Source of the DNA: Flavobacterium piscisymbiosum
GTDB lineage: Bacteria > Bacteroidota > Bacteroidia > Flavobacteriales > Flavobacteriaceae
DNA: 64,000 nt
Assembly: GCF_020905295.1 (NCBI RefSeq)
Contig: NZ_JAJJMM010000001.1
Coordinates: forward strand, 1,488,001-1,552,000
Reading direction: 5' to 3'
In this document: positions 1-64,000 of the stretch, piece after piece
Numbering within the stretch: position 1 is the first letter of the stretch
Layout: the number at the start of each line of letters is the position of its first letter
The notes under the pieces: generated by a model
The model's input: the letters and a program-made list of their open reading frames with translations, nothing else
Databases searched by the model: none
What the model was told of the DNA's origin: nothing
Translations under genes and position numbers: made by a program

Positions 1-38
1 ACAGTATCTCCTTTTTGTAAATAAGGTGGTGTTATCAT
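1..38 (-). CDS. LD-carboxypeptidase (S66 family), N-terminal fragment at window edge
   Basis: The reverse strand reads MITPPYLQKGDTV from an ATG at 36-38 before the window ends. This matches the usual start of bacteroidotal muramoyl-tetrapeptide (LD-)carboxypeptidases, cytoplasmic serine peptidases that trim recycled murein tetrapeptides. Only 12 full codons are visible, so the family call rests on a short N-terminal match and no catalytic residue can be seen. The gene diverges from the next one; the 226 bases between them are AT-rich and hold both promoters, but I could not place either with confidence. Confidence 0.5.
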   Translation of the reverse strand, partial: MITPPYLQKGDT

Positions 39-264
39 GTTTTGTTGTGAGTGACAAGTGAATGAATGCAAAGCAAAAATAAGAAATATGAATTTACAAC
101 TGGCAAAGTGTTTCTTTAAGTATTGGTTTGGGCTCATGTTCATGGTTCTTTTGCTAATTCAGTATTAATGATAAACAAATATAGAGATTTTAAAAAATAA
201 AATAATTAGAAAAATCTTACAGATAAATTAATTTGCTTAAATTGAACTTTTTAAAATTAAGTTG

Positions 265-1365
265 ATGAAAATTATTGTATCTAAGATATATCTTATTGCG
301 CTGTTTTTTCTTTCGGTTTCACATGCACAATCAAAAAAATATACCATTCATACCGTGGCATTTTATAATTTCGAAAATCTTTTCGACACGATAAATGATC
401 CTACAACCCATGATGACGAATGGACTCCCGATGGAGCGCAACATTGGACCAAAGAAAAATACGAACAGAAATTAAAAAATCTTTCCAGAGTTTTATCTGA
501 AATAGGAACTCCTGAAAATCCTAATGCGCCAACAATAATTGGCGGTTCTGAAATAGAAAACCGCGGCGTTCTCGAAGACCTGCTAAAACAACCCAAATTA
601 CAGCACCTTGACTACGGAATTATTCATTTTGATTCTCCCGACAAACGCGGAATTGATGTTGCGTTGCTTTATCAAAAAAAATATTTCAGACCCACTTCTT
701 ATTCTAATATTCCTTTATATATCTATAAAGACAATAAAATTGAAAAGGAAGAAAAGAAAGAAGAACCAGATGATGAAATCGAAGTAAAAATAGCCAACAA
801 TAATCGAATTTTTACAAGAGATCAGCTTTTAGTAACAGGTTTTCTCGAAGGCGAGGAGATCCATATTATCGTCAATCACTGGCCATCGAGATCTGGTGGT
901 GAAAAAAAGAGCAGTCCGTTTCGGGAATTGGCAGGAAGTTTAAACCGAAAAATTATCGATTCTTTACAACAAATAAATCCCAATGCAAAAGTCATGACAA
1001 TGGGCGATTTAAACGATGGCCCGTTCAACCGAAGTGTAAAAATAGCTTTGGGAGCAAAAGCCAAAAAGAGCGAAGTTCCTGAATTTGGAACTTACAACCC
1101 GTTTGAAGAACTGGCAAATAAAGGCATGGGGACAATTGCTTTTAGAGATTCATGGGATATTTTCGACCAGATTATCATTACAGAATCCCTTATAAAACCT
1201 GATTTTTCGACCTTTAAATTCTGGAAAGCAGGTATTTTTAGCAAACCCTATCTCATTACGACTTCGGGACAATACAAAGGATATCCGCTTCGGCATAGTT
1301 TGACCGAAGTAGGTTTTAGCGATCATTTTCCCGTTTATATTTATTTGATAAAAGAGATGAAATAG
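265..1365 (+). CDS. Endonuclease/exonuclease/phosphatase-fold protein, exported
   Basis: A 366-residue protein with an N-terminal signal peptide (hydrophobic stretch IYLIALFFLSVSHAQ) followed by one endonuclease/exonuclease/phosphatase domain filling the rest. Visible family motifs are YNFENLFDT near the N-terminus, GGSEIENRGVL (metal-binding Glu), NHWPSRSGG (catalytic His region), MGDLNDGP (Asp/Asn pair) and the terminal FSDHFPVY (SDH). The fold is metal-dependent and cuts phosphodiester or phosphomonoester bonds; the substrate cannot be told, and an exported nuclease or phosphatase is most likely. I chose the ATG at 265; the in-frame TTG just before it would only add one residue. The gene is monocistronic and is followed by a CAGTTTACAGT-type inverted repeat. 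Confidence 0.85.
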   Translation: MKIIVSKIYLIALFFLSVSHAQSKKYTIHTVAFYNFENLFDTINDPTTHDDEWTPDGAQHWTKEKYEQKLKNLSRVLSEIGTPENPNAPTIIGGSEIENRGVLEDLLKQPKLQHLDYGIIHFDSPDKRGIDVALLYQKKYFRPTSYSNIPLYIYKDNKIEKEEKKEEPDDEIEVKIANNNRIFTRDQLLVTGFLEGEEIHIIVNHWPSRSGGEKKSSPFRELAGSLNRKIIDSLQQINPNAKVMTMGDLNDGPFNRSVKIALGAKAKKSEVPEFGTYNPFEELANKGMGTIAFRDSWDIFDQIIITESLIKPDFSTFKFWKAGIFSKPYLITTSGQYKGYPLRHSLTEVGFSDHFPVYIYLIKEMK

Positions 1366-1369
1366 TTTT

Positions 1370-1425
1370 CAGTTTACAGTCCCCGCTTTCAGAATATTGT
1401 AACTGTAAACTGTGACTGTAAACTG
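1370..1425. repeat. Inverted repeat CAGTTTACAGT / ACTGTAAACTG
   Basis: An 11-base arm at 1370-1380 can pair with either of two copies of its reverse complement, at 1402-1412 and 1415-1425. It lies between the nuclease-fold gene and 3-hydroxyanthranilate dioxygenase. No clear T-run follows, so it is a repeat rather than a convincing terminator. Confidence 0.6.
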
Positions 1426-1472
1426 ATCACTTTTTACTAACTTAGCTTCATAGAAATCCAGTACCACTAAAA

Positions 1473-2012
1473 ATGTCAATAGCAAAACCTTTCAATCTTA
1501 CCAAATGGATCGACGAAAACCGTCATTTACTTAAACCGCCTGTAGGAAATAAAAATCTTTATGTAGATTCCGGCGATTATATCGTGATGATTGTTGCGGG
1601 GCCAAACGCACGTAAAGACTACCATTATAACGAAACCGAAGAGCTTTTTTATCAACTCGAAGGAAGCATAAAAGTCGTAATTCAGGAAGATGGCGAACGT
1701 AAGGAAATGGAATTAAATGCCGGAGACATGTATCTTCATCCAGCTAAAATTCCTCATTCTCCAGTTCGTTCAGCAGGTTCTATAGGTTTGGTAATCGAAC
1801 GCAAACGTGCCGGAAAAGGATATACTGACGGATTGCTTTGGCATTGCGACAATTGCAATCATAAACTCTACGAAGTGTTTTTTGAATTGCATAATATCGA
1901 AAAGGACTTCCTGCCGCATTTCGAACATTTCTATAATTCAGAGGAATTGAGAACTTGTGATAATTGCGGAACCGTAATGGAATCTGATCCTAGATTTGTC
2001 GCGAAGAAATAA
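1473..2012 (+). CDS. nbaC: 3-hydroxyanthranilate 3,4-dioxygenase
   Basis: This 179-residue cupin opens the ring of 3-hydroxyanthranilate to 2-amino-3-carboxymuconate semialdehyde, in the kynurenine route from tryptophan to quinolinate/NAD or to catabolism. The Fe(II) ligands expected for the family are visible as His51, Glu57 and His95 (DYHYNETEELFY and YLHPAKIPHSP). The C-terminal rubredoxin-like metal site typical of bacterial enzymes is intact: CDNC at 125-128 and CDNC at 162-165. Length is normal for the bacterial form. No other kynurenine gene is adjacent; the ALDH at 4.7 kb is not the usual aminomuconate-semialdehyde dehydrogenase type. Confidence 0.95.
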   Translation: MSIAKPFNLTKWIDENRHLLKPPVGNKNLYVDSGDYIVMIVAGPNARKDYHYNETEELFYQLEGSIKVVIQEDGERKEMELNAGDMYLHPAKIPHSPVRSAGSIGLVIERKRAGKGYTDGLLWHCDNCNHKLYEVFFELHNIEKDFLPHFEHFYNSEELRTCDNCGTVMESDPRFVAKK

Positions 2013-2018
2013 ACATAT

Positions 2019-2045
2019 CCTAACAGTTTTTTTAAACTTGTTAGG
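2019..2045 (+). terminator. Possible terminator hairpin after nbaC
   Basis: CCTAACA and TGTTAGG arms flank a T/A-rich loop just after the nbaC stop. There is no strong T-run behind it, so its strength is uncertain. Confidence 0.4.
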
Positions 2046-2097
2046 TATTATAATATTAACAATAGAAATAAAAAGTCTTTGAAATTTTAGTTTTTAG

Positions 2098-2177
2098 GAG
2101 CTATTTCCCGCTATCCGTTTCAATCTTTTCCTGGCTAAAGAAGCCAGAAAAAGGATTTCCACTTCTATCGGGGCTAG
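2098..2177 (-). repeat. Flavobacterial structured repeat, copy 1 (AGCCCCGAT...GGATAGCGGG)
   Basis: On the minus strand this 80-base element starts CTAGCCCCGATAGAAG and ends GGATAGCGGGAAATAGCTC, with a central hairpin (CTGGC...GCCAG) between AAATCCTTTT and AAAAGATT. A second copy with the same ends but a different central stem lies at 17931-18011. Conserved ends around a variable stem point to a mobile or structured RNA-like repeat; it may correspond to a known flavobacterial RNA motif such as Flavo-1, but I could not check that. Confidence 0.7.
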
Positions 2178-2222
2178 GAGAATCGTTTTCATAAGAAGAT
2201 TTAATGAAGAAAAATAATTAGA

Positions 2223-2396
2223 ATGAAAAATCCAGATGAAATAAAAGAAACTGCTTCTGTTGAGAATATCATTAAAGAAATTCATCTTGAAGAATTAAAA
2301 GCAGAAATAGAACGAGGAAAATTAGATATTAAAGAAGGTAGATTTATTACTCATGAAGAAATGCTTATTGAGTTAAAAAATAAAGGAATTATATAA
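2223..2396 (+). CDS. Small acidic protein, antitoxin-like
   Basis: A 57-residue ORF from ATG 2223 to TAA 2396, rich in Glu, Lys and Ile. Its C-terminal half, DIKEGRFITHEEMLIELK, resembles the tail of small type II antitoxins and addiction-module components, which often end in a G-[RK]-x-[IY]-[ST]-HEE-x-x-x-x-L pattern. No toxin gene follows within the next 500 bases, which are filled by a palindromic element, so it would be an orphan or a remnant. Codon use and the absence of stop codons are compatible with a real gene, but the call rests on a short motif. Confidence 0.4.
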   Translation: MKNPDEIKETASVENIIKEIHLEELKAEIERGKLDIKEGRFITHEEMLIELKNKGII

Positions 2397-2422
2397 ATCC
2401 TAACTGTAGATTGTACTCAAAA

Positions 2423-2896
2423 ACCTTTGTCAAAGTTTTAAACCAAGAGTGTAAGGAACTTTAAAACTTCATTTTTTTTGAATACTATTATCTGAAAACA
2501 CATTAATAAACAATTGTTTAGGATTTCTATTTGTAAATTGAATAGCCTCCAGCTTTAGCTGGAGGTCAAAATAGAAAGCAAAAAAAGGCTTTAGTCAAAT
2601 TTCTGAAAGATCAGCTTATTTGGCTAAAGCCTCCAATCTAATGTAATCCGTTTTAATCTCCAGCTAAAGCTGGAGGCTATTCAATTCGAAAATCTCGTTG
2701 TAATATGTGCGTTCCAGTGCATTAAATAAAAGTATTTAATGCCTAAAATTTACCTTAAAAATCTAAGAAAAACACTCTGTCTATCAATGAGTTTTGTGAA
2801 TTCAGGCAATTTAATTGGTTGTAAACTGATCGAGAAGCTCCTCTAAAAAAACAATAAAAGTTCCTTACAGTCTTGGTTTTAAACTTTGACAAAGGT
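2423..2896. repeat. Nested palindromic intergenic element, 474 bp
   Basis: Outer arms at 2423-2462 and 2857-2896 are 40-base inverted repeats with 38 of 40 positions complementary. Inside them lies a second, perfect 29-base inverted pair (2536-2564 and 2658-2686), each arm of which is itself a hairpin built on CCTCCAGC/GCTGGAGG. Between those, GGCTTTAGTCAAAT and ATTTGGCTAAAGCC pair with one mismatch. No ORF with a recognisable product is inside. The element fills most of the 547-base gap before the phosphodiesterase gene. Confidence 0.8.
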
Positions 2897-2924
2897 CTAC
2901 ACAAGAAAAATCTTTTTAATCTAA

Positions 2925-2946
2925 TAATCTGTGGCAAAAAAAACTA
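2925..2946 (-). repeat. Stop-codon-linked motif TAGTTTTTTTTGCCACAG, copy 1
   Basis: On the minus strand the stop codon of the phosphodiesterase gene begins a 22-base sequence that is repeated exactly at 49180-49201, where it also begins with the stop codon of a minus-strand gene. The T8 run follows the stop directly. It may act at transcript ends or mark a repeat insertion point. Confidence 0.65.
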
Positions 2947-3903
2947 CAACTCAAACTTTTTTCCTTGTTCCGGATAAATAATCTTCAATCCAAGATCGTT
3001 TTGCTTTTGCAATTGTTCTTTCAGTTTGATGATATTTTTAGTGGGCGGTTTCAAATGTGTCACGATAATATTAAAACCTTTTAAAGTTCCTTTTCCTGAT
3101 AAATCTTCTAAAGTGTGAAGTTCTTTCATTAAATAATTTGGCGTTAAATGTCCAAACAAAAATTGATCCGGTTGTTCATTAGGGAACGAAACTTCAATAA
3201 AAATCCCTTTAAGTTGTTTACTTTTTATAAGAGGTGCAATTGCTGTCCAAAGTGATTTCAGTTTATCGCTTTTTTCTACAGCATCAGGTCCCGTATCTCC
3301 TAAATAAAGCACATAAGATTCTCCGTTTTTAATCAAAAAAGCAGTGCTCTCAAACGGATTCACATGACTTAACGGAAATGCTTTTACCGTCATTGTAGTA
3401 TTGGTAATTGGAGTTTCCTCACCAATATTTAAAGTCTGAAAATGATATTTTTTTAATGGAGTTCCGGGACCTTTATCACCAAAATTGGCCCAGGTTTCAT
3501 CATTAAAATAATGCTTTTCCATCATCTCCATACATTTATCAGTAGCATAAACCGTTTTTGAAGAATCGGCAGGAGAATTAATAATCAAACCCGAAACGTG
3601 ATCTAAATGGGCGTGAGAAATAAAATATCCTTTAATGTACTTTCGTAAAACTTCGCTTGTAGAAACTTTAAATACTTTATTTTCGATGGCCTTTTCGATT
3701 CCGGCATTTATAGTTCCCGCATCCAAAGCAATAAAATCATTTGTATTTGTTGGCGCTACTAAATAAGCCGAAAGATTTTTTTCGTCGATACCACCTTTTA
3801 TTCCTAACGGAACAACCTGAAAAGCAGATTTTTGTTCTTTTTGAGAAAATGCATTTGCAGAAATTAAAACGAAACAAATCAAAAGGCGATTAAAAACAGA
3901 CAT
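2944..3903 (-). CDS. Class II 3',5'-cyclic-nucleotide phosphodiesterase, exported
   Basis: This 319-residue metallo-beta-lactamase-fold protein belongs to the class II cyclic-nucleotide phosphodiesterases (PDE1 of yeast, bacterial CpdP). The metal-binding signature HAHLDHVSG is present, followed by LYLGDTGPDA (second metal Asp), IEVSFPNEQ, FGHLTP and the late VTHLKP histidine, in the order seen in the family. MSVFNRLLICFVLISANAFS is a signal peptide, so it acts outside the cytoplasm, probably in the periplasm, and would hydrolyse cyclic nucleotides there. I chose the ATG at 3903; an upstream in-frame TTG would put eight extra residues before the signal peptide. It stands alone between palindromic repeats and a divergent gene. 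Confidence 0.85.
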   Translation of the reverse strand: MSVFNRLLICFVLISANAFSQKEQKSAFQVVPLGIKGGIDEKNLSAYLVAPTNTNDFIALDAGTINAGIEKAIENKVFKVSTSEVLRKYIKGYFISHAHLDHVSGLIINSPADSSKTVYATDKCMEMMEKHYFNDETWANFGDKGPGTPLKKYHFQTLNIGEETPITNTTMTVKAFPLSHVNPFESTAFLIKNGESYVLYLGDTGPDAVEKSDKLKSLWTAIAPLIKSKQLKGIFIEVSFPNEQPDQFLFGHLTPNYLMKELHTLEDLSGKGTLKGFNIIVTHLKPPTKNIIKLKEQLQKQNDLGLKIIYPEQGKKFEL

Positions 3904-4021
3904 ATTTAAATAATTTTGTTGCTGCAAAGTTCCTGAATTAAGACGAATAAATTGTAGAATATTTCTTTAATTGAGTTTTATTAATCCTAAATTTACTTTT
4001 AGCTATAAAAAAGTTATAAAT

Positions 4022-4636
4022 ATGAAGCAGTTCTTTTTGATTTTATTATTGAGTCTAATGGCTTCAAGCGCTTATTGTTGTGATTGTTCAGAGAAGCCTT
4101 CGATTAGAAAAAATTGGGAAAGTGCAAATCAGGTTTTTATTGGAAATGTAATCAAAGTAGATAGTTTGCTTTATGGAGGTTACGGAGAAAAAGTCTACTC
4201 ATTCACAATTAAAATAAAAAAATCGTTTAAAGGAGATATTTATTCTGGCAGAGATTATAGAACTATTTTATATGTAGATACTGCGGCTTGTGATTTTCCT
4301 TTTGCCATAGGTGGTGAATATCTAATTTATGCTAAGCAGGATAATTTCGTGCTTCATTGCTCTCTCTGCTCAAGAACAGATTTATTAAATAATGTTTCAA
4401 AAGAGGAATTGAATGCTATAGCAGATTTGCAAAAAGAAGATTTTAAGAATAGAAAGCAAATACGAATTATTAAATTTCAAAATAATACAGAATATCAAAT
4501 TGATTTAGTAAAAAATTCTTTTGAAGAAAGTTTAAAACGTAAAAATTTAATAATCAATATTTTATCTGGTATAGTCGTTACTCTTCTTTTAATAATTTTG
4601 GTTTTTCTTATCAAGAGAAATAAACGCATTAATTGA
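4022..4636 (+). CDS. Exported protein with Cys-rich N-terminus and C-terminal membrane anchor
   Basis: I do not recognise a named family. The 204-residue product has a signal peptide (MKQFFLILLLSLMASSAYC) and the mature protein begins with CCDCSEKPSI, a Cys-x-Cys start like the NTR/TIMP-like domain proteins found in other bacteria. Two further cysteines lie in CDFPF and two in HCSLC. A single C-terminal transmembrane helix (IINILSGIVVTLLLIILVFL) is followed by the basic tail IKRNKRIN, which should stay in the cytoplasm. An N-terminal NTR-like domain held at the outer face of the inner membrane is therefore plausible, but no activity can be named. An upstream in-frame TTG is less likely than the ATG chosen. 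Confidence 0.7.
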   Translation: MKQFFLILLLSLMASSAYCCDCSEKPSIRKNWESANQVFIGNVIKVDSLLYGGYGEKVYSFTIKIKKSFKGDIYSGRDYRTILYVDTAACDFPFAIGGEYLIYAKQDNFVLHCSLCSRTDLLNNVSKEELNAIADLQKEDFKNRKQIRIIKFQNNTEYQIDLVKNSFEESLKRKNLIINILSGIVVTLLLIILVFLIKRNKRIN

Positions 4637-4737
4637 TTAAGAAGCATTATTACAATTTCTGGTTTAATTCAATTAAAATTCAACACGAAATAATATCTTT
4701 ACATAAAAATATAACAATTTTAACTAAAAAAGTTACA

Positions 4738-6291
4738 ATGACAACAATAGCATCACAATTTGGAATGAATGAGGCTCTGGAAAAATTGGGCATCAAACTG
4801 ATCAATGAAGGAACATCAACAGGAATACAAAACTTTTCTTCAGGAGAAATTCTGGACAGTTTTTCACCAGTAGACGGGAAATTAATTGCTTCAGTAAAAA
4901 TGTCAACACCTGAGGATTACGAAAAGGTAATGCGGTCAGCGACAGAAGCTTTTAAAACTTTCCGTTTGATTCCTGCGCCACAACGTGGAGAAATTGTTCG
5001 TCAGTTTGGGCAAAAGTTACGTGAAAATAAAGAAGCTCTTGGTAAATTGGTTTCCTACGAAATGGGGAAATCTTTGCAGGAAGGATATGGTGAAGTGCAG
5101 GAAATGATCGATATCTGTGATTTTGCAGTTGGTTTATCTCGTCAATTACACGGATTAACAATGCATTCTGAAAGACCAGGACATCGTATGTACGAACAAT
5201 ATCATTCATTGGGAGTTGTGGGAATTATTTCAGCATTCAACTTTCCGGTTGCTGTTTGGTCGTGGAATACTGCTTTAGCGTGGATTTCTGGTGATGTTTG
5301 CGTTTGGAAACCTTCTGAAAAAACACCTCTTTGCGGAATTGCCTGTCAAAATATTATTGCTCAGGTTATTAAGGAAAATAATCTTCCTGAAGGAATTTCT
5401 TGTTTGATAAACGGCGATTATAAAATAGGAGAATTAATGACGGCTGATACTCGTATTCCGTTAGTTTCTGCTACTGGTTCTACTAGAATGGGAAAAATAG
5501 TTGCACAAGCTGTTGCGGGACGTTTAGGTAAATCATTATTAGAACTTGGAGGGAATAATGCGATCATTGTTACTCCGGATGCTGATATTAAAATGACTGT
5601 TATTGGTGCTGTTTTTGGTGCGGTAGGAACTGCCGGACAACGCTGTACATCTACACGTCGCTTAATCATTCACGAAAGTATTTATGATAAAGTAAAAGAT
5701 GCTTTGGTAGCAGCTTACAAACAATTACGAATAGGAAATCCGCTTGATGAAAACAATCACGTTGGACCGCTAATTGACACACATGCAGTTGAAGCTTATG
5801 CTATAGCTTTGAATAAAGTAGTTGCCGAAGGTGGAAAAATTTTAGTGGAAGGAGGAGTACTTTCAGGTGAAGGTTATGAAAGTGGCTGTTATGTAAAACC
5901 GGCAATTGCCGAAGCTCAAAATTCATACGCCATTGTACAACACGAAACATTTGCTCCGGTTTTATATTTAATTAAATATTCTGGAGATGTTGATAATGCA
6001 ATCGAAATTCAAAATGGAGTAGGACAAGGATTATCCTCTGCGATTATGACGAATAATTTACGTGAAGCCGAAAGATTTTTATCAGTTGTAGGTTCAGATT
6101 GCGGAATTGCAAACGTAAACATCGGAACTTCGGGAGCTGAAATTGGAGGTGCTTTTGGTGGAGAAAAAGAAACCGGAGGCGGGCGTGAATCAGGATCTGA
6201 TGCCTGGAAAATCTATATGCGCCGTCAAACTAATACAATTAATTATACAACGAGTTTACCTTTGGCACAAGGAATTAAATTTGATTTGTAA
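4738..6291 (+). CDS. Aldehyde dehydrogenase, ALDH7 type (aminoadipate-semialdehyde dehydrogenase-like)
   Basis: A 517-residue NAD(P)-dependent aldehyde dehydrogenase. The general-base Glu269 sits in LLELGGNNA, the catalytic Cys303 in GTAGQRCTSTRR, and the oxyanion Asn168 in ISAFNFP. The GQRCTSTRR context, the GGNNAII block and the C-terminal GGEKETGGGRESGSD are characteristic of the ALDH7/antiquitin group, which oxidises alpha-aminoadipate semialdehyde in lysine breakdown. The substrate is inferred from that group; no other lysine gene is nearby. The ATG at 4738 begins the family's normal N-terminus; the frame stays open upstream to the stop of the previous gene but lacks family similarity. 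A strong terminator follows. Confidence 0.88.
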   Translation: MTTIASQFGMNEALEKLGIKLINEGTSTGIQNFSSGEILDSFSPVDGKLIASVKMSTPEDYEKVMRSATEAFKTFRLIPAPQRGEIVRQFGQKLRENKEALGKLVSYEMGKSLQEGYGEVQEMIDICDFAVGLSRQLHGLTMHSERPGHRMYEQYHSLGVVGIISAFNFPVAVWSWNTALAWISGDVCVWKPSEKTPLCGIACQNIIAQVIKENNLPEGISCLINGDYKIGELMTADTRIPLVSATGSTRMGKIVAQAVAGRLGKSLLELGGNNAIIVTPDADIKMTVIGAVFGAVGTAGQRCTSTRRLIIHESIYDKVKDALVAAYKQLRIGNPLDENNHVGPLIDTHAVEAYAIALNKVVAEGGKILVEGGVLSGEGYESGCYVKPAIAEAQNSYAIVQHETFAPVLYLIKYSGDVDNAIEIQNGVGQGLSSAIMTNNLREAERFLSVVGSDCGIANVNIGTSGAEIGGAFGGEKETGGGRESGSDAWKIYMRRQTNTINYTTSLPLAQGIKFDL

Positions 6292-6310
6292 TAGTAAATA
6301 AATTCAATTT

Positions 6311-6350
6311 AAACCGCTGATTTCAAATAAATGAAATAGGCGGTTTTTTT
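6311..6350 (+). terminator. Rho-independent terminator after the aldehyde dehydrogenase
   Basis: AAACCGC and GCGGTTT arms with inner ATTTCA/TGAAAT pairing form a hairpin that runs into seven T residues. Confidence 0.85.
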
Positions 6351-6401
6351 ATGTTTAATTTATAGTAGTTTGCTTATTTTTGATTGAAAAATTGCACTAA
6401 A

Positions 6402-7151
6402 ATGAATCCAAAAATATTTTTGTTGTTACTGGCAATTTCTATCCTGAGTTGTAGTAAAAAAACAGATGGAAAAGCTGTAGTCATAAATAAAGACACATTG
6501 AATAGGACTATTCCTGAAGAAGAATATGAAGGAGATGAATCTGAAATGTTGTTAAAAGAACTTAAATTTCCACAAACAGGAAAAGATTTTGAAGCTTTCG
6601 TTTTAGAACCTTGTGAAATAAAAATGAAGGCAGAAGGTTTTCTAAATGATGACAACCTTAAAGATATTGTAATTGTTTTGCAAAACGAGAATGATAATAA
6701 AGACTCACGTGCGACGCTGGTTCTTTTAAAACAAGAAACCGGAGGGTATAAACTTCAGGATATTTCTTGGAAAGCTGTTGATCCCGAATATACAGAAAGT
6801 GGTTACCAGATATATACATCAGAGGAAATTTATATCGAGAATAAAGTATTGCACATTATGCTTCAGAGTGGCGGAGGACCATCTGGTACAAGAGAAACAT
6901 TATACAAATATCTTAAGAATGATTTAGTTCTTATAGAGATGCATACTTTTAATACCGGAGCAGGTTCTCATTTGTCCAGTGATTATAATTTATTAAAAGG
7001 AGTGGCTGAACATGAAGTTACAAATACCTTAAATGATAGTATGCCAGATAAGCATGAAATCAAAAAATTTCAATTAAAGCGACAGATGTTATTTACAAAA
7101 GACAATCCAAACATCGTTTTAGAAAATTTACCAGGGTCAGATAATTTTTAA
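6402..7151 (+). CDS. Lipoprotein of unknown function with an FG-GAP/VCBS-like segment
   Basis: A 249-residue protein with a lipoprotein signal (MNPKIFLLLLAISILSC), acylated at Cys17. It continues with an acidic linker and a segment GFLNDDNLKDIVIVLQNEN that looks like a single FG-GAP/VCBS calcium-loop unit. The rest is predicted to be soluble and beta-rich, without a motif I recognise. It should sit on the periplasmic face of a membrane or on the cell surface. The ATG at 6402 gives a perfect signal peptide; the upstream TTG in frame would add six residues. It has its own terminator at 7157-7185, so it is monocistronic. Confidence 0.75.
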   Translation: MNPKIFLLLLAISILSCSKKTDGKAVVINKDTLNRTIPEEEYEGDESEMLLKELKFPQTGKDFEAFVLEPCEIKMKAEGFLNDDNLKDIVIVLQNENDNKDSRATLVLLKQETGGYKLQDISWKAVDPEYTESGYQIYTSEEIYIENKVLHIMLQSGGGPSGTRETLYKYLKNDLVLIEMHTFNTGAGSHLSSDYNLLKGVAEHEVTNTLNDSMPDKHEIKKFQLKRQMLFTKDNPNIVLENLPGSDNF

Positions 7152-7156
7152 AAAAT

Positions 7157-7185
7157 AAAAGGCTTCCGTTTTTCGGAAGCCTTTT
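7157..7185. terminator. Bidirectional terminator between convergent genes
   Basis: Perfect 12-base arms AAAAGGCTTCCG and CGGAAGCCTTTT around a five-base loop. It has T-rich flanks in both directions and serves the lipoprotein gene and the pectate lyase gene. Confidence 0.9.
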
Positions 7186-7203
7186 GCTTTTTAGATTTTA
7201 GAT

Positions 7204-10044
7204 TTATTTCTTCAAAATAGTTTGATTAAATGAACCATCTGTAGTATATATTTTTACTAAATAAGTTCCAGGAACCAGATAACTAACATCTATATTCTCC
7301 AGGTTTTTATCAGCTGTTTTTATCAGCATACCTGAAATATTATAGATCAAAACTTTCTCTATATTTTGAGAAGCACTTGTAATTGATAATGAATTGGTAA
7401 CAGGATTAGGATATAATACCGGTTTTGCAATTTCTACTGTTTGTGTTGCGTCAAAACTTGCTGCACGTAAAGTACTTCCCGCATATTCCGTGCTTATATA
7501 GAATAAGTTGGCAACAGATCCTTTTGCGATGGTGTGCGAACCGGAAGCAACTGAAGCTGTAACGATTCCTGCGGAAGCGGTATAAGAAACATTGTCTATT
7601 TTAACTGTTCCTGTAAAATTCGAATCAAAAACCAAGGTCAATGTTGAAGCACTTGTTGTGGAGTAAGTAATCGTTGTACTAGATTCAATTTTTAAGCGTT
7701 CAGTCAATGTTAATCCACTATAGGTTACAGACCCAGGTGTAGAATTCATGTTTCCGGTAATGGTGTAGAATGAACTTGTTTTTCCAGAAGTAGTAAAATT
7801 GTGAATTTGATTATTACCTGGATTATTTGTTGTTACCGTAATTGTTCCTGATCCCGTAGCGGCTGTTCCTGTCCCCACTGTAGCGATTGAATATGATACA
7901 GTTGCTGTTGGTGTACCGGTAATAGTGATCGTTTTTGCCGATATATTTTTTACAAAACTAATCCCGGATGCAGGTAATCCGGTTACTGTTGCATCTGTTG
8001 CGCTGCCTCCCCAGGTAAAAACAATCGAAGCAATGGCTGTTCCGCTTGCGACAGTTTGGTTTTTATTAGCTGTAGAAGCAAGGGTTTGACCACTTGTTGC
8101 CGAAACCGTAATTGTACCTGATCCTGTTGCAGCTGTTCCTGTTCCTACTGTGGCAATAGAATAAGATAACGTAGCTGTAGGAGTTCCTGTAATAGTAATG
8201 GTTTTAGCGGTTGTATTTTTTACAAAACTAATTCCCGATGCCGGTAATCCGGTTACTGTTGCATCTGTTGCGCTTCCTCCCCAGGTAAAAACAATAGCAC
8301 CTATAGCTGTTCCGCTTGATATGGTTTGATTATTGTTTGTTGTCGAAGTAAGGGTTTGCGGGTTTGCTGGCGGAGTTCCTTCGCCTTGTACAGCTACTAA
8401 TGATCCCGTATAATTAGTAAGTGCAGATTTCAATGCTGTAATTACCAGCGACGATTTATCATCTACACTATTGTCAAAAGTCCATTTAAGATCTCCTCCG
8501 GAAACTCTTCCTGCGTATTGTGTTGTTTTTGTTTTTGCAACTGCAGGTTGATCTATTACTAAGTTTTTTACATAAAAAGCTGCGTTGGTATCAAAGTTAT
8601 TATAAGTATTTGCTCCAGATTTAGATTTTACGTTACTGCTCACTACTTCTCCTCTTGATGTTGCTACATAAGCATCAAAGTCTGTTGTAGAGCTTATTTT
8701 TCCTGAAATGTTGTATAAAGGATTCGTATCACCATAAGCAACAAAACGCATATTGTTTGTGGCAATATCAGCGTCGAAAGTGTTGTTGAATGCTTTGATT
8801 GAACCTCCTGCTTCGCCTGAAAAAGTTCCCATAGTTCCGGCATTATTTACCTGATTGGCTTCGTCCCAGATATCACTTCCCTGTAAAGAGGTCAGCATTG
8901 GGTATTTACTATTTCTATAATAATTTCCTTCAACAAATAAAGAAGAGCCTAAAGTAGAGCCTGATCCGTATTTTGAAACTCCATCAAAATAATTGTTATA
9001 AATGTGTGCCGAATAATAACGAACGCGTGGATGACGTGAGTCAGAATGATCAAACCAGTTATGATGATAAGTAATATACAAACCGCTTGTCGTACCTTCG
9101 CTTAAACCTAAAAGACTTGCTTTACCGCTATCCCAAAAGTGATTGTAAGCCAGTGTAATATAAGTTGAAGTTTTATTGTCTAATGCCCCATCTCCTTTTA
9201 TTTGATCAGCATCGCTGCCTGCATTTCCATAAAATAAATCGCAATTATGAACCCAAACGTGATCATTATCTTGCTGCATCCCAATATTATCACCGGCAGT
9301 ACTATTGCAATTCATAACGCCAATATTGCTAATTTCAATATTAGAGGCAGATTTAAGGCGTACGCCCCAACCATTTGCAACAGCATCGGTTCCAACTCCT
9401 TCAAGAGTAAGATAGCTGGAAGCGTTGTTTGAGTTTTCGATCACAACATCGCCGCCTTCCATTACAGTCATATCAGTAATATTTCCGATCAATCGAATAA
9501 TAAACGGACGTGTATCCTTTCCTTTTTTAATTGCATATAAAATATTTTGTAAGCCAACACACGGATTAGAACTTGCGCCCGTAATATCCATTGATATCGT
9601 ATTTTTAGTGTTTTGAGTAATGTAAAGAATTACCGCGCCTGCTTTTGGCGTTCCATCAGCATTGTAACCGCCAGGAACGCGTCCTCCGTCAAATGCAAAA
9701 CCATTACGATCATGTGCTAAAACAGTTAGAGTACTTGTTGTAGAACCAGTTCCTTCAGTTCCAGATATTACGGGTTTTACTTTTACAGTATATGTTCCTG
9801 CTTTTAGACCCGGAATGTCTGCACGAAAATAGGAGCCGTAACTTCTTATAAGCTGATCGTCTATTTTTTTGTCAACGAAACCATTCCCTGTGTAGTAAAC
9901 ATTATACGTTTGGGCATTACTTATAGGTTGCCATTTTACAAAAACAGATTCTAACCAGCCAGAAGCTTCGTTAATTTGAACTTGTTGTGCCCAAGTTTGA
10001 ATACTGACAAGAAAGAGCGTCAGGATAAGTAGGTTTTTTTTCAT
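7204..10044 (-). CDS. Pectate lyase, polysaccharide lyase family 1, T9SS-secreted
   Basis: A 946-residue modular enzyme. Residues 1-20 are a signal peptide ending QTWAQ. Residues 25-105 form a fibronectin-type-III-like domain. Residues 115-440 are a PL1 parallel beta-helix with WVHNCDLFYG, the family's Ca-binding region and RHPRVR at 337-342, which carries the catalytic Arg. Residues 563-740 are two nearly identical 90-residue Ig-like repeats. A further beta-rich domain follows, and residues 877-946 are a type A T9SS sorting domain (LYPNPVTNSLSI...GTYLVKI...). It should cleave polygalacturonate by beta-elimination at the cell surface or outside. The ATG at 10044 is preferred over an in-frame TTG 60 bases upstream because it starts the signal peptide. 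No SusC/SusD pair is adjacent. Regulation is discussed under the operator sites at 10110-10247. Confidence 0.92.
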   Translation of the reverse strand: MKKNLLILTLFLVSIQTWAQQVQINEASGWLESVFVKWQPISNAQTYNVYYTGNGFVDKKIDDQLIRSYGSYFRADIPGLKAGTYTVKVKPVISGTEGTGSTTSTLTVLAHDRNGFAFDGGRVPGGYNADGTPKAGAVILYITQNTKNTISMDITGASSNPCVGLQNILYAIKKGKDTRPFIIRLIGNITDMTVMEGGDVVIENSNNASSYLTLEGVGTDAVANGWGVRLKSASNIEISNIGVMNCNSTAGDNIGMQQDNDHVWVHNCDLFYGNAGSDADQIKGDGALDNKTSTYITLAYNHFWDSGKASLLGLSEGTTSGLYITYHHNWFDHSDSRHPRVRYYSAHIYNNYFDGVSKYGSGSTLGSSLFVEGNYYRNSKYPMLTSLQGSDIWDEANQVNNAGTMGTFSGEAGGSIKAFNNTFDADIATNNMRFVAYGDTNPLYNISGKISSTTDFDAYVATSRGEVVSSNVKSKSGANTYNNFDTNAAFYVKNLVIDQPAVAKTKTTQYAGRVSGGDLKWTFDNSVDDKSSLVITALKSALTNYTGSLVAVQGEGTPPANPQTLTSTTNNNQTISSGTAIGAIVFTWGGSATDATVTGLPASGISFVKNTTAKTITITGTPTATLSYSIATVGTGTAATGSGTITVSATSGQTLASTANKNQTVASGTAIASIVFTWGGSATDATVTGLPASGISFVKNISAKTITITGTPTATVSYSIATVGTGTAATGSGTITVTTNNPGNNQIHNFTTSGKTSSFYTITGNMNSTPGSVTYSGLTLTERLKIESSTTITYSTTSASTLTLVFDSNFTGTVKIDNVSYTASAGIVTASVASGSHTIAKGSVANLFYISTEYAGSTLRAASFDATQTVEIAKPVLYPNPVTNSLSITSASQNIEKVLIYNISGMLIKTADKNLENIDVSYLVPGTYLVKIYTTDGSFNQTILKK
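7834..8350 (-). repeat. Two direct repeats of 270 bp inside the pectate lyase gene
   Basis: The coding DNA for the two Ig-like repeats shows a 270-base period (for example TACAAAACTAAT at 7951 and again at 8221), with long identical stretches. High identity at DNA level implies recent duplication or gene conversion. Confidence 0.85.
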
Positions 10045-10109
10045 AATTGTGGTTTTTTTATTAATAAAGTTTTTTGTGGTTTTTTGGGTATCGAAACTAT
10101 TCAAGTAAT

Positions 10110-10131
10110 TGTAATCGATTACACAAAAGTA
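10110..10131 (-). promoter_or_regulatory. LacI-type operator on the pectate lyase promoter
   Basis: TGTAATCGATTACA at 10110-10123 is a perfect palindrome with the central CG typical of LacI-family operators. On the minus strand it directly abuts a Bacteroidota -7 element, TACTTTTG (10124-10131), so a bound repressor would cover the transcription start. The pectate lyase ATG lies 66 bases downstream. Confidence 0.65.
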
Positions 10132-10206
10132 TATTATTTTTTTTAAATGTGTAATTAATTAGCTATAAAAAAACATAAAACATAAAATTATTTAGTTTTA
10201 ATAATT

Positions 10207-10247
10207 ATTATGTAATAAATTACACTAAATGCAATTTATTACATAAT
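10207..10247. promoter_or_regulatory. Upstream inverted repeat related to the pectate lyase operator
   Basis: A perfect 15-base inverted pair (10207-10221 and 10233-10247, spacer 11 bases). Within it TGTAATAAATTACA at 10211-10224 has the same half-sites as the promoter operator, with AA in place of the central CG, 101 bp away. It could be an auxiliary operator. Confidence 0.45.
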
Positions 10248-10249
10248 TG

Positions 10250-10672
10250 CAAAACGGCTTCTTAAGGTGGGATTTTGTTGAATTCTATAAAAATGTAGAG
10301 ATACAGAATGCAGCAAATTAATATGAAAATAAAGGATTTAATTGTATTTGAATGTAATACTATTTAAATAAGTAAAAAGCTACAATTTTGAATTAAATTA
10401 TTGTGTTTTCTATTTAAAATTAGCTCTTAAATAAAAAATGCATGAAGATATTCGATGCAATAACGGATGCAATTATCTATTTTGAAAATCTAAAAGCAGA
10501 TTTATTTTAATTTATCAGATAAAGGAATTAGAGTATTAATCCGGATAAAAATTGAAGTAAGAAGTAAAAAACCATTATAGAATTTACCGCTTTAAATTGC
10601 TTGTATTTTTATTATCGAAAGTCATTTACAAATTCTATAAAAGGAAGAAGGATAGGAATATTAAATCATAAA
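10250..10672. other. AT-rich non-coding stretch
   Basis: I see no convincing ORF, RNA gene or repeat here. It lies between the upstream region of the pectate lyase gene and the terminator of the Bax-inhibitor gene. Confidence 0.6.
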
Positions 10673-10703
10673 AAAAGCCCTTTTGATTTCTCAAAAAGGC
10701 TTT
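10673..10703 (-). terminator. Terminator of the Bax-inhibitor-1 family gene
   Basis: On the minus strand AAAGCCTTTTT pairs with AAAAGGGCTTT and a run of seven T residues follows. Confidence 0.85.
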
Positions 10704-10724
10704 GTATTTATAGGATGGAAAGAA

Positions 10725-11498
10725 TTAATCTTTACTTGACAATTTCGATAATAATCTTAAGAATTCGATGTATAACCAAACTAAAGTGATCATTAATCCC
10801 ATAGCGCCATACCATTCCATGAATTTTGGCATTCTTTCCTGAACTCCTTTTTCAATTTGATCAAAATCTAAAAATAAGTTCAAAGCAGCGATAATGATAA
10901 CAAAAACACTAATTCCAATACTCATCATTCCGTTTCCGTAATGTACAGGAGTGAAATTGAAGATTAAAGATGCTATCCATGAAATTAAGTAATAAGTTGC
11001 AATTGCTAATGTAGCAGCAATCACTACTGACTTAAATTGTTCGGTAACTTTTACAATTTTAAATTTATATAAACCCAAACAAACTAAGAATGTTACTAAT
11101 GTTGCGCTAACAGCATTAATTACAATTCCAGGATACATAGCTTCGAAGATTGCAGAAATACCTCCAATAAATAATCCTTCAAATAAGGCATAACCCGGAG
11201 CCAGATATGGAGAAAGGTGAGGTTTGAATACTGATACTAAAACCAAAATAAAACCTATTATTGCTCCGCCAATTGCAGGTAATAATGCGTTCATTCCGTT
11301 AAATGCCATCCACCATGTTACCATTGCAGATCCGCATAATATTAAAAATAAAATAGCTGTTTTATTGATAGTACCTGACAAAGTCATTTCCTGATTGTAA
11401 TCAATAATTTGAGCTTGGTGTACTTCTTCAGCTTTTGAAACAGCATTTGATGAAAAACGCTTGTTGCTTAAAAATGGATTTTTTGAGTTGAAGTTCAT
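10725..11498 (-). CDS. Bax inhibitor-1/YccA family membrane protein
   Basis: A 257-residue protein with a short soluble N-terminus (about 50 residues) and seven hydrophobic segments, as in bacterial BI-1/YccA (TMBIM) proteins. Family features include GYALFEGLFIGGISAIFE after the third segment and the acidic C-terminal YIEFLRLLSKLSSKD. Members conduct or modulate Ca2+ or proton flux and influence membrane-protein quality control; the exact bacterial role is unsettled. I chose the ATG at 11498 because residues upstream of it (from a non-ATG start) are not family-like. It stands alone with its own terminator, downstream of the complex I operon on the same strand but separated from it by a terminator. 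Confidence 0.88.
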   Translation of the reverse strand: MNFNSKNPFLSNKRFSSNAVSKAEEVHQAQIIDYNQEMTLSGTINKTAILFLILCGSAMVTWWMAFNGMNALLPAIGGAIIGFILVLVSVFKPHLSPYLAPGYALFEGLFIGGISAIFEAMYPGIVINAVSATLVTFLVCLGLYKFKIVKVTEQFKSVVIAATLAIATYYLISWIASLIFNFTPVHYGNGMMSIGISVFVIIIAALNLFLDFDQIEKGVQERMPKFMEWYGAMGLMITLVWLYIEFLRLLSKLSSKD

Positions 11499-11610
11499 AT
11501 TTCTAATACATTTAAATGAACCCAAATATATGGAGTTTTTTTGAAGCCCGTATTGTTTAAGTTAAATTTTTAACATGAATTTCTCTTCTGAAATAGAATG
11601 TCTCTAAAAT

Positions 11611-11641
11611 AAAAAATCCATTCGCGATAACGAATGGATTT
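11611..11641 (-). terminator. Terminator of the nuo operon
   Basis: An 11-base perfect stem (AAATCCATTCG/CGAATGGATTT) is followed on the minus strand by a T-rich run. It lies just after the nuoN stop. Confidence 0.9.
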
Positions 11642-11662
11642 CTTTATATTTTGATTGAAATT

Positions 11663-13054
11663 TTAGTTCAATAAATCTAAAACTAATGAAGGAAACAAAC
11701 CTAAAACAATATTTAAAGTAATCGAAATTACAGCAACTGCATAAATAAGGAATGGTTTTCCGGTACGTTCCTGGTTTGGTTCTTTAGAGTACATGGCCAA
11801 TATTAATTTGAAATAATAACCAACACTAATAATAGAGTTGATAACAGCAACGATTACTAAAGCAATATATCCCGCCTCAATAGTTTGATTGAATAAAAAT
11901 AATTTAGCGAAGAATCCGGAGAAAATAGGAATACCGGCCATCGATAATAATGAACCTGTAAGGATTGCCGCTAACAATGGATTTGTTTTTCCTAAACCAT
12001 GAAAATTCGTAATATCTTCATTGTCCTGATTTTTGCAAACATATAAGATTACGCTAAAAGCAGCAATTCCTGCCAATGCATAAGCAGCTGTATAATATAA
12101 TAAAACACCTGCTGATGTTGCAACGGTTAATAAAGTCATCAACATAAAACCTGCATGCGAAATTCCTGAGAATGCCAACATACGTTTTACATTTACCTGG
12201 CGTAATGCCATTATATTACCAACAGTCATAGAAGCAATTGAAATGATCACTACGATGGTTTCAAATGTTCCCAAAAGATCCTGATTGTCAAGAGACGGAA
12301 CAAAGTTTAATGCCGAAACCAATTTATAAAGAGTTGCAATCGCTACTACTTTTGCCAAAGTACTCATTAACGCAGTAGTTAAAGCAGGTGAACCTTCGTA
12401 AACATCCGGAGCCCAGAAGTGAAAAGGAACTGCAGCAACTTTAAACAACATACCAATAATCATTAAAATCATTCCAATTGGAAACCAGATTGGTAACTCA
12501 GCAGATAAAGAACTGTCATGAATTTCTGCAACATCAAAACTTCCCATTGCTCCGTAAATCAAACAAATTCCGAATAAGATAATTCCTGATGCAAAAGATC
12601 CCATCAAAAAGTATTTCATACCAGCTTCGTTGCTTTTTAGATTTAATCTCTCGCTTGCTGCCAATACATAAAGTGCAATTGATAAAATTTCGATTCCTAA
12701 GAAAAACATCGCTAAGTTTCCAAAAGAAACCATAGCAACTCCTCCAGCCAATAAAAAGATTTTTATCGCCACAAAATCGGAGATTTTCGTTGGATGATTT
12801 TCGTAAAAATTATGACTTAATGCTACTAAGAAAATAGTTAGAATAATAAACAATGATGAAAACGTAGTAGAGAACTTGCTCACCGTAATCATATTATTAT
12901 AGTAACTTGCTGTTGATCCAAATTCGTAATAGTTAAGTGCCAAAACACCCAATAAACCAATAATGGTTATAGGAACGATGGCCTTTCTTAAATTAAGAAT
13001 TTCAAACAATAGGCAGAAAATACCCAATCCTGTTATAGCTATTAATGTATTCAT
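11663..13054 (-). CDS. nuoN: NADH-quinone oxidoreductase subunit N
   Basis: Last gene of the complex I operon. It codes for a 463-residue antiporter-like membrane subunit with about 14 helices. The conserved proton-channel lysine helix (GMLFKVAAVPFHFWAPDVYEG) and the broken helix region (MLAFSGISHAGFML) are both present. It forms one of the proton-pumping modules of the membrane arm in the cytoplasmic membrane. Length is near the family norm. It starts 64 bases after the nuoM stop, a slightly wider gap than most in the operon. Confidence 0.96.
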   Translation of the reverse strand: MNTLIAITGLGIFCLLFEILNLRKAIVPITIIGLLGVLALNYYEFGSTASYYNNMITVSKFSTTFSSLFIILTIFLVALSHNFYENHPTKISDFVAIKIFLLAGGVAMVSFGNLAMFFLGIEILSIALYVLAASERLNLKSNEAGMKYFLMGSFASGIILFGICLIYGAMGSFDVAEIHDSSLSAELPIWFPIGMILMIIGMLFKVAAVPFHFWAPDVYEGSPALTTALMSTLAKVVAIATLYKLVSALNFVPSLDNQDLLGTFETIVVIISIASMTVGNIMALRQVNVKRMLAFSGISHAGFMLMTLLTVATSAGVLLYYTAAYALAGIAAFSVILYVCKNQDNEDITNFHGLGKTNPLLAAILTGSLLSMAGIPIFSGFFAKLFLFNQTIEAGYIALVIVAVINSIISVGYYFKLILAMYSKEPNQERTGKPFLIYAVAVISITLNIVLGLFPSLVLDLLN

Positions 13055-13118
13055 TTTTGTTTTTTTGATTTAGGAAATCTCAAACTAATGATGCCCTAAT
13101 TTATTTTTATTTAAAATA

Positions 13119-14558
13119 TTAATTTTTATTGATAACGTTTAGAATAGTTTCTAAACTTGGTGTAATCAAGTCTGTAATTGGTTTTGGATAAAATCCGAAT
13201 AATATTAAAACCGCAATAATTACTACGAATGAAATTCCTTCATTAACAGAAACATCTGCAAAAGTTTTAGTATTTGTTTCTCCTAACATTACATTTTGAA
13301 ACATTTTAAGCATATAATAAGCTCCTAAAATAATAGTGGTTCCACCCAAAATAGCAAACCAAATATTAATTTGAGAAAGACTATACAAAACAGTAAACTC
13401 TCCAACGAAATTAAAAGTTCCTGGTAAAGCTACAGAAGCCAATACCAAAATTAAAAACATAGAAGTAAATTTTGGAGATTGAGTACGAATACCGCCCAAT
13501 TCACCAATTTCTCTGGTTTCGAATCTTCTAAAGATAACTTCACCAGCAAAGAACAATCCTACTACAACAAACCCGTGAGCAATCATTTGTAAAACAGCTC
13601 CGCGTAAACCATCAATGGTTAAAGTGTAAGTTCCTGCAGCAATTAATCCAACGTGTGCAAGAGAAGAATAAGCCAATAATTTCTTTAAATCTCTTTGTCT
13701 TAAAGCTACAATCGATCCGTAAATTACTCCGGCAATTCCTAAAGCAATGAAAATATTCATGTATTCTTTTGCAGCCAATGGTGCAATTGGCAATTGCCAA
13801 CGAATAACACTGTATAATCCCATTTTTAGCATGATACCAGATAAAAGCATTGTTCCAACAGTTGGTGCTTTTTGGTAAACGTTTGCCTGCCATGTATGGA
13901 AAGGAATAATTGGAATTTTAATCGCATACGCTAAAAAGAAAGCTAAGAATATCCAAAGTTGTTCACTAGCCGATAGATTTAATTTGTACAAATCTTCGAT
14001 TAAGAAGCTTCCTGCTTTTTGATATAAATAGATAAAAGCAATTAACATGAACAATGAACCTGCAAGTGTATAAATAAAGAATTTAACCACTGCTTTTCTA
14101 CGTTCTTCAGCATCACCATTACCCCAAATAAGAGCAATAAAGTAAATAGGTATAAGAGCTAATTCCCAGAAAATATAATATAATAGACCATCTGCTGCAA
14201 GGAAAGTTCCTGTCATAGCAAAAGCCATAAATAAGATTAAAGCGTAAAAACCTTTTGCATTTTTATATTCATTCCCAAAAGAAGAGAATATAATAATTGG
14301 AGTCAAAGCAGCAGTTAACAAAAGCATTGCAATTCCTAATCCATCAGCATTTAAAGCAAATGAAATATTAGGTTTAGTAATCCAGGTGTTGATTAAACTG
14401 ATATTTTCGCCTGCATAAAAATGATTTAGCAATACAATTGAACAACCTAAAGCCGCCAAACTAAAGAACAAAGCTACTTTTGATGCTAGTTTGTCGCCAG
14501 CAAAATAAGTGACAAATGCACCAATTAGAAGAATAATTAATATAAGAGAAACGTTCAT
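13119..14558 (-). CDS. nuoM: NADH-quinone oxidoreductase subunit M
   Basis: A 479-residue antiporter-like subunit of the membrane arm. The family stretch FWELALIPIYFIALIWG holds the conserved TM5 glutamate, KIPIIPFHTWQANVYQ holds the channel lysine, and LLAYSSLAHVGLIA is the broken-helix region. It starts ten bases after nuoL ends, consistent with co-translation in the operon. Confidence 0.97.
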   Translation of the reverse strand: MNVSLILIILLIGAFVTYFAGDKLASKVALFFSLAALGCSIVLLNHFYAGENISLINTWITKPNISFALNADGLGIAMLLLTAALTPIIIFSSFGNEYKNAKGFYALILFMAFAMTGTFLAADGLLYYIFWELALIPIYFIALIWGNGDAEERRKAVVKFFIYTLAGSLFMLIAFIYLYQKAGSFLIEDLYKLNLSASEQLWIFLAFFLAYAIKIPIIPFHTWQANVYQKAPTVGTMLLSGIMLKMGLYSVIRWQLPIAPLAAKEYMNIFIALGIAGVIYGSIVALRQRDLKKLLAYSSLAHVGLIAAGTYTLTIDGLRGAVLQMIAHGFVVVGLFFAGEVIFRRFETREIGELGGIRTQSPKFTSMFLILVLASVALPGTFNFVGEFTVLYSLSQINIWFAILGGTTIILGAYYMLKMFQNVMLGETNTKTFADVSVNEGISFVVIIAVLILFGFYPKPITDLITPSLETILNVINKN

Positions 14559-14568
14559 AGTTGTAAAA

Positions 14569-16452
14569 TTATTTAGCTAAAAATATATAGGAAACAATGG
14601 CGCAAAGCCCCAAAACAAATGCAAAAAGATATAATCCGATACTTCCGTTTTGTAATTTTTTGCCTTGAAAAGCTAATTCGTTAGTTACTTTTCCTAATCC
14701 AAAAACAAGAGCAGATAAACCGGTCTCTATATAGTCTCTGAAAAATCTTGATAATCCGTTAATAGAGCGAACAAATACAGCGTCGTAAGCTTCGTCTACA
14801 TAATATTTGTTGTATAAAACTTTGGTTAAACCTGTAATGTTTTCATCTGCTTCCGGAACATTATCTTGTTTAAAGTATTTAATGTAAGCAATTAAAATAC
14901 CTAATAATCCACCTAAAACAGCAACTCCCATCAAAGTGTATTCTGTTGTACCTAAATGATGTTCTTCTCCTGCCACTTTCGTGAAAAGTGGAGCTAAATA
15001 TTCATTCAGCCAGCTATTTCCAGGTAAACTGATAAGTCCGCCAAAAGTAGCTAAGATTGCTAAAATGATAAGCGGGATAGTAATTAATGAACCACTTTCA
15101 TGTAAATGATGTTTTTGTTCTTCAGTTCCTCTAAATTCTTTAAAGAAAGTAAGGAACATTAATCTGAACATATAGAAAGCTGTCATGATTGAAGCAATCG
15201 ATCCTACAACGTATAATGGAATACTGTGGTGGAAAGCCGTTAACAAAATTTCATCTTTAGAAAAGAAACCTGAGAAAAATGGAACTCCTGAGATTGCCAA
15301 TGAAGAAATCAACATAGTCCAGAAAGTGATTGGCATTGCTTTACGCAAACCACCCATTTTACGCATATCCTGTTCTCCGTGTAAACCGTGAATAACAGAA
15401 CCTGATCCTAAGAACAAACAAGCTTTAAAGAAAGCATGAGTAATTACGTGGAAAACCGCTACTTCATACGCACCAAATCCTAAAGCTAAAAACATTAAAC
15501 CTAACTGAGAAACAGTAGAGTAGGCCAGTACTTTTTTAATATCTGTCTGAACTAAACCAATTGTTGCAGCAACTAATGAAGTGATAGCTCCAATAACAGC
15601 AATAACAGTTTGAACATCTGGTGCTAGATCAAAAATAAAGTTTAATCTGGTGATCATAAAGATACCAGCCGTAACCATTGTTGCAGCGTGAATCAATGCC
15701 GAAACCGGAGTTGGTCCAGCCATCGCATCAGGTAACCAGGTATATAATGGAATTTGTGCCGATTTACCACAAGCTCCAATGAATAAACATAAAGCAGCTA
15801 ACGAAAGTAACGGTACATTTAAGTTTGTTGCTCCGGCAATTGCAGTTTTTAGAGTTGCATAATCTAAAGTCGAGAACATCGAACCAAGAATAAACATTCC
15901 GATCAAAAGACCTAAATCTCCAATTCTGTTAATGATGAAAGCTTTTTTCGCAGCATCATTGTAATCCTGGTTTTTATGCCAGAATCCAATTAGTAAGTAC
16001 GAACAAAGTCCAACACCTTCCCAACCAATAAATAAAACTAATAAGTTACTTCCAATTACAAGCGTAATCATAAAGAAAACGAACAAATTCAAGTAAGAGA
16101 AGAATTTGTGCATGTTCTCGTCATCATGCATGTAACTGATAGAGTATAAGTGAATCAAAGATCCAATTCCCGTTACAAAAAGTAACCAAAGAACAGATAA
16201 TTGATCTAATAAAAATCCAAGATTGATTTTTAAGTTGCTAATTTGAATCCAATCAAATAAAGTCACTTCAATTCCTTTTCCAGTTGAAGTTATTTGATTA
16301 AAAAGTAAAAGAGAAACCACAAAAGAAATTGCTACAGCAGCAGTCCCAATGATTCCTGAAACTGTTTTCCCCAAGCTCTTGCCAAAGAAAACATTGATTA
16401 AAAATCCTAAAAAAGGAGATAAAACTAAAAGTAAAGCTAAATTGGTATCCAT
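14569..16452 (-). CDS. nuoL: NADH-quinone oxidoreductase subunit L
   Basis: At 627 residues this is the largest antiporter-like subunit and sits at the distal end of the membrane arm. The N-terminal antiporter core contains WEGVGLCSYLLIGFW (TM5 Glu), AQIPLYTWLPDAMAGPTPVS (proton-path lysine loop replaced by the family's QIPLYTWLPDAM block) and ALIHAATMVTAG. The C-terminal 130 residues carry the lateral helix and the final membrane anchor. It starts six bases after nuoK ends. Confidence 0.97.
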   Translation of the reverse strand: MDTNLALLLVLSPFLGFLINVFFGKSLGKTVSGIIGTAAVAISFVVSLLLFNQITSTGKGIEVTLFDWIQISNLKINLGFLLDQLSVLWLLFVTGIGSLIHLYSISYMHDDENMHKFFSYLNLFVFFMITLVIGSNLLVLFIGWEGVGLCSYLLIGFWHKNQDYNDAAKKAFIINRIGDLGLLIGMFILGSMFSTLDYATLKTAIAGATNLNVPLLSLAALCLFIGACGKSAQIPLYTWLPDAMAGPTPVSALIHAATMVTAGIFMITRLNFIFDLAPDVQTVIAVIGAITSLVAATIGLVQTDIKKVLAYSTVSQLGLMFLALGFGAYEVAVFHVITHAFFKACLFLGSGSVIHGLHGEQDMRKMGGLRKAMPITFWTMLISSLAISGVPFFSGFFSKDEILLTAFHHSIPLYVVGSIASIMTAFYMFRLMFLTFFKEFRGTEEQKHHLHESGSLITIPLIILAILATFGGLISLPGNSWLNEYLAPLFTKVAGEEHHLGTTEYTLMGVAVLGGLLGILIAYIKYFKQDNVPEADENITGLTKVLYNKYYVDEAYDAVFVRSINGLSRFFRDYIETGLSALVFGLGKVTNELAFQGKKLQNGSIGLYLFAFVLGLCAIVSYIFLAK

Positions 16453-16458
16453 TTCTAT

Positions 16459-16779
16459 TTATCCTTTTAAATTTTTTAAATTATCGATACTAATCGAACC
16501 TAAATTTCTAAAGATCGAAACTAAAATAGCCAATCCAACTGCAACTTCTGCCGCAGCAACTGCCATCGAGAAGAATACAAAGACTTGTCCTTGAGAATCT
16601 TGATGATAAGTTGAAAAAGCAACAAATAAAAGGTTAACAGCATTCAACATGATTTCGATAGACATGAAAACGATAATAGCATTTCGTCTGTACAATACAC
16701 CAAAAATACCAATACAGAAAAGTACAACACTTAAAAAGATGTAGTTTTCAATACCTATTTGATTTAATATATTACCCAT
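16459..16779 (-). CDS. nuoK: NADH-quinone oxidoreductase subunit K
   Basis: A 106-residue three-helix membrane subunit. The two conserved membrane glutamates are in [14 protein letters not shown] and [10 protein letters not shown]. Its ATG overlaps the nuoJ stop by one base (TAATG arrangement), implying translational coupling. Confidence 0.96.
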
Positions 16780-17318
16780 TATTTATTTAATTTTTCTTTT
16801 TTAGACAATAACACAGTTCCAATCATGGCCACTAAAAGCAAGATTGAAGCGAATTCAAATGGTACCATATATTCGTTTAATAATATTTTACCAAGTACTT
16901 GAATTGATTGGAAATCTTCTCCATTAGATGGGTCGTACTCAACAATTGGCTTAGAGTTGATGAAAATTGCAATTAATACAACACAAATCAAACAAAAAGA
17001 AACAATAGCGCCCAAACGTGTAATTCTTGGTCTATGTACTTCCCGTTGTTCGTTCAGGTTCATCAACATTATCGTAAACAGGAATAAAATCATGATTGCT
17101 CCGGAGTAGACTATAATATGTACAATAGCCAAAAACTGAGCATTTAATAATAAATAGTGGCCGGCAATCGAGAAAAAACAAATTACTAAATAGATAGCAC
17201 TGTGAATTGGGTTTCTGCTAAAAATGGTCAAGAATGCGGTAATCACCGTAATAAACGCTAAGAAACAAAATATAATTTGTACAGTTGTTGCGTGTGCAAA
17301 ATCAGGAATATGTATCAT
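16779..17318 (-). CDS. nuoJ: NADH-quinone oxidoreductase subunit J
   Basis: A 179-residue membrane subunit with five helices, including [15 protein letters not shown], the segment that carries the pi-bulge in TM3 of the family. It forms part of the E-channel next to the quinone site. It starts directly after the nuoI stop and overlaps nuoK by one base. Confidence 0.96.
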
Positions 17319-17864
17319 TTAGTTAGCATTATTAAGTTGAGCATTTTTGATCGCCACATCAAGAGGCATCACTAATCTGTCTTTTCCAAAAATGAAATCT
17401 TCTCTTTCATAGCTAGAAGGAACCAATACTTTTGATGTTGTTAAATATATAGCGTCTTTTGGACATGCTTCTTCGCATAAACCACAAAATATACAACGTA
17501 ACATATTGATTTCATAGATCGAAGCGTATTTCTCTTCTCTATATAAATGCTTTTCATCAGCTTTACGCTCAGCAGCTTTCATCGTGATTGCTTCAGCAGG
17601 ACATGATAAAGCACATAATCCGCAGGCAGTACAGTTTTCACGACCTTGCTCATCACGTTTCAATTGGTGCTGACCGCGATAAACCGGACTCATTTCACGC
17701 ACTTGTTCAGGATAGTGAATGGTCACTTTTTTTCTGAATAAGTGTTTAAGTGTGATAAACAATCCTTTCACAATCGCCACAAGATACATTCGCTCTAAAA
17801 AAGTCATCTCTTTATTAGAGACCATCTTTTTTCTACCCGATAATGATATAGTTTCTATTGACAT
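17319..17864 (-). CDS. nuoI: NADH-quinone oxidoreductase subunit I (8Fe ferredoxin)
   Basis: A 181-residue peripheral-arm subunit with two [4Fe-4S] motifs, CTACGLCALSCP and CIFCGLCEEACP, corresponding to clusters N6a and N6b. They pass electrons towards NuoB. It follows nuoH after a 159-base gap filled by a structured repeat (17931-18011), the largest break in this half of the operon. Confidence 0.97.
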   Translation of the reverse strand: MSIETISLSGRKKMVSNKEMTFLERMYLVAIVKGLFITLKHLFRKKVTIHYPEQVREMSPVYRGQHQLKRDEQGRENCTACGLCALSCPAEAITMKAAERKADEKHLYREEKYASIYEINMLRCIFCGLCEEACPKDAIYLTTSKVLVPSSYEREDFIFGKDRLVMPLDVAIKNAQLNNAN

Positions 17865-17930
17865 TTTTTAATGTATGATTTACGATTTACTATTTGTACG
17901 AAACAAATCAAATCTATTTTATTATTATTT

Positions 17931-18011
17931 GAAGCTAATCCCGCTATCCGCTATATCTTTTATTTTTTCTAAAGAAAAAAAATAAAAGGATGCCGCTTCT
18001 ATCGGGGCTAG
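17931..18011 (-). repeat. Flavobacterial structured repeat, copy 2, inside the nuo operon
   Basis: On the minus strand it starts CTAGCCCCGATAGAAG and ends GGATAGCGGGATTAGC, like the copy at 2098-2177. The central stem differs here: CTTTTATTTTTT pairs with AAAAAATAAAAG. It lies 13 bases after the nuoH stop and before nuoI, so it must be transcribed as part of the operon mRNA. Confidence 0.75.
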
Positions 18012-18023
18012 GCATTACGGTTC

Positions 18024-19076
18024 TTAGAATCCTAAAGCGGCTGCAATATCGTGTCTTAATATAACAACACCTGTAATCATGATATTAATGATCGAAAGCG
18101 GAATTAAAATTTTCCAGCCCAGATTCATTAATTGGTCATATCTAAATCTCGGAATTGTCCAACGTACCCACATATAGAAAAATATGAAGAAACATAATTT
18201 TGCAAACAATGCTGCAATTCCAAGTAAATTAGCAGTATTTACACCTACATTTTCTACCATCCACTGCATTCCAGGGTAATTGTATCCACCAAAGAACAAA
18301 ACAGAAATAATTGTAGCAGAGATAAACATACTCGCATATTCAGCAAATAAATAGAATCCCATTTTCATCGATGAATATTCTGTATGGTAACCTCCAATTA
18401 ATTCGTTTTCACATTCTGCTAAGTCAAAAGGAGTTCTGTTCGTTTCTGCAAAAGAGCAAATCAGGAAGATTAAGAATGATAAAGGCTGATAAAACACATT
18501 CCAGTTCATTCCGGCTTGTTGCTCAGAGATCGTTTTTAAACTTAAAGTTCCAGTCATCATCAATAATGCAATTATCGATAATCCCATAGCAACTTCATAC
18601 GAAACCATTTGTGATGCTGCACGAATAGCTCCCATTAATGAGAATTTATTGTTCGAAGCCCATCCACCAATCATGATGCCGTAAACCCCTACTGAAAGTA
18701 CCCCAAAAATGTATAATATACCAATATTGATGTCAGTTGCCTGTAAAACTACATCGCGGCCAAAAACATGCAATTTGTCTCCCCATGGAATAACAGCGCT
18801 AGTCATTAAAGCCGTACTCATGGCAATTGCAGGTCCTACAACAAATAAAAATTTGTTTGGTGTATTTGGGAAAAACTCTTCTTTCGAGAATAATTTCATA
18901 CCATCTGCAAGAGGCTGTAACAAACCACCCCATCCTGCACGGTTAGGTCCCACACGATCTTGTAAAAAAGCTGCAACTTTACGTTCAGCCCAGGTAGAGT
19001 ACATTGCCATGATCATAGTTATCGCAAAAACTACAATAATAACAACACTTTTTTCTATAATAAATGCACTTTCCAT
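18024..19076 (-). CDS. nuoH: NADH-quinone oxidoreductase subunit H
   Basis: A 350-residue membrane subunit that forms the quinone cavity with NuoB and NuoD. The hallmark AERKVAAFLQDRVGPNR is present near the N-terminus and ETNRTPFDLAECENELIGGY in the middle (acidic loop of the E-channel), with RWTIPRFRYDQLM near the end. It starts three bases after the nuoG stop. Confidence 0.97.
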   Translation of the reverse strand: MESAFIIEKSVVIIVVFAITMIMAMYSTWAERKVAAFLQDRVGPNRAGWGGLLQPLADGMKLFSKEEFFPNTPNKFLFVVGPAIAMSTALMTSAVIPWGDKLHVFGRDVVLQATDINIGILYIFGVLSVGVYGIMIGGWASNNKFSLMGAIRAASQMVSYEVAMGLSIIALLMMTGTLSLKTISEQQAGMNWNVFYQPLSFLIFLICSFAETNRTPFDLAECENELIGGYHTEYSSMKMGFYLFAEYASMFISATIISVLFFGGYNYPGMQWMVENVGVNTANLLGIAALFAKLCFFIFFYMWVRWTIPRFRYDQLMNLGWKILIPLSIINIMITGVVILRHDIAAALGF

Positions 19077-19079
19077 TTC

Positions 19080-20111
19080 TTAAGATTTTTTATCGTTAGT
19101 TGTTAATGGAATTGCGGCCATACTAATTTTTTTACGATCGGCATCTCTACCTAAAAGAATATTCTTTTCAGTATCAATTTCAACTTTCTCTAATTTTTGA
19201 GTGTAATTATTTTGGTTGATAACAGAATCTTTTTCAAATTCTCTTGGTCCTTCAATAACCCAGTCATTCACGTTTTTATGATCAAAACGACAGCTGTTGC
19301 AAATGAATTCCTCTACTTCATGATACTCGTCTTTACGACCAGTAACACGTTGAATTTCTCCTCCAAACATCCATACGGTAGTTTTACCACAACATCCCGG
19401 AGTTGTACATTCTCTGTGCGCATTGAAAGGTTTGTTGAACCAAACTCTTGATTTAAAACGGAAAGTTTTATCTGTTAAAGCTCCAACCGGACAAACGTCG
19501 ATCATGTTTCCAGAAAACTCATTGTCGATCGCTTTAGAAATTCCGGTAGAAATATTAGCGTGATCTCCACGATCTAATACTCCGTGAACTCTGTTGTCTG
19601 TCAATTGATCTGCAACTTGTACACATCTTTGGCATAAAATACAACGGTTCATATGTAGTTGAATATGTGGGCCAATATCTTCTGGCTCAAATGTTCTTTT
19701 TTCTTCAATAAAACGGGACTTAGGATTTCCGTGTTCGAAACTTAAGTTTTGAAGATCACATTCACCTGCCTGATCACAAATAGGACAATCTAACGGGTGA
19801 TTGATCAATAAAAATTCAGTTACAGATTTACGGGCCTCGGTTACACGTGCCGAAGATTTACTGTTTACTTCCATTCCGTCCATACATCCTGTTACACAAG
19901 ATGCCATTAATTTTGGCATTGGTCTTGGGTCAGCTTCACTTCCTTTAGAAACTTCAACTAAACAACAACGACATTTTCCGCCGCTGCCTTTTAATTTTGA
20001 GTAATAGCACATGGCTGGCGGAACCAAATCTCCACCAATCATACGTGCAGCCTGCAGGATTGTTGTTCCTGGCTCTACGTCTATACTTTGACCGTCTATG
20101 GTTACTTTCAT
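19080..20111 (-). CDS. nuoG: NADH-quinone oxidoreductase subunit G, short form
   Basis: Only 343 residues, against about 700-900 for typical NuoG. The N-terminal [2Fe-2S] domain (GGKCRCCLVE), the His-Cys [4Fe-4S] site (HPLDCPICDQAGECDLQ) and the second [4Fe-4S] site (CILCQRCVQ...CPVGA) are intact. The start of the molybdopterin-oxidoreductase Fe-S module is present (CTTPGCCGK...FICNSC), but the large C-terminal molybdopterin-like domain is absent. The reading frame ends cleanly at a stop three bases before nuoH, so this is a genuine short form as found in related Bacteroidota, not a frameshift. It still contains the electron path needed between NuoF and NuoI. Confidence 0.95.
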   Translation of the reverse strand: MKVTIDGQSIDVEPGTTILQAARMIGGDLVPPAMCYYSKLKGSGGKCRCCLVEVSKGSEADPRPMPKLMASCVTGCMDGMEVNSKSSARVTEARKSVTEFLLINHPLDCPICDQAGECDLQNLSFEHGNPKSRFIEEKRTFEPEDIGPHIQLHMNRCILCQRCVQVADQLTDNRVHGVLDRGDHANISTGISKAIDNEFSGNMIDVCPVGALTDKTFRFKSRVWFNKPFNAHRECTTPGCCGKTTVWMFGGEIQRVTGRKDEYHEVEEFICNSCRFDHKNVNDWVIEGPREFEKDSVINQNNYTQKLEKVEIDTEKNILLGRDADRKKISMAAIPLTTNDKKS

Positions 20112-20120
20112 CTTTGTTTT

Positions 20121-20174
20121 GTTTTTTTAGTTTCAGATTTAAAGTTTCAGGTTTGTACTTGAAACTAAAAAAAC
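20121..20174. repeat. Inverted repeat in the nuoF-nuoG gap
   Basis: Perfect 15-base arms (20121-20135 and 20160-20174; core TTTTTTTAGTTTCA) with further GTTTCA/TGAAAC pairs beside them. It belongs to the GTTTCAAGTTTCA-type repeats; a related stretch lies at 37160-37205 in the sucA-sucB gap. Confidence 0.65.
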
Positions 20175-20193
20175 ATGAAACTTGAAACTATTT

Positions 20194-21561
20194 TTAAACT
20201 GTTTGTTTGCCTACTAAATGTTTTACTTGCGAAAAAGGTTCAGCAACAAAGTGATCTCTGTTTTTTATTTTTTCAGGGAAACGAACGTGATATTCAAACT
20301 CGTCTCTAAAGTGACGAATCGCTGCTGCTACTGGCCATGCTGCTGCATCTCCAAGTGGGCAAATCGTGTTACCCTCAATTTTACTTTGAATGCTCCACAA
20401 TAATTCGATATCCTCTTCACGGCCCTCACCGTTTTCAATTCTCCATAATATTTTTTCTAACCATCCTGTACCTTCACGACAAGGTGTACATTGTCCGCAA
20501 GATTCGTGGTGATAGAAACGAGAAAAATTCCAGGTGTTTCTTACAACACAAGCAGTGTCATTGTAAACGATAAATCCTCCTGAACCTAACATAGATCCGG
20601 TAGCAAAACCACCATCACTCAAAGATTCGTAAGACATTAATCGGTCTTCTCCGTTTGCTGTTTTAAAAATTAATTCAGCTGGTAAAATTGGCACTGAAGA
20701 TCCTCCTGGTACAAATGCTTTCAAAGGTCGGCTGGAAGACATTCCTCCTAAATATTCGTCAGAATTCATGAATTCGTCAACGCTTAATCCTAATTCAATT
20801 TCATAAACTCCAGGATTTTTGATGTGTCCTGAAGCTGAGATTAATTTAGTTCCTGTTGAACGACCAATACCAATTTTAGCATAATCATCACCAGAATTGT
20901 TGATAATCCACGGCACAGTAGCAATCGTTTCAACATTGTTTACCACTGTTGGGTTTGCCCAAAGTCCAGAAACTGCAGGGAAAGGTGGTTTAATACGAGG
21001 ATTTCCTCTTTTACCTTCCAGTGACTCGATAAGTGCAGTTTCTTCTCCGCAAATATAAGCACCAGCTCCACAGTGAACATATAACTCTAAATCGTAACCT
21101 GTACCTAATATATTTTTTCCTAACCAACCGGCAGCTTTAGCTTCGGCGATTGCTCTTTCTAATATTTTGAAAACCCACATATATTCTCCACGAATGTAGA
21201 TATATGAAAGGTTAGCGCCTAAGGCAAAACTTGAGGTAATCATTCCTTCGATCAATAAGTGAGGAATAAATTCCATCAAATAACGATCTTTAAAAGTTCC
21301 CGGTTCAGACTCGTCGGCGTTGCAAACTAAGTGTCTTGGTTTTCCAGATTTTTTATCAATAAAACTCCATTTCATTCCGGCAGGGAAACCTGCACCTCCA
21401 CGACCACGAAGACCTGATTTTTTTACTTCTTCAGTAACTTCATCCGGTGTAAGGGTTTTTAGGGCTTTTTCTACAGAAGCATAACCACCATTTTGGCGAT
21501 ATACTTCGTAGGTTTTAATTCCTGGAATATTGATTTTATCTAATAATATTTTTTGTGACAT
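20194..21561 (-). CDS. nuoF: NADH-quinone oxidoreductase subunit F (NADH-binding)
   Basis: A 455-residue subunit that binds NADH and FMN and holds cluster N3. Motifs: GLRGRGGAGFPAGMKWSF (NADH/FMN glycine loop), GAGAYICGEETALIESLEG, and ESCGQCTPCREGTG plus TICPLGDAAAWPV supplying the four cluster cysteines. It starts one base after the nuoE stop, and electrons from NADH enter complex I here. Confidence 0.97.
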   Translation of the reverse strand: MSQKILLDKINIPGIKTYEVYRQNGGYASVEKALKTLTPDEVTEEVKKSGLRGRGGAGFPAGMKWSFIDKKSGKPRHLVCNADESEPGTFKDRYLMEFIPHLLIEGMITSSFALGANLSYIYIRGEYMWVFKILERAIAEAKAAGWLGKNILGTGYDLELYVHCGAGAYICGEETALIESLEGKRGNPRIKPPFPAVSGLWANPTVVNNVETIATVPWIINNSGDDYAKIGIGRSTGTKLISASGHIKNPGVYEIELGLSVDEFMNSDEYLGGMSSSRPLKAFVPGGSSVPILPAELIFKTANGEDRLMSYESLSDGGFATGSMLGSGGFIVYNDTACVVRNTWNFSRFYHHESCGQCTPCREGTGWLEKILWRIENGEGREEDIELLWSIQSKIEGNTICPLGDAAAWPVAAAIRHFRDEFEYHVRFPEKIKNRDHFVAEPFSQVKHLVGKQTV

Positions 21562-21562
21562 C

Positions 21563-22093
21563 TTATTTATCGTGTAATATTATTTTATCATCTTTACAAT
21601 CAGCGATTAACTGATCAATCTTATCTTCTGTCAATTTTTCTTTGTAGAAATCGCCTAATTGTAACATTGGAGCATATCCGCAGGCACCTAAACATTCTAC
21701 GCCGGCAATGGTAAACATTCCGTCTGGAGTTGTTTCTCCCATTTTAATGCCTAGTTTCTCAGAAGTATAATCCATTAAATTCTCGGCACCATTTAAACAA
21801 CAACAAGAAGTCTGGCAAAACTCGAACATGTATTTTCCAATTGGTTTTTGGTTGAACATGGTATAAAAAGTAACCACTTCATAAACTTCAATTGGTTTTA
21901 TCTGAAGAATTTCGGCAACTTTATCTTGCAATTCAATGCTAAGCCAGTTGTTATGCGCATCCTGCACTTCGTGCAAAACAGGCAACAACGCTGATTTTTG
22001 TTTGCCTTCAGGATAATGACTGATTAATTCATTGATACGGGTGATCAATGCTTCGGTCATATTTATTTCTTGTTTGTAATGTTTTCTTTCCAT
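21563..22093 (-). CDS. nuoE: NADH-quinone oxidoreductase subunit E
   Basis: A 176-residue thioredoxin-like [2Fe-2S] subunit (cluster N1a). Cysteine ligands lie in FCQTSCCCLNGAE and ECLGACGYAP, in the family's Cx4C and CxxxC spacing. Two in-frame ATGs are possible: 22093 (used here) and 22060, which would start MTEALITRINE. I kept the first because the next conserved block follows at the usual distance with either choice. A 266-base repeat-rich gap separates it from nuoD. Confidence 0.95.
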   Translation of the reverse strand: MERKHYKQEINMTEALITRINELISHYPEGKQKSALLPVLHEVQDAHNNWLSIELQDKVAEILQIKPIEVYEVVTFYTMFNQKPIGKYMFEFCQTSCCCLNGAENLMDYTSEKLGIKMGETTPDGMFTIAGVECLGACGYAPMLQLGDFYKEKLTEDKIDQLIADCKDDKIILHDK

Positions 22094-22359
22094 TCTTAAT
22101 TTTAGATTTTAGATTTTAGATTTTAGATTTTTCCAATCTTTGTCCGTAATCCATATTCTGCAATCTTATAATTTTAGATTTTAGATTTCTGATTTTAGAT
22201 TTTTCAATCTGTTGTCTTTAAATCTATATTCTACAATCTTTTTTTAGTTTTAGATTTTTCAATCTGAATTCTTCAATTCTATATAAGTTTAGATTTCAAC
22301 CTAAATTCTAAAATTTGCTATATGCCATCTAAAATCTATAATCTTCAATCTAAAATTTT
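22094..22359. repeat. AT-rich repeat tract (TTTAGATTTTAGATT type) in the nuoD-nuoE gap
   Basis: Multiple tandem and interspersed copies of TTTTAGATT on one side and AATCTAAAAT on the other, so the transcript can fold on itself. No ORF is present. A shorter tract of the same family fills the nuoA-nuoB gap. Confidence 0.75.
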
Positions 22360-23598
22360 TTACGCATCTAATTCTCCGGCAATAACATTTAAACTTGATA
22401 GAATAACAATTGCATCAGAAAGTAAAGAACCTTTAATCATTTCAGGATATGCCTGGTAATAAATAAAACAAGGTCTTCTAAAATGTAATCTATATGGAGT
22501 TCTGCTTCCGTCGGTAACTAAATAAAATCCTAATTCTCCGTTTCCGCCTTCAACTGCGTGATAAATTTCTGCAACTGGTACAGGAACTTCTCCCATTACA
22601 ATTTTAAAGTGATAAATTAGAGATTCCATAGAAGTATAAACATCTTCTTTTGGAGGAAGGTAGTAATCAGGAACTTCTGCATGATATTCGTTTCCGGCTG
22701 GCATTTTGTCCAAAGCCTGACGAATAATGCTTAAACTTTCACGAACTTCTGCATTACGAACACAGAAACGATCGTAAGTATCTCCTGATTTTCCAACAGG
22801 AACAATAAAATCGAAATCTTCGTAAGAGGAGTAAGGGTGTGCTACGCGTACGTCATAATCAACTCCGGCAGCACGTAAGTTAGGACCTGTAAATCCGTAA
22901 GCCATTGCTTGCTCTGCGGAGATTGCACCTACGTCTACGGTTCTGTCAAGGAAAATTCTGTTTCTTTCGAATAGGTTTTCAAATTCTTGCCAAGCGACAG
23001 GAAATTCTTTTAAAAACACATCTAGTTTGCGGAAAGCTTCTGGTGACCAATCTCTTTCGAAACCACCAATTCTTCCCATATTTGTTGTTAAACGAGCACC
23101 ACAAATTTCTTCGTAAATCTCGTAAACTTTTTCTCTAAATTGAAAAACATATAAGAAACCAGTATAAGCACCAGTATCAACACCTAAGATTGAGTTACAA
23201 ATTAAGTGATCCGTAATACGAGCCAACTCCATTACGATAACTCTTAAATACTGAGCGCGTTTAGGAACTTCAATATTTAGTAATTTCTCCAGAGTCATCC
23301 ACCATCCCATATTATTGATAGGAGAGGAGCAATAGTTCATACGGTCCGTAAGAGGTGTGATTTGATAAAAAGGACGATTTTCGGCGATTTTCTCAAAAGC
23401 TCTGTGAATGTAACCAATAGTTGGTTCAGCTTCAAGAATTCTCTCACCGTCCATCAACAGGATATTTTGAAAAATACCGTGAGTGGCTGGGTGTGTTGGG
23501 CCTAAATTCAGTACCGAAAGCTCGCTTCCGTCTTCGTTTAGTTTATCCTTAACTATTTTAGCATAACGATGCTCTGGTGGTAATAATAGTTCTGACAT
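22360..23598 (-). CDS. nuoD: NADH-quinone oxidoreductase subunit D
   Basis: A 412-residue subunit of the quinone-reducing module, homologous to NiFe-hydrogenase large subunits. Motifs: LGPTHPATHG near the N-terminus (quinone-site His), HRAFEKIAENR, NYCSSPINN, and the closing SLNVIAGELD. NuoC and NuoD are separate genes here, unlike in enterobacteria where they are fused. Confidence 0.97.
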   Translation of the reverse strand: MSELLLPPEHRYAKIVKDKLNEDGSELSVLNLGPTHPATHGIFQNILLMDGERILEAEPTIGYIHRAFEKIAENRPFYQITPLTDRMNYCSSPINNMGWWMTLEKLLNIEVPKRAQYLRVIVMELARITDHLICNSILGVDTGAYTGFLYVFQFREKVYEIYEEICGARLTTNMGRIGGFERDWSPEAFRKLDVFLKEFPVAWQEFENLFERNRIFLDRTVDVGAISAEQAMAYGFTGPNLRAAGVDYDVRVAHPYSSYEDFDFIVPVGKSGDTYDRFCVRNAEVRESLSIIRQALDKMPAGNEYHAEVPDYYLPPKEDVYTSMESLIYHFKIVMGEVPVPVAEIYHAVEGGNGELGFYLVTDGSRTPYRLHFRRPCFIYYQAYPEMIKGSLLSDAIVILSSLNVIAGELDA

Positions 23599-23622
23599 TT
23601 TATAATGTTGAATTATTTATTT

Positions 23623-24144
23623 TTAGCAATTTGTTGTTGTTCTTCCAAAGAATCTGTCATCTTTATCAGTTCTTCCGCTGTCTTCCATTGGGAATTCTTT
23701 TCGCATTGGGAAAGACACCATTTCATCCATATTCAAAATACGTTTCAATTGCGGGTGTCCAATAAAGTTTACTCCGTAAAAGTCGTATGTTTCTCTTTCC
23801 ATCCAGTTTGAACTTAAGAAAATATTTGAAATGGTTTTAATTTCTGGTTTTTCACCGTTTAAGAATACTTTAATTCTAATTCGTTTGTTTTCGTACCAGT
23901 TGTGTAAATGATATACTATGGCAAACTGACGATCTGTTTCGTTATCCGGATAGTGAACTCCGCATAAATCGGTTAAAAAGTGGAAACGCAGATCAGAATC
24001 GTTTTTCAAAAAAAGAATTAAAGCTGTGATCTTATCAGCAGAAGTTTCCAGTGAGAAAACATCTCTCTCTTCGTGAAAGTTAAAAACACTTTTATCAAAT
24101 GTTTCTGTAAGTTTATTTTGTATCAGGGTGTTTTCTAAAGCCAT
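23623..24144 (-). CDS. nuoC: NADH-quinone oxidoreductase subunit C
   Basis: A 173-residue subunit that packs against NuoD. The 30-kDa subunit signature is present as WMERETYDFYGVNFIGHPQL, followed by the conserved tail MRKEFPMEDSGR. It starts one base after the nuoB stop. Confidence 0.96.
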   Translation of the reverse strand: MALENTLIQNKLTETFDKSVFNFHEERDVFSLETSADKITALILFLKNDSDLRFHFLTDLCGVHYPDNETDRQFAIVYHLHNWYENKRIRIKVFLNGEKPEIKTISNIFLSSNWMERETYDFYGVNFIGHPQLKRILNMDEMVSFPMRKEFPMEDSGRTDKDDRFFGRTTTNC

Positions 24145-24145
24145 C

Positions 24146-24694
24146 TTATGAGATATTATATGAAGCTAGTAATTCTTGGTATTCCGGAGAGCTTCTGCGT
24201 CTAACAGATTCGCTTCTTACCAATTCTTGAAGTTTCATAACTCCATCAACAATTTGTTCTGGTCTTGGTGGGCATCCTGGTACGTAAACGTCAACAGGTA
24301 TTACTTTATCAATTCCTTGTAAAACTGAATAGGTGTCAAAAATACCACCTGATGAAGCACAGGCTCCAACGGCAATTACCCAGCGAGGTTCTGCCATTTG
24401 TTCGTAAACTTGTCTTAAAATAGGGGCCATTTTTTTAGAAATAGTTCCCATTACTAATAACATGTCTGCCTGACGAGGAGAAAAACTCACACGCTCAGAT
24501 CCAAAACGTGCTAAATCGTAGTGTGAAGCCATTGTTGCCATAAACTCGATTCCGCAACAAGAAGTTGCAAAAGGCAATGGCCAAAGAGAATTCGCGCGTG
24601 CCATACCCACAACGTCATTTAGTTTTGTAGCGAAGAAACCTTCACCAACAACACCTTCAGGAGGGGCTACCATATTTACTTTTGAATCGCTCAT
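24146..24694 (-). CDS. nuoB: NADH-quinone oxidoreductase subunit B
   Basis: A 182-residue subunit that carries the terminal [4Fe-4S] cluster N2, which reduces quinone. The ligands are visible as the tandem Cys in ATSCCGIEF, the Cys in [10 protein letters not shown] and the Cys in VPGCPPRPE. Length and order are normal for the family. Confidence 0.97.
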
Positions 24695-24873
24695 TTTTAT
24701 TTTAGATTTCTGATTTTAGATTTTAGATTTGAGAAATCATAAAAATTAAAATCAATTTTTTAAATCAGTATATTAATCCGAAGAAATCAAATTTTAAATT
24801 GTGGTTTTTATTTAAGCTCAGGCATTTGCTAATTCTTAAATCTAAAATCATCAATCTAAAATTTAAAATCGTG
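24695..24873. repeat. AT-rich repeat tract in the nuoA-nuoB gap
   Basis: TTTTAGATTT repeats at the nuoB side and AATCTAAAAT repeats at the nuoA side can pair with each other across about 130 bases. Same family as the tract at 22094-22359. Confidence 0.65.
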
Positions 24874-25239
24874 TTATTCCCACTCTAATGCTTTTTTCTT
24901 GATGATGTAGAAAAAGCCCACTAAAAGAAGTGACATAAATACGATCATCTTTAGCATTCCTTCTACTCCTAATTCTTTAAAGTTTACTGCCCAAGGGTAA
25001 AGAAAAATTACCTCTACATCGAACAATACAAATAAAATGGCAACTAAGAAGTATTTTACAGAAAAAGGAACACGGGCGTTACCAACAGATTCGATACCGC
25101 ACTCAAAGTTTTTATCTTTAACCTCAGAGGTTCTTTTTGGTCCTAATTTTCCAGAAATAATAATTGTTCCTACTACAAAACCAATTGCTAAAATTGCCTG
25201 CATTAAAATAGGAATGTAATTGTATTGATCAGATTGCAT
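24874..25239 (-). CDS. nuoA: NADH-quinone oxidoreductase subunit A
   Basis: First gene of the operon, coding for a 121-residue three-helix membrane subunit. Conserved features are KNFECGIESVG (TM1-2 loop with Cys), RVPFSVKYFLVAILFVLFDVE (acidic TM2 end) and the C-terminal helix. I chose the ATG at 25239; the longer frame upstream begins with TTG and would overlap the promoter at 25272-25302. Confidence 0.96.
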   Translation of the reverse strand: MQSDQYNYIPILMQAILAIGFVVGTIIISGKLGPKRTSEVKDKNFECGIESVGNARVPFSVKYFLVAILFVLFDVEVIFLYPWAVNFKELGVEGMLKMIVFMSLLLVGFFYIIKKKALEWE

Positions 25240-25271
25240 AATCTTAGGTTTTTTACTTAAAGAATAAGCCA

Positions 25272-25302
25272 CAAAGATAACTTTCAACTCTGTAAATCAC
25301 AA
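25272..25302 (-). promoter_or_regulatory. Promoter of the nuo operon
   Basis: On the minus strand a TTG (-33 region, 25300-25302) is followed after 20 bases by TATCTTTG (25272-25279), matching the Bacteroidota -7 consensus TAnnTTTG. It sits 33 bases before the nuoA ATG. Confidence 0.65.
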
Positions 25303-25404
25303 GCTAAAAAAGGATTTAAGTGTGTTACAAAAGGGTGAATATTTGTAATTTTTATTCATTATAAATAATAGTACGGTATTTTAAGACTTTTTTAAGATTT
25401 GGGC

Positions 25405-25440
25405 AAAAAAAAACGCTTCGAAATAAATCGAAACGTTTTT
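25405..25440 (-). terminator. Terminator of the cold-shock gene
   Basis: On the minus strand AAAAACG...TTCG pairs with CGAA...CGTTTTT and a long T-run follows. Confidence 0.85.
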
Positions 25441-25480
25441 AACCATTCAGAGGCAAAAAAAATAAATTGCTATATTTTTC

Positions 25481-25675
25481 TTAGATTACTGCTACTTTAG
25501 CAGCAACTTTCCCTTTTCTTCCTTCTTCTTCTTCGTAGCTTACACGGTCACCTTCGCGTAATTCTTCCGCGTTAATTCCTGAAGCGTGAACGAAGATATC
25601 TTTTCCTGTTTCTTCGTCTGTAATGAATCCATAACCTTTAGATTCATTGAAAAATTTTACTGTACCTGTACGCAT
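25481..25675 (-). CDS. Cold-shock domain protein (CspA family)
   Basis: A 64-residue single-domain protein, the usual size for the family. Both nucleic-acid-binding motifs are present: RNP1 as KGYGFI and RNP2 as DIFVHAS. It binds single-stranded RNA and DNA in the cytoplasm and acts as an RNA chaperone. The acidic SYEEEEGRKGK loop is typical of flavobacterial members. A long AT-rich leader of unknown length lies upstream, as is usual for cold-shock genes, and it has its own terminator. Confidence 0.95.
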   Translation of the reverse strand: MRTGTVKFFNESKGYGFITDEETGKDIFVHASGINAEELREGDRVSYEEEEGRKGKVAAKVAVI

Positions 25676-26002
25676 TGTAATTGTAATAATAATTTATAAT
25701 GAAGCAAATGTAATATATAAATTCATACAAAAGACAATAAGGTGTTAATTTTTTGTAAAAATTATTGATTCACAGTGTTTTCGCTATTTATATTGCATCA
25801 ATTTTGATATGGAAGTAATTTATTTAAGAATCATTAATTGTAAGAATAAAAGTTAAAAAAGTAGCTTATGTTTTACAAAAATTTCTTATATTATGCACAA
25901 GTCAATTGGTAAAACTTTGTAGATGTGAGAGAATACTTGTATTTACTGATATTGTTGGTTTGAAACACTATTAAATTTGAGTTAAAAAATGGTGAAAATC
26001 AA
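25676..26002. other. AT-rich leader region upstream of the cold-shock gene
   Basis: About 330 bases without an ORF. Cold-shock genes often have long structured leaders, but I could not identify a specific fold, promoter or conserved cold-box here. Confidence 0.4.
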
Positions 26003-26035
26003 AAAAATGGCAGCTAAATTTTAGCTGCCATATAT
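26003..26035 (-). terminator. Terminator of aspS
   Basis: Perfect 12-base stem ATGGCAGCTAAA/TTTAGCTGCCAT followed on the minus strand by seven T residues. Confidence 0.92.
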
Positions 26036-26055
26036 AATTTAAAAATTCTAAGAAT

Positions 26056-27807
26056 TTATATTGTGTCAATTTTGATGTGTAATTCTTTCAATTGAGCATC
26101 ATCGATTGCAGCAGGTGCATCGATCATTACATCACGTCCTGAATTATTTTTTGGGAAAGCAATAAAATCTCTAATTGTTTCCTGACCTCCTAAAATAGCA
26201 ACCAATCTGTCAAGACCAAATGCTAGACCTCCGTGTGGCGGTGCTCCAAATTGAAAAGCATCCATTAAGAAACCAAATTGTGCTTTTGCTTCTTCTTCGG
26301 TAAAACCTAAATATTTAAACATTAATTGTTGAGTCGCTTTATCATGAATACGAATTGATCCTCCTCCAATTTCATTTCCGTTTAATACCATATCATATGC
26401 ATTAGCACGAACTTTTCCAGGTTCAGTTTCTAATAAAGCCATATCTTCTGGTTTTGGAGATGTAAATGGGTGGTGCATTGCATGATAACGTCCGCTTTCT
26501 TCGTCAAGTTCTAATAACGGGAAATCTACAACCCATAACGGAGCGAATTCTTCTGGTTTACGCAATCCTAAACGAGTTGCTAATTCCATACGAAGTGCAG
26601 AAAGTTGAGCGCGTGTTTTATTAGCCGGTCCAGAAAGTACAAAAATCATATCGCCAGGTTTTGCTCCCGTAATTTTTGCCCATTGTCCTAAATCGTCCTG
26701 ATCGTAAAATTTATCTACAGATGATTTAAAAGTTCCGTCGTCATTGCACTTTGCGTACACCATTCCTGAAGCTCCTACTTGAGGACGTTTTACCCAGTCA
26801 ATCAATCCGTCAATTTCTTTACGGGTATAATTTCCTGCTCCGGGAACTGCAATACCAACAACTAATTCTGCAGCGTTGAATACAGGGAAATCTTTATGTT
26901 GTGCAAATTCGTTTAACTCACCAAACTCCATTCCAAAACGAATGTCCGGTTTGTCATTTCCATATGTTTTCATGGCATAGTCGTAGGTAATTCTTGGGAA
27001 TTTATCTACTTCGATACCTTTAATTTCTTTTAGTAAATGTCTTGTCAATCCTTCAAAAACATTCAAAATATCTTCTTGCTCCACAAATGCCATTTCGCAA
27101 TCGATTTGTGTAAACTCAGGCTGACGGTCTGCACGTAAATCTTCGTCACGGAAACATTTCACAATCTGAAAATATTTATCCATTCCGCCCACCATCAATA
27201 ATTGTTTGAAAGTTTGTGGTGATTGTGGCAAAGCATAAAATTGTCCTTCGTTCATACGGCTTGGTACAACGAAATCTCTTGCGCCTTCCGGAGTCGATTT
27301 GATTAAGTAAGGAGTTTCAACTTCGCAGAAATCTAAATCAGATAAATATTTACGAACTTCCATTGCCACTTTGTGACGGAAAAGCAAACTATTTTTTACC
27401 GGATTTCTACGAATATCTAAATAACGATATTTCATTCTGATATCTTCTCCACCATCAGTCTTGTCTTCGATTGTAAATGGAGGTGTCAATGCGGCATTTA
27501 AAATAGTCATTTCAGTGACTAAAATTTCAATGTCACCAGTAGGAAGATTTTTGTTTTTAGCTTCACGCTCAATAACAGTTCCTTTTACCTGAATAACAAA
27601 TTCTCGACCTAAAGTTTTAGCCATTTCAAATACATTTTCATTTGAACGACCTTTATCGAATAATAGTTGAGTAATACCATAACGATCTCGTAAGTTTACC
27701 CAATTTATGAATCCTTTATCATTAGAGTTTTGGACCCAACCCGCTAGTGTAACTTCCGTATTAATATTTGAGGCGTTTAACTCGCCACAATTATGACTTC
27801 TATACAT
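26056..27807 (-). CDS. aspS: Aspartyl-tRNA synthetase
   Basis: A 583-residue class II synthetase of the bacterial type, charging tRNA-Asp. Order of domains: N-terminal OB-fold anticodon-binding domain (about 1-110), catalytic core with motif 2 ([18 protein letters not shown]), the bacterial GAD insertion (about 300-420), and motif 3 ([14 protein letters not shown]). The motif 2 [13 protein letters not shown] is standard. I chose the ATG at 27807 ([10 protein letters not shown] is the family start) over an upstream non-ATG start. It is monocistronic with its own terminator. Confidence 0.98.
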
Positions 27808-27909
27808 GATCAAAATTTTAGACTGCAAAAGTAAACACAAAATTCAAATTAATGTAGTAAAGTGATCACTAGATGCTCAATAATTTGAAATATTTTGTTA
27901 ATTCTTAAA

Positions 27910-27937
27910 TTTGAGAGCTGTAATTTCTTTAGATTTG
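27910..27937 (+). promoter_or_regulatory. Promoter of the TlpA-like gene
   Basis: TTTG (27910-27913) and TAGATTTG (27930-27937) match the Bacteroidota -33 and -7 elements, 16 bases apart. The -7 element ends 27 bases before the ATG. Confidence 0.6.
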
Positions 27938-27964
27938 AATCACTAAAAACAAACTTTAATTTAT

Positions 27965-28957
27965 ATGAATAAACTTTTTGTTACTGGTCTGTTGATTTTT
28001 AGCGCTTTGAATGTTATAGGTCAAACCAAAAATCAAATTAAATTTACGGCTAAAATTACCAATAGAAATAGCGATACTTTAGTGATTGTGGGCAAGGATA
28101 ATTTTAAACAAGTTATTCCGATTAATAAAAAAGAGGTTTTTGCAGCCAATTTTGAAGCTCCAAAGGGATTTTATGTATTTTCTGACGGTACAGAATCTTC
28201 TCGTTTGTACCTAAAACCAAATTCAGAGGTTAATCTAACGATGAATGCCAAAGAATTTGATGAAACGATTGTGTATAAAGGTAAAGGTGTTGAAGAAAGT
28301 AATTTTTTGGCACAGCAAGCTTTAAGAAATGAAAAATTGGAGGAAGCTTATTCTAAAGAACCAGCTGAATTTGCAGTAATATTAGAGGCTAAGAATAAGA
28401 CAGATAAAGAAAGTTTAGAGAAAGGATCTTTTGATGCCGAATTTGTAACTGCAATGAAAAGTAATTTTGAACGCTTTAATGAATTTGCTATTAGGAATTA
28501 TGAAAGTGCATCTAAAGCAAATAAATTTACCGGAAAACCTTCTCCTGATTTTGATTATGAGAATTTTAAAGGAGGAAAAACAAAACTTTCTGATCTAAAA
28601 GGAAAATATGTTTACATCGATCTTTGGGCAACCTGGTGTGCACCTTGTAGAGCTGAAATTCCGTATTTACAAAAAATAGAGGAAAAATATCATGGAAAAA
28701 ATATTGAGTTCGTAAGTATTTCAATTGATAAATTGAAAGACAATGAAAAATGGAAAAAATTTGTAACAGATAAAAGTTTAGGCGGAATTCAATTATTCGC
28801 CGATAAAGATTGGGAATCTGAGTTTGTAACGAGCTATGGTGTAACCGGAATTCCGAGATTTATTATTGTTGATCCAAAAGGAAATGTTTTAAGCGCAGAT
28901 GCTGCAAGACCTTCATCTCCAGAACTTCAAACGCAATTAGACTCATTATTGAAGTAA
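27965..28957 (+). CDS. TlpA-like thioredoxin-fold oxidoreductase, periplasmic
   Basis: A 330-residue protein with a signal peptide ending NVIGQ. Residues 25-170 resemble the DUF4369-type N-terminal domain common in flavobacterial TlpA-like proteins. Residues 190-330 are a thioredoxin fold with the active site WCAPC at 224-228 (LWATWCAPCRAEIP) and the cis-proline in VTGIPRFIIVD. It should reduce or isomerise disulphides in the periplasm, for example in cytochrome c maturation, but the partner is unknown. It is a single gene with its own promoter and terminator. Confidence 0.9.
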   Translation: MNKLFVTGLLIFSALNVIGQTKNQIKFTAKITNRNSDTLVIVGKDNFKQVIPINKKEVFAANFEAPKGFYVFSDGTESSRLYLKPNSEVNLTMNAKEFDETIVYKGKGVEESNFLAQQALRNEKLEEAYSKEPAEFAVILEAKNKTDKESLEKGSFDAEFVTAMKSNFERFNEFAIRNYESASKANKFTGKPSPDFDYENFKGGKTKLSDLKGKYVYIDLWATWCAPCRAEIPYLQKIEEKYHGKNIEFVSISIDKLKDNEKWKKFVTDKSLGGIQLFADKDWESEFVTSYGVTGIPRFIIVDPKGNVLSADAARPSSPELQTQLDSLLK

Positions 28958-29013
28958 TTTATTACGAAAATTATAACGATATAGTAAATTTATATTTTTG
29001 ATAAAATCCCAGT

Positions 29014-29043
29014 AAAACCAGTGCTTCAGCGCTGGTTTTTTTT
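29014..29043 (+). terminator. Terminator of the TlpA-like gene
   Basis: AAAACCAGTGC and GCGCTGGTTTT form a stem with one G-T pair and a TTCA loop, followed by a T8 run. Confidence 0.88.
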
Positions 29044-29127
29044 GTTTTAGATAAATTTCCAATGTTAAGCTTTTACTCAATGTTACCAAATTGTTAAGTA
29101 AAAGTTTTTTTAATGTAAACAATTAAT

Positions 29128-29135
29128 TATATTTG
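29128..29135 (+). promoter_or_regulatory. -7 element of the MORN-repeat gene
   Basis: TATATTTG matches the TAnnTTTG consensus 32 bases before the ATG. The -33 element is not clear. Confidence 0.45.
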
Positions 29136-29167
29136 ATAACGATTTGATAACATTAAAACCTCAAAAT

Positions 29168-29515
29168 ATGAAAAAGTGTGTAATTTTAGTTGCAATATTG
29201 TTCTCTGGAATTTTAGTTGCACAAGAGATAAAACCAGAATTAGAAGCTGTTGGAAACAAAGTAAAAGCTACTTATTACCATGAAAATGGTCAGGTACAAC
29301 AAGAAGGCTTTTTTAAAGATGGTAAATTAGATGGAGTTTGGGTATCTTATGATGAAAAAGGAAATAAAGTTGCCGTAGGAGAATACACAGACGGATTGAA
29401 AACTGGAAAATGGATTTTCTTTAATGAAAAAAATCTTTGCGAGGTTGCTTACGAAAACAGCAAAGTGACTTCAGTTAAAAACTTACAGAAAAATGCTTTA
29501 GCAAATAGAAATTAA
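29168..29515 (+). CDS. Exported MORN-repeat (YwqK-like) protein
   Basis: A 115-residue protein with a signal peptide (MKKCVILVAILFSGILVAQ). The mature part contains about three MORN-variant repeats: YYHENGQVQQEGFFKDGKLD, GVWVSYDEKGNKVAVGEYTDG and GKWIFFNEKNLCEVAYENSK. Such repeats form small beta-hairpin arrays, and their function in Bacteroidota is not established. I chose the ATG at 29168 because it begins the signal peptide; the frame extends a little upstream without a good start. It has its own terminator. Confidence 0.85.
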   Translation: MKKCVILVAILFSGILVAQEIKPELEAVGNKVKATYYHENGQVQQEGFFKDGKLDGVWVSYDEKGNKVAVGEYTDGLKTGKWIFFNEKNLCEVAYENSKVTSVKNLQKNALANRN

Positions 29516-29535
29516 TACTATTTCGAATAATTTAG

Positions 29536-29563
29536 AAAACCGCTTTAATTAGCGGTTTTTTTT
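29536..29563 (+). terminator. Terminator of the MORN-repeat gene
   Basis: AAAACCGCT/AGCGGTTTT stem followed by a T-run. Confidence 0.9.
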
Positions 29564-29596
29564 GGATCACTAAATATTGTGTTTGGCTAATTATTT

Positions 29597-29745
29597 TAAT
29601 CGCAAAGAACGTAAGTTTTTATATCTTATAATTACAAACGCAAAGTTCGCAAGCTATATTTATAAAGCTTTGCGAACTTTGCGTTTGCATAAAATCTTAT
29701 AAATAAAAAACTTGCGTTCTTTGCGGTTAGTTTTTTTTTTTTTTT
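29597..29745. repeat. Nested inverted repeat with T15 tail
   Basis: Outer 24-base arms (29597-29620 and 29706-29729; core CGCAAAGAACG) differ at two positions. Inner arms (29635-29654 and 29666-29687; core CAAACGCAAAGTTCGCAA) nest inside them. A run of 15 T residues (29731-29745) follows and overlaps the stop codon of the convergent PepSY gene. It may be a strong plus-strand terminator built from a mobile palindrome. Confidence 0.75.
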
Positions 29746-30859
29746 AGGCCTTTATTTTTTTACAGGATTTATTTCTTCGTCCGTACCAAATAACAAAACC
29801 CGTTACAGGCAAAGCCGCCGCAATTAAGCTGATAATGAAAGCAATAATTTTTCCCGGTAAATCTAAAATTTGTCCGGTATGAATTCCGTAATTCATTTCG
29901 ACAACTTGCAGGCCTAAACTCTTTTTATCGAAAGGCTGACTTTGTATTAATTTACCATCACCCGGATGAAAGTAATAATTGCTTTGATGATCGTATCGTA
30001 AGGTATGAGGATAAGCTCCGGTATTAATTAAGTCTCCTTTTTGCAGAGGATAAGTTATAAAAATCATTTCGGCTTCAGGTTGTAGTTTCATAGTTTCAAC
30101 AAAAGCACGATCGACAGCAATAAGTTTGTTCGTAGCAAATTTGGTAGTGTCAATTACTGGCGCTTTTGTTTCTAAAGCTTTATCTCCGCCAAAATTGAAG
30201 GTTTTATAAATCCCGTCTCCAACCCATTCGTAAGTAAAAGTTAAACCTGTAATGGCAATAATAGCAGCAATAATTGCAATATAAAATCCGGAAGTGTTGT
30301 GCCAGTCATAATTTACACGACGCCATTTTGCAGACCATTTTATGGTGAAACTTCGCTTGATATCGCTTCTTCGTTTTGGCCACCATTGGATAATTCCCGA
30401 AATCAGTAAAAGAATAAAAATAATTGTTGCACCGCCAATAATGTGTTTCCCGATATAATCCGGCAAAAGCAAATACAAATGAATGTACTCAACAATGATA
30501 AAAAAATCAGTCGCCGGATCTTCGGTTTTTAAATATTTTCCTGTGTAGGGATTAAAGTAGAGATATCTGTTTTCGGTATCAGAATAGGTGTAAACAATCG
30601 CAGATCTGTCTTTTCCGTAAAATGAAACCATTGATTGTTTATAATCCGGAAGAATTTCTTTTGCTTTTTCCTGTAAAACCGATGGCATTACAAAAGGCTT
30701 GTTTTGAGGTTCAACCAATCGCCATTCTTTTCGGGTAATGTCTTTTATTTCGTCATGAAAACAAAAAATACAACCAGTAACACTTATAATAAAAACAATA
30801 AGCCCGGAAATTAATCCGAGCCATTTATGTAGAAAACGTATTTGTTTTTTAAATCCCAT
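29744..30859 (-). CDS. PepSY-associated membrane protein (iron-uptake linked)
   Basis: A 371-residue protein of the PepSY_TM family, with four transmembrane segments: the N-terminal HKWLGLISGLIVFIISVTGC, a second near residue 145, a third near 195 and a C-terminal one near 350. Periplasmic loops lie between them. Related proteins next to siderophore receptors reduce or release ferric siderophores (for example FoxB- and PiuB-type proteins). It is last in a minus-strand locus starting with the TonB receptor at 35674. It begins 65 bases after the preceding PepSY gene. Confidence 0.85.
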   Translation of the reverse strand: MGFKKQIRFLHKWLGLISGLIVFIISVTGCIFCFHDEIKDITRKEWRLVEPQNKPFVMPSVLQEKAKEILPDYKQSMVSFYGKDRSAIVYTYSDTENRYLYFNPYTGKYLKTEDPATDFFIIVEYIHLYLLLPDYIGKHIIGGATIIFILLLISGIIQWWPKRRSDIKRSFTIKWSAKWRRVNYDWHNTSGFYIAIIAAIIAITGLTFTYEWVGDGIYKTFNFGGDKALETKAPVIDTTKFATNKLIAVDRAFVETMKLQPEAEMIFITYPLQKGDLINTGAYPHTLRYDHQSNYYFHPGDGKLIQSQPFDKKSLGLQVVEMNYGIHTGQILDLPGKIIAFIISLIAAALPVTGFVIWYGRRNKSCKKIKA

Positions 30860-30923
30860 TTTTTTGAATAAAGCGTAAAAGTATACGCTAAATCAATAGA
30901 GGGCAAATTATTTAAGCTAATTT

Positions 30924-32471
30924 TTAAGAAACTTTTTTGGGTTTTAAATGATAGGCAACGTAAAGTGTTAGCGAAGCCAAAACAATCCAGAAAACATCAA
31001 TAAAGAAAACCTGAATCTGATTGTGCATAAACGAATTCCAAAACCAGTTTCCGGATACGATTCCATTTGTAATTGGAATTAAAAAACCTAAAATACTCCC
31101 TGAAATTAAACAGAATTTATTAGTGAAATCATCATTCTTTTTAAGGATAAAAAAGATTGCCAGAATCAGCCATCCTCCAAAATAAACCGCAAAAAGATTA
31201 TTCTGACTTAGCGGATAAAATATTTTAGTAATAATAAATGCAAGTGCAGTAATAGGATACATGCTTAGGCAGATTGCCAAATAAATACGAACAACTGCAG
31301 CGTTGAAACGTCTTTTCTTTTCAGGTAAATTATTTTTTTGTCTGGCAACTAACCAAATCATTACGCCGGAAATAATAACAAAACAAGTAATGATTCCCAG
31401 AACGAAACTTACGATTCTTAAAGCGTAACCTCCGTAGTCTCCAAAATGTATTTTATACAAAACATTTTTTACAACATCGAGATAATTGTTTTGAGTAACA
31501 GGGTTTTTCTTTGCGATTTCTTTTCCATCAGCAATTCGGTAAATTACTTTTCCTATTCCTGTAAATTTTTTGTGACTTAGCATTTCGCCTTCAACAACGA
31601 CATGCATATTCGCGTCACCATAATTCTGAATAAAAACACGGGTAATTTCAAAATCCTTCCAATTACCTTTGGCTTTTGCTACTAAACCATCAATATTAAA
31701 TGGTGTAGCTAATTTTTTATTTTCAAATTTATATTCAGGATCGCTGTATTCCAGTTCTTTATATAATTTATCCTGATCTCCTTTGTACAATGTCATTACA
31801 GCGGGAGCAACAATCAAAAGTTTGATCATAAAAAAGGCTCCTGTCACGGCATATACAAACTGAAATGGTAAACCAATCATTCCTAAAGCGGTATGAGCAT
31901 CTGTCCATAATGTCTTTAGTTTTTCCTTTGGACGGAAAATATAAAAGTTTGAAACGATTTTTTTCCAATGCAATAAAACGCCGGTTATAATAGCAAATAA
32001 GAAAAATAAAGCAATAAAGCCGGAAAGATAATAACCCACCGGATACGGAATTTGAGCCAGAAAATGTAATCGATACAAAAATTCGCCTAATGAATACGAT
32101 TGTTCGTAAGTAAAAGTCTTGAAGGTTTTAGTGTCGAGATAGAAAAATGAACCTTCTTTTTGTTTGGCTGGAGCCAAAGTATCTTTGGTACCTTCCATAT
32201 AAACGGCAACTCTTCTTTCGTTGCTATTTTTAGAAATGGTTACGTTTCTTCCGTGCAGAACGTATTCCTTGTCTAATTTTTTTAAAGCGGTATTATAGTC
32301 TAATTGAATTTCTTTGGTAATAGCAGTAGATTCATTTCTTTCCCAATTGTTGATATCGTCTCTGAAAAAAGAAAAAGATCCTGCGAAAAAAATCACAAAT
32401 AGCACTACACTGATAACAATTCCGCTAACAGTATGGGTATGAAAATAGATGTTATAATTACGATTGTTCAT
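30924..32471 (-). CDS. PepSY-domain membrane protein, larger paralogue
   Basis: A 515-residue PepSY_TM family protein. The N-terminal helix HTHTVSGIVISVVLFVIFFAG carries the family histidine. Central helices are at about 145, 195 and 350 and extra helices occupy the last 130 residues, so it has more membrane segments than its 371-residue neighbour. It probably takes part in ferric-siderophore reduction at the inner membrane. It starts three bases after the DUF3649 gene, so the two are co-transcribed. Confidence 0.82.
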   Translation of the reverse strand: MNNRNYNIYFHTHTVSGIVISVVLFVIFFAGSFSFFRDDINNWERNESTAITKEIQLDYNTALKKLDKEYVLHGRNVTISKNSNERRVAVYMEGTKDTLAPAKQKEGSFFYLDTKTFKTFTYEQSYSLGEFLYRLHFLAQIPYPVGYYLSGFIALFFLFAIITGVLLHWKKIVSNFYIFRPKEKLKTLWTDAHTALGMIGLPFQFVYAVTGAFFMIKLLIVAPAVMTLYKGDQDKLYKELEYSDPEYKFENKKLATPFNIDGLVAKAKGNWKDFEITRVFIQNYGDANMHVVVEGEMLSHKKFTGIGKVIYRIADGKEIAKKNPVTQNNYLDVVKNVLYKIHFGDYGGYALRIVSFVLGIITCFVIISGVMIWLVARQKNNLPEKKRRFNAAVVRIYLAICLSMYPITALAFIITKIFYPLSQNNLFAVYFGGWLILAIFFILKKNDDFTNKFCLISGSILGFLIPITNGIVSGNWFWNSFMHNQIQVFFIDVFWIVLASLTLYVAYHLKPKKVS

Positions 32472-32474
32472 AGG

Positions 32475-32777
32475 TTATTTTGCTATCGGATTGTAAGTTT
32501 GACCAAGATAAATGAGGAGAGAAAAAATCAGAGTAAGGAGTAGGTAAATCCCCCAGATTTTCAATCCGCTTTTTGCCAGGAAAGCAATTATCATAAGCGC
32601 CACCCAAAGAATGAATCCGCTAAAAGCCATTGTCATAAGGATATTAGCACGGTTGAACCAGGATGCTAAAGCCAAATGAAAACTGACTGAAACAAAATAG
32701 CCGCCAATTATAGCAGCTGTAATTTTGGCAAATCGTTGCCATTTAGATTGGGTTAGATATTTTGGATTTGCTGGCAT
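32475..32777 (-). CDS. Small membrane protein, DUF3649-like
   Basis: A 100-residue protein with three predicted helices and the pattern ISV/SFHLALASWFNRANILMTM seen in the DUF3649 family. That family occurs next to TonB-dependent siderophore receptors and PepSY proteins, as here. No activity is known. It sits three bases before the 515-residue PepSY gene and 18 bases after the DUF3325 gene. Confidence 0.7.
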   Translation of the reverse strand: MPANPKYLTQSKWQRFAKITAAIIGGYFVSVSFHLALASWFNRANILMTMAFSGFILWVALMIIAFLAKSGLKIWGIYLLLTLIFSLLIYLGQTYNPIAK

Positions 32778-32795
32778 ATTTTGGTTAGAAATAAG

Positions 32796-33128
32796 TTAGT
32801 TGTAATAAAATTCTAGTAAAGCAACAATTACAAATAGAGCGATAATAGCGAATGGGCTAATTTTTTTTAATGGAGTCAGAATAATAATCAAACTTCCAAT
32901 TGTCATTAGCTGAATAAGAAACATTAAAGTCCCGCAGCAAAGTGATTGTGTAAAGAGCCAAAGTGCGTACGCTAATAATAGAAGTCCTAAACCCATATAT
33001 TTGGTTGGCTTAGGATTGCTTTTCATCCATTTCTCGAAACCTAAATCATAAGATAAAGTAGCTCTTTTCGAAGTGTAGTAAAGAGTATAAAAAGCTAAAA
33101 AAACGATGAGACTTGCTATTGTTATCAT
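32796..33128 (-). CDS. Small membrane protein, DUF3325-like
   Basis: A 110-residue protein with four helices and the signature YYTSKRATLSYDLGFEKWM, matching DUF3325-type proteins of iron-uptake clusters. I chose the ATG at 33128; an in-frame GTG at 33152 lies inside the hairpin after the receptor gene and is unlikely. It is the first gene after that hairpin. Confidence 0.68.
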   Translation of the reverse strand: MITIASLIVFLAFYTLYYTSKRATLSYDLGFEKWMKSNPKPTKYMGLGLLLLAYALWLFTQSLCCGTLMFLIQLMTIGSLIIILTPLKKISPFAIIALFVIVALLEFYYN

Positions 33129-33144
33129 AATTTTATAGAATTTA

Positions 33145-33178
33145 AAAAACACCTTTTCCAGAAGAAAAAGGTGTTTTT
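33145..33178 (-). terminator. Hairpin between the TonB receptor and DUF3325 genes
   Basis: 13-base arms AAAAACACCTTTT/AAAAGGTGTTTTT, followed by T residues on the minus strand. Placed between two genes that look like one operon, it may give partial termination and so higher receptor expression. Confidence 0.75.
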
Positions 33179-33190
33179 GTTATTTGTTTT

Positions 33191-35674
33191 TTAGAATCTG
33201 TAAGAGAAACTGGCCACTACGCTTCTTGCATCTCTTGGACTCACTGTAGACCATCCGCTATAAATATCTTCGTTTGCGATATTGTTAACTTTAAGAGTCA
33301 AAGTGTATTTTTCTGTTCCGTAAAAAATAGAAGAATTCATAACAGTATATTCTGGAATTGTAAATACTCCGGCAACTGTTCTGTTCATGATTTTATTATC
33401 ACTTGCATAATTACCTCCAAAACCTAAACCAAAACCTTTTAAGTCTCCCTGAAGAAATTTATAACTTGCCCAAAGGTTTGCTAAATTTTGTGGTCCTGCA
33501 CTTTCAGGTCTGTGATTCACGAAATCATCAAGTCCTGCTGTTAAGATCGCATCGTTATAGCTGTATCCAAAAACGATGTTTAAACCATCAACCGGGTTAG
33601 TCACAATTTCTGCTTCAAAACCTTTGTTTCTTTGAGCACCATCCTCATAACTGATTGTAGTTGTTGCACCATAATCCGTATAAACCATATCTTTTACTTT
33701 TGTGTCATAATAGCTAAAAGTGGCATATAGTTTATCTTTGAATAAGTTTAATTTGGTACCAAATTCAATTTGAGTTGCATGTTCAGGACCAAAAGTTCTT
33801 GGTTGTCTGCTTCCGTCAGCTAATATATTAGTAACTGGAGATGGGTTTACAAAACCATCCATATAGTTAGCAAAAATCGAAACTTTGTCGATAATTGGCT
33901 GGTATACAATACCAAATTTTGGAGAAAAAGTAGTTTGATTAAAGTCATCATCTTTTGTCGTTACTTCGCCTGAATTCATAAAACGATCGATACGTAAACT
34001 AGCCATTACAGAAAGGGCAGGAGTGAAATTAATAACATCTGATACGTAAGCACTAAAAACTTCCTGCTTTTGTTTGCTGTTGCTTACACCCTTGCCTGAT
34101 AAAACAGCATCTGCATGTGATTGTGATAAAATACCATTATCTCCGTCTAAAATATATTTAGTAGGATCTGTGATTTTAAATACATTTTCGTTTACTGTTT
34201 TTAGGTCATCTCTACCAACATATACTAAGCTTTCGTAATATTCGTAATCTGTTCCGTTATCAACTTGCATTCTGTTGAAATAATCTAAACCGGCAACAAT
34301 TCTGTTTCTTAGTTTTCCTATTTTAAAATCTCCAATAAAATTTTGTTGAATATCAGTTGTTAGTGTTTTTGAATTATTATTTGTAAATGATCTTCCAAAA
34401 ACAATTCCGTCAGTAATTCCGCTAAAAGTACTTGTTATGTCATATAGGTAATTATAGTAACCCTGAGATTTTGTAGAGCTTCTTGCAAAAGCAGTTTGTG
34501 AAGTCCATTGATCTGAAATTTTATAATTCATCTGACCCTGAAGGCTATATGATGGTGTTTTTATTACAAGATCGTTACTAGTATAAGAACGTTTGTTGTC
34601 GTAACCCAATTCTTCGATGTTATGAGCTCTTAAAGGAGTTGTTCTGTCTAAGAATAACATGGTTGGATTTGTCATTTCGCTGCTCAAAAACTCAGTATTG
34701 ATAAGGAATGATAATCTGTCATTTACCTGATAAGATAATGACGGTGCAACAAATAATGATTTTTTAAAACCAGCATCCTGAAAACTGTCCTCATTATGAT
34801 AAGCGGCATTTACACGAAAATTTACTTTGTGTTCTTCGTCCAATGGAGTATTAATATCTGCAGTAACTCTGTTTAAACCATAACTTCCGGAAGTGTAACT
34901 AACTTCTCCTCCAAAACGATCGTAAGGTTTTTTAGTGGTAACATTGATTAGTCCTCCGTAAGAAATCAAACTACTTCCAAACAATGTTCCTGATGGTCCT
35001 TTTATAACTTCGATTTTGTCAATGTTAGCAGGATCTAAACTTCCGTTTGATAATCCAGGTAATCCGTTGATCATAGTGGGCTGAACAGCAAATCCTCTTA
35101 AAGAGAAATATCCTGCACCGTCTCCTGTACGACCAGTAGAACCCCAAAGCTGTGTTAATCCAGGTGAATTTTTTAATGCATCATCTAAATTAGTAACTAC
35201 CTGCTCTTTTAATAATTCGCTTGTAATAGTGGTATAAACTTGTGGGTTTTCAAGATTTTTAAGTGGTAATCTTGATACTTGCTGTGTTTCTTTACGCGCT
35301 AATGGATTTTTTTTAGTACCTCCGTTAATTACAATTTCGTCTAATTGTTCAGAGTTTGAACTAATGGTAAAATCTTCAACTATTTCATCACCTGCATTAA
35401 GAGAAATACTTTTTTCTTTTGATGAATGTCCAACAGCCGAAACTTTAATAACGTAGCTTCCCGGTTTAAGGTTTTTAATTTCATAAAAACCGTTGCTATC
35501 TGTATTGGTTCCTATTTTGGTCCCTTTTAATACAACTGAAACGTTATCTGCAGCTTGGTTATTTGTTAGACTAATTTGCCCCTTAATAGATGCTTTTTCC
35601 TGTGCTGATATACTTGTAGCAGCTAATAGAAAAAAACAAAAGCTCAAAAAAGAAATTGTAAATTTATATTTCAT
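33191..35674 (-). CDS. TonB-dependent siderophore receptor
   Basis: An 827-residue outer-membrane receptor. Order: signal peptide ending TSISAQ, a carboxypeptidase-regulatory-like domain (about 28-115), the plug domain (about 120-245, with SLRGFAVQP, IDKIEVIKGPSG and GGLINVTTKKP), and a 22-strand barrel ending in VVASFSYRF. The SLRGF and VxKGP motifs and the plug-barrel layout match ferric-siderophore receptors rather than SusC. The following genes (DUF3325, DUF3649, two PepSY) support an iron role. The ligand cannot be told. A TATTTATTCTAAATA palindrome upstream is a candidate iron-response site. Confidence 0.92.
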   Translation of the reverse strand: MKYKFTISFLSFCFFLLAATSISAQEKASIKGQISLTNNQAADNVSVVLKGTKIGTNTDSNGFYEIKNLKPGSYVIKVSAVGHSSKEKSISLNAGDEIVEDFTISSNSEQLDEIVINGGTKKNPLARKETQQVSRLPLKNLENPQVYTTITSELLKEQVVTNLDDALKNSPGLTQLWGSTGRTGDGAGYFSLRGFAVQPTMINGLPGLSNGSLDPANIDKIEVIKGPSGTLFGSSLISYGGLINVTTKKPYDRFGGEVSYTSGSYGLNRVTADINTPLDEEHKVNFRVNAAYHNEDSFQDAGFKKSLFVAPSLSYQVNDRLSFLINTEFLSSEMTNPTMLFLDRTTPLRAHNIEELGYDNKRSYTSNDLVIKTPSYSLQGQMNYKISDQWTSQTAFARSSTKSQGYYNYLYDITSTFSGITDGIVFGRSFTNNNSKTLTTDIQQNFIGDFKIGKLRNRIVAGLDYFNRMQVDNGTDYEYYESLVYVGRDDLKTVNENVFKITDPTKYILDGDNGILSQSHADAVLSGKGVSNSKQKQEVFSAYVSDVINFTPALSVMASLRIDRFMNSGEVTTKDDDFNQTTFSPKFGIVYQPIIDKVSIFANYMDGFVNPSPVTNILADGSRQPRTFGPEHATQIEFGTKLNLFKDKLYATFSYYDTKVKDMVYTDYGATTTISYEDGAQRNKGFEAEIVTNPVDGLNIVFGYSYNDAILTAGLDDFVNHRPESAGPQNLANLWASYKFLQGDLKGFGLGFGGNYASDNKIMNRTVAGVFTIPEYTVMNSSIFYGTEKYTLTLKVNNIANEDIYSGWSTVSPRDARSVVASFSYRF

Positions 35675-35739
35675 TTTATTTAGAATTGATTTTAATAGCG
35701 CAAATTTAGTTGTTGATGATCAACTACACAAGCTATTCT

Positions 35740-35754
35740 TATTTATTCTAAATA
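35740..35754 (-). promoter_or_regulatory. Candidate iron-regulatory palindrome upstream of the siderophore receptor
   Basis: TATTTATTCTAAATA is a perfect 6-3-6 inverted repeat 66 bases before the receptor ATG. A half-site, TTATTTAGAAT, lies at 35677-35687. Another inverted repeat (TAGTTG/CAACTA) lies between them. Assignment to Fur is inferred from the gene's role. Confidence 0.4.
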
Positions 35755-35837
35755 AAATATTTTTTAAAGGGTAAAATTTACGTTTATTTAAAAAATTAAC
35801 ATCTTAAGCAAATCTTAAGCAAGTTTTGCATAAAAAA

Positions 35838-35861
35838 ACCTGTTCAAGCTAATGAACAGGT
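35838..35861 (-). terminator. Terminator of sucB
   Basis: ACCTGTTCA/TGAACAGGT stem followed on the minus strand by a T-run; it lies 29 bases after the sucB stop. Confidence 0.88.
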
Positions 35862-35889
35862 CTTTTGTTATTGTGAAAATTACTTACAA

Positions 35890-37134
35890 TTACAATTCTA
35901 AAGCACGTTTAGCATCGCCATTCATCAATAATTCTACTGGATTTTCTAATGCTTCTTTTACAGCCACTAAGAAACCAACTGACTCACGTCCGTCGATAAT
36001 TCTGTGGTCATAAGAAAGTGCAACATACATCATTGGGTGAATTTCAACTTTACCGTTTACGGCAATCGGACGCTCAATAATGTTGTGCATTCCTAAAATT
36101 CCTGATTGAGGAGGGTTGATAATTGGAGTACTTAACATAGAACCAAAAACTCCACCATTAGTAATAGTAAAAGTTCCACCAGTCATATCGTCAACAGTAA
36201 TTTGACCATCACGAGCTCTCAATGCTAATCTTTTAATTTCAGCTTCAACACCACGGAAAGTTAAGTTTTCAGCATTACGAACTACAGGAACCATTAAACC
36301 TTTTGGTCCTGAAACTGCGATAGAGATATCAGCAAAATCGTAAGCGATTTTATAATCACCGTCCATCATTGAGTTAACATCAGGATATAATTCTAATGCT
36401 CTTGTAACTGCTTTTGTAAAGAAAGACATGTATCCTAGTCCAAGGCCACCATGTTTTGCTTTAAAAGCATCTTTGTATTCGTTACGAATCAAGTTGATTG
36501 GTGTCATGTTAACTTCATTAAAAGTAGTTAACATTGCTGTTTCGTTTTTAGCAGCAACTAATCTCTCAGCTACTTTACGACGCAACATTGATAATTTTGT
36601 ACGCTCAGATCCACGGTTTCCTCCAGTTGGAGTTCCCATAGAAGGTACTGCATTTACAGCATCTTCTTTAGTGATTCTTCCGTCTTTACCAGTTCCTGAA
36701 ATAGTTGCCGGTGCTATGTTTTTTTCGTCTAATATTTTTCTTGCTGCCGGAGATGGAGTTCCTGCTGCATAACTTGTAGCTGCCGGAGCTTGTGCTGGTG
36801 CTGCTTTTGGAGCCTCAGCTTTTACTTCTGCCTTTGGAGCTTCAGCTTTAGGAGCCTCAGTCGCTGGTGCAGCCGGAGCATCACCTGCAGGTTTTACACC
36901 ATCAGTATCAATTAAACAAACTACAGCTCCTACAGCAACTGCATCACCTTCTTCAGCTTTTAGCGTAATAATTCCGCTCATTTCAGCAGGTAATTCAAGA
37001 GTTGCTTTGTCTGAATCAACTTCAGCAATAGCTTGATCTTTTTCTACATAATCTCCGTCTTTTACTAACCAAGTTGCAATTTCAACTTCTTTTATTGATT
37101 CCCCTGGTGATGGGACTTTCATTTCTAAAATCAT
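35890..37134 (-). CDS. sucB: 2-oxoglutarate dehydrogenase E2, dihydrolipoyl succinyltransferase
   Basis: A 414-residue E2 component. Residues 1-77 are a lipoyl domain with the lipoylated Lys in [11 protein letters not shown]. An Ala/Pro/Glu-rich linker follows. Residues 125-165 are the E1/E3-binding domain ([13 protein letters not shown]), and the rest is the catalytic acyltransferase ending with [15 protein letters not shown] (catalytic His and Asp in the DHRxxDG motif). It makes succinyl-CoA in the TCA cycle. It lies directly downstream of sucA; E3 is not in the window. Confidence 0.97.
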
Positions 37135-37159
37135 CTTTGTTTTTGTTTAAGGTTTTTAT

Positions 37160-37205
37160 GGTTTCACGTTTCATGTAGTTAAACTTGAAACTCGAAACTT
37201 GAAAC
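37160..37205. repeat. GTTTCA/TGAAAC inverted repeat in the sucA-sucB gap
   Basis: GTTTCACGTTTCA on one side and ACTTGAAACTCGAAACTTGAAAC on the other can form imperfect stems. Related in sequence to the repeat at 20121-20174. Confidence 0.5.
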
Positions 37206-37212
37206 ATTTTTT

Positions 37213-39987
37213 TTATCTGAATAAATCTTTATCGAATACCATTCTAATCGCATCTGCATGACGACGTTTTGCACGTGTGTAACTTCCTGATGCTGGTGCA
37301 GCATAAGCTTTTAACGAAGCTAATCTCCATTTTACAAGATCAAAGTTCATTAACATAAAGCTGTAAGCTCCCATGTTTTTAGGTTCTTCCTGAGCCCAAA
37401 CATAATCGTCAGCATTTGGATATTGTGCGATGATTTCTTTAAGTTGTGCAGCAGGGAAAGGGAATAATTGCTCGATACGAACAACTGCAACGTCATTTCT
37501 TCCGTTGTTTTCTCTTTCAGCAACGATGTCATAGTAGAATTTACCAGTAACAAAAACCAATGTTTTTACTGCTTTTTTATCTACTGTATTATCATCAATT
37601 GTTTCCTGGAAACTTCCTGTAGCTAATTCATCTGCTGTAGAAACACATCTTGGATCACGTAATAAACTTTTTGGAGAGAAAACTACCAAAGGTTTACGGA
37701 AATTTGTTTTCATTTGTCTTCTCAACAAGTGGAAGAAGTTGGCTGGAGTTGTACAATCTGCCACATACATATTTTGTCTTGCACAAAGTTGTAAATAACG
37801 CTCCATTCTTGCAGAAGAGTGTTCAGCTCCCTGTCCTTCATATCCGTGAGGCAATAATAAAACAATACCGTTTTGGTTGTTCCATTTATCTTCACCACAT
37901 GAAATGTACTGGTCAATCATGATTTGTGCTCCATTAGAGAAATCTCCAAATTGAGCTTCCCAAATAGTCAACGCATTTGGATTCGCTAATGCATATCCAT
38001 AATCAAAACCAAGAACACCATATTCAGATAAAAGAGAATTGAATACGCCAAATTTTCCTTTTTTGTTTTCGATACTATCCAATAGAATTACTTCTTCTTC
38101 AGAATCTTCCACTTTAACTACAGCATGACGGTGAGAGAATGTACCACGCTCTACGTCCTGACCTGAAATACGAATATCAAATCCTTCTGTCAAAAGTGAA
38201 CCGTAAGCTAGTGCTTCTGCAGTTCCCCAGTCAATAGTATTATTGTCGTATCCGGCTTTTCTGTCGGTAACAATTTTAGTTATTTTATTAATAAACTTTT
38301 TGTCTTCAGGTAAAGTAGATATTGTAGTGATAATAGAATCCAATCCTTTTTTGTCAAAAGTAGTATCTACTTTTTCAAGCATTTGAGTATCTGTTACCTG
38401 AACAAATCCATCCCATTCGTTTTTCATGAATGGAGTTATAATAGTCAAATCTTTTTTACGGGAAGCTTCTAAGTTCTCCTCCATAGTAGATTTGTATTCT
38501 TTTTCTAAAGCGTTTACATAAGATGCATCGATTACGCCGTCAGACAATAATTTTTCAGCATAAATATCTCTTGGATTTTTATGTTTTGCGATGATTTTAT
38601 ATAAAACAGGTTGAGTAAAACGAGGTTCGTCACCTTCGTTATGACCGTATTTTCTATATCCTAATAAGTCAATAAATACGTCACGTCCAAATTGCATTCT
38701 GTAATCTAATGCAAAAGATACCGCATGAACAACAGCTTCAGCATCGTCAGCATTTACGTGCAATACTGGCGAAAGTGTTACTTTGGCAACATCTGTACAG
38801 TAAGTAGAAGAACGAGCGTCTAAGTAGTTAGTAGTAAAACCAACCTGATTGTTGATTACAATATGGATTGTTCCTCCGGTTTTGTAACCATCAAGCTGAG
38901 CCATTTGAATGATTTCGTACAAGATACCCTGACCTGCGATTGCAGCATCTCCGTGAACGGCAATTGGTAATACTTTAGAGAAATCATTTGGATAGTATTT
39001 ATCTTGCTTTGCTCTTGTGATTCCTTCAATTACAGCTCCAACCGTTTCTAAGTGAGATGGGTTTGGTGCTAAATTGATATTGATACTTTTTCCTGTTCTT
39101 GTTTTTTTGTCGGCAGTAAGACCTAAGTGGTATTTTACGTCACCATCAAAATATTCCTGATCGTAATCTTTACCGTCAAACTCACCAAAAATATCCTGAG
39201 TAGATTTTCCGAAGATGTTAGCCAAAACGTTCAAACGACCACGGTGAGCCATTCCCATTACGAATTGTTCAACACCTTTTTCAGCAGCCTGTTCGATCAA
39301 AGCATCCAAAGCGGGAATAATAGATTCTCCACCTTCTAATGAAAATCGTTTTTGACCTACGTATTTAGTATGCAGGAAGTTCTCGAAAGAAACTGCCTGA
39401 TTTAATTTATTTAAGATAGTTTTCTTTTCTTCAGAAGAGAAATTAGGCTGATTAACATTTACAGCCAGTTTATCCTGAATCCATTTTACAACGCCAGGAT
39501 TTCTGATATACATATATTCAATACCAATATGCTGGCAGTAAATAGATTTAAGTCGCGTTATAATGTCTTGCAAAGTAGAAGGTCCCACTCCAATAGTCTG
39601 AGCAGCATCAAAAACTGTAGAAAGATCAGCAGTTGTTAATCCGAAATTTTCTATGTCTAATGTTGGAGAAGATGTTCTGCGATCACGAACCGGATTTGTT
39701 TTTGTAAACAAGTGGCCACGAGTACGGTAGGCATCGATTAACTTTAGTACATTGAATTCTTTTTGTAGTTTGTCAGAAACAAGACTACAATCTGTGTTGT
39801 CGCTAGTTACATACTCAACGATTCGTTGAACTGGATTTTCGTCATTATAAGTCGTTTGTCCAAAGTCGAAACCTTGAAAAAAACTTCTCCAGCTTGGCTC
39901 AACGCTATCTGGATTTACTAAATACTGATCATATAATTGTGCGAAAAACTCTGTATGCGCTGCATTTAAAAATGAAAACCTATCCAT
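37213..39987 (-). CDS. sucA: 2-oxoglutarate dehydrogenase E1
   Basis: A 924-residue thiamine-diphosphate-dependent decarboxylase of the homodimeric E1o type. The N-terminus contains FLNAAHTEFFAQLYDQYL and the E1o signature for E2 binding. The ThDP site is visible as GDAAIAGQGILYE followed by VINNQVGFTT, and MGMAHRGRLNVL and RKYGHNEGDEPRFTQP are classical E1o blocks. It decarboxylates 2-oxoglutarate and transfers succinyl to SucB. The ATG at 39987 (MDRFSFLN) is the normal flavobacterial start; the longer frame begins with a non-ATG codon. Confidence 0.97.
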   Translation of the reverse strand: MDRFSFLNAAHTEFFAQLYDQYLVNPDSVEPSWRSFFQGFDFGQTTYNDENPVQRIVEYVTSDNTDCSLVSDKLQKEFNVLKLIDAYRTRGHLFTKTNPVRDRRTSSPTLDIENFGLTTADLSTVFDAAQTIGVGPSTLQDIITRLKSIYCQHIGIEYMYIRNPGVVKWIQDKLAVNVNQPNFSSEEKKTILNKLNQAVSFENFLHTKYVGQKRFSLEGGESIIPALDALIEQAAEKGVEQFVMGMAHRGRLNVLANIFGKSTQDIFGEFDGKDYDQEYFDGDVKYHLGLTADKKTRTGKSININLAPNPSHLETVGAVIEGITRAKQDKYYPNDFSKVLPIAVHGDAAIAGQGILYEIIQMAQLDGYKTGGTIHIVINNQVGFTTNYLDARSSTYCTDVAKVTLSPVLHVNADDAEAVVHAVSFALDYRMQFGRDVFIDLLGYRKYGHNEGDEPRFTQPVLYKIIAKHKNPRDIYAEKLLSDGVIDASYVNALEKEYKSTMEENLEASRKKDLTIITPFMKNEWDGFVQVTDTQMLEKVDTTFDKKGLDSIITTISTLPEDKKFINKITKIVTDRKAGYDNNTIDWGTAEALAYGSLLTEGFDIRISGQDVERGTFSHRHAVVKVEDSEEEVILLDSIENKKGKFGVFNSLLSEYGVLGFDYGYALANPNALTIWEAQFGDFSNGAQIMIDQYISCGEDKWNNQNGIVLLLPHGYEGQGAEHSSARMERYLQLCARQNMYVADCTTPANFFHLLRRQMKTNFRKPLVVFSPKSLLRDPRCVSTADELATGSFQETIDDNTVDKKAVKTLVFVTGKFYYDIVAERENNGRNDVAVVRIEQLFPFPAAQLKEIIAQYPNADDYVWAQEEPKNMGAYSFMLMNFDLVKWRLASLKAYAAPASGSYTRAKRRHADAIRMVFDKDLFR

Positions 39988-40103
39988 AATATTAGTGAAT
40001 ATACTTTTTGTTAAATAGAAAGGCAAAAGTACAACAATCGCATTTATTTAAATCTTTTTTTTACGTACTTTTACGTAAAAATTTGTTAAAAATAGACTTA
40101 ACT

Positions 40104-40655
40104 ATGAATTATAATCAAATTTCAATCGTTTTCAAATCTTTTTTTGTGATTTTGGCAGTGCTGTTTTCAACTGCGGTAATTTCGCAGCAAAAATACGTTA
40201 TTGATAATAGCAATCATTTTTGGGACAAAGTTCAGTTTGGTGGAGGACTTGGTTTAGGAATCGGGTCAGGCTACACCGATATTTCTGTAATGCCAAGTGC
40301 TATTTATAATGTAAACGAAATTGTGGCTGTTGGTGTTGGTTTGCAGTTTGGTTACTTATCTTCAAAAAGTTACTACAATTCTTTTGTTTATGGAGGAAGT
40401 GTGGTTGGTCTTGTAAATCCTATTCCCGAAATTCAATTGTCTGCAGAGTTGGAGCAGGTGCGAGTAAATACAGATTATAATTCGACCCCTTACAGACCAA
40501 GTTATTCTGATAATTATTGGAATACGGCCTTGTATCTTGGTGCAGGTTACAGAACCGGAAGTGTTACCATTGGTGCGCGTTATGATGTTTTGTATGATCC
40601 TGATAGAAGTCTTTATGGATCCGGGTTTATGCCTTTTGTGAGGGTTTATTTCTAA
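40104..40655 (+). CDS. Small outer-membrane beta-barrel protein, unknown function
   Basis: A 183-residue protein with a signal peptide (SFFVILAVLFSTAVISQQ). The mature part is made of alternating-hydrophobicity strands rich in Gly and Tyr (GGGLGLGIGSGYTDIS, AVGVGLQFGYLSSK) and ends in VRVYF, a terminal Phe typical of barrel proteins. It probably forms an eight-strand barrel. In databases, relatives of this gene next to sucA may carry names from the neighbouring enzyme, but nothing in the sequence suggests catalysis. The upstream part of the frame lacks an ATG and is not counted. Confidence 0.7.
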   Translation: MNYNQISIVFKSFFVILAVLFSTAVISQQKYVIDNSNHFWDKVQFGGGLGLGIGSGYTDISVMPSAIYNVNEIVAVGVGLQFGYLSSKSYYNSFVYGGSVVGLVNPIPEIQLSAELEQVRVNTDYNSTPYRPSYSDNYWNTALYLGAGYRTGSVTIGARYDVLYDPDRSLYGSGFMPFVRVYF

Positions 40656-40663
40656 AGTTGCTA

Positions 40664-40679
40664 TCCCGAAGCTTCGGGA
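40664..40679. repeat. Perfect 16-bp palindrome TCCCGAAGCTTCGGGA
   Basis: A short perfect palindrome nine bases after the barrel-protein stop; a T7 run starts about 20 bases later, too far for a standard terminator. It looks like a flavobacterial repeat core. Confidence 0.6.
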
Positions 40680-40720
40680 CTGAGATACTAAGATTCTAAG
40701 TTTTTTTAAATAATCTAATA

Positions 40721-41302
40721 GTGAGAAAATATATTTTTGTACTTATTATCATTGTAATTTCGAGTTGTAATAATTCTAATAAAGTAGAAGTTGCATCCAA
40801 AAAGGTTGTAAAGAAAGAATTAAGACCTTTTTTTGATTCGGATAAAATAGATCATTATTATTTAGATTTTTCTAAACGGGAGTTTGAACATTCATCCAAT
40901 GATAATACTGGGCAGAAAGAAAAGAAAAAAGAATTCTCAGGTTTTTTTTACGGGCATTATCCTGATAGTATTCCGAAGAAAGATTTTGAAAAGCTTTTAT
41001 TAAAATACGAATACAAAAAATCAAACTTGTCAATTAAGCAAGAAAAAAAGATTGAAAATGTTTTTAGCGAAAAAGATTCATTGCAAACTACTTTTGCTGC
41101 CTGCATTGCAGAATATAGAGATATTTTTATTTTTAAAAAGAAGGAAAAAACAGTTGGAATAGCAAAGATTTGTTTTAAATGCGGCCGCTACCAAATTATA
41201 GGAAGTAAATTAGATACTAATGGATTTGGACTTTGGTCTGAATTGGATAAATTAAAAAAAATCGTAAGACCTGAAAGTTATAGTATTTTGTTGACTAACT
41301 AA
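40721..41302 (+). CDS. Lipoprotein of unknown function, GTG start
   Basis: A 193-residue product with a lipoprotein signal (YIFVLIIIVISSC), acylated at Cys16. The mature part is rich in Lys and Glu and has one CFKCG pair near the C-terminus. I recognise no family. The start is GTG at 40721; no in-frame ATG lies close enough to keep the signal peptide. The gene converges with the next one, only five bases separating the stops, without room for a classical terminator. Confidence 0.65.
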   Translation: MRKYIFVLIIIVISSCNNSNKVEVASKKVVKKELRPFFDSDKIDHYYLDFSKREFEHSSNDNTGQKEKKKEFSGFFYGHYPDSIPKKDFEKLLLKYEYKKSNLSIKQEKKIENVFSEKDSLQTTFAACIAEYRDIFIFKKKEKTVGIAKICFKCGRYQIIGSKLDTNGFGLWSELDKLKKIVRPESYSILLTN

Positions 41303-41307
41303 CTTTT

Positions 41308-41661
41308 TTACTTGTAATAATTTCTAAACCAAACCTTCTGCCACTCTCTTTTTAAAATCAAAAAGGCAACTTGTTCAGCGAGAACAACCAAATCTGATCC
41401 GTCTAGTTTTTTAATTTCTTCTTCAGATACATCAATAATATAAAGCAAATTCAAATATTCAGCAAATTTGTACTGAATCATGCGGTAGATTTTTTCGTGA
41501 AGCTGAATTTTTAGTTCATCGGGAGAAATGCTCATCGGAAAATCAATTCCTTCATTGGCCAAATTAAAGTCTTTATTGATCTGCTCAACAAGGCTCAGGT
41601 ATAGATTTTCTTTTTCGGCATCAGCCAATAAAAAATCGGTATTTTCAGGAATCGGAAACAT
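41308..41661 (-). CDS. Conserved small cytoplasmic protein, unknown function
   Basis: A 117-residue acidic protein without signal or membrane segments, mostly predicted helical, ending LILKREWQKVWFRNYYK. I cannot assign a function. It is downstream of the LacI gene on the same strand with a 40-base gap, so it might be read with it, but its content does not suggest a role in sugar use. Confidence 0.6.
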   Translation of the reverse strand: MFPIPENTDFLLADAEKENLYLSLVEQINKDFNLANEGIDFPMSISPDELKIQLHEKIYRMIQYKFAEYLNLLYIIDVSEEEIKKLDGSDLVVLAEQVAFLILKREWQKVWFRNYYK

Positions 41662-41701
41662 TGATGCTTTTTAAGATTGAGGCAAAGTTAGAATTAAAAA
41701 A

Positions 41702-42727
41702 TCATTTAACTGTCGATTCTCGCTCAATGATTCTTGTAGGAAGTTCAATAATTTGATGCGTTACCGGACGATGCTCTTTTATGTCGACAATTTCATCAAT
41801 TAAAAGTGATACGGCCTGATGTCCCATTTCGAATCCGGGCTGATCAATTGTGGTTAATTTAGGTGAAATAACCGTACTCATAAACCAATTGCTAAAACCA
41901 AAAACCGCAACTTGTTCCGGCGTTTTTATTCCGGCTTCATTAAAGTATTTAATAATCCCGATGGCAACCAAATCAGTAATGGCAAAAATGGCATCGATAT
42001 CCGGATTTTCGGTCATTATTTTTTGAGCATTTTCGTAGCCGTCTTCAAAATCTGTATTGTTATCGCAAACGTAAACCAATTTCGAATCGTACTCAATTCC
42101 GTGTGCTTCAAGCGCCCTTTTATAACCTAGAAAACGATCGATCGAGTTTTGCGGAACATAAGAACCTCTAAAATGAGCAATTTTTTTATATCCTTTATTA
42201 ATAAGGTAAGAAACCGCATCAAAAGCTGCTTTTGCATCATTGATAACCACTTTGGAGCAATCTACCCTTTTGGCAATTTTATCAAAAAGAACAACGGGGG
42301 TATTTTTTCTAATGGCTTCATTAATATGAGTAAAATCGTCTGTCTCGTTAGAGAGCGACATTAAAACCCCGTCAACTCGTTTTTGAATTAATAAAGCGAG
42401 CTGTTTTTTCTCGAGCTCATATTTTTCGTTTGATTGTAATATAATGACCAGATATCCTCTTTTTTCGGCTTCTTCGAGAATACCATTTAGTACGCTCGAA
42501 AAAAAGTGATGAACCGTAGCCGGAATAATAACGCCAATGGTTTTGGTTTCGTTGGTTCGAAGATTTACTGCAACAGAATTGGGGATGTAGTTCATCGTTT
42601 CGGCCATTTCAATAACCCTGGCACGAGTAGACTTACTAATATCTGTATATCCTTTTAACGCTTTTGAAACCGTAGTAACCGAAATTCCGAGTGCCGAGGC
42701 TATATCTATTAATTTAGTGTCATTCAT
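41702..42727 (-). CDS. LacI-family transcriptional regulator of the trehalose locus
   Basis: A 341-residue regulator. The N-terminal HTH is standard (IDIASALGISVTTVSKALKG, residues 7-26), followed by the hinge helix (NSVAVNLRTN) and a periplasmic-binding-protein-like sugar domain (TIGVIIPATVHHFFSSVL... to the end). It is divergent from the TonB receptor, MFS and trehalase genes, and twin CGAAAACGTTTT operators lie in the shared promoter region. I infer that it controls trehalose uptake and cleavage and its own expression. The inducer (trehalose or a derivative) is unknown. Confidence 0.92.
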   Translation of the reverse strand: MNDTKLIDIASALGISVTTVSKALKGYTDISKSTRARVIEMAETMNYIPNSVAVNLRTNETKTIGVIIPATVHHFFSSVLNGILEEAEKRGYLVIILQSNEKYELEKKQLALLIQKRVDGVLMSLSNETDDFTHINEAIRKNTPVVLFDKIAKRVDCSKVVINDAKAAFDAVSYLINKGYKKIAHFRGSYVPQNSIDRFLGYKRALEAHGIEYDSKLVYVCDNNTDFEDGYENAQKIMTENPDIDAIFAITDLVAIGIIKYFNEAGIKTPEQVAVFGFSNWFMSTVISPKLTTIDQPGFEMGHQAVSLLIDEIVDIKEHRPVTHQIIELPTRIIERESTVK

Positions 42728-42774
42728 GAAATAAAAGTACTAAAAATAAAACGGATTGATAAGTTTTTAACTTC

Positions 42775-42810
42775 CGAAAACGTTTTAGGTGTTTTCGAAA
42801 ACGTTTTCGA
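42775..42810. promoter_or_regulatory. Twin LacI-type operators CGAAAACGTTTT
   Basis: Site 1, CGAAAACGTTTTAG at 42775-42788, is imperfect at the outer base pairs. Site 2, TCGAAAACGTTTTCGA at 42795-42810, is a perfect 16-base palindrome with central CG. The centres are 21 bp apart, two helical turns, so two dimers could bind on the same face. They lie between the divergent lacI and TonB receptor genes. Confidence 0.78.
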
Positions 42811-42891
42811 TTTTTAATTCGTAAATTCCTTTATGATTTGTAGTTAAGTTTGACAGTGATAACCATAATTACTAACTAACCAAACAAAAAA

Positions 42892-45531
42892 ATGAAAAAG
42901 CTACACCAGTATTTAGGCACATTATTTTTAATGTTTTGCCTATTTTTTTTACCAAATAAAGGGCTTGCCCAAAATACCAATACAGTTTCCGGAAAAGTGC
43001 TTGACGATAGCGGAGTAACCGTTCCCGGAGCAAATGTATCGATTAAGGAAACCGGTAAAAGTACCGTTACAGATGAAAACGGAGGATATTCGTTCTCGAA
43101 TGTCGAAGCAGGAACGTATACCATTATTGCAACCAATGTGGGTTATAAAACCTTCGAGAAAAAAATTGCCATAAAACAAGGAGAATCCTTAGAGGTAAAT
43201 TTATTGCTTGAAGGAGAATCTCAAAGCTTAAAAGAAGTTGTCGTTACAGGATCATCAACGCCAAGATCAAAATTAGAGTCGAGCGTTGCGATTACGACAA
43301 TGGGCGCCAAAGCAATCGAAGACAGAGCGCCGTCGAGTACAGCAGCATTGCTTCAAACTATTCCCGGATTTGTGGTTGAAGCATCTGGAGGAGAAATAGG
43401 AAACAACCTTTTCGCAAGAGGAATTCCGTCTGCGGGAGCGTATGAATATGTACAAATTCAGGAAGACGGATTGCCGGTTTTTGAAGATGGAGCTTTACAA
43501 TTTGCCAATGCCGATACTTTTTACAGATTAGACGAGACCGTTAGTAAAATGGAAGCCGTTCGTGGAGGTTCGGCCTCAATTTTTGCCAACAATGCTCCTG
43601 GAGGAATTATCAATTTTATTTCGAAAACAGGACAAAATGATTTTCAGGGAAGAGCCAAATTCACGACTTCAGATTACGGAATGTTCAGAACAGATCTTAA
43701 TTTATCAGGCGCTTTAATTCAGGATAAATTATTTTTTAATGTTGGAGGTTTTTACAGAGCCGATAACGGAGTTAGAAACACCGGTTTTACAGCCAATAAA
43801 GGAGGGCAAATAAAAGGAAACATCACCTATAAATTTGATGATGACGATTATTTGAGAGTAAACTTTAAACACCTTGACGACAGAAATACATTCTATTTGC
43901 CAATTCCACTAAAAAGTAATAACGGAAAAGTAGAAGGAATTCCTGGATTTAACCCAAATTACGGAACGTTGACTTCGGTAAATTTAAGTCACTTAAATGT
44001 ACCTCAATATGGCGGCGGAACTTTTAGCGCAGATTTAGAAGATGGTTCTCACCCAATTATCAACTCTATTGGAGCTGAATTCAAAAAGAAAATATCGGAG
44101 AAAGTAACGTTCAAAAATGCTTTCAAAAACACGAATATAGATTTAAATTACAATGCGATTTTCCCAAATGGAGGACCGTGGACACAAGATGGCTATGCAA
44201 CAGATGTTCAAAATACAACAGCTAGTAATCTAACGTATTCTTATGTAGATAACGGACAAACGCTGGATCCAAACGCTTTGATTATGAGAGCAGATCTTTG
44301 GCATATCGAGAAAAAGATGAATAATTTTGCTAATAATTTCTCTTTCAATTTTGATTTAGATCCAGTGAAATTAACAGCGGGTTACTACTATTCGAACTGG
44401 AAATCAAATCAATACTGGAACTGGAATTCTTATTTGGTAGGTGTTTCAGACAATCCTAGATTATTAAATGTAAAAGACAATACCAGCGGAGTAGATCATA
44501 CCTGGAATGGTGTAGAAAGAATCACCTGGCTAGAAAGAGATGCACAAACCAAAGGAGTTTTGAATGATATTTATGCTGATGCCGAAATTAAAGCAACGGA
44601 TAATTTGACTTTCAACGCTGGTTTAAGATACAATAAAGACAAATATTCGGGCTACAGAGATAACGCCAGATTTGGTGCTGAAAACTTAGGGATTTTAGAC
44701 AACAATACGGCTGATGATGCAGTAACAACGGTAAAAGGAAATCCGTATACCTATTGGAGATATGATGTGAGCGAATGGTCTTATACAGCTGCAGGAAATT
44801 ATAAATTCAATGATAAAATGGCTTCGTATGTTCGTTACAGCCACGGATTTAGATCGCCAATCGAAGAATCTTTTTATGATAATGCAGCAGATTTAAGCAA
44901 ATTGGAGAATACAGAAGTAAATCAGTTTGAATTAGGGTACAAATATGCAAGTTCATTTTTCTCTGTAAATGCGAATTTATTTCACATGAATCTAAAAAAT
45001 GTTGCTTTCACGGATATTTTATCTGACGGAAGTTCTGAAAACAAATTTGCAGACGTAAACAATATTGGTCTTGAAGTAGAAACTAATGCCAGATATAGCA
45101 TTGTAAAACTGAATTTTACATTCACAGTTCAAAAACCGGAATACGATAATTTTACAGGAACAAATGCTGATGGTTCGACCTTTGATTTCAACGGAAATAC
45201 AGCACGAAGAATCCCTAAATTTTTCTGTAATCTAAGACCTGAAGTAGATATTACAAAAGATCTTACGGCTTATGTTCAGTTCTCTTACTTCGATAAAAAA
45301 TTCACAAACCAGGATAACAGACAAGTTTTGCCAGCTTATAAAGAAGTTGGGGCAGGATTAAATTATACCTATAATAACCTTCGTTTTGCAGTTGATGCTT
45401 CAAACTTATTTAACGAAATTGGTTTAACAGAAGGAGATCCAAGACAAACAACATCTGCAGCAAGCGATGTGTTTATGGCAAGACCAATTTTAGGACGCGC
45501 GTTTAGATTTTCGGTAGCGATTAATTTCTAG
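42892..45531 (+). CDS. TonB-dependent outer-membrane receptor, putative trehalose uptake
   Basis: An 879-residue receptor: signal peptide ending NKGLAQ, carboxypeptidase-regulatory-like domain (about 30-110), plug (ALLQTIPGFVVE, NLFARGIPS, ASIFANNAPGGIINFISK) and a large barrel ending in FSVAINF. No SusD-like lipoprotein follows, so it is not a classical SusCD pair. Its place after LacI-type operators and before an MFS transporter and trehalase suggests passage of trehalose or a related sugar across the outer membrane. The substrate is inferred from context only. Confidence 0.88.
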   Translation: MKKLHQYLGTLFLMFCLFFLPNKGLAQNTNTVSGKVLDDSGVTVPGANVSIKETGKSTVTDENGGYSFSNVEAGTYTIIATNVGYKTFEKKIAIKQGESLEVNLLLEGESQSLKEVVVTGSSTPRSKLESSVAITTMGAKAIEDRAPSSTAALLQTIPGFVVEASGGEIGNNLFARGIPSAGAYEYVQIQEDGLPVFEDGALQFANADTFYRLDETVSKMEAVRGGSASIFANNAPGGIINFISKTGQNDFQGRAKFTTSDYGMFRTDLNLSGALIQDKLFFNVGGFYRADNGVRNTGFTANKGGQIKGNITYKFDDDDYLRVNFKHLDDRNTFYLPIPLKSNNGKVEGIPGFNPNYGTLTSVNLSHLNVPQYGGGTFSADLEDGSHPIINSIGAEFKKKISEKVTFKNAFKNTNIDLNYNAIFPNGGPWTQDGYATDVQNTTASNLTYSYVDNGQTLDPNALIMRADLWHIEKKMNNFANNFSFNFDLDPVKLTAGYYYSNWKSNQYWNWNSYLVGVSDNPRLLNVKDNTSGVDHTWNGVERITWLERDAQTKGVLNDIYADAEIKATDNLTFNAGLRYNKDKYSGYRDNARFGAENLGILDNNTADDAVTTVKGNPYTYWRYDVSEWSYTAAGNYKFNDKMASYVRYSHGFRSPIEESFYDNAADLSKLENTEVNQFELGYKYASSFFSVNANLFHMNLKNVAFTDILSDGSSENKFADVNNIGLEVETNARYSIVKLNFTFTVQKPEYDNFTGTNADGSTFDFNGNTARRIPKFFCNLRPEVDITKDLTAYVQFSYFDKKFTNQDNRQVLPAYKEVGAGLNYTYNNLRFAVDASNLFNEIGLTEGDPRQTTSAASDVFMARPILGRAFRFSVAINF

Positions 45532-45562
45532 ATTTAACCTGTTGGGTTTAATAATTTTTAAT

Positions 45563-45692
45563 ACATAGAAACATAGAATTATTTGAACTGAAAAAAGGCG
45601 TTTCACTTGCATTAATACACATAGCTATGTGTGAGAAACGAGTTTCTTTTTGATTTACTTTTTTTAAATACATAAAATCTATGTTTCTATGT
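45563..45692. repeat. Inverted repeat ACATAGAAACATAGA with inner palindrome
   Basis: Perfect 15-base arms at 45563-45577 and 45678-45692. Between them lies ACACATAGCTATGTGT, itself a 16-base palindrome. It sits in the gap between the receptor and MFS genes. Confidence 0.7.
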
Positions 45693-45743
45693 TTTTAGTT
45701 AAATTTTTAGCCATTACGCCCAACAAGGTTAAATAATATATAT

Positions 45744-45786
45744 ACGGTATCGTAGAGGCGCACAGCAGTGCGTCTCCGCACCGTAA
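45744..45786. repeat. Palindrome with GCGCAC/GTGCG core
   Basis: ACGGT...GAGGCGCAC-AGCA-GTGCGTCTC...ACCGT forms a stem with one mismatch inside nested outer arms. It lies 29 bases before the MFS ATG. Confidence 0.65.
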
Positions 45787-45814
45787 CCATAAAGCAAGAC
45801 AAACAAATAAAAAA

Positions 45815-47035
45815 ATGAAAAACTTAGGAATCAAAATCTCCCTTTACCTTAATTATTTTGTCTTCGCAATTTTATTAAACAGCGTAGGCATTGTGATTTT
45901 AAAATCGCAGAAAAATTACGGAGTAGATGAAGTTCAGGCGAGTATTTTAGAAGCTTTCAAAGACATGCCCATTGCTATTGTATCCTTTTTTATAGCCTCT
46001 TTTTTACCCAGAATAGGCTATAGAAAATCGATGTTGATAGGTTTGGCGTTGGTGACTTTGGCTTGTATTTCGATGTATTTTGGAAACTCATTCGATAATG
46101 CTAAAATTCTTTTTGCAACCGTTGGAGTTTCATTTGCTCTGATCAAAGTTTCAGTTTATTCGTTGATAGGAACCGTGACCGAAACCAAAAAAGAACATAA
46201 TGCTTTAATGAGTAGTATCGAAGGTTTTTTTATGGTAGGAATTGCGTTGGCGTACTTTTTATTTCCCGCTTTTAATCACGAAAACGATCCTAATTCATGG
46301 TTAAATGTTTATTGGTTTTTGGCTGCATTATCGTTCCTGTCCTTCTTGTTTTTATTTTTTGTAAAATTCAAAGAACCCGAAGTTTCGGCAGGAGCAAATC
46401 TCAAAGATGATTTCCTGCAAATGTTCCGGTTAATGGCAAAATTACTTACCGTTATTTTTGTTATTAGTGTCTTTTTGTTTGTCATGATCGAACAGGGAAT
46501 CCTTTCGTGGTTGCCAACATTCAATACAAAAGTGCTTCATTTACCGGAGAATATCAGCATTATGATGGCGAGTATTTTGGCCATTTCATTAGCGATCGGG
46601 AGATTGATAGCAGGTATCGTCACCAAAAAAGTCAACTGGATCTGGGTTTTAAGTTTCTGTATATTTTCGGCTATGTTGATAGTGATTTTTGTACTTCCCA
46701 AAACAGTTGGATTAGAAGTAAAAAACATCAATACACTTTCGGATATTCCCTTGATTGGTTTTGCATTTCCATTAATAGGATTGTTTATTGCGCCAATTTA
46801 TCCTTTATTAAATTCGATTGTATTGAGTGCTTTACCAAAGAATCTGCAAAGTTCAATGACCGGATTAATTGTGATTTTTTCTGCTCTTGGCGGCACATTA
46901 GGTTCCAGAATAACAGGTTGGCTGTTTAAAAATGAAGGGCCGGAAAATGCATTTTATTTTACTTTAATTCCAATGTCTTTATTATTAATATCCTTTTTTA
47001 TTCTCAAAAAAATAACTGCAAAAGATGAAATTTAA
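45815..47035 (+). CDS. MFS sugar transporter, putative trehalose permease
   Basis: A 406-residue protein with twelve hydrophobic segments and a long central loop near residue 195. The N-terminal half has the family pattern with RIGYRKSMLIGLALV in loop 2-3. It overlaps the trehalase gene by 11 bases (the trehalase ATG lies inside its last codons), so both are co-translated. I infer inner-membrane import of trehalose; related MFS carriers move many sugars, so the substrate rests on context. Confidence 0.88.
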   Translation: MKNLGIKISLYLNYFVFAILLNSVGIVILKSQKNYGVDEVQASILEAFKDMPIAIVSFFIASFLPRIGYRKSMLIGLALVTLACISMYFGNSFDNAKILFATVGVSFALIKVSVYSLIGTVTETKKEHNALMSSIEGFFMVGIALAYFLFPAFNHENDPNSWLNVYWFLAALSFLSFLFLFFVKFKEPEVSAGANLKDDFLQMFRLMAKLLTVIFVISVFLFVMIEQGILSWLPTFNTKVLHLPENISIMMASILAISLAIGRLIAGIVTKKVNWIWVLSFCIFSAMLIVIFVLPKTVGLEVKNINTLSDIPLIGFAFPLIGLFIAPIYPLLNSIVLSALPKNLQSSMTGLIVIFSALGGTLGSRITGWLFKNEGPENAFYFTLIPMSLLLISFFILKKITAKDEI

Positions 47036-48890
47036 ATTACATATACTCCAAACCATCGAAAAATTATTGGCTCAGGAAGATACTGATGGCGATAAAAAAA
47101 TAACGATCGATGATAATGGTCCAAAAAAGTTTTTACTGCACGATGAAAAAGGCAATTCTGCTTTGATTGAAGGAACTTATCAGCTTTCGAATTTGTTGCA
47201 GGAACTGGCTTTGGCCAAAAAAAACAATACCGAATTTGCCGAAATCAATTTAGATGAAATCACCGAAGATCCTGTAAAACGAATTTCGGGAAAAATAAAA
47301 AATCTGTATTGGAAAGGCCTTACACGAACGATTGATGCTGATGGTGTAAAGAAAATTCTGGAAGACAATAAGATCGAAAATGAATTGGCGTATTTGTATG
47401 TGCCTTTTGGCGACGAAATAGTTTTTGATTATTTCAAGAAGTTAGAAGCCGTAACTCCAAAGTTGAAAGTGGTACAAATGCCCAAAAATATTTCGCCCGA
47501 ATATGTTTTATCATTAAACAAAAAGCCGGGAATTTTAGCTTTGGCACTTCAAATTAAAAATAATGAAATTTCAGGAGTTCCGTTTGTGGTTCCTGGCGGA
47601 AGATTTAATGAAATGTACGGTTGGGACAGTTATTTTATTGCGAAAGGACTTTTGATTGATGATAAAATCGAGCTTGCTTTAGGCATTGCAGAGAATTTTA
47701 AATATCAAATTGATCATTACGGAAAAATTCTAAATGCCAACAGAAGTTATTATTTAACCCGCACGCAGCCACCGCTTTATACATCATTAATTATGGATGT
47801 TTTAGAAAAGTCGAATCCAGATATTTTCTGGATCGAAAGACATCTAAAAACCGCCATAAAAGAATACCAAACGGTTTGGATGGAAGAGGGAAAACGACTT
47901 ACCGCAAACGGATTAAATCGTTATAAAGCAGAAGGAATCGGACTTCCGTTTGAAGTTGAAGAAGGTCATTTTGATGATATCTTAGAACAATATGCGCCAA
48001 AATATAATCTTTCAACCCGTGATTTTGAGAAGAAATATCTCGAAAGAGAAGTTGTTGATGCTGAGCTTGATAAGTATTTTATTCATGATCGCAGTATGCG
48101 CGAAAGTGGACATGATACAACGAACAGATTGGTTGGGGTTTGTGCCAATTTGAATACAGTTGCGATCAATAGTTTGCTTTATAAATACGAAACCGATATT
48201 GCTTTTTTAATCAAAAAATATTTTAAAAACGAATTTCAATATTTTGAAGACAAATCTTTTTCAAGTGAATATTGGCTTGAGAAAGCAGCTTCCAGAAAAG
48301 AAAAAATCAATCAATTGTGTTGGAATCCTGAAAACGGAGTTTATCTGGATTATAATTTTGTAAACGAAGAACAGCACTTTTTTGAGGCAGCTCCCACATT
48401 TTATCCGCTTTGGGCGAAAATAAGCACGCCAGAACAAGCAGAGATTTTGGTAAAAAAGACATTGCCAAGGTTTAAAATGAAAGGCGGAATTGCAGGATGT
48501 ACCAAAGAATCGATTGCCGAATTAGACGAAAATGCACCAATTCGCCAATGGGATTATCCGTTTGGATGGGCGCCGCACCAAATGCTTTTATGGGAGGGTT
48601 TGCTGAATTATAATTTTAACGAAGAAGCGCAGGAAATGGTATATCGCTGGCTTTGGCTGATTACCAGAAACGCTGTTGATTATAACGGAACGATTCCGGA
48701 GAAGTTTGATTTATCGATAAGTTCACACAAGATTTTCGCAGAATACGGAAACGTAGGAACCGAATTTGATTTTATAACCGAAGAAGGTTTTGGCTGGATG
48801 AACGCTTCTTATCAATACGGATTGACGATTTTAGAAGATGATTTAAAACAAAAATTATCAGATTTAGTAGATCCTGATGATTTGTTTTAA
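47025..48890 (+). CDS. Cytoplasmic alpha,alpha-trehalase (GH37) with EF-hand-like segment
   Basis: A 621-residue glycoside hydrolase family 37 enzyme that splits trehalose into two glucose. Both family signatures are visible: PGGRFNEMYGWDSY (190-203) and QWDYPFGWAP (508-517). The catalytic acid is expected as Asp364 in ESGHDTTNR. There is no signal peptide, so it works in the cytoplasm on imported sugar. Residues 19-30 (DTDGDKKITIDD) followed by NGPKKF match the Ca2+-binding EF-like motif of fungal neutral trehalases (Nth1). It overlaps the MFS gene by 11 bases and ends the locus. Confidence 0.96.
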   Translation: MKFKLHILQTIEKLLAQEDTDGDKKITIDDNGPKKFLLHDEKGNSALIEGTYQLSNLLQELALAKKNNTEFAEINLDEITEDPVKRISGKIKNLYWKGLTRTIDADGVKKILEDNKIENELAYLYVPFGDEIVFDYFKKLEAVTPKLKVVQMPKNISPEYVLSLNKKPGILALALQIKNNEISGVPFVVPGGRFNEMYGWDSYFIAKGLLIDDKIELALGIAENFKYQIDHYGKILNANRSYYLTRTQPPLYTSLIMDVLEKSNPDIFWIERHLKTAIKEYQTVWMEEGKRLTANGLNRYKAEGIGLPFEVEEGHFDDILEQYAPKYNLSTRDFEKKYLEREVVDAELDKYFIHDRSMRESGHDTTNRLVGVCANLNTVAINSLLYKYETDIAFLIKKYFKNEFQYFEDKSFSSEYWLEKAASRKEKINQLCWNPENGVYLDYNFVNEEQHFFEAAPTFYPLWAKISTPEQAEILVKKTLPRFKMKGGIAGCTKESIAELDENAPIRQWDYPFGWAPHQMLLWEGLLNYNFNEEAQEMVYRWLWLITRNAVDYNGTIPEKFDLSISSHKIFAEYGNVGTEFDFITEEGFGWMNASYQYGLTILEDDLKQKLSDLVDPDDLF

Positions 48891-48924
48891 TTATGTTCAA
48901 ATTTATAAGATGTAATTCATTCCG

Positions 48925-49071
48925 TAGGAATGCCTGGTTGGTAGATTTTTTTGATTGGATTAAAGGTATACGTTCCGTAGGAACGTTTGATCATGTTCGC
49001 AACATTCATTCCGTAAAATAGATGTCCCTACAGGACACCATGCAAATGTGTTAGTTTTTTTTTACCAACCA
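48925..49071. repeat. Cluster of short palindromes (ATTCCGTAGGAAT type)
   Basis: A series of small palindromes: ATTCCGTAGGAAT near 48928, CGTTCCGTAGGAACG near 48970, GTCCCTACAGGAC near 49023, and ATTCCTATCGGAAT just past 49071. TGGTTGGTA at 48935-48943 pairs with TACCAACCA at 49063-49071. No ORF is present; together with the next hairpin it fills the 308-base gap before the polyprenyl synthase gene. Confidence 0.7.
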
Positions 49072-49105
49072 AATATTCCTATCGGAATAATTTATTCAAA
49101 ATAAT

Positions 49106-49138
49106 AAACCCGACAGGTTTTTAAAACCTGTCGGGTTT
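49106..49138. terminator. Strong hairpin, likely bidirectional terminator
   Basis: Perfect 16-base arms AAACCCGACAGGTTTT/AAAACCTGTCGGGTTT with a single-base loop (sterically about four bases). It lies between the convergent trehalase and polyprenyl synthase genes. Confidence 0.8.
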
Positions 49139-49179
49139 ACTATGTGTAATAAAAGCGAAAAAAAATCATTAAAATCTTT

Positions 49180-49201
49180 TAATCTGTGGCAAAAAAAACT
49201 A
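49180..49201 (-). repeat. Stop-codon-linked motif TAGTTTTTTTTGCCACAG, copy 2
   Basis: Identical over 22 bases to 2925-2946 and again starting with the stop codon of a minus-strand gene, here the polyprenyl synthase. Confidence 0.65.
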
Positions 49202-50173
49202 AACCTTTCTTCCCATTAAATTCTCTCCAAAAGTTCTAAGAATATCTTTCTTTTCGGCGTTAATATCCATTTTTTCTAAAGTTTCAAAAGCTTTAAAAGT
49301 ATACATTTCAATAGCATCCTGAGTCGCTTTTGAAGCACCCGATTCATTAAAAATAGTTTTTGCAGTCGCTATTTTCTCTGTATTATCATCTAGTTGTAAA
49401 CTGAATAATTTTTCTAATTCTGAAGCCTTTTCAGGTGTAGAAAACTCTCTTGCTTTTAGGTATAAATAGGTTTTTTTGTTCACCATAATATCACCGCCAA
49501 CTTGTTTTCCAAAAGTTTCAGGATCTCCAAAAGCATCCAGATAATCATCCTTAAGCTGGAAAGCCAGACCTAAATTCAATCCAAAATCATAAATAAAATC
49601 AGCTTCTTTTTCAGTGGTTTTGGCTACGATTGCACCCATTTTCATGGCTGCGGCAACTAAAACGGCTGTTTTATATTCGATCATTTTCAGGTATTGCGGA
49701 ATCGTAACATCGTTTCTTTTTTCGAAATCAACATCCCATTGTTGTCCTTCGCAAACTTCAAGAGCAGTTTTGCTAAATAATTTTGCCAGGTCTCTAAAAA
49801 CCGCTGGTTCGTATTGTTCGAAATACTGATAAGCAAGAATCAGCATCGCATCGCCGGAAAGAATTCCGGTATTCAAATCCCATTTTTCATGTACCGTTTC
49901 CTGTCCTCTACGCAAAGGCGCATCATCCATAATGTCATCATGAACAAGCGAGAAATTATGAAAAACTTCAACCGCCATTGCTGCCGGAAGTGCTACTTTA
50001 TAATCAGTATCAAAAACTTCCGAAGCCATTAAAGTAAGTACAGGGCGCATGCGTTTTCCGCCAAGACCTAAAATATATTCAATGGGTTCATAAAGGTTTT
50101 TGGGCTCTTTACTAATACTTTGTTTTTGGAGATAAGTGATAAAAAAATCCTGGTATTGGCTAATATCGTGCAT
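49199..50173 (-). CDS. Polyprenyl synthetase (trans-isoprenyl diphosphate synthase)
   Basis: A 324-residue all-alpha prenyltransferase. The first Asp-rich motif DDIMDD (79-84, in FSLVHDDIMDDAPLRRG) and the second one in FQLKDDYLDAFGDPETFGKQVGGD are intact, as is GGKRMRPVL for isopentenyl diphosphate binding. It chains isopentenyl units onto an allylic diphosphate in the cytoplasm to make geranylgeranyl or longer diphosphates, for menaquinone or carotenoid synthesis. Product length cannot be set from the sequence alone. It is divergent from the YceI gene, with the TetR-type operators lying between them. Confidence 0.93.
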   Translation of the reverse strand: MHDISQYQDFFITYLQKQSISKEPKNLYEPIEYILGLGGKRMRPVLTLMASEVFDTDYKVALPAAMAVEVFHNFSLVHDDIMDDAPLRRGQETVHEKWDLNTGILSGDAMLILAYQYFEQYEPAVFRDLAKLFSKTALEVCEGQQWDVDFEKRNDVTIPQYLKMIEYKTAVLVAAAMKMGAIVAKTTEKEADFIYDFGLNLGLAFQLKDDYLDAFGDPETFGKQVGGDIMVNKKTYLYLKAREFSTPEKASELEKLFSLQLDDNTEKIATAKTIFNESGASKATQDAIEMYTFKAFETLEKMDINAEKKDILRTFGENLMGRKV

Positions 50174-50317
50174 AAAATTTAATCTGAATTGCGAGCTCCA
50201 AAGATACGATTCATAATGAATTATTTCTTTTTTAAAGTTTTAAATGACAGTTTCCATTTCAAAATGACCCCAAAACCGTTAATTATTAATTAGTTAGAAT
50301 TATTTTTGAAGAAACTT

Positions 50318-50357
50318 GGAAACTTTTTTGGTATTTAGAGTTTCCTGTCTATATTTG
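50318..50357 (+). promoter_or_regulatory. yceI promoter with overlapping operator, site 1
   Basis: GGAAACT (50318-50324) and AGTTTCC (50339-50345) are 14 bases apart. The operator covers TTTG at 50327-50330, which with TATATTTG at 50350-50357 forms a Bacteroidota promoter (19-base spacing). Four bases separate the operator from the -7 element. Confidence 0.8.
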
Positions 50358-50368
50358 CACTTTTAATT

Positions 50369-50396
50369 GGAAACTCTGAACACTGTAAAAGTTTCC
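50369..50396. promoter_or_regulatory. Operator site 2 in the yceI leader
   Basis: GGAAACT (50369-50375), 14 bases, AGTTTCC (50390-50396). It lies 51 bp (about five helical turns) from site 1, downstream of the likely transcription start. Confidence 0.75.
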
Positions 50397-50441
50397 GTTG
50401 GGAATTTTAAAGATTTATAAATTCACTAAAATCAAATATTT

Positions 50442-50963
50442 ATGAAAACAACATGGACCTTAGATTCTAGCCAATCAGATGTTTTAATCAAAATGAGACA
50501 TTCGATAATTGCTTACATGGGAGGAACGACGAATAAATTTGATGGTTATGTGAACATCGAAGACAATGAAATTGAAGATGCATCGGTTGAGTTTTCTTTA
50601 GATATCAATAACAAAAAGGATAGCTTTCAGCAAATCGATACTTATTTACAACTTCAGGATTTTTTTGATGTAAATGAGCATCCTATCATTAGTTTTAAAT
50701 CGACTTCTTTTCAAAAAATAAATAATAACATCAATTTCTTTAAAGGAGATTTAACGATAAAAGATGTAACCAGAGTAGTAGAGCTTGATGCTGAGTTTAT
50801 TGGCGTTAATACTTACAATGGCGAGAAAAAAGTTGCTTTTGAAATTAAAGGAGATATCAAACGTCAGGATTTTGGTTTAGATTATAATTCGTTCAATCAT
50901 AACGGAGGTTTAGCTTTAGGAAAAGATATTAAACTGATTGCAAATTTAGAATTCAGTATATAA
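50442..50963 (+). CDS. YceI-like lipid-binding protein, cytoplasmic form
   Basis: A 173-residue YceI-family beta-barrel (lipocalin-like). The start WTLDSSQSDVLIKMRH and the later GDLTIKDVTRVVELDAEFI are typical family blocks. No signal peptide is present, unlike the periplasmic E. coli YceI. Family members bind long isoprenoid chains; the gene lies divergent from a polyprenyl synthase, which may reflect a common substrate, but this is inference. Two TetR-type operators sit on and just after its promoter, suggesting co-regulation with the following efflux operon. Confidence 0.88.
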   Translation: MKTTWTLDSSQSDVLIKMRHSIIAYMGGTTNKFDGYVNIEDNEIEDASVEFSLDINNKKDSFQQIDTYLQLQDFFDVNEHPIISFKSTSFQKINNNINFFKGDLTIKDVTRVVELDAEFIGVNTYNGEKKVAFEIKGDIKRQDFGLDYNSFNHNGGLALGKDIKLIANLEFSI

Positions 50964-51009
50964 ATCTTACATAATGAATAAATTAATGTAAAATTATTAC
51001 AAATATCAC

Positions 51010-51049
51010 GGAAACTATTTTTCAGATTTTAGTTTCCTAAGTATATTTG
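51010..51049 (+). promoter_or_regulatory. TetR-efflux operon promoter with operator, site 3
   Basis: GGAAACT (51010-51016), 14 bases, AGTTTCC (51031-51037), then four bases and TATATTTG (51042-51049). The same operator-to-minus-7 geometry as at yceI. It lies 21 bases before the TetR ATG, so the regulator most likely controls itself and the downstream pump. Confidence 0.82.
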
Positions 51050-51070
51050 TGATACAATTTGAAAATTAAG

Positions 51071-51670
51071 ATGAAAGAGAAAATTATATCAAAAGCAAGT
51101 GAATTATTTTTAAAACTTGGTTTTAAGAGTGTTACGATGGACGATATAGCGGGTGAAATGTGTATTTCGAAAAAAACGATCTACAAATATTTTTGTAACA
51201 AAGAAGTGCTGATCGAAGAAAGTACATCAACAGTTCATCAGCAAGTACATGAAGTTATTGATACTATTGTTGCGAAAAATTATAACGCCATTCATGAGAA
51301 TTTTGAAATTAGAGAGATGTTTCGCGACATGTTTAAAAACGCAACCGATACTTCTCCTCTTTATCAGTTAAAAAAGCATTATCCTGAAATTTATCAAAAT
51401 ATAATGACGCATGAAATTGATCAGTGCAACCATTATTTCAGGGATAATATTTTAAAAGGAATAAGCGAAGGTTTGTACAGACCTGATTTGAATATCGATT
51501 TATATGTAAAATTTTATTACACATTAATTTTTCATATAAATGCCACTACAGTCTCAGAAAGAGAAGCACAAAAAATTGAATTAGAAGCATTGGAATACCA
51601 TACAAGAGCTATGGCAACCGAAAAAGGAATACTGGAATTAGAAAAACAACTTAAAAAAATTACTATTTAA
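51071..51670 (+). CDS. TetR-family regulator of the efflux operon
   Basis: A 199-residue regulator. Residues 5-50 are the TetR HTH (ASELFLKLGFKSVTMDDIA...ISKKTIYKYFCNKEVLIEE); the remaining helices form the ligand-binding and dimer domain, which is family-variable. It is first in the operon, 11 bases before the TolC-like gene. I infer that it binds the GGAAACT-N14-AGTTTCC palindromes found at its own and the yceI promoters. The ligand is unknown. I chose the ATG at 51071 over an in-frame TTG four codons upstream. Confidence 0.92.
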   Translation: MKEKIISKASELFLKLGFKSVTMDDIAGEMCISKKTIYKYFCNKEVLIEESTSTVHQQVHEVIDTIVAKNYNAIHENFEIREMFRDMFKNATDTSPLYQLKKHYPEIYQNIMTHEIDQCNHYFRDNILKGISEGLYRPDLNIDLYVKFYYTLIFHINATTVSEREAQKIELEALEYHTRAMATEKGILELEKQLKKITI

Positions 51671-51680
51671 TCATCAATCT

Positions 51681-53015
51681 ATGAAACGAATAATTCTTAT
51701 ATTTTTGTGTTCAATTGGCTTGTCTGCCAACGCACAAGTCAAAACACTAACCCTGAAAGAGGCTGTTGTATACGCGCTTGAAAACAAAGCCGATGCAAAA
51801 AAAGCAAAATTACAGGTTGAAAATAGTGAGTACAAGATTCAGGAAGTGCGATCAAGAGCGTTACCGCAAATTTCTGCCAACGGAAATTTAACATACAATC
51901 CTGTAATTCAGACTACAGTAATTGATGGTGCAGGATTTGGTGCACCGGGAACTACAATTCAGGCGGCATTTGGTCAAAAATGGACTTCGACTGCAGGACT
52001 TTCTTTAACTCAGACAATCTTTGATCAATCTGTTTTTACAGGATTAAGAGCTGCAAGATCTACTCGTGAGTTTTATCAAATAAACGATCAGTTAACAGAA
52101 GAGCAGGTAATAGAAAGAGTTGCTAATAACTATTACTCTGTTTACGTACAGCGCGAAAGATTGGTTTTATTAGATAGCAGTTATGTTAATACGACTAAAG
52201 TTCGTGACATTGTAAAAGGACAATTTGATAACGGTTTGGCTAAAAAAATTGACTTAGACCGTATTGTGGTTAAAATGTCGAACATTGATACAGAACGTCA
52301 GCAAGTAAAAAATCAAATTACATTACAGGAAAATGCTTTGAAGTTTTATATGGGAATGCCTATTGAAGCTCAAATCGAGATTCCAAAAGAAGAATTTGAA
52401 GTTGTTCCTGCTGCATTAACAGAAGTGCCAAATGTTGAAAACAGAACAGAATATTTGCTTTTGAAAAAACAAGAAGAGCTTTTGGTATATAATAAAAAAG
52501 CTGTTGAAGCAGGATATTATCCAACACTTTCTTTAACTGCAGGATACAATTATATTGGTCAGGGACCTGAAATGCCTTGGTTTGCAAAACCTAAAGACGG
52601 CGTTTACTGGTCAGATTTCTCTGCAATTGGATTGAATTTACATGTTCCAATTTTTACAGGATTCGGAACTCGTGCTAAAGTAAGACAAGCCGATGTAGAA
52701 ATAAGATCACTTCAGGAAGATATGAAAGATACCAAACTTTCGCTTGATTTAGATTACAGAAACGCAATGGCTCAAATTGATAATAATCTTGTGACTATCA
52801 ATAATCAAAAAGAAAATATGCGTTTGGCGCTTGAGATCTTAAGCAACACAAAAAACAATTACCTTCAGGGATTAGCATCATTAACAGATTTGTTAGATGC
52901 TGAAAATGCATCACTTGAAGCTCAAAATAACTATACCAGAGCAGTATTGAATTACAAAATTGCCGAAGTAGCACTAATCAAATCAAAAGGCGAACTTAAA
53001 ACTCTTATTAAATAA
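51681..53015 (+). CDS. TolC-family outer-membrane efflux protein
   Basis: A 444-residue protein with a signal peptide ending GLSANAQ, two repeats of the OEP domain (about 30-215 and 240-440) and long coiled-coil helices. It forms the trimeric exit duct for the RND pump encoded two genes downstream. NNYTRAVLNYKIAEVALIKSKGEL is the usual C-terminal helix pattern. Ten bases from the TetR gene, nine from the adaptor gene: one operon. Confidence 0.94.
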   Translation: MKRIILIFLCSIGLSANAQVKTLTLKEAVVYALENKADAKKAKLQVENSEYKIQEVRSRALPQISANGNLTYNPVIQTTVIDGAGFGAPGTTIQAAFGQKWTSTAGLSLTQTIFDQSVFTGLRAARSTREFYQINDQLTEEQVIERVANNYYSVYVQRERLVLLDSSYVNTTKVRDIVKGQFDNGLAKKIDLDRIVVKMSNIDTERQQVKNQITLQENALKFYMGMPIEAQIEIPKEEFEVVPAALTEVPNVENRTEYLLLKKQEELLVYNKKAVEAGYYPTLSLTAGYNYIGQGPEMPWFAKPKDGVYWSDFSAIGLNLHVPIFTGFGTRAKVRQADVEIRSLQEDMKDTKLSLDLDYRNAMAQIDNNLVTINNQKENMRLALEILSNTKNNYLQGLASLTDLLDAENASLEAQNNYTRAVLNYKIAEVALIKSKGELKTLIK

Positions 53016-53024
53016 CTAAACAAA

Positions 53025-54092
53025 ATGAAGAAAACTATTATAACAATCGTAATCATAATCGCAGCGCTGGGTGTGATTGGATATGTCTTAAATAATAATA
53101 AGAAAGAGAATAAAGCAAAAACAGATATCGTAGCAGAAAAAAATGCTGCAGTTTCAGTAAAAGTAGCTCCTGTAAAAACAGAAGAAGTTTCATTAGACTT
53201 TGTGGCTAACGGAAATTTTCAACCAATTCAGCAATTGACTTTCTCTGCAGAAAAAGCAGGAAAAGTAATTAGCGTTTTGGCTAAAGAAGGAGATTACGTA
53301 AGAGTAGGTCAGACTTTATTGACAGTGAGAGGTGATGTAATTAATGTAAGCGCACAACAAGCTCAGGCTGTTTACCAAAATGCAAAATCTGATTATGAAA
53401 GATATGAAAATGCTTTTAAAACAGGTGGTGTTACAAAACAACAATTAGATCAGGCAAAATTGGCATTAACAAATGCGCAGTCTAACCTAACACAAGCCAA
53501 CATTAATGTTGGAGATACTAAAGTAAAAGCGCCAATAAACGGATTCATCAATAAAAAATACATTGAGCCGGGATCTATCCTGGCAGGAATGCCTGCAACT
53601 GCTTTGTTTGATATCGTAAACGTTTCTAAATTAAAATTAGTAGTTACAGTAAACGAAAATCAGGTTGCAAGCTTAAAAGTTGGAAACCAAATTAATGTAA
53701 CAGCAAGTGTTTATCCTGATAAAACGTTCTCTGGAAAAATTACTTTTATTGCTGCAAAAGCAGATGAGTCTTTAAACTTCCCGGTTGAAATTGAAATTAC
53801 AAATAATGTAAACAATGACCTTAAAGCGGGTATGTACGGAACTGCAAACTTTTCATCAAACCAACAAAAACAACACCTTATGGTTGTACCAAGAAATGCT
53901 TTCGTAGGAAGTGTGAGCAGCAACGAGATTTTTGTAGTTGAAAATGGTATTGCAAAATTAAGAAAAGTAACTGCAGGAAGAATTTTAGGAGATCAGGTGG
54001 AAATTATCAAAGGATTATCTGACGGAGAAACTGTAATTATTACAGGTCAAATTAACTTACAAGACGGTAATACTGTAGAAATTATTAAATAA
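53025..54092 (+). CDS. RND efflux periplasmic adaptor
   Basis: A 355-residue membrane-fusion protein. An N-terminal membrane helix (TIITIVIIIAALGVIGYVL) anchors it. A lipoyl-like/hairpin region spans about 75-180 (VLAKEGDYVRVGQTLLTV, ALTNAQSNLTQANINVG, TKVKAPINGFI), then beta-barrel and membrane-proximal domains follow. It bridges the RND pump and the TolC duct. It lies between them in the operon; a 71-base gap with GCCTAAAGCCTA-type repeats follows. Confidence 0.94.
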   Translation: MKKTIITIVIIIAALGVIGYVLNNNKKENKAKTDIVAEKNAAVSVKVAPVKTEEVSLDFVANGNFQPIQQLTFSAEKAGKVISVLAKEGDYVRVGQTLLTVRGDVINVSAQQAQAVYQNAKSDYERYENAFKTGGVTKQQLDQAKLALTNAQSNLTQANINVGDTKVKAPINGFINKKYIEPGSILAGMPATALFDIVNVSKLKLVVTVNENQVASLKVGNQINVTASVYPDKTFSGKITFIAAKADESLNFPVEIEITNNVNNDLKAGMYGTANFSSNQQKQHLMVVPRNAFVGSVSSNEIFVVENGIAKLRKVTAGRILGDQVEIIKGLSDGETVIITGQINLQDGNTVEIIK

Positions 54093-54163
54093 TTTAAAGC
54101 ATTAAGCCAGACGCCATAAGCATTGAGCTTATTGCCTAAAGCCTACAGCCTAAAGCAAAATAT
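54093..54163. repeat. GCCTAAAGCCT-type repeat between adaptor and pump genes
   Basis: Direct copies of GCCTAAAGC and inverted AAGCATTGAGCTT segments fill the 71 bases before the RND start. No ORF or promoter is evident; it must be part of the operon mRNA. Confidence 0.55.
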
Positions 54164-57100
54164 ATGAAATTAGCCGAAATATCCATAAAACGTCCGTCGT
54201 TAGTAATTGTATTGTTTACAATTCTAATACTTGGTGGATTGTTTAGCTACAGCCAGTTAGGCTATGAGCTGATCCCAAAATTTGAACAAAACGTTATTAC
54301 AATTTCTACTGTTTATCCTGGAGCATCTCCAAGTGAGGTCGAGAACACGGTAACGAAGAAAATAGAAGATGCGATTGCATCCTTAGAAAACGTTAAAAAA
54401 ATTGACTCGAAATCATACGAAAGTTTATCTATCGTTTCGATTACACTGACATCAAACGCAAAAGTCGATTTCTCATTGAATGATGCGCAGCGTAAAATTA
54501 ACGCCATTATTAGTGATTTACCAGATGATGCAGATCCGCCTTCGTTAACTAAATTCTCTTTGAGTGATTTACCAATTATGACATTGGGTGCCAACGGGAA
54601 AATGGACGAAGCAGCATTTTATGACTTAATTGACAAAAAAATTGCGCCTATTTTATCTCGTGTACAAGGTGTCGCTCAGGTAAATATTATTGGTGGTTCA
54701 GAGCGTGAAATTCAGGTAAATCTTGATGCTGTAAAAATGCAGGGTTACGGATTATCTGTTCCTCAGGTACAACAAACTATTTTGACTTCGAACTTAGATT
54801 TCCCAACAGGAAACATCCAGACTCGTAATCAAAAAATATTAATTCGTTTAGCGGGTAAATATAAAAGTGTTAATGAATTAAGAAACTTAGTAGTTTCTTC
54901 TCAAAACGGAATTCAGGTTCGTTTAAGTGATATTGCCGATGTTCAGGATACGCAAAAAATTGCTGAAAAAATATCACGTGTAGATCAAAAAAGTGCGATC
55001 GTTTTACAAATCGTAAAACAATCTGATGCGAATGCGGTTGCGGTAAGTGAGCAATTATTAAAAACAATTGCTATTCTTGAAAAAGATTATAAAGTAAACC
55101 AGTTAAAATTAGAAGTTGCAAAAGACAGTACTGTTTTTACGCTTGAAGCAGCAGATTCTGTAGTGCACGATTTATTAATTGCGGTAGTGCTGGTAGCATT
55201 AGTAATGTTGTTCTTCCTGCATAGTATTAGAAACTCGCTGATCGTAATGGTGTCTATTCCGGCATCGTTGATCGCTACTTTTATTGGTATTTATTTAATG
55301 GGATACACCCTAAACTTAATGAGTTTATTAGGATTATCTCTTGTGGTTGGTATTCTGGTCGATGATGCAATTGTGGTCCTCGAGAATATTTATCGACACA
55401 TGGAGATGGGTAAAAATAAAATTCGTGCCTCTTATGACGGTACTGCCGAAATTGGTGGAACGGTAACTTCGATCACATTGGTAATTGTGGTAGTGTTCCT
55501 GCCAATCGCAATGAGTTCAGGATTGGTTTCTAATATCATTACGCAATTTTGTGTTACGGTAATTATATCTACTTTATTGTCACTTTTAGCTTCATTTACT
55601 ATTATTCCTTGGTTATCATCTCGTTATGGTAAATTGGAACATATTGAAGGAAAAAATTTCTTTGGAAGAGTTATCCTTGGTTTCGAAAGCTATTTAACAC
55701 GTTTCACTAACTGGATTTCTGAGCTATTAACATGGTGTCTGGATAATTATGGTAAAACTATTATTCTTGTATTAATATTGTTTTTTGGATCAATTTTTGG
55801 GCTTGGAGGCTTTATTGGAGGAGAATTTTTCGCATCATCTGATAGTGGTGAGTTCTTAGTTCAGATCGAAATGCCAAAAGATGCTTCGTTAGAACAAACG
55901 AACTTTATGACACAAAAAGCTGAAGCTTATTTAAAAGCTCAGGAATATGTTCATAGCCAAATTACAACTGTAGGACAAACTTCAGAAGGTTTTGGAGCAT
56001 CGCAAGCTACAGCTTACAAAGCAGAGATTGACGTAAAAATGATCGAACAAAAAGATCGTACAGATGACGCCAACGTTTACGCTGCAAAAATCAAACGTAA
56101 ACTTGAAAAAGTATTGGTTGGAGCAAAAGTAAAAACAGTTCCAGTAGGTATCTTAGGTACTGCTGAAGATGCTACATTAGGATTAATCGTAACAGGTCCG
56201 TCTACAGAAAGTGCTATGGCATTTGCTAAATTAGCTGAAGCTGAATTACGTACTATTCCGGGAACAACAGAGATTAAGTTAACTGTTGAGGATGGAAATC
56301 CTGAGGTAAATGTTAAAGTAGACCGTGATAAAATGGCGGCTTTAGGATTAACACTTCAAACGGTTGGTTTGACTATGCAAACTGCTTTTAGCGGAAATAC
56401 AGATGGTAAATACAGAGCTGGAGAATACGAGTACGATATCAACATCAGATACAATGCATTCGACAGAAAAAGTATTACTGACGTAAGTAACTTGATTTTC
56501 ATCAATGCAGCCGGACAACAAATCAAATTGTCTCAGTTTGCAGATATTACAGAAGGTTCAGGACCTAGCCAGTTAGAGCGTAGAGACAAATCAGCATCTG
56601 TAACCGTAAAAGGACAAAACGTTGGGGTTCCGTCAGGAACAATTGTAACGCAATGGCAGGCAAAATTAGACAAGCTTAAAAAACCAGCCGGAGTAAACTA
56701 TATCTGGGGTGGTGATCAGGAAAACCAATCTGAAGGGTTTGGTACTTTAGGAATCGCTTTATTAGCCGCAATTATTTTGGTTTACCTTGTAATGGTGAGT
56801 TTGTACGACAGTTTCGTTCACCCGTTTGTAGTATTATTTGCTATTCCATTATCATTTATTGGTGCTTTATTAGCCTTAGCATTAACAAACAACTCATTAA
56901 ATATCTTTACGATCTTAGGTATCATCATGTTGATTGGTCTGGTGTGTAAGAATGCGATCATGTTGGTCGATTATACCAACCAGAGAAGAGCAGCAGGAGA
57001 ATCAATCAGAACGGCATTAATTCAGGCGAATCACGCTCGTTTACGTCCGATTTTGATGACAACAATTGCGATGGTATTTGGTATGTTCCCAATTGCATTA

Positions 57101-57334
57101 GCATCCGGAGCAGGAGCTGAATGGAAAAATGGATTGGCCTGGGTAATTATCGGAGGATTAATTTCTTCATTATTCCTAACCCTGATCGTAGTTCCTGTAA
57201 TCTACCAAATAATGGAAGGTATCATCAGAAGATTATCTAAAGGAGAAAAAATCGATTACGAAGCTGAAATGGTTGCTGATTATGAGCACACAGAATTAAG
57301 TGAGGACGGTTTTAATCCTAAACATACTCATTAA
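54164..57334 (+). CDS. RND multidrug efflux permease (HAE1 type)
   Basis: A 1056-residue inner-membrane pump with twelve helices and two large periplasmic loops, in the AcrB/MexB group. The proton-relay Asp pair in TM4 is present (VVGILVDDAIVVLENIYRHME), and GFIGGEFFASSDSGEF begins the second porter half. Heavy-metal pumps of the CusA type have a different TM4 signature, so drug or lipid-like substrates are more likely. It ends the operon; the following 170 bases form a large inverted repeat that contains a terminator. Confidence 0.95.
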   Translation: MKLAEISIKRPSLVIVLFTILILGGLFSYSQLGYELIPKFEQNVITISTVYPGASPSEVENTVTKKIEDAIASLENVKKIDSKSYESLSIVSITLTSNAKVDFSLNDAQRKINAIISDLPDDADPPSLTKFSLSDLPIMTLGANGKMDEAAFYDLIDKKIAPILSRVQGVAQVNIIGGSEREIQVNLDAVKMQGYGLSVPQVQQTILTSNLDFPTGNIQTRNQKILIRLAGKYKSVNELRNLVVSSQNGIQVRLSDIADVQDTQKIAEKISRVDQKSAIVLQIVKQSDANAVAVSEQLLKTIAILEKDYKVNQLKLEVAKDSTVFTLEAADSVVHDLLIAVVLVALVMLFFLHSIRNSLIVMVSIPASLIATFIGIYLMGYTLNLMSLLGLSLVVGILVDDAIVVLENIYRHMEMGKNKIRASYDGTAEIGGTVTSITLVIVVVFLPIAMSSGLVSNIITQFCVTVIISTLLSLLASFTIIPWLSSRYGKLEHIEGKNFFGRVILGFESYLTRFTNWISELLTWCLDNYGKTIILVLILFFGSIFGLGGFIGGEFFASSDSGEFLVQIEMPKDASLEQTNFMTQKAEAYLKAQEYVHSQITTVGQTSEGFGASQATAYKAEIDVKMIEQKDRTDDANVYAAKIKRKLEKVLVGAKVKTVPVGILGTAEDATLGLIVTGPSTESAMAFAKLAEAELRTIPGTTEIKLTVEDGNPEVNVKVDRDKMAALGLTLQTVGLTMQTAFSGNTDGKYRAGEYEYDINIRYNAFDRKSITDVSNLIFINAAGQQIKLSQFADITEGSGPSQLERRDKSASVTVKGQNVGVPSGTIVTQWQAKLDKLKKPAGVNYIWGGDQENQSEGFGTLGIALLAAIILVYLVMVSLYDSFVHPFVVLFAIPLSFIGALLALALTNNSLNIFTILGIIMLIGLVCKNAIMLVDYTNQRRAAGESIRTALIQANHARLRPILMTTIAMVFGMFPIALASGAGAEWKNGLAWVIIGGLISSLFLTLIVVPVIYQIMEGIIRRLSKGEKIDYEAEMVADYEHTELSEDGFNPKHTH

Positions 57335-57335
57335 G

Positions 57336-57504
57336 AAATTCCAATAAAAGAAAATCCAAATTCCAATTTTTTGGAGGAATTTAAAACTAAAAAATCCCAA
57401 ATTCCAATTAAGGAGTTTGGGATTTTTTTTTATAAGAAGTCCATTTGGAATTTTTTAAGCAAAGTTCTTAAAATTGGAATTTGGATTTTCTTTTATTGGA
57501 ATTT
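57336..57504. repeat. Perfect 35-bp inverted repeat enclosing a terminator
   Basis: Arms at 57336-57370 and 57470-57504 are exact reverse complements (core TCCAATAAAAGAAAATCC). Inside lies a second hairpin, AAAATCCCAAA/TTTGGGATTTT (57391-57426), followed by a T-run. It separates two convergent genes. Confidence 0.9.
57391..57426. terminator. Terminator of the efflux operon
   Basis: An 11-base perfect stem ending in a T9 run on the plus strand. The A-rich upstream side allows it to act in both directions. Confidence 0.85.
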
Positions 57505-57511
57505 AATACCG

Positions 57512-59743
57512 TTATTTCTTCACAATCTTAAATGTTTTTACTTTTCCTTCAGCTTTTACTTTTAAGAAATAAAACCCGGAAGCAACATGTGATAAATCAA
57601 TTTCAGAATGAGTATTGTTTATTTTTTTGTTTACAATAGATTTTCCGGAAACAGATAGTATTTCGATTTCGTCAATGTTAGCCGTATTATCTACTATTAA
57701 AGTATGTTGAACAGGATTTGGATAATACTTGAAATTTGGTAAAACAAAATCAGGAGCCGATAGCGATCCATTTAATTTTACGGTAACAGCAAGACGCTCT
57801 TTACTTTCGATTCCGTTTATAGTTTGTGAGGCATAATAAGTAACACCATCTACTAAAACTGTTGATAAAGGCAAACTAGTTTCGGCAGATTTACTTGTTT
57901 TACCAGTTGATGAATTAGCTGAGCTATACCATTTAATATTTTGCCCCTCTACAACAAGATCACCTAAAGTTTGTCCGGCTTTGAAATCTGCTATAATTAC
58001 GGTTTTTCCATCTAATAAAGGACTTGGCGGATTTAAAGTTGTAGTCAAGGTAGTAAGGCACGTATTTTCATCTTTTACCGAAACGTGATAAGTTCCATAG
58101 TTTAAATTTGTAAAAGTATTACTTGATTGAAAATTAACTCCATCAAGTGAATATTCATAATTTTTTGTGCCTCCAGTGGCATTAATGGTAATATCGCGAT
58201 TTTCCGTAAGAATGGATGCTTCTAAAATAGAGGGTTCAGATATTTTAGCCTCTATTGAAAGCAGACATCCGTTTGTATCAATAATTTGAACTGTATAGTG
58301 ACCAGCAGGCAAATTCTTAAAAACATTATTTGTAGATTGTGGTATAATTAGTCCTGAAGTATTGCTAAGAGAATATTTTAAAGGAAACGTTCCTCCGGAT
58401 GCATTTACATTTATTGATCCGTTAGTTGAACCAAAGCAAGTTACAGCTTGTACTGCAGCATCTCCAATTATAGGACTGTAAGAATTTATAACAACATTTG
58501 AAGTGATTACACAGCCATAAGCATCTTTTGTGCTTACATTATAGCTTCCGGGAACCAAATCATTAAAAGTATTATTCGATTCATAAGGAAGTCCGTTCAA
58601 TGAATATTTATAAGGAAGTACTCCGCCAATGGTTTGAACTTTAATCCATCCTTTATCATTTAAACACGAAATTTGTTTGAAAGATAGTGAAGAATTTAAA
58701 GTAGAATTATATCGTTCTACTGTGATATTTTTTGTTGTAACACAACCATTGCTGTCTTTAACATACAAAGTATAATTTTCTGGAGGCAACTCTTTTGTGT
58801 TTATATCAGAATATGTTGCTCCCTTTGTAAAAGAGTAAGTATAAGGAGCTTTTCCTCCGGTTGCATTAATAGTCACAGAATCCATTCCTCCGCAAAATGC
58901 AGCTTTTGTAATGCTTGTAGTGACAGCCAATTCAGCAGGCGATTCGATAGTAAAATTAGTAGTAACGATACATCCGGACTTATCAAAAGTTTGAATAAAA
59001 TGTGCTCCGGGTGTTCCTGAAAAGATATTGCTTTCCTGATATTCATAAGAATTATCCAGTGAATATAAATAAGGACCCTGGCCACCACTTGCAGCAACAG
59101 TTATGGTCGATTTATAATCAGCTGCACACTCTGCAATTTTGGTGTTCGTAACTGATACCACTAAAGGATTCGTAGCAGGAAAAATTTGTATTACAGCAGG
59201 TTGAGGCCTGCAATTGGCAGCATCTTTTACAAAGAGGTAATATGTACCTGGATCAAGATTAAAAAAGCGATTATAATTAGTATAATTTTGACCATTATCT
59301 ATAGAATAATAATAAGGACCTTGTCCTCCATGGGCTATAACATCAAGTACTGCCTTCTCGCCTGTACATTTTATTGGCTGAATTGTCCATATAAATAACA
59401 AGTCAGGATTGAAATCAAGTTTAAAATAATTGGTTGTAACAGCACCTTTATTATCAATTCGCGCGTAAATTGTTTTGACCGTTTCAGAAACATACGCCGT
59501 TGGATTCGGAATAGGATTAGCATTAGTGGTTGCATCAGTTTGGCTTAAATGAAAACTAACAGTAGTTTCGGCTGGATTTAAGTTTCCTAACAATGCTGTT
59601 TTTTGAGATGTTAAATCAAATATTGGATAACTTTTACAGCCCATAAGATCATTTATTTGACCGTAAAAAACATTAGTAAACAATAAAAGAAAAAAAAGTA
59701 GAGTTTTTTTTATACGTATAGGTTTGTTAAATTTGTTTAACAA
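57512..59743 (-). CDS. SprB-repeat protein with T9SS type A sorting domain
   Basis: A 743-residue secreted protein. After the signal peptide (KKTLLFFLLLFTNVFYGQ) comes a short beta-rich domain, then six SprB-type repeats of about 75 residues (residues 122-575), each with a pattern like GGxxPYxYSLDG...F.NL.PGTY...VKD..GC. An Ig-like segment follows, and a T9SS type A domain (YYPNPVQHTLIVD...SGFYFLKV) ends the protein. It is likely surface-attached and adhesive; SprB repeats are known from gliding-motility adhesins, but this is much smaller than SprB itself. The only usable start is TTG at 59743; see findings. It is downstream of the retropepsin gene, 117 bases away. Confidence 0.88.
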   Translation of the reverse strand: MLNKFNKPIRIKKTLLFFLLLFTNVFYGQINDLMGCKSYPIFDLTSQKTALLGNLNPAETTVSFHLSQTDATTNANPIPNPTAYVSETVKTIYARIDNKGAVTTNYFKLDFNPDLLFIWTIQPIKCTGEKAVLDVIAHGGQGPYYYSIDNGQNYTNYNRFFNLDPGTYYLFVKDAANCRPQPAVIQIFPATNPLVVSVTNTKIAECAADYKSTITVAASGGQGPYLYSLDNSYEYQESNIFSGTPGAHFIQTFDKSGCIVTTNFTIESPAELAVTTSITKAAFCGGMDSVTINATGGKAPYTYSFTKGATYSDINTKELPPENYTLYVKDSNGCVTTKNITVERYNSTLNSSLSFKQISCLNDKGWIKVQTIGGVLPYKYSLNGLPYESNNTFNDLVPGSYNVSTKDAYGCVITSNVVINSYSPIIGDAAVQAVTCFGSTNGSINVNASGGTFPLKYSLSNTSGLIIPQSTNNVFKNLPAGHYTVQIIDTNGCLLSIEAKISEPSILEASILTENRDITINATGGTKNYEYSLDGVNFQSSNTFTNLNYGTYHVSVKDENTCLTTLTTTLNPPSPLLDGKTVIIADFKAGQTLGDLVVEGQNIKWYSSANSSTGKTSKSAETSLPLSTVLVDGVTYYASQTINGIESKERLAVTVKLNGSLSAPDFVLPNFKYYPNPVQHTLIVDNTANIDEIEILSVSGKSIVNKKINNTHSEIDLSHVASGFYFLKVKAEGKVKTFKIVKK

Positions 59744-59860
59744 ATATATACAAAAAACACGCTTTCAATAAGTCTAAATTAATTATTGTTAAATAATTGA
59801 GAATTCAATTATTGAAACCAGAAATGGTTAACGTTTGGAATTTTAAAAAGTTGGAATTTC

Positions 59861-60298
59861 TTATTTCAAATACAAATAATGATTATAATAATCTATAATC
59901 GCCTTCCCTTCCAATAAAACATCAGCACCAATGATGCCATGAACGGGCTTAGCTTTATAAGCTTCTAAAGCTTCATTAACATGCGAAAGATCAAAAATAA
60001 CCAGATTGAAATCCTGATTTTTCCAGCTGCCAAGTTGCAAATTATTGTGAGACGAAATTTGGGTTTTCATACCAGTTCCTCCAGCTCCTGAAGCTTTGGT
60101 CTTCGATTTTTTTGCATTCAGTTCAAAACGTTCAATACTTTCAAATCCTACACAGGAATTCGAAGCTCCGGTATCTAAAATGAAATTTCCTGAAACCCCA
60201 TTAATTTTGGCTTTTATTAAAAGGTGTTGCGTTTTGGTAACCTTGAATTTTATTTTTTTGTATTTCTCTTTTTTGAGAACTTCGTGAAGATTTTCCAT
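59861..60298 (-). CDS. Retropepsin-like aspartic protease, single domain
   Basis: A 145-residue protein of the retroviral-type aspartic protease clan (AA). The catalytic motif is FILDTGASNSCV (Asp42) and the flap-side IIGADVLLEGKAIIDYYN provides the psi-loop. One DTG per chain means that it works as a dimer. No signal peptide: cytoplasmic. It overlaps the 3' end of the CHAT gene by 49 bases in another frame, so the two are translated together. The biological substrate is unknown; bacterial relatives lack a common role. Confidence 0.85.
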   Translation of the reverse strand: MENLHEVLKKEKYKKIKFKVTKTQHLLIKAKINGVSGNFILDTGASNSCVGFESIERFELNAKKSKTKASGAGGTGMKTQISSHNNLQLGSWKNQDFNLVIFDLSHVNEALEAYKAKPVHGIIGADVLLEGKAIIDYYNHYLYLK

Positions 60299-62913
60299 TT
60301 TCGATAGGGATTGAAAACCAAAAATAAACCAATTACAGTCAATAAACTAATGATGTAATAGATATAATTTGTCGATTTTTCTTCTGCCGAAACAGATCCG
60401 TAATACACAAACGAACTCCAGTAATAAGGTGATTTCTTTGCATTAGGGATTGATTTATCCTGTAAAAAAGCAAGTTTTGCATTCGTGTTTGCCTCAAAAT
60501 ACGGAACATCATTTTTGATGTTTTTATAAAAATCAGCCATAAAAACCGATGTTGTATAATCGTTCACCTTCCATAAAGAAAATAATAAATTCTGTGCTCC
60601 GGCAAACTGAAAACCTCTAGCCACACTCATCGCACCTTCGGCTTTATAGAGTTTGCCAATTCCGGTTTCGCAGGCACTTAAAACCACCAAATCCGGATTG
60701 ATGTTGAGGTTGTACAATTCAGAATACAAGATTTCCTGATCATAGAATTTAATGCTTGCCGGAGTTTCAATATCGCCCGAAGAAGCATGCGTACTCAAAT
60801 GCAAAATCGAATATTGATTGGTATTATTTTTAAAATTAGAAAAACTTGCTGCTGCATTTTCTAAATATTTTCCTTTAAAATTACTTCGAATAGATTGCAA
60901 TTCTTTTTTCGAATAACTCAATTCAAAAGCTGTCTTTTCGAAAACGGGAAAAATCCCCAAAACAGTTTTTTCAGATTTTGAAACCGGTTTTGAATTCAAA
61001 TAATTACTAGCCGAATTATTATAAGCAATCTTGAAATCATTGAGTAAATAATGCATTTTGGCAAAATTCGTTGTTGATGATTCTTGCGTAATTAAAGCTT
61101 CGAAAGGAAGGAAATTCAAAATTCCGTCAGGAACAATAATGAGGTTTTTATAGATGACATTTGATGGTAATTTCAATAAATCATAAACTCTTTTTCCATA
61201 ATGATTATATCCGGAAATATTGTTGGTAATCACATCAGCACTATTGAAATAATCAATAAATTTTACAATTTCGAGCATGGATCTATGTGCCGTGTAAAAA
61301 TGGTTAAAATTGATTCTATTGTTTTGTAAAGTGAAATAAAACAAATTTTCATTTCCTATGAAATAATAAACCATAACGGATTTATCTTTTTCCAGTTTTG
61401 AAAATAAAGACTTTATATCGCAATTTCCAGGAATATAATCCGGGTTTTCAGACTGCATTTTCTTCAGCGAAAGCATCAGTTCATTTTGTTCTTTTATAAG
61501 CTGATTTATTTTTGAAATATTAGCAAAATCTCCTTTTTGCTGCTCTTTTATAATAGTATTATTGACATTCTGAAATTGCTGTAAGATCTGTTTTTCTTTC
61601 ACGGAGGCGCTTTTAATATTCGAACGATAGCTTTTTAATATTCCGCATTTGGTTTTTTCAGCCAGTTGAAAAGCTTTTTCTATATACTCAATTTTGCTTT
61701 CTTCCTTGTACAATCGATCATAAATCAAAAGACATTTTTCAGTTCGATTTCGTGCTCTGATTTGTGTTATGATTTTAGAGTTTTCATAAACCAAACCATT
61801 CATGAATGCATCTTCGATATGAAAAGAAAGATTAAATGCTTCAAGAGCTTTTTTGAGTTGATTTTGTTTGAAAAATAATTCGGACCGTAAATCTAAAACA
61901 TCAATTAAGACCGTTTCTGCATACAATTGATTTTGATTAGGAAGAATATTTTTCGAATTGTAATTCGGAATTAAAATTTTAAAAACAGCGTGAATCTGTT
62001 TCGCGCTTTCATCATATTTTCGTTCATCAAAAAGAAGCAATGCTTTTTCATAATACAATTTTGCCAATTTTCGAGGTTGTTGATTCGGAATCTCTATAAC
62101 GAGTTTTTCTGCTTTTTCTAAATAGTTATCCGCGACATCAAATTGTTGTCTCTGACGGTTAAGTGTTGCCAGATTTCGATAAGAATTGGATAAAGTTTCT
62201 GATTGTTGCTTTTCATTTTTTAAATAATTTATGGCAGACTCAAAAGCATTTTCAGCTTTTTGATAAATTTCAGGATGCATTAAATTTCCAGCTGAGCTCA
62301 GGACGTAATTATTCCCCAGATTATTCAATAAAATCCCTTTCTGAGAATTCGATAATTTTTCTGTTTTTAAAGTGTTTTTTAATAATTCAATCGCCAGAGA
62401 AATCTTGCCGGAACTCTGATACACATTCGATAAATTCAAAATCGCAGCAAACTTTTGTTTTGGAGCGTCTGGATAGTTTTTAGAAGTATTTATGATGAAA
62501 AAGTATTGCTTAATGGTATTTTCGGCGCTGTCATAATCGCCCAAAATAGTATATAAATTGCCAAGAGGTTTTAGGCAAAATTCGATGATATCGTAATCGC
62601 TAAGTTTATTTTTTTGATAAATCTGCCAGGCTTTCTCGTAACTTGCAATCGCTTTTTCGGTTTGCCCGAATTGGTTTTCATAATAGGCTTGATTGCAGTT
62701 TAGAACTACAATCGCTAATAATTCATCTTTGGTTTTTGGTTTTGGATTTCTCCAAAAATCAGTTTCAAGATGGGTTAAATTTTGTAACGCTTTCACGGAA
62801 GGATGAGCAACAAAAACATCAACTGCATTGTATATTTTATCTTCCTGACTCTGTCCGAAAACATTCAGATTTATAAAAAGAAAGATTAAACCATATAAGT
62901 TATATAAGTTCAT
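60250..62913 (-). CDS. TPR-CHAT protease-like protein, membrane-anchored
   Basis: An 887-residue protein. A signal peptide (LYGLIFLFINLNVFGQ) leads into about nine TPR-like helical repeats (residues 60-400) and a coiled-coil (440-490). A CHAT domain (540-840) follows with the caspase-like pair His709 (LHLSTHAS) and Cys748 (LSACETG), and ARGFQFAGAQNLLFSLWKVND. A C-terminal membrane helix (850-868) ends with a basic tail RKWKIFTKFSKKRNTKK. The TPR and CHAT parts should lie in the periplasm, the tail in the cytoplasm. CHAT domains are caspase-related cysteine proteases. It overlaps the retropepsin gene, and its start codon lies within a 29-bp inverted repeat. Confidence 0.88.
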   Translation of the reverse strand: MNLYNLYGLIFLFINLNVFGQSQEDKIYNAVDVFVAHPSVKALQNLTHLETDFWRNPKPKTKDELLAIVVLNCNQAYYENQFGQTEKAIASYEKAWQIYQKNKLSDYDIIEFCLKPLGNLYTILGDYDSAENTIKQYFFIINTSKNYPDAPKQKFAAILNLSNVYQSSGKISLAIELLKNTLKTEKLSNSQKGILLNNLGNNYVLSSAGNLMHPEIYQKAENAFESAINYLKNEKQQSETLSNSYRNLATLNRQRQQFDVADNYLEKAEKLVIEIPNQQPRKLAKLYYEKALLLFDERKYDESAKQIHAVFKILIPNYNSKNILPNQNQLYAETVLIDVLDLRSELFFKQNQLKKALEAFNLSFHIEDAFMNGLVYENSKIITQIRARNRTEKCLLIYDRLYKEESKIEYIEKAFQLAEKTKCGILKSYRSNIKSASVKEKQILQQFQNVNNTIIKEQQKGDFANISKINQLIKEQNELMLSLKKMQSENPDYIPGNCDIKSLFSKLEKDKSVMVYYFIGNENLFYFTLQNNRINFNHFYTAHRSMLEIVKFIDYFNSADVITNNISGYNHYGKRVYDLLKLPSNVIYKNLIIVPDGILNFLPFEALITQESSTTNFAKMHYLLNDFKIAYNNSASNYLNSKPVSKSEKTVLGIFPVFEKTAFELSYSKKELQSIRSNFKGKYLENAAASFSNFKNNTNQYSILHLSTHASSGDIETPASIKFYDQEILYSELYNLNINPDLVVLSACETGIGKLYKAEGAMSVARGFQFAGAQNLLFSLWKVNDYTTSVFMADFYKNIKNDVPYFEANTNAKLAFLQDKSIPNAKKSPYYWSSFVYYGSVSAEEKSTNYIYYIISLLTVIGLFLVFNPYRKWKIFTKFSKKRNTKK

Positions 62914-63096
62914 ATTATATTGGTACGCATAATTTTAAAGTTAAGGCATAAAGTGCATATTACAATTATGTTGATATGCTTTTGTCTGTCTGAGCGAAGT
63001 CGAAGACCTTTTCTATAAGCCTTCGACTTCGCTCAGGGTGACATTTGTATTTAATAAAACAAAGTAAATAATATGAACTTATATAACTTATATGGT
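62890..63096. repeat. 29-bp inverted repeat containing the CHAT start codon
   Basis: Arms at 62890-62918 and 63068-63096 are exact reverse complements, and the left arm holds the first eight codons of the CHAT gene. Between them a second perfect 16-bp hairpin, CTGAGCGAAGTCGAAG (62990-63005)/its complement (63021-63036), is a widespread intergenic repeat core. Confidence 0.9.
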
Positions 63097-63105
63097 GAAA
63101 AAAAA

Positions 63106-64000
63106 TTAAAACTTCCATATCCCGTAAAACTGAAAATAATTAAAATTCTGTTCAAAATTCATCACGTAGCGCGCCCCTAAACTCGGTCCAATTCTAGCGA
63201 AACCTAATGTTAAGTCAAATAAAAGTCCGGTTTTAAGATTCACAAACGAATTTTTGACTGAGCTTGATTCGGTTCTTGTATCCATTAAAAACTGATCGGT
63301 TCCACCTTCGAAACTTTCAATTTTTTTGTTGGTAGTTTGTTCAGACGAAACATCAAAATTGGTCTGGACTCCCACACCAACACCAATATAATTATTAATG
63401 TTGTATCGAATCAAAACCGGAATTTCCCAGTTTACACTTTTGTTTTCTGTGGTTGTTGTCGTGCGTTGAAATTGTTTTACGCCATTTGGGTTTACCACAT
63501 TTTGATCGACAACTGTTGCAGCACTTTCGTATTTATTAATGGCGTTCAGCCATTCGGCCTGCCAATAAAAACGATACGATTTAAAAGGCGAAATTGTGGC
63601 GCCCACAAAATAACTAGTCGATTTTTCGAGATCAGGATATACATTATACCCCGCTTTTGCACCAATCGAAATTCCGGGAAGGAATCGGGTGGTGGCGTAA
63701 TTGGTAATTATGGGTTCGTTTTTATCAAAGATAATCGCCGTTCTGCTTCGGGTTTTTACCTTATGAAAATCCTCGGCAAATTTCATCGAGTATTTTACAA
63801 AACCTTTGGTAGAATCTTTTTCGTGTACATTTTTTTGTTCGCTTCCGGGTAAATAAATGTTTTTGAACGTAAAAAAGATTTGATTTTTTTTGATAATGGT
63901 ATCCAAACAACTTACAGTAGGAACTTCATCTTTTGGACAAATCGGACATTTAGGATACATATCTTCGACCTTAAATGTTTTTTTGTCGAACATATCCGGA
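63106..64000 (-). CDS. Outer-membrane beta-barrel protein, C-terminal part (runs off the window)
   Basis: The frame is open to the edge, so the N-terminus lies outside; an ATG at 63993 may be internal. The visible 297 codons show a CPICPKDEVPTVSC cysteine cluster, then a barrel-like region rich in aromatic strands (FLPGISIGAKAGYNVYP, YFVGATISPFKSYRFYWQAEW, YIGVGVGVQTNFDVS, ARIGPSLGARYVMNFEQN) ending in FYGIWKF with a terminal Phe. It precedes the CHAT gene by 192 bases on the same strand. Function unknown; a surface or assembly partner for the cluster is possible. Confidence 0.7.
   Translation of the reverse strand, partial: PDMFDKKTFKVEDMYPKCPICPKDEVPTVSCLDTIIKKNQIFFTFKNIYLPGSEQKNVHEKDSTKGFVKYSMKFAEDFHKVKTRSRTAIIFDKNEPIITNYATTRFLPGISIGAKAGYNVYPDLEKSTSYFVGATISPFKSYRFYWQAEWLNAINKYESAATVVDQNVVNPNGVKQFQRTTTTTENKSVNWEIPVLIRYNINNYIGVGVGVQTNFDVSSEQTTNKKIESFEGGTDQFLMDTRTESSSVKNSFVNLKTGLLFDLTLGFARIGPSLGARYVMNFEQNFNYFQFYGIWKF

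Follow-up and report, generated by a model that had tools for sequence, protein, structure and literature searches.

A conserved 28-bp palindrome as the probable operator of a TetR regulator of yceI and an RND efflux operon in Flavobacterium and its relatives

To our knowledge, few operators are known in Bacteroidota. Elsewhere, two dimers of the TetR-fold repressor QacR have been described on a 28-bp palindrome that lies over its promoter, with the proximal subunits sharing base pairs (PMC6018408, PMC3022030). For BmeR5 of Bacteroides fragilis, the described binding site separates the regulator gene from the channel gene of BmeABC5 (PMC4790292). In Flavobacterium johnsoniae UW101, the operon FJOH_RS06575-RS06590 encodes a TetR, a TolC, an adaptor, and a permease, and its TolC gene (FJOH_RS06580) was mutated in four of five lines coevolved with the antibiotic producer Burkholderia thailandensis (PMC10197871). 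One of these tolC mutations, put back into the F. johnsoniae ancestor, reduced susceptibility, and the same source places a Gly at codon 83 of tolC and an 11-bp direct repeat around a deletion (PMC10197871). The main text of that report names the TetR of the operon, and the words operator, promoter, palindrome, inverted repeat, and YceI are absent from it.

The F. johnsoniae operon is orthologous to one within the window – the whole 64,000-nucleotide stretch of Flavobacterium piscisymbiosum DNA analyzed here, which spans bases 1488001-1552000 of contig 1. In one of the compared genomes (G136), tolC and TetR are 91% and 85% identical to those of the window, and tolC has a Gly codon at position 83 and an 11-bp direct repeat at nucleotides 250-260 and 283-293. 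The best named relative is Flavobacterium sp. SLB02, the TetR of which is identical over 199 residues. The genes and sites of the window run in the order divergent polyprenyl synthetase, site 1, site 2, yceI, site 3, tetR, tolC, adaptor, and RND permease, with gaps of 10, 9, and 71 bp between the last four genes (Table 1). The YceI domain is assigned with 108.7 bits (cut-off 23.7). A TetR_N helix-turn-helix lies at the N terminus of the TetR (41.4 bits, cut-off 24), and the predicted fold is that of the family, all-helical with a C-terminal ligand and dimer domain. In what follows, TTTG and TAnnTTTG are motifs that we take to be the -33 and -7 elements of the Bacteroidota promoter.

Table 1. 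Coordinates of operators, promoter elements, and genes at the locus (window numbering).
Feature	Position	Strand	Remarks
Divergent polyprenyl synthetase gene	49199..50173	-	Pfam PF00348
TATCTTTG, on polyprenyl synthetase strand	50199-50206	-	Starts 112 bases from operator 1
Operator 1 (putative)	50318..50345	+	Exact match; between divergent polyprenyl synthetase gene and yceI; overlaps yceI promoter
TTTG, likely -33 element of yceI promoter	50327..50330	+	Inside operator 1, position 10
TATATTTG, presumed -7 element of yceI promoter	50350..50357	+	Starts five bases past operator 1
Operator 2 (putative)	50369..50396	-	Exact match; presumed yceI leader; inner GTNTT core on minus strand
yceI, YceI-like protein, 173 aa	50442..50963	+	Pfam PF04264, E 4.4e-31
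Operator 3 (putative)	51010..51037	+	Exact match; over tetR promoter
TATATTTG, presumed -7 element of tetR promoter	51042..51049	+	Starts five bases past operator 3
tetR, presumed repressor	51071..51670	+	ATG at 51071; PF00440
tolC-like outer membrane channel gene	51681..53015	+	Pfam OEP, E 6e-50
Periplasmic adaptor gene	53025..54092	+	NCBIfam TIGR01730 RND_mfp, 210.5 bits (cut-off 94.9)
RND permease gene	54164..57334	+	Pfam ACR_tran, E 2e-247

Like QacR and its IR1 operator, the locus combines a TetR fold with a 28-bp inverted repeat overlapping an efflux gene promoter, and the polar dyad described below would follow if two dimers overlapped in their inner contacts (PMC3022030, PMC6018408). 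One mark of a QacR-type operator, an inverted repeat of ~28 bp over a promoter, is found here, with a length of 28 bp, TAnnTTTG five bases after the repeat, and TTTG inside operator 1. The half-site letters differ from those of QacR, however, as does the pump, which for QacR is an MFS transporter, and the number of dimers at our sites is one that we infer. SmeT-SmeDEF reportedly has a divergent gene layout and operator letters unrelated to those of the window. It is nevertheless described as sharing a 28-bp pseudopalindrome, a multidrug pump, and an RNA polymerase block on both the pump and the regulator's own gene (PMC3128119). BmeR5-BmeABC5 comes from the same phylum and joins a TetR repressor to a tripartite RND operon (PMC4790292), but in the window the site precedes tetR instead of separating it from tolC. 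MgxR (Bxe_B3018) of Burkholderia xenovorans is a TetR regulator that binds its own promoter region, in a paper that also discusses the YceI-family bxe_B3019; unlike the window operator, its consensus has 18 bases and different letters, and RND is absent from the main text (PMC4349456). The class of mechanism is known already; this regulator-operator pair and its reach were not found in the literature searched: in open-licence titles and abstract beginnings, among the matches listed, neither the operator nor a YceI-TetR-RND regulon in Bacteroidota is announced.

An initial annotation, made from the letters of the window, had reported three copies of GGAAACT-N14-AGTTTCC with no mismatch in the 14 fixed bases and TATATTTG five bases after the first and third. 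Our scan of the window recovered the three sites and both -7 elements at those places (Table 1), and the two arms occur with no other spacer of 0 to 40 bases within the window. The annotation had also proposed a scan of the genome. Across the 6.49 Mb the exact pattern is infrequent, with three copies, all at the yceI-tetR locus, against a chance expectation of 0.02 per genome at the base composition of the window. With two or fewer mismatches allowed, the genome has 29 matches and a reversed-pattern control of the same composition has 33, so weaker matches elsewhere in the genome represent background. A wider regulon in the same genome was rejected, since there are no further exact sites. The sole single-mismatch match (C1:3972320) lies ~140 bp upstream of an open reading frame that reads by eye as an ECF-type sigma factor; it looks like background and was treated as chance. 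A lone AGTTTCC half-site also occurs at 50249-50255, between the synthetase promoter and site 1, and by eye a partner at the right distance is absent.

The motif extends across the phylum. Exact copies are present in 178 of 199 genus genomes (reversed pattern, 2), 157 of 199 family genomes (reversed pattern, 10), 57 of 198 class genomes (6), and 24 of 118 phylum genomes (4), in samples drawn evenly with few genomes common to several; among genomes of other classes the count is 9 of 89, vs 3 of 89 for the reversed pattern. Named loci indicate that the family is Flavobacteriaceae. A comparison with relatives, likewise proposed in the initial annotation, found the sites kept beside the same operon. 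The unbiased count comes from 109 loci, 29 of the genus and 80 named, for which the TetR protein was the sole query and the motif played no part: the 900 bp preceding tetR contain an exact site in 107 and an exact reversed pattern in none. Of the other two, one has a one-mismatch site and the other, where the regulator comes second in a tandem pair, has no site. When up to two mismatches are tolerated, the reversed pattern also appears in these 900-bp stretches (11 of 29 and 10 of 80), so that weight can be given to exact matches and, among the weaker ones, to those located at the same place. By that measure 26 of the 30 regulator-bearing genomes among the 42 family genomes without an exact site have a one- or two-mismatch site upstream of the regulator (reversed pattern, 1 of 30); the remaining four have none within two mismatches, one of them carrying an inserted spacer base. 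Spacer lengths across 110 loci (L121-L200 and L230-L259, strand held) were 14 in 117 cases, 15 in five, 13 in one, and 37 in one.

Loci from other genera, fetched by the pattern, have the TetR gene on one side of the site and a divergent polyprenyl synthetase gene on the other in 30 of 30 cases, with the synthetase adjoining the site in 29. A 28-bp site that can be recognized by eye, is exact in 156 of 198 family genera, and stands beside the pump repressor in all 30 of these inspected loci gives a handle on such systems: pump operons under this control could be listed from sequence alone, and reporters and ligand screens become feasible. Some of the counts below use a second set of 151 distinct loci, merged if identical around tetR, that comprises 100 protein-fetched loci, 30 pattern-fetched loci (L091-L120), 20 picked loci (L071-L090, some chosen for lacking an exact site), and the window's own.

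Outside the family, 18 of 24 class-level loci have a TetR gene beside the site. So do 20 of another 21 loci, including each of the nine matches from other classes; the remainder of the 21 are 11 picked class-level matches and one from the phylum sample. The gene was undetected at the site in the other six class-level loci, one of which has an outer membrane channel gene only, and in one of the 21; polyprenyl synthetase was undetected in the inspected loci outside the family. Two of these extra-family stretches have a GC content of 60-63%, at which chance would yield an A+T-rich 28-mer still more rarely. Elsewhere in the phylum, in loci from other classes (L264-L272), the motif stands before TetR-adaptor operons. 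One of these (L267) encodes a TetR, an adaptor, an ABC ATPase (by eye, from the translation), and a tolC-like gene further on; with an ABC ATPase after the adaptor, the type of pump changes under the same operator. Two class-level loci (L201 and L202) have exact sites followed two bases on by minus-strand TAGTTTTG, with TetR undetected beside them and neighbors that read by eye as a glycosyltransferase and a metallophosphoesterase; they are possible extra targets in one family.

Promoter elements hold a nearly fixed position relative to the site within the family. Among 80 yceI loci, the distance from site 1 to the start of TAnnTTTG is five bases in 77 and six in the other three, and TTTG lies at operator position 10, 19 bp from TAnnTTTG, in 66 of the 80 yceI promoters and at position 11, also with 19 bp, in two; no TTTG was found in 11. 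Before tetR, TAnnTTTG starts at five bases in 91 of 120 cases and at six in 23. Where yceI is present and a site also precedes tetR, TAnnTTTG follows site 3 by five bases in 47 of 51 loci, and TTTG was not found inside site 3 in 37 of the 51. Outside the family an offset of two bases is seen at 15 of 39 sites (TAnnTTTG not found at 14), and six of those 15 have TTTG at position 7, preserving the 19 bp, with TTTG not found in eight. With the offset at +5 in most loci of the family and at +2 in these 15 sites elsewhere, the operator would stay while the promoter moves, and the simplest reading is that the promoter slid along the operator, the two forming separate layers. This 39-site count omits L269, a locus with TetR that the distance rule missed; a 41-site count used below for the dyad adds L269 and L274, the latter with TetR undetected. 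An A+T-rich stretch directly upstream of site 1 (50278-50317), possibly a UP-like element, is partly conserved in relatives, and in loci without yceI the A+T-rich stretch upstream of the site is roughly TGTTAAAtTAATgTTAAAACTTT.

Beyond what the initial annotation had noted, namely three sites of identical geometry, we observed that the sites have a sense and differ from one another. The arms are near invariant and the best-kept part of the site, and the dyad is polar. Positions 14-15 are GT in all 80 copies of site 1, and the tetR sites of loci without yceI have GT in 68 of 69 cases and AC in the other one. Site 2 runs in the opposite sense, with GT on the minus strand in 45 of 47 cases and AC in two; no TAnnTTTG occurs within 40 bases after it on that strand (47 of 47), and in 47 of 48 the plus strand has none just past it either. 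The spacer is more relaxed in site 3 than in sites 1 and 2: just 15 of 51 copies show a GT or AC dyad, and in F. johnsoniae the spacer of the corresponding site measures 15 bases. At site 3, then, either the core is less important or TetR would bind more weakly. The 41 sites outside the family divide into 21 with a GT or AC dyad, against ~5 expected from base composition by our estimate, and 20 with neither. The oriented consensus is GGAAACTWTTNNNGTNTTNNNAGTTTCC.

Taken together, we consider it probable – at roughly 0.88 – that the adjacent TetR uses the palindrome as its operator and would repress both yceI and its own tetR-tolC-adaptor-RND operon. Autoregulation and control of the pump operon, the former already judged very likely in the initial annotation, are strongly supported by the comparison of loci, and the control of yceI that it had also put forward is supported. 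We infer binding, repression, dimer number, and ligand along the following lines. Without ligand, TetR would sit on 28 bp that extend over the -33 region and stop four bases short of the -7 element, keeping RNA polymerase off yceI by way of operator 1 and off tetR-tolC-adaptor-RND by way of operator 3. Operator 2, just past the presumed yceI transcription start, would tighten repression, and a ligand, probably a lipophilic toxic compound, would release TetR. The 28-bp size and the polar center suggest, by analogy with QacR, two dimers on overlapping inner half-sites: one dimer would contact GGAAAC (1-6) and an inner GTNTT (14-18), and the second the mirror image. The inner half-sites would then share positions 14-15, where the preferred letters can be present for only one of them; this would account for a dyad that is GT or AC instead of symmetric. 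The polar dyad thereby offers a testable prediction about two overlapping dimers sharing one site. For F. johnsoniae, the tolC gene that came under antibiotic selection would be linked to a concrete switch.

Other readings of the palindrome make different demands on the same data. A transcript hairpin, terminator, or repeat element would require no protein, and the perfect 7-bp arms and the probable transcription of operator 2 would fit one; yet sites 1 and 3 lie upstream of -7 elements, the 7-bp arms would have to close a 14-base loop, three copies per genome do not make a dispersed repeat, and Rfam gave no match at gathering scores across 49000-58000. The RNA element was rejected on this last ground, and the reading as a whole is scarcely credible. 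Binding by another conserved regulator, with the TetR merely sharing the operon, is very improbable. The pairing of palindrome and TetR does come from sequence comparison, and TetR and channel genes were undetected at five class-level sites (L201, L202, L208, L220, and L225), but across families and classes the TetR gene is the most constant partner of the site, while the synthetase and even the type of pump change. All but a few of the 157 matching family genomes, moreover, have one exact site, and in a loose first look each genus genome had 1 to 31 TetR-query candidates among the matches listed, with the site at this one.

The remaining readings accept a TetR operator or a promoter but account differently for its shape. 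It is improbable that the central GT is conserved only as part of the -33 element: TTTG does lie inside operator 1 in most yceI promoters, and in 23 of the 69 tetR promoters without yceI it sits at position 11 and ends on the dyad G, yet at site 1 it usually ends at position 13, before the GT, the GT of operator 2 is kept on the other strand, where the next 40 bases contain no TAnnTTTG, and outside the family, where the promoter is placed differently, GT or AC persists in about half of the sites (21 of 41). A single TetR dimer in an unusually wide conformation, spanning both arms of the 28 bp, deserves more serious thought and is still unlikely. The arms, after all, are what is best kept, and their centers, at a distance of ~22 bp, fall on the same side of the helix, but a symmetric dimer would leave the polar GT center unexplained, and the known single-dimer TetR operators are shorter than 28 bp. 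Structural neighbors of the TetR in a VIA-align comparison, among the matches listed and together with proteins of other binding modes, include QacR (1jt0), CprB (4pxi), and FadR (5gpc), for all three of which two-dimer binding modes are described (PMC6018408). We favor two overlapping dimers as the probable occupants of the site.

The annotation had also read the spacing of sites 1 and 2 as about five helical turns that would allow co-operative binding. The spacing itself holds, with starts 51 bp apart in the window and 51 or 52 bp apart in 43 of 47 pairs. The other pairs are spaced by 45 (two), 50 (one), and 56 bp (one), and in another class two loci (L266 and L267) have two exact sites that start 41 bp apart. 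Since the spacing is not constant and the 47 pairs come from related species, five-turn co-operativity is not established. A further pair, 1365 bp apart, was left out of the analyses of 47.

The yceI gene is a lineage-specific addition to the locus. Of the 151 distinct loci, a set that includes pattern-fetched and picked loci, 81 have yceI placed between synthetase and tetR. Consistent with control of yceI by the TetR operator, we found a site (two or fewer mismatches) upstream of yceI in 80 of the 81. In 29 of the 81, a site precedes yceI and none lies between yceI and tetR, which suggests a single transcript. The center of site 1 is that of the only tetR site in loci lacking yceI, so site 1 would represent the older promoter of the regulator, now driving yceI, and site 3 would have been gained later, in part of the genus. 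BcnA of Burkholderia, a YceI lipocalin, reportedly captures antibiotics. By eye, no signal peptide is evident in the YceI translation of the window, which makes a role as an extracellular trap less likely here. YceI proteins are described as often carrying isoprenoids or ubiquinone (PMC9113575).

Polyprenyl synthetase appears to be a family-wide neighbor and not clearly a member of the regulon. Among the matches listed for 139 loci, TAnnTTTG on the synthetase strand lies 108-115 bases from the site in 36 and 58-65 bases in 14, and it was not found in 54. In the window the distance is 112 bases; occlusion by operator 1 is unlikely as a rule, and the synthetase was rejected as a direct target. 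In a few loci (29/40, 38, and 41 bases), the -33 region of the synthetase could reach the site.

A broader picture, which we offer as speculation and hold unlikely as a whole, is that one TetR lineage has kept a single 28-bp polar operator code across classes while the promoter slid, the pump changed from RND to ABC exporter, and neighbors were exchanged. In the family of the window, synthetase and YceI would then point to a natural ligand of isoprenoid kind and to a pump whose primary role is in membrane lipid housekeeping, with drug resistance coming second.

Relatives of the regulator and its pump also occur in other arrangements. A decayed second relative of the regulator is present in the same genome (C1:6007101-6007535, L286), covering model positions 58-195 only and interrupted by five stops. 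Three loci (L076, L078, and L085) have tandem tetR-pump operons beside polyprenyl synthetase, each operon with its own TetR; one pump is near that of the window (RND 72-90% identical) and one is distant (parts 25-29%), an arrangement that suggests either duplication with differential loss or an exchange of pumps under one switch.
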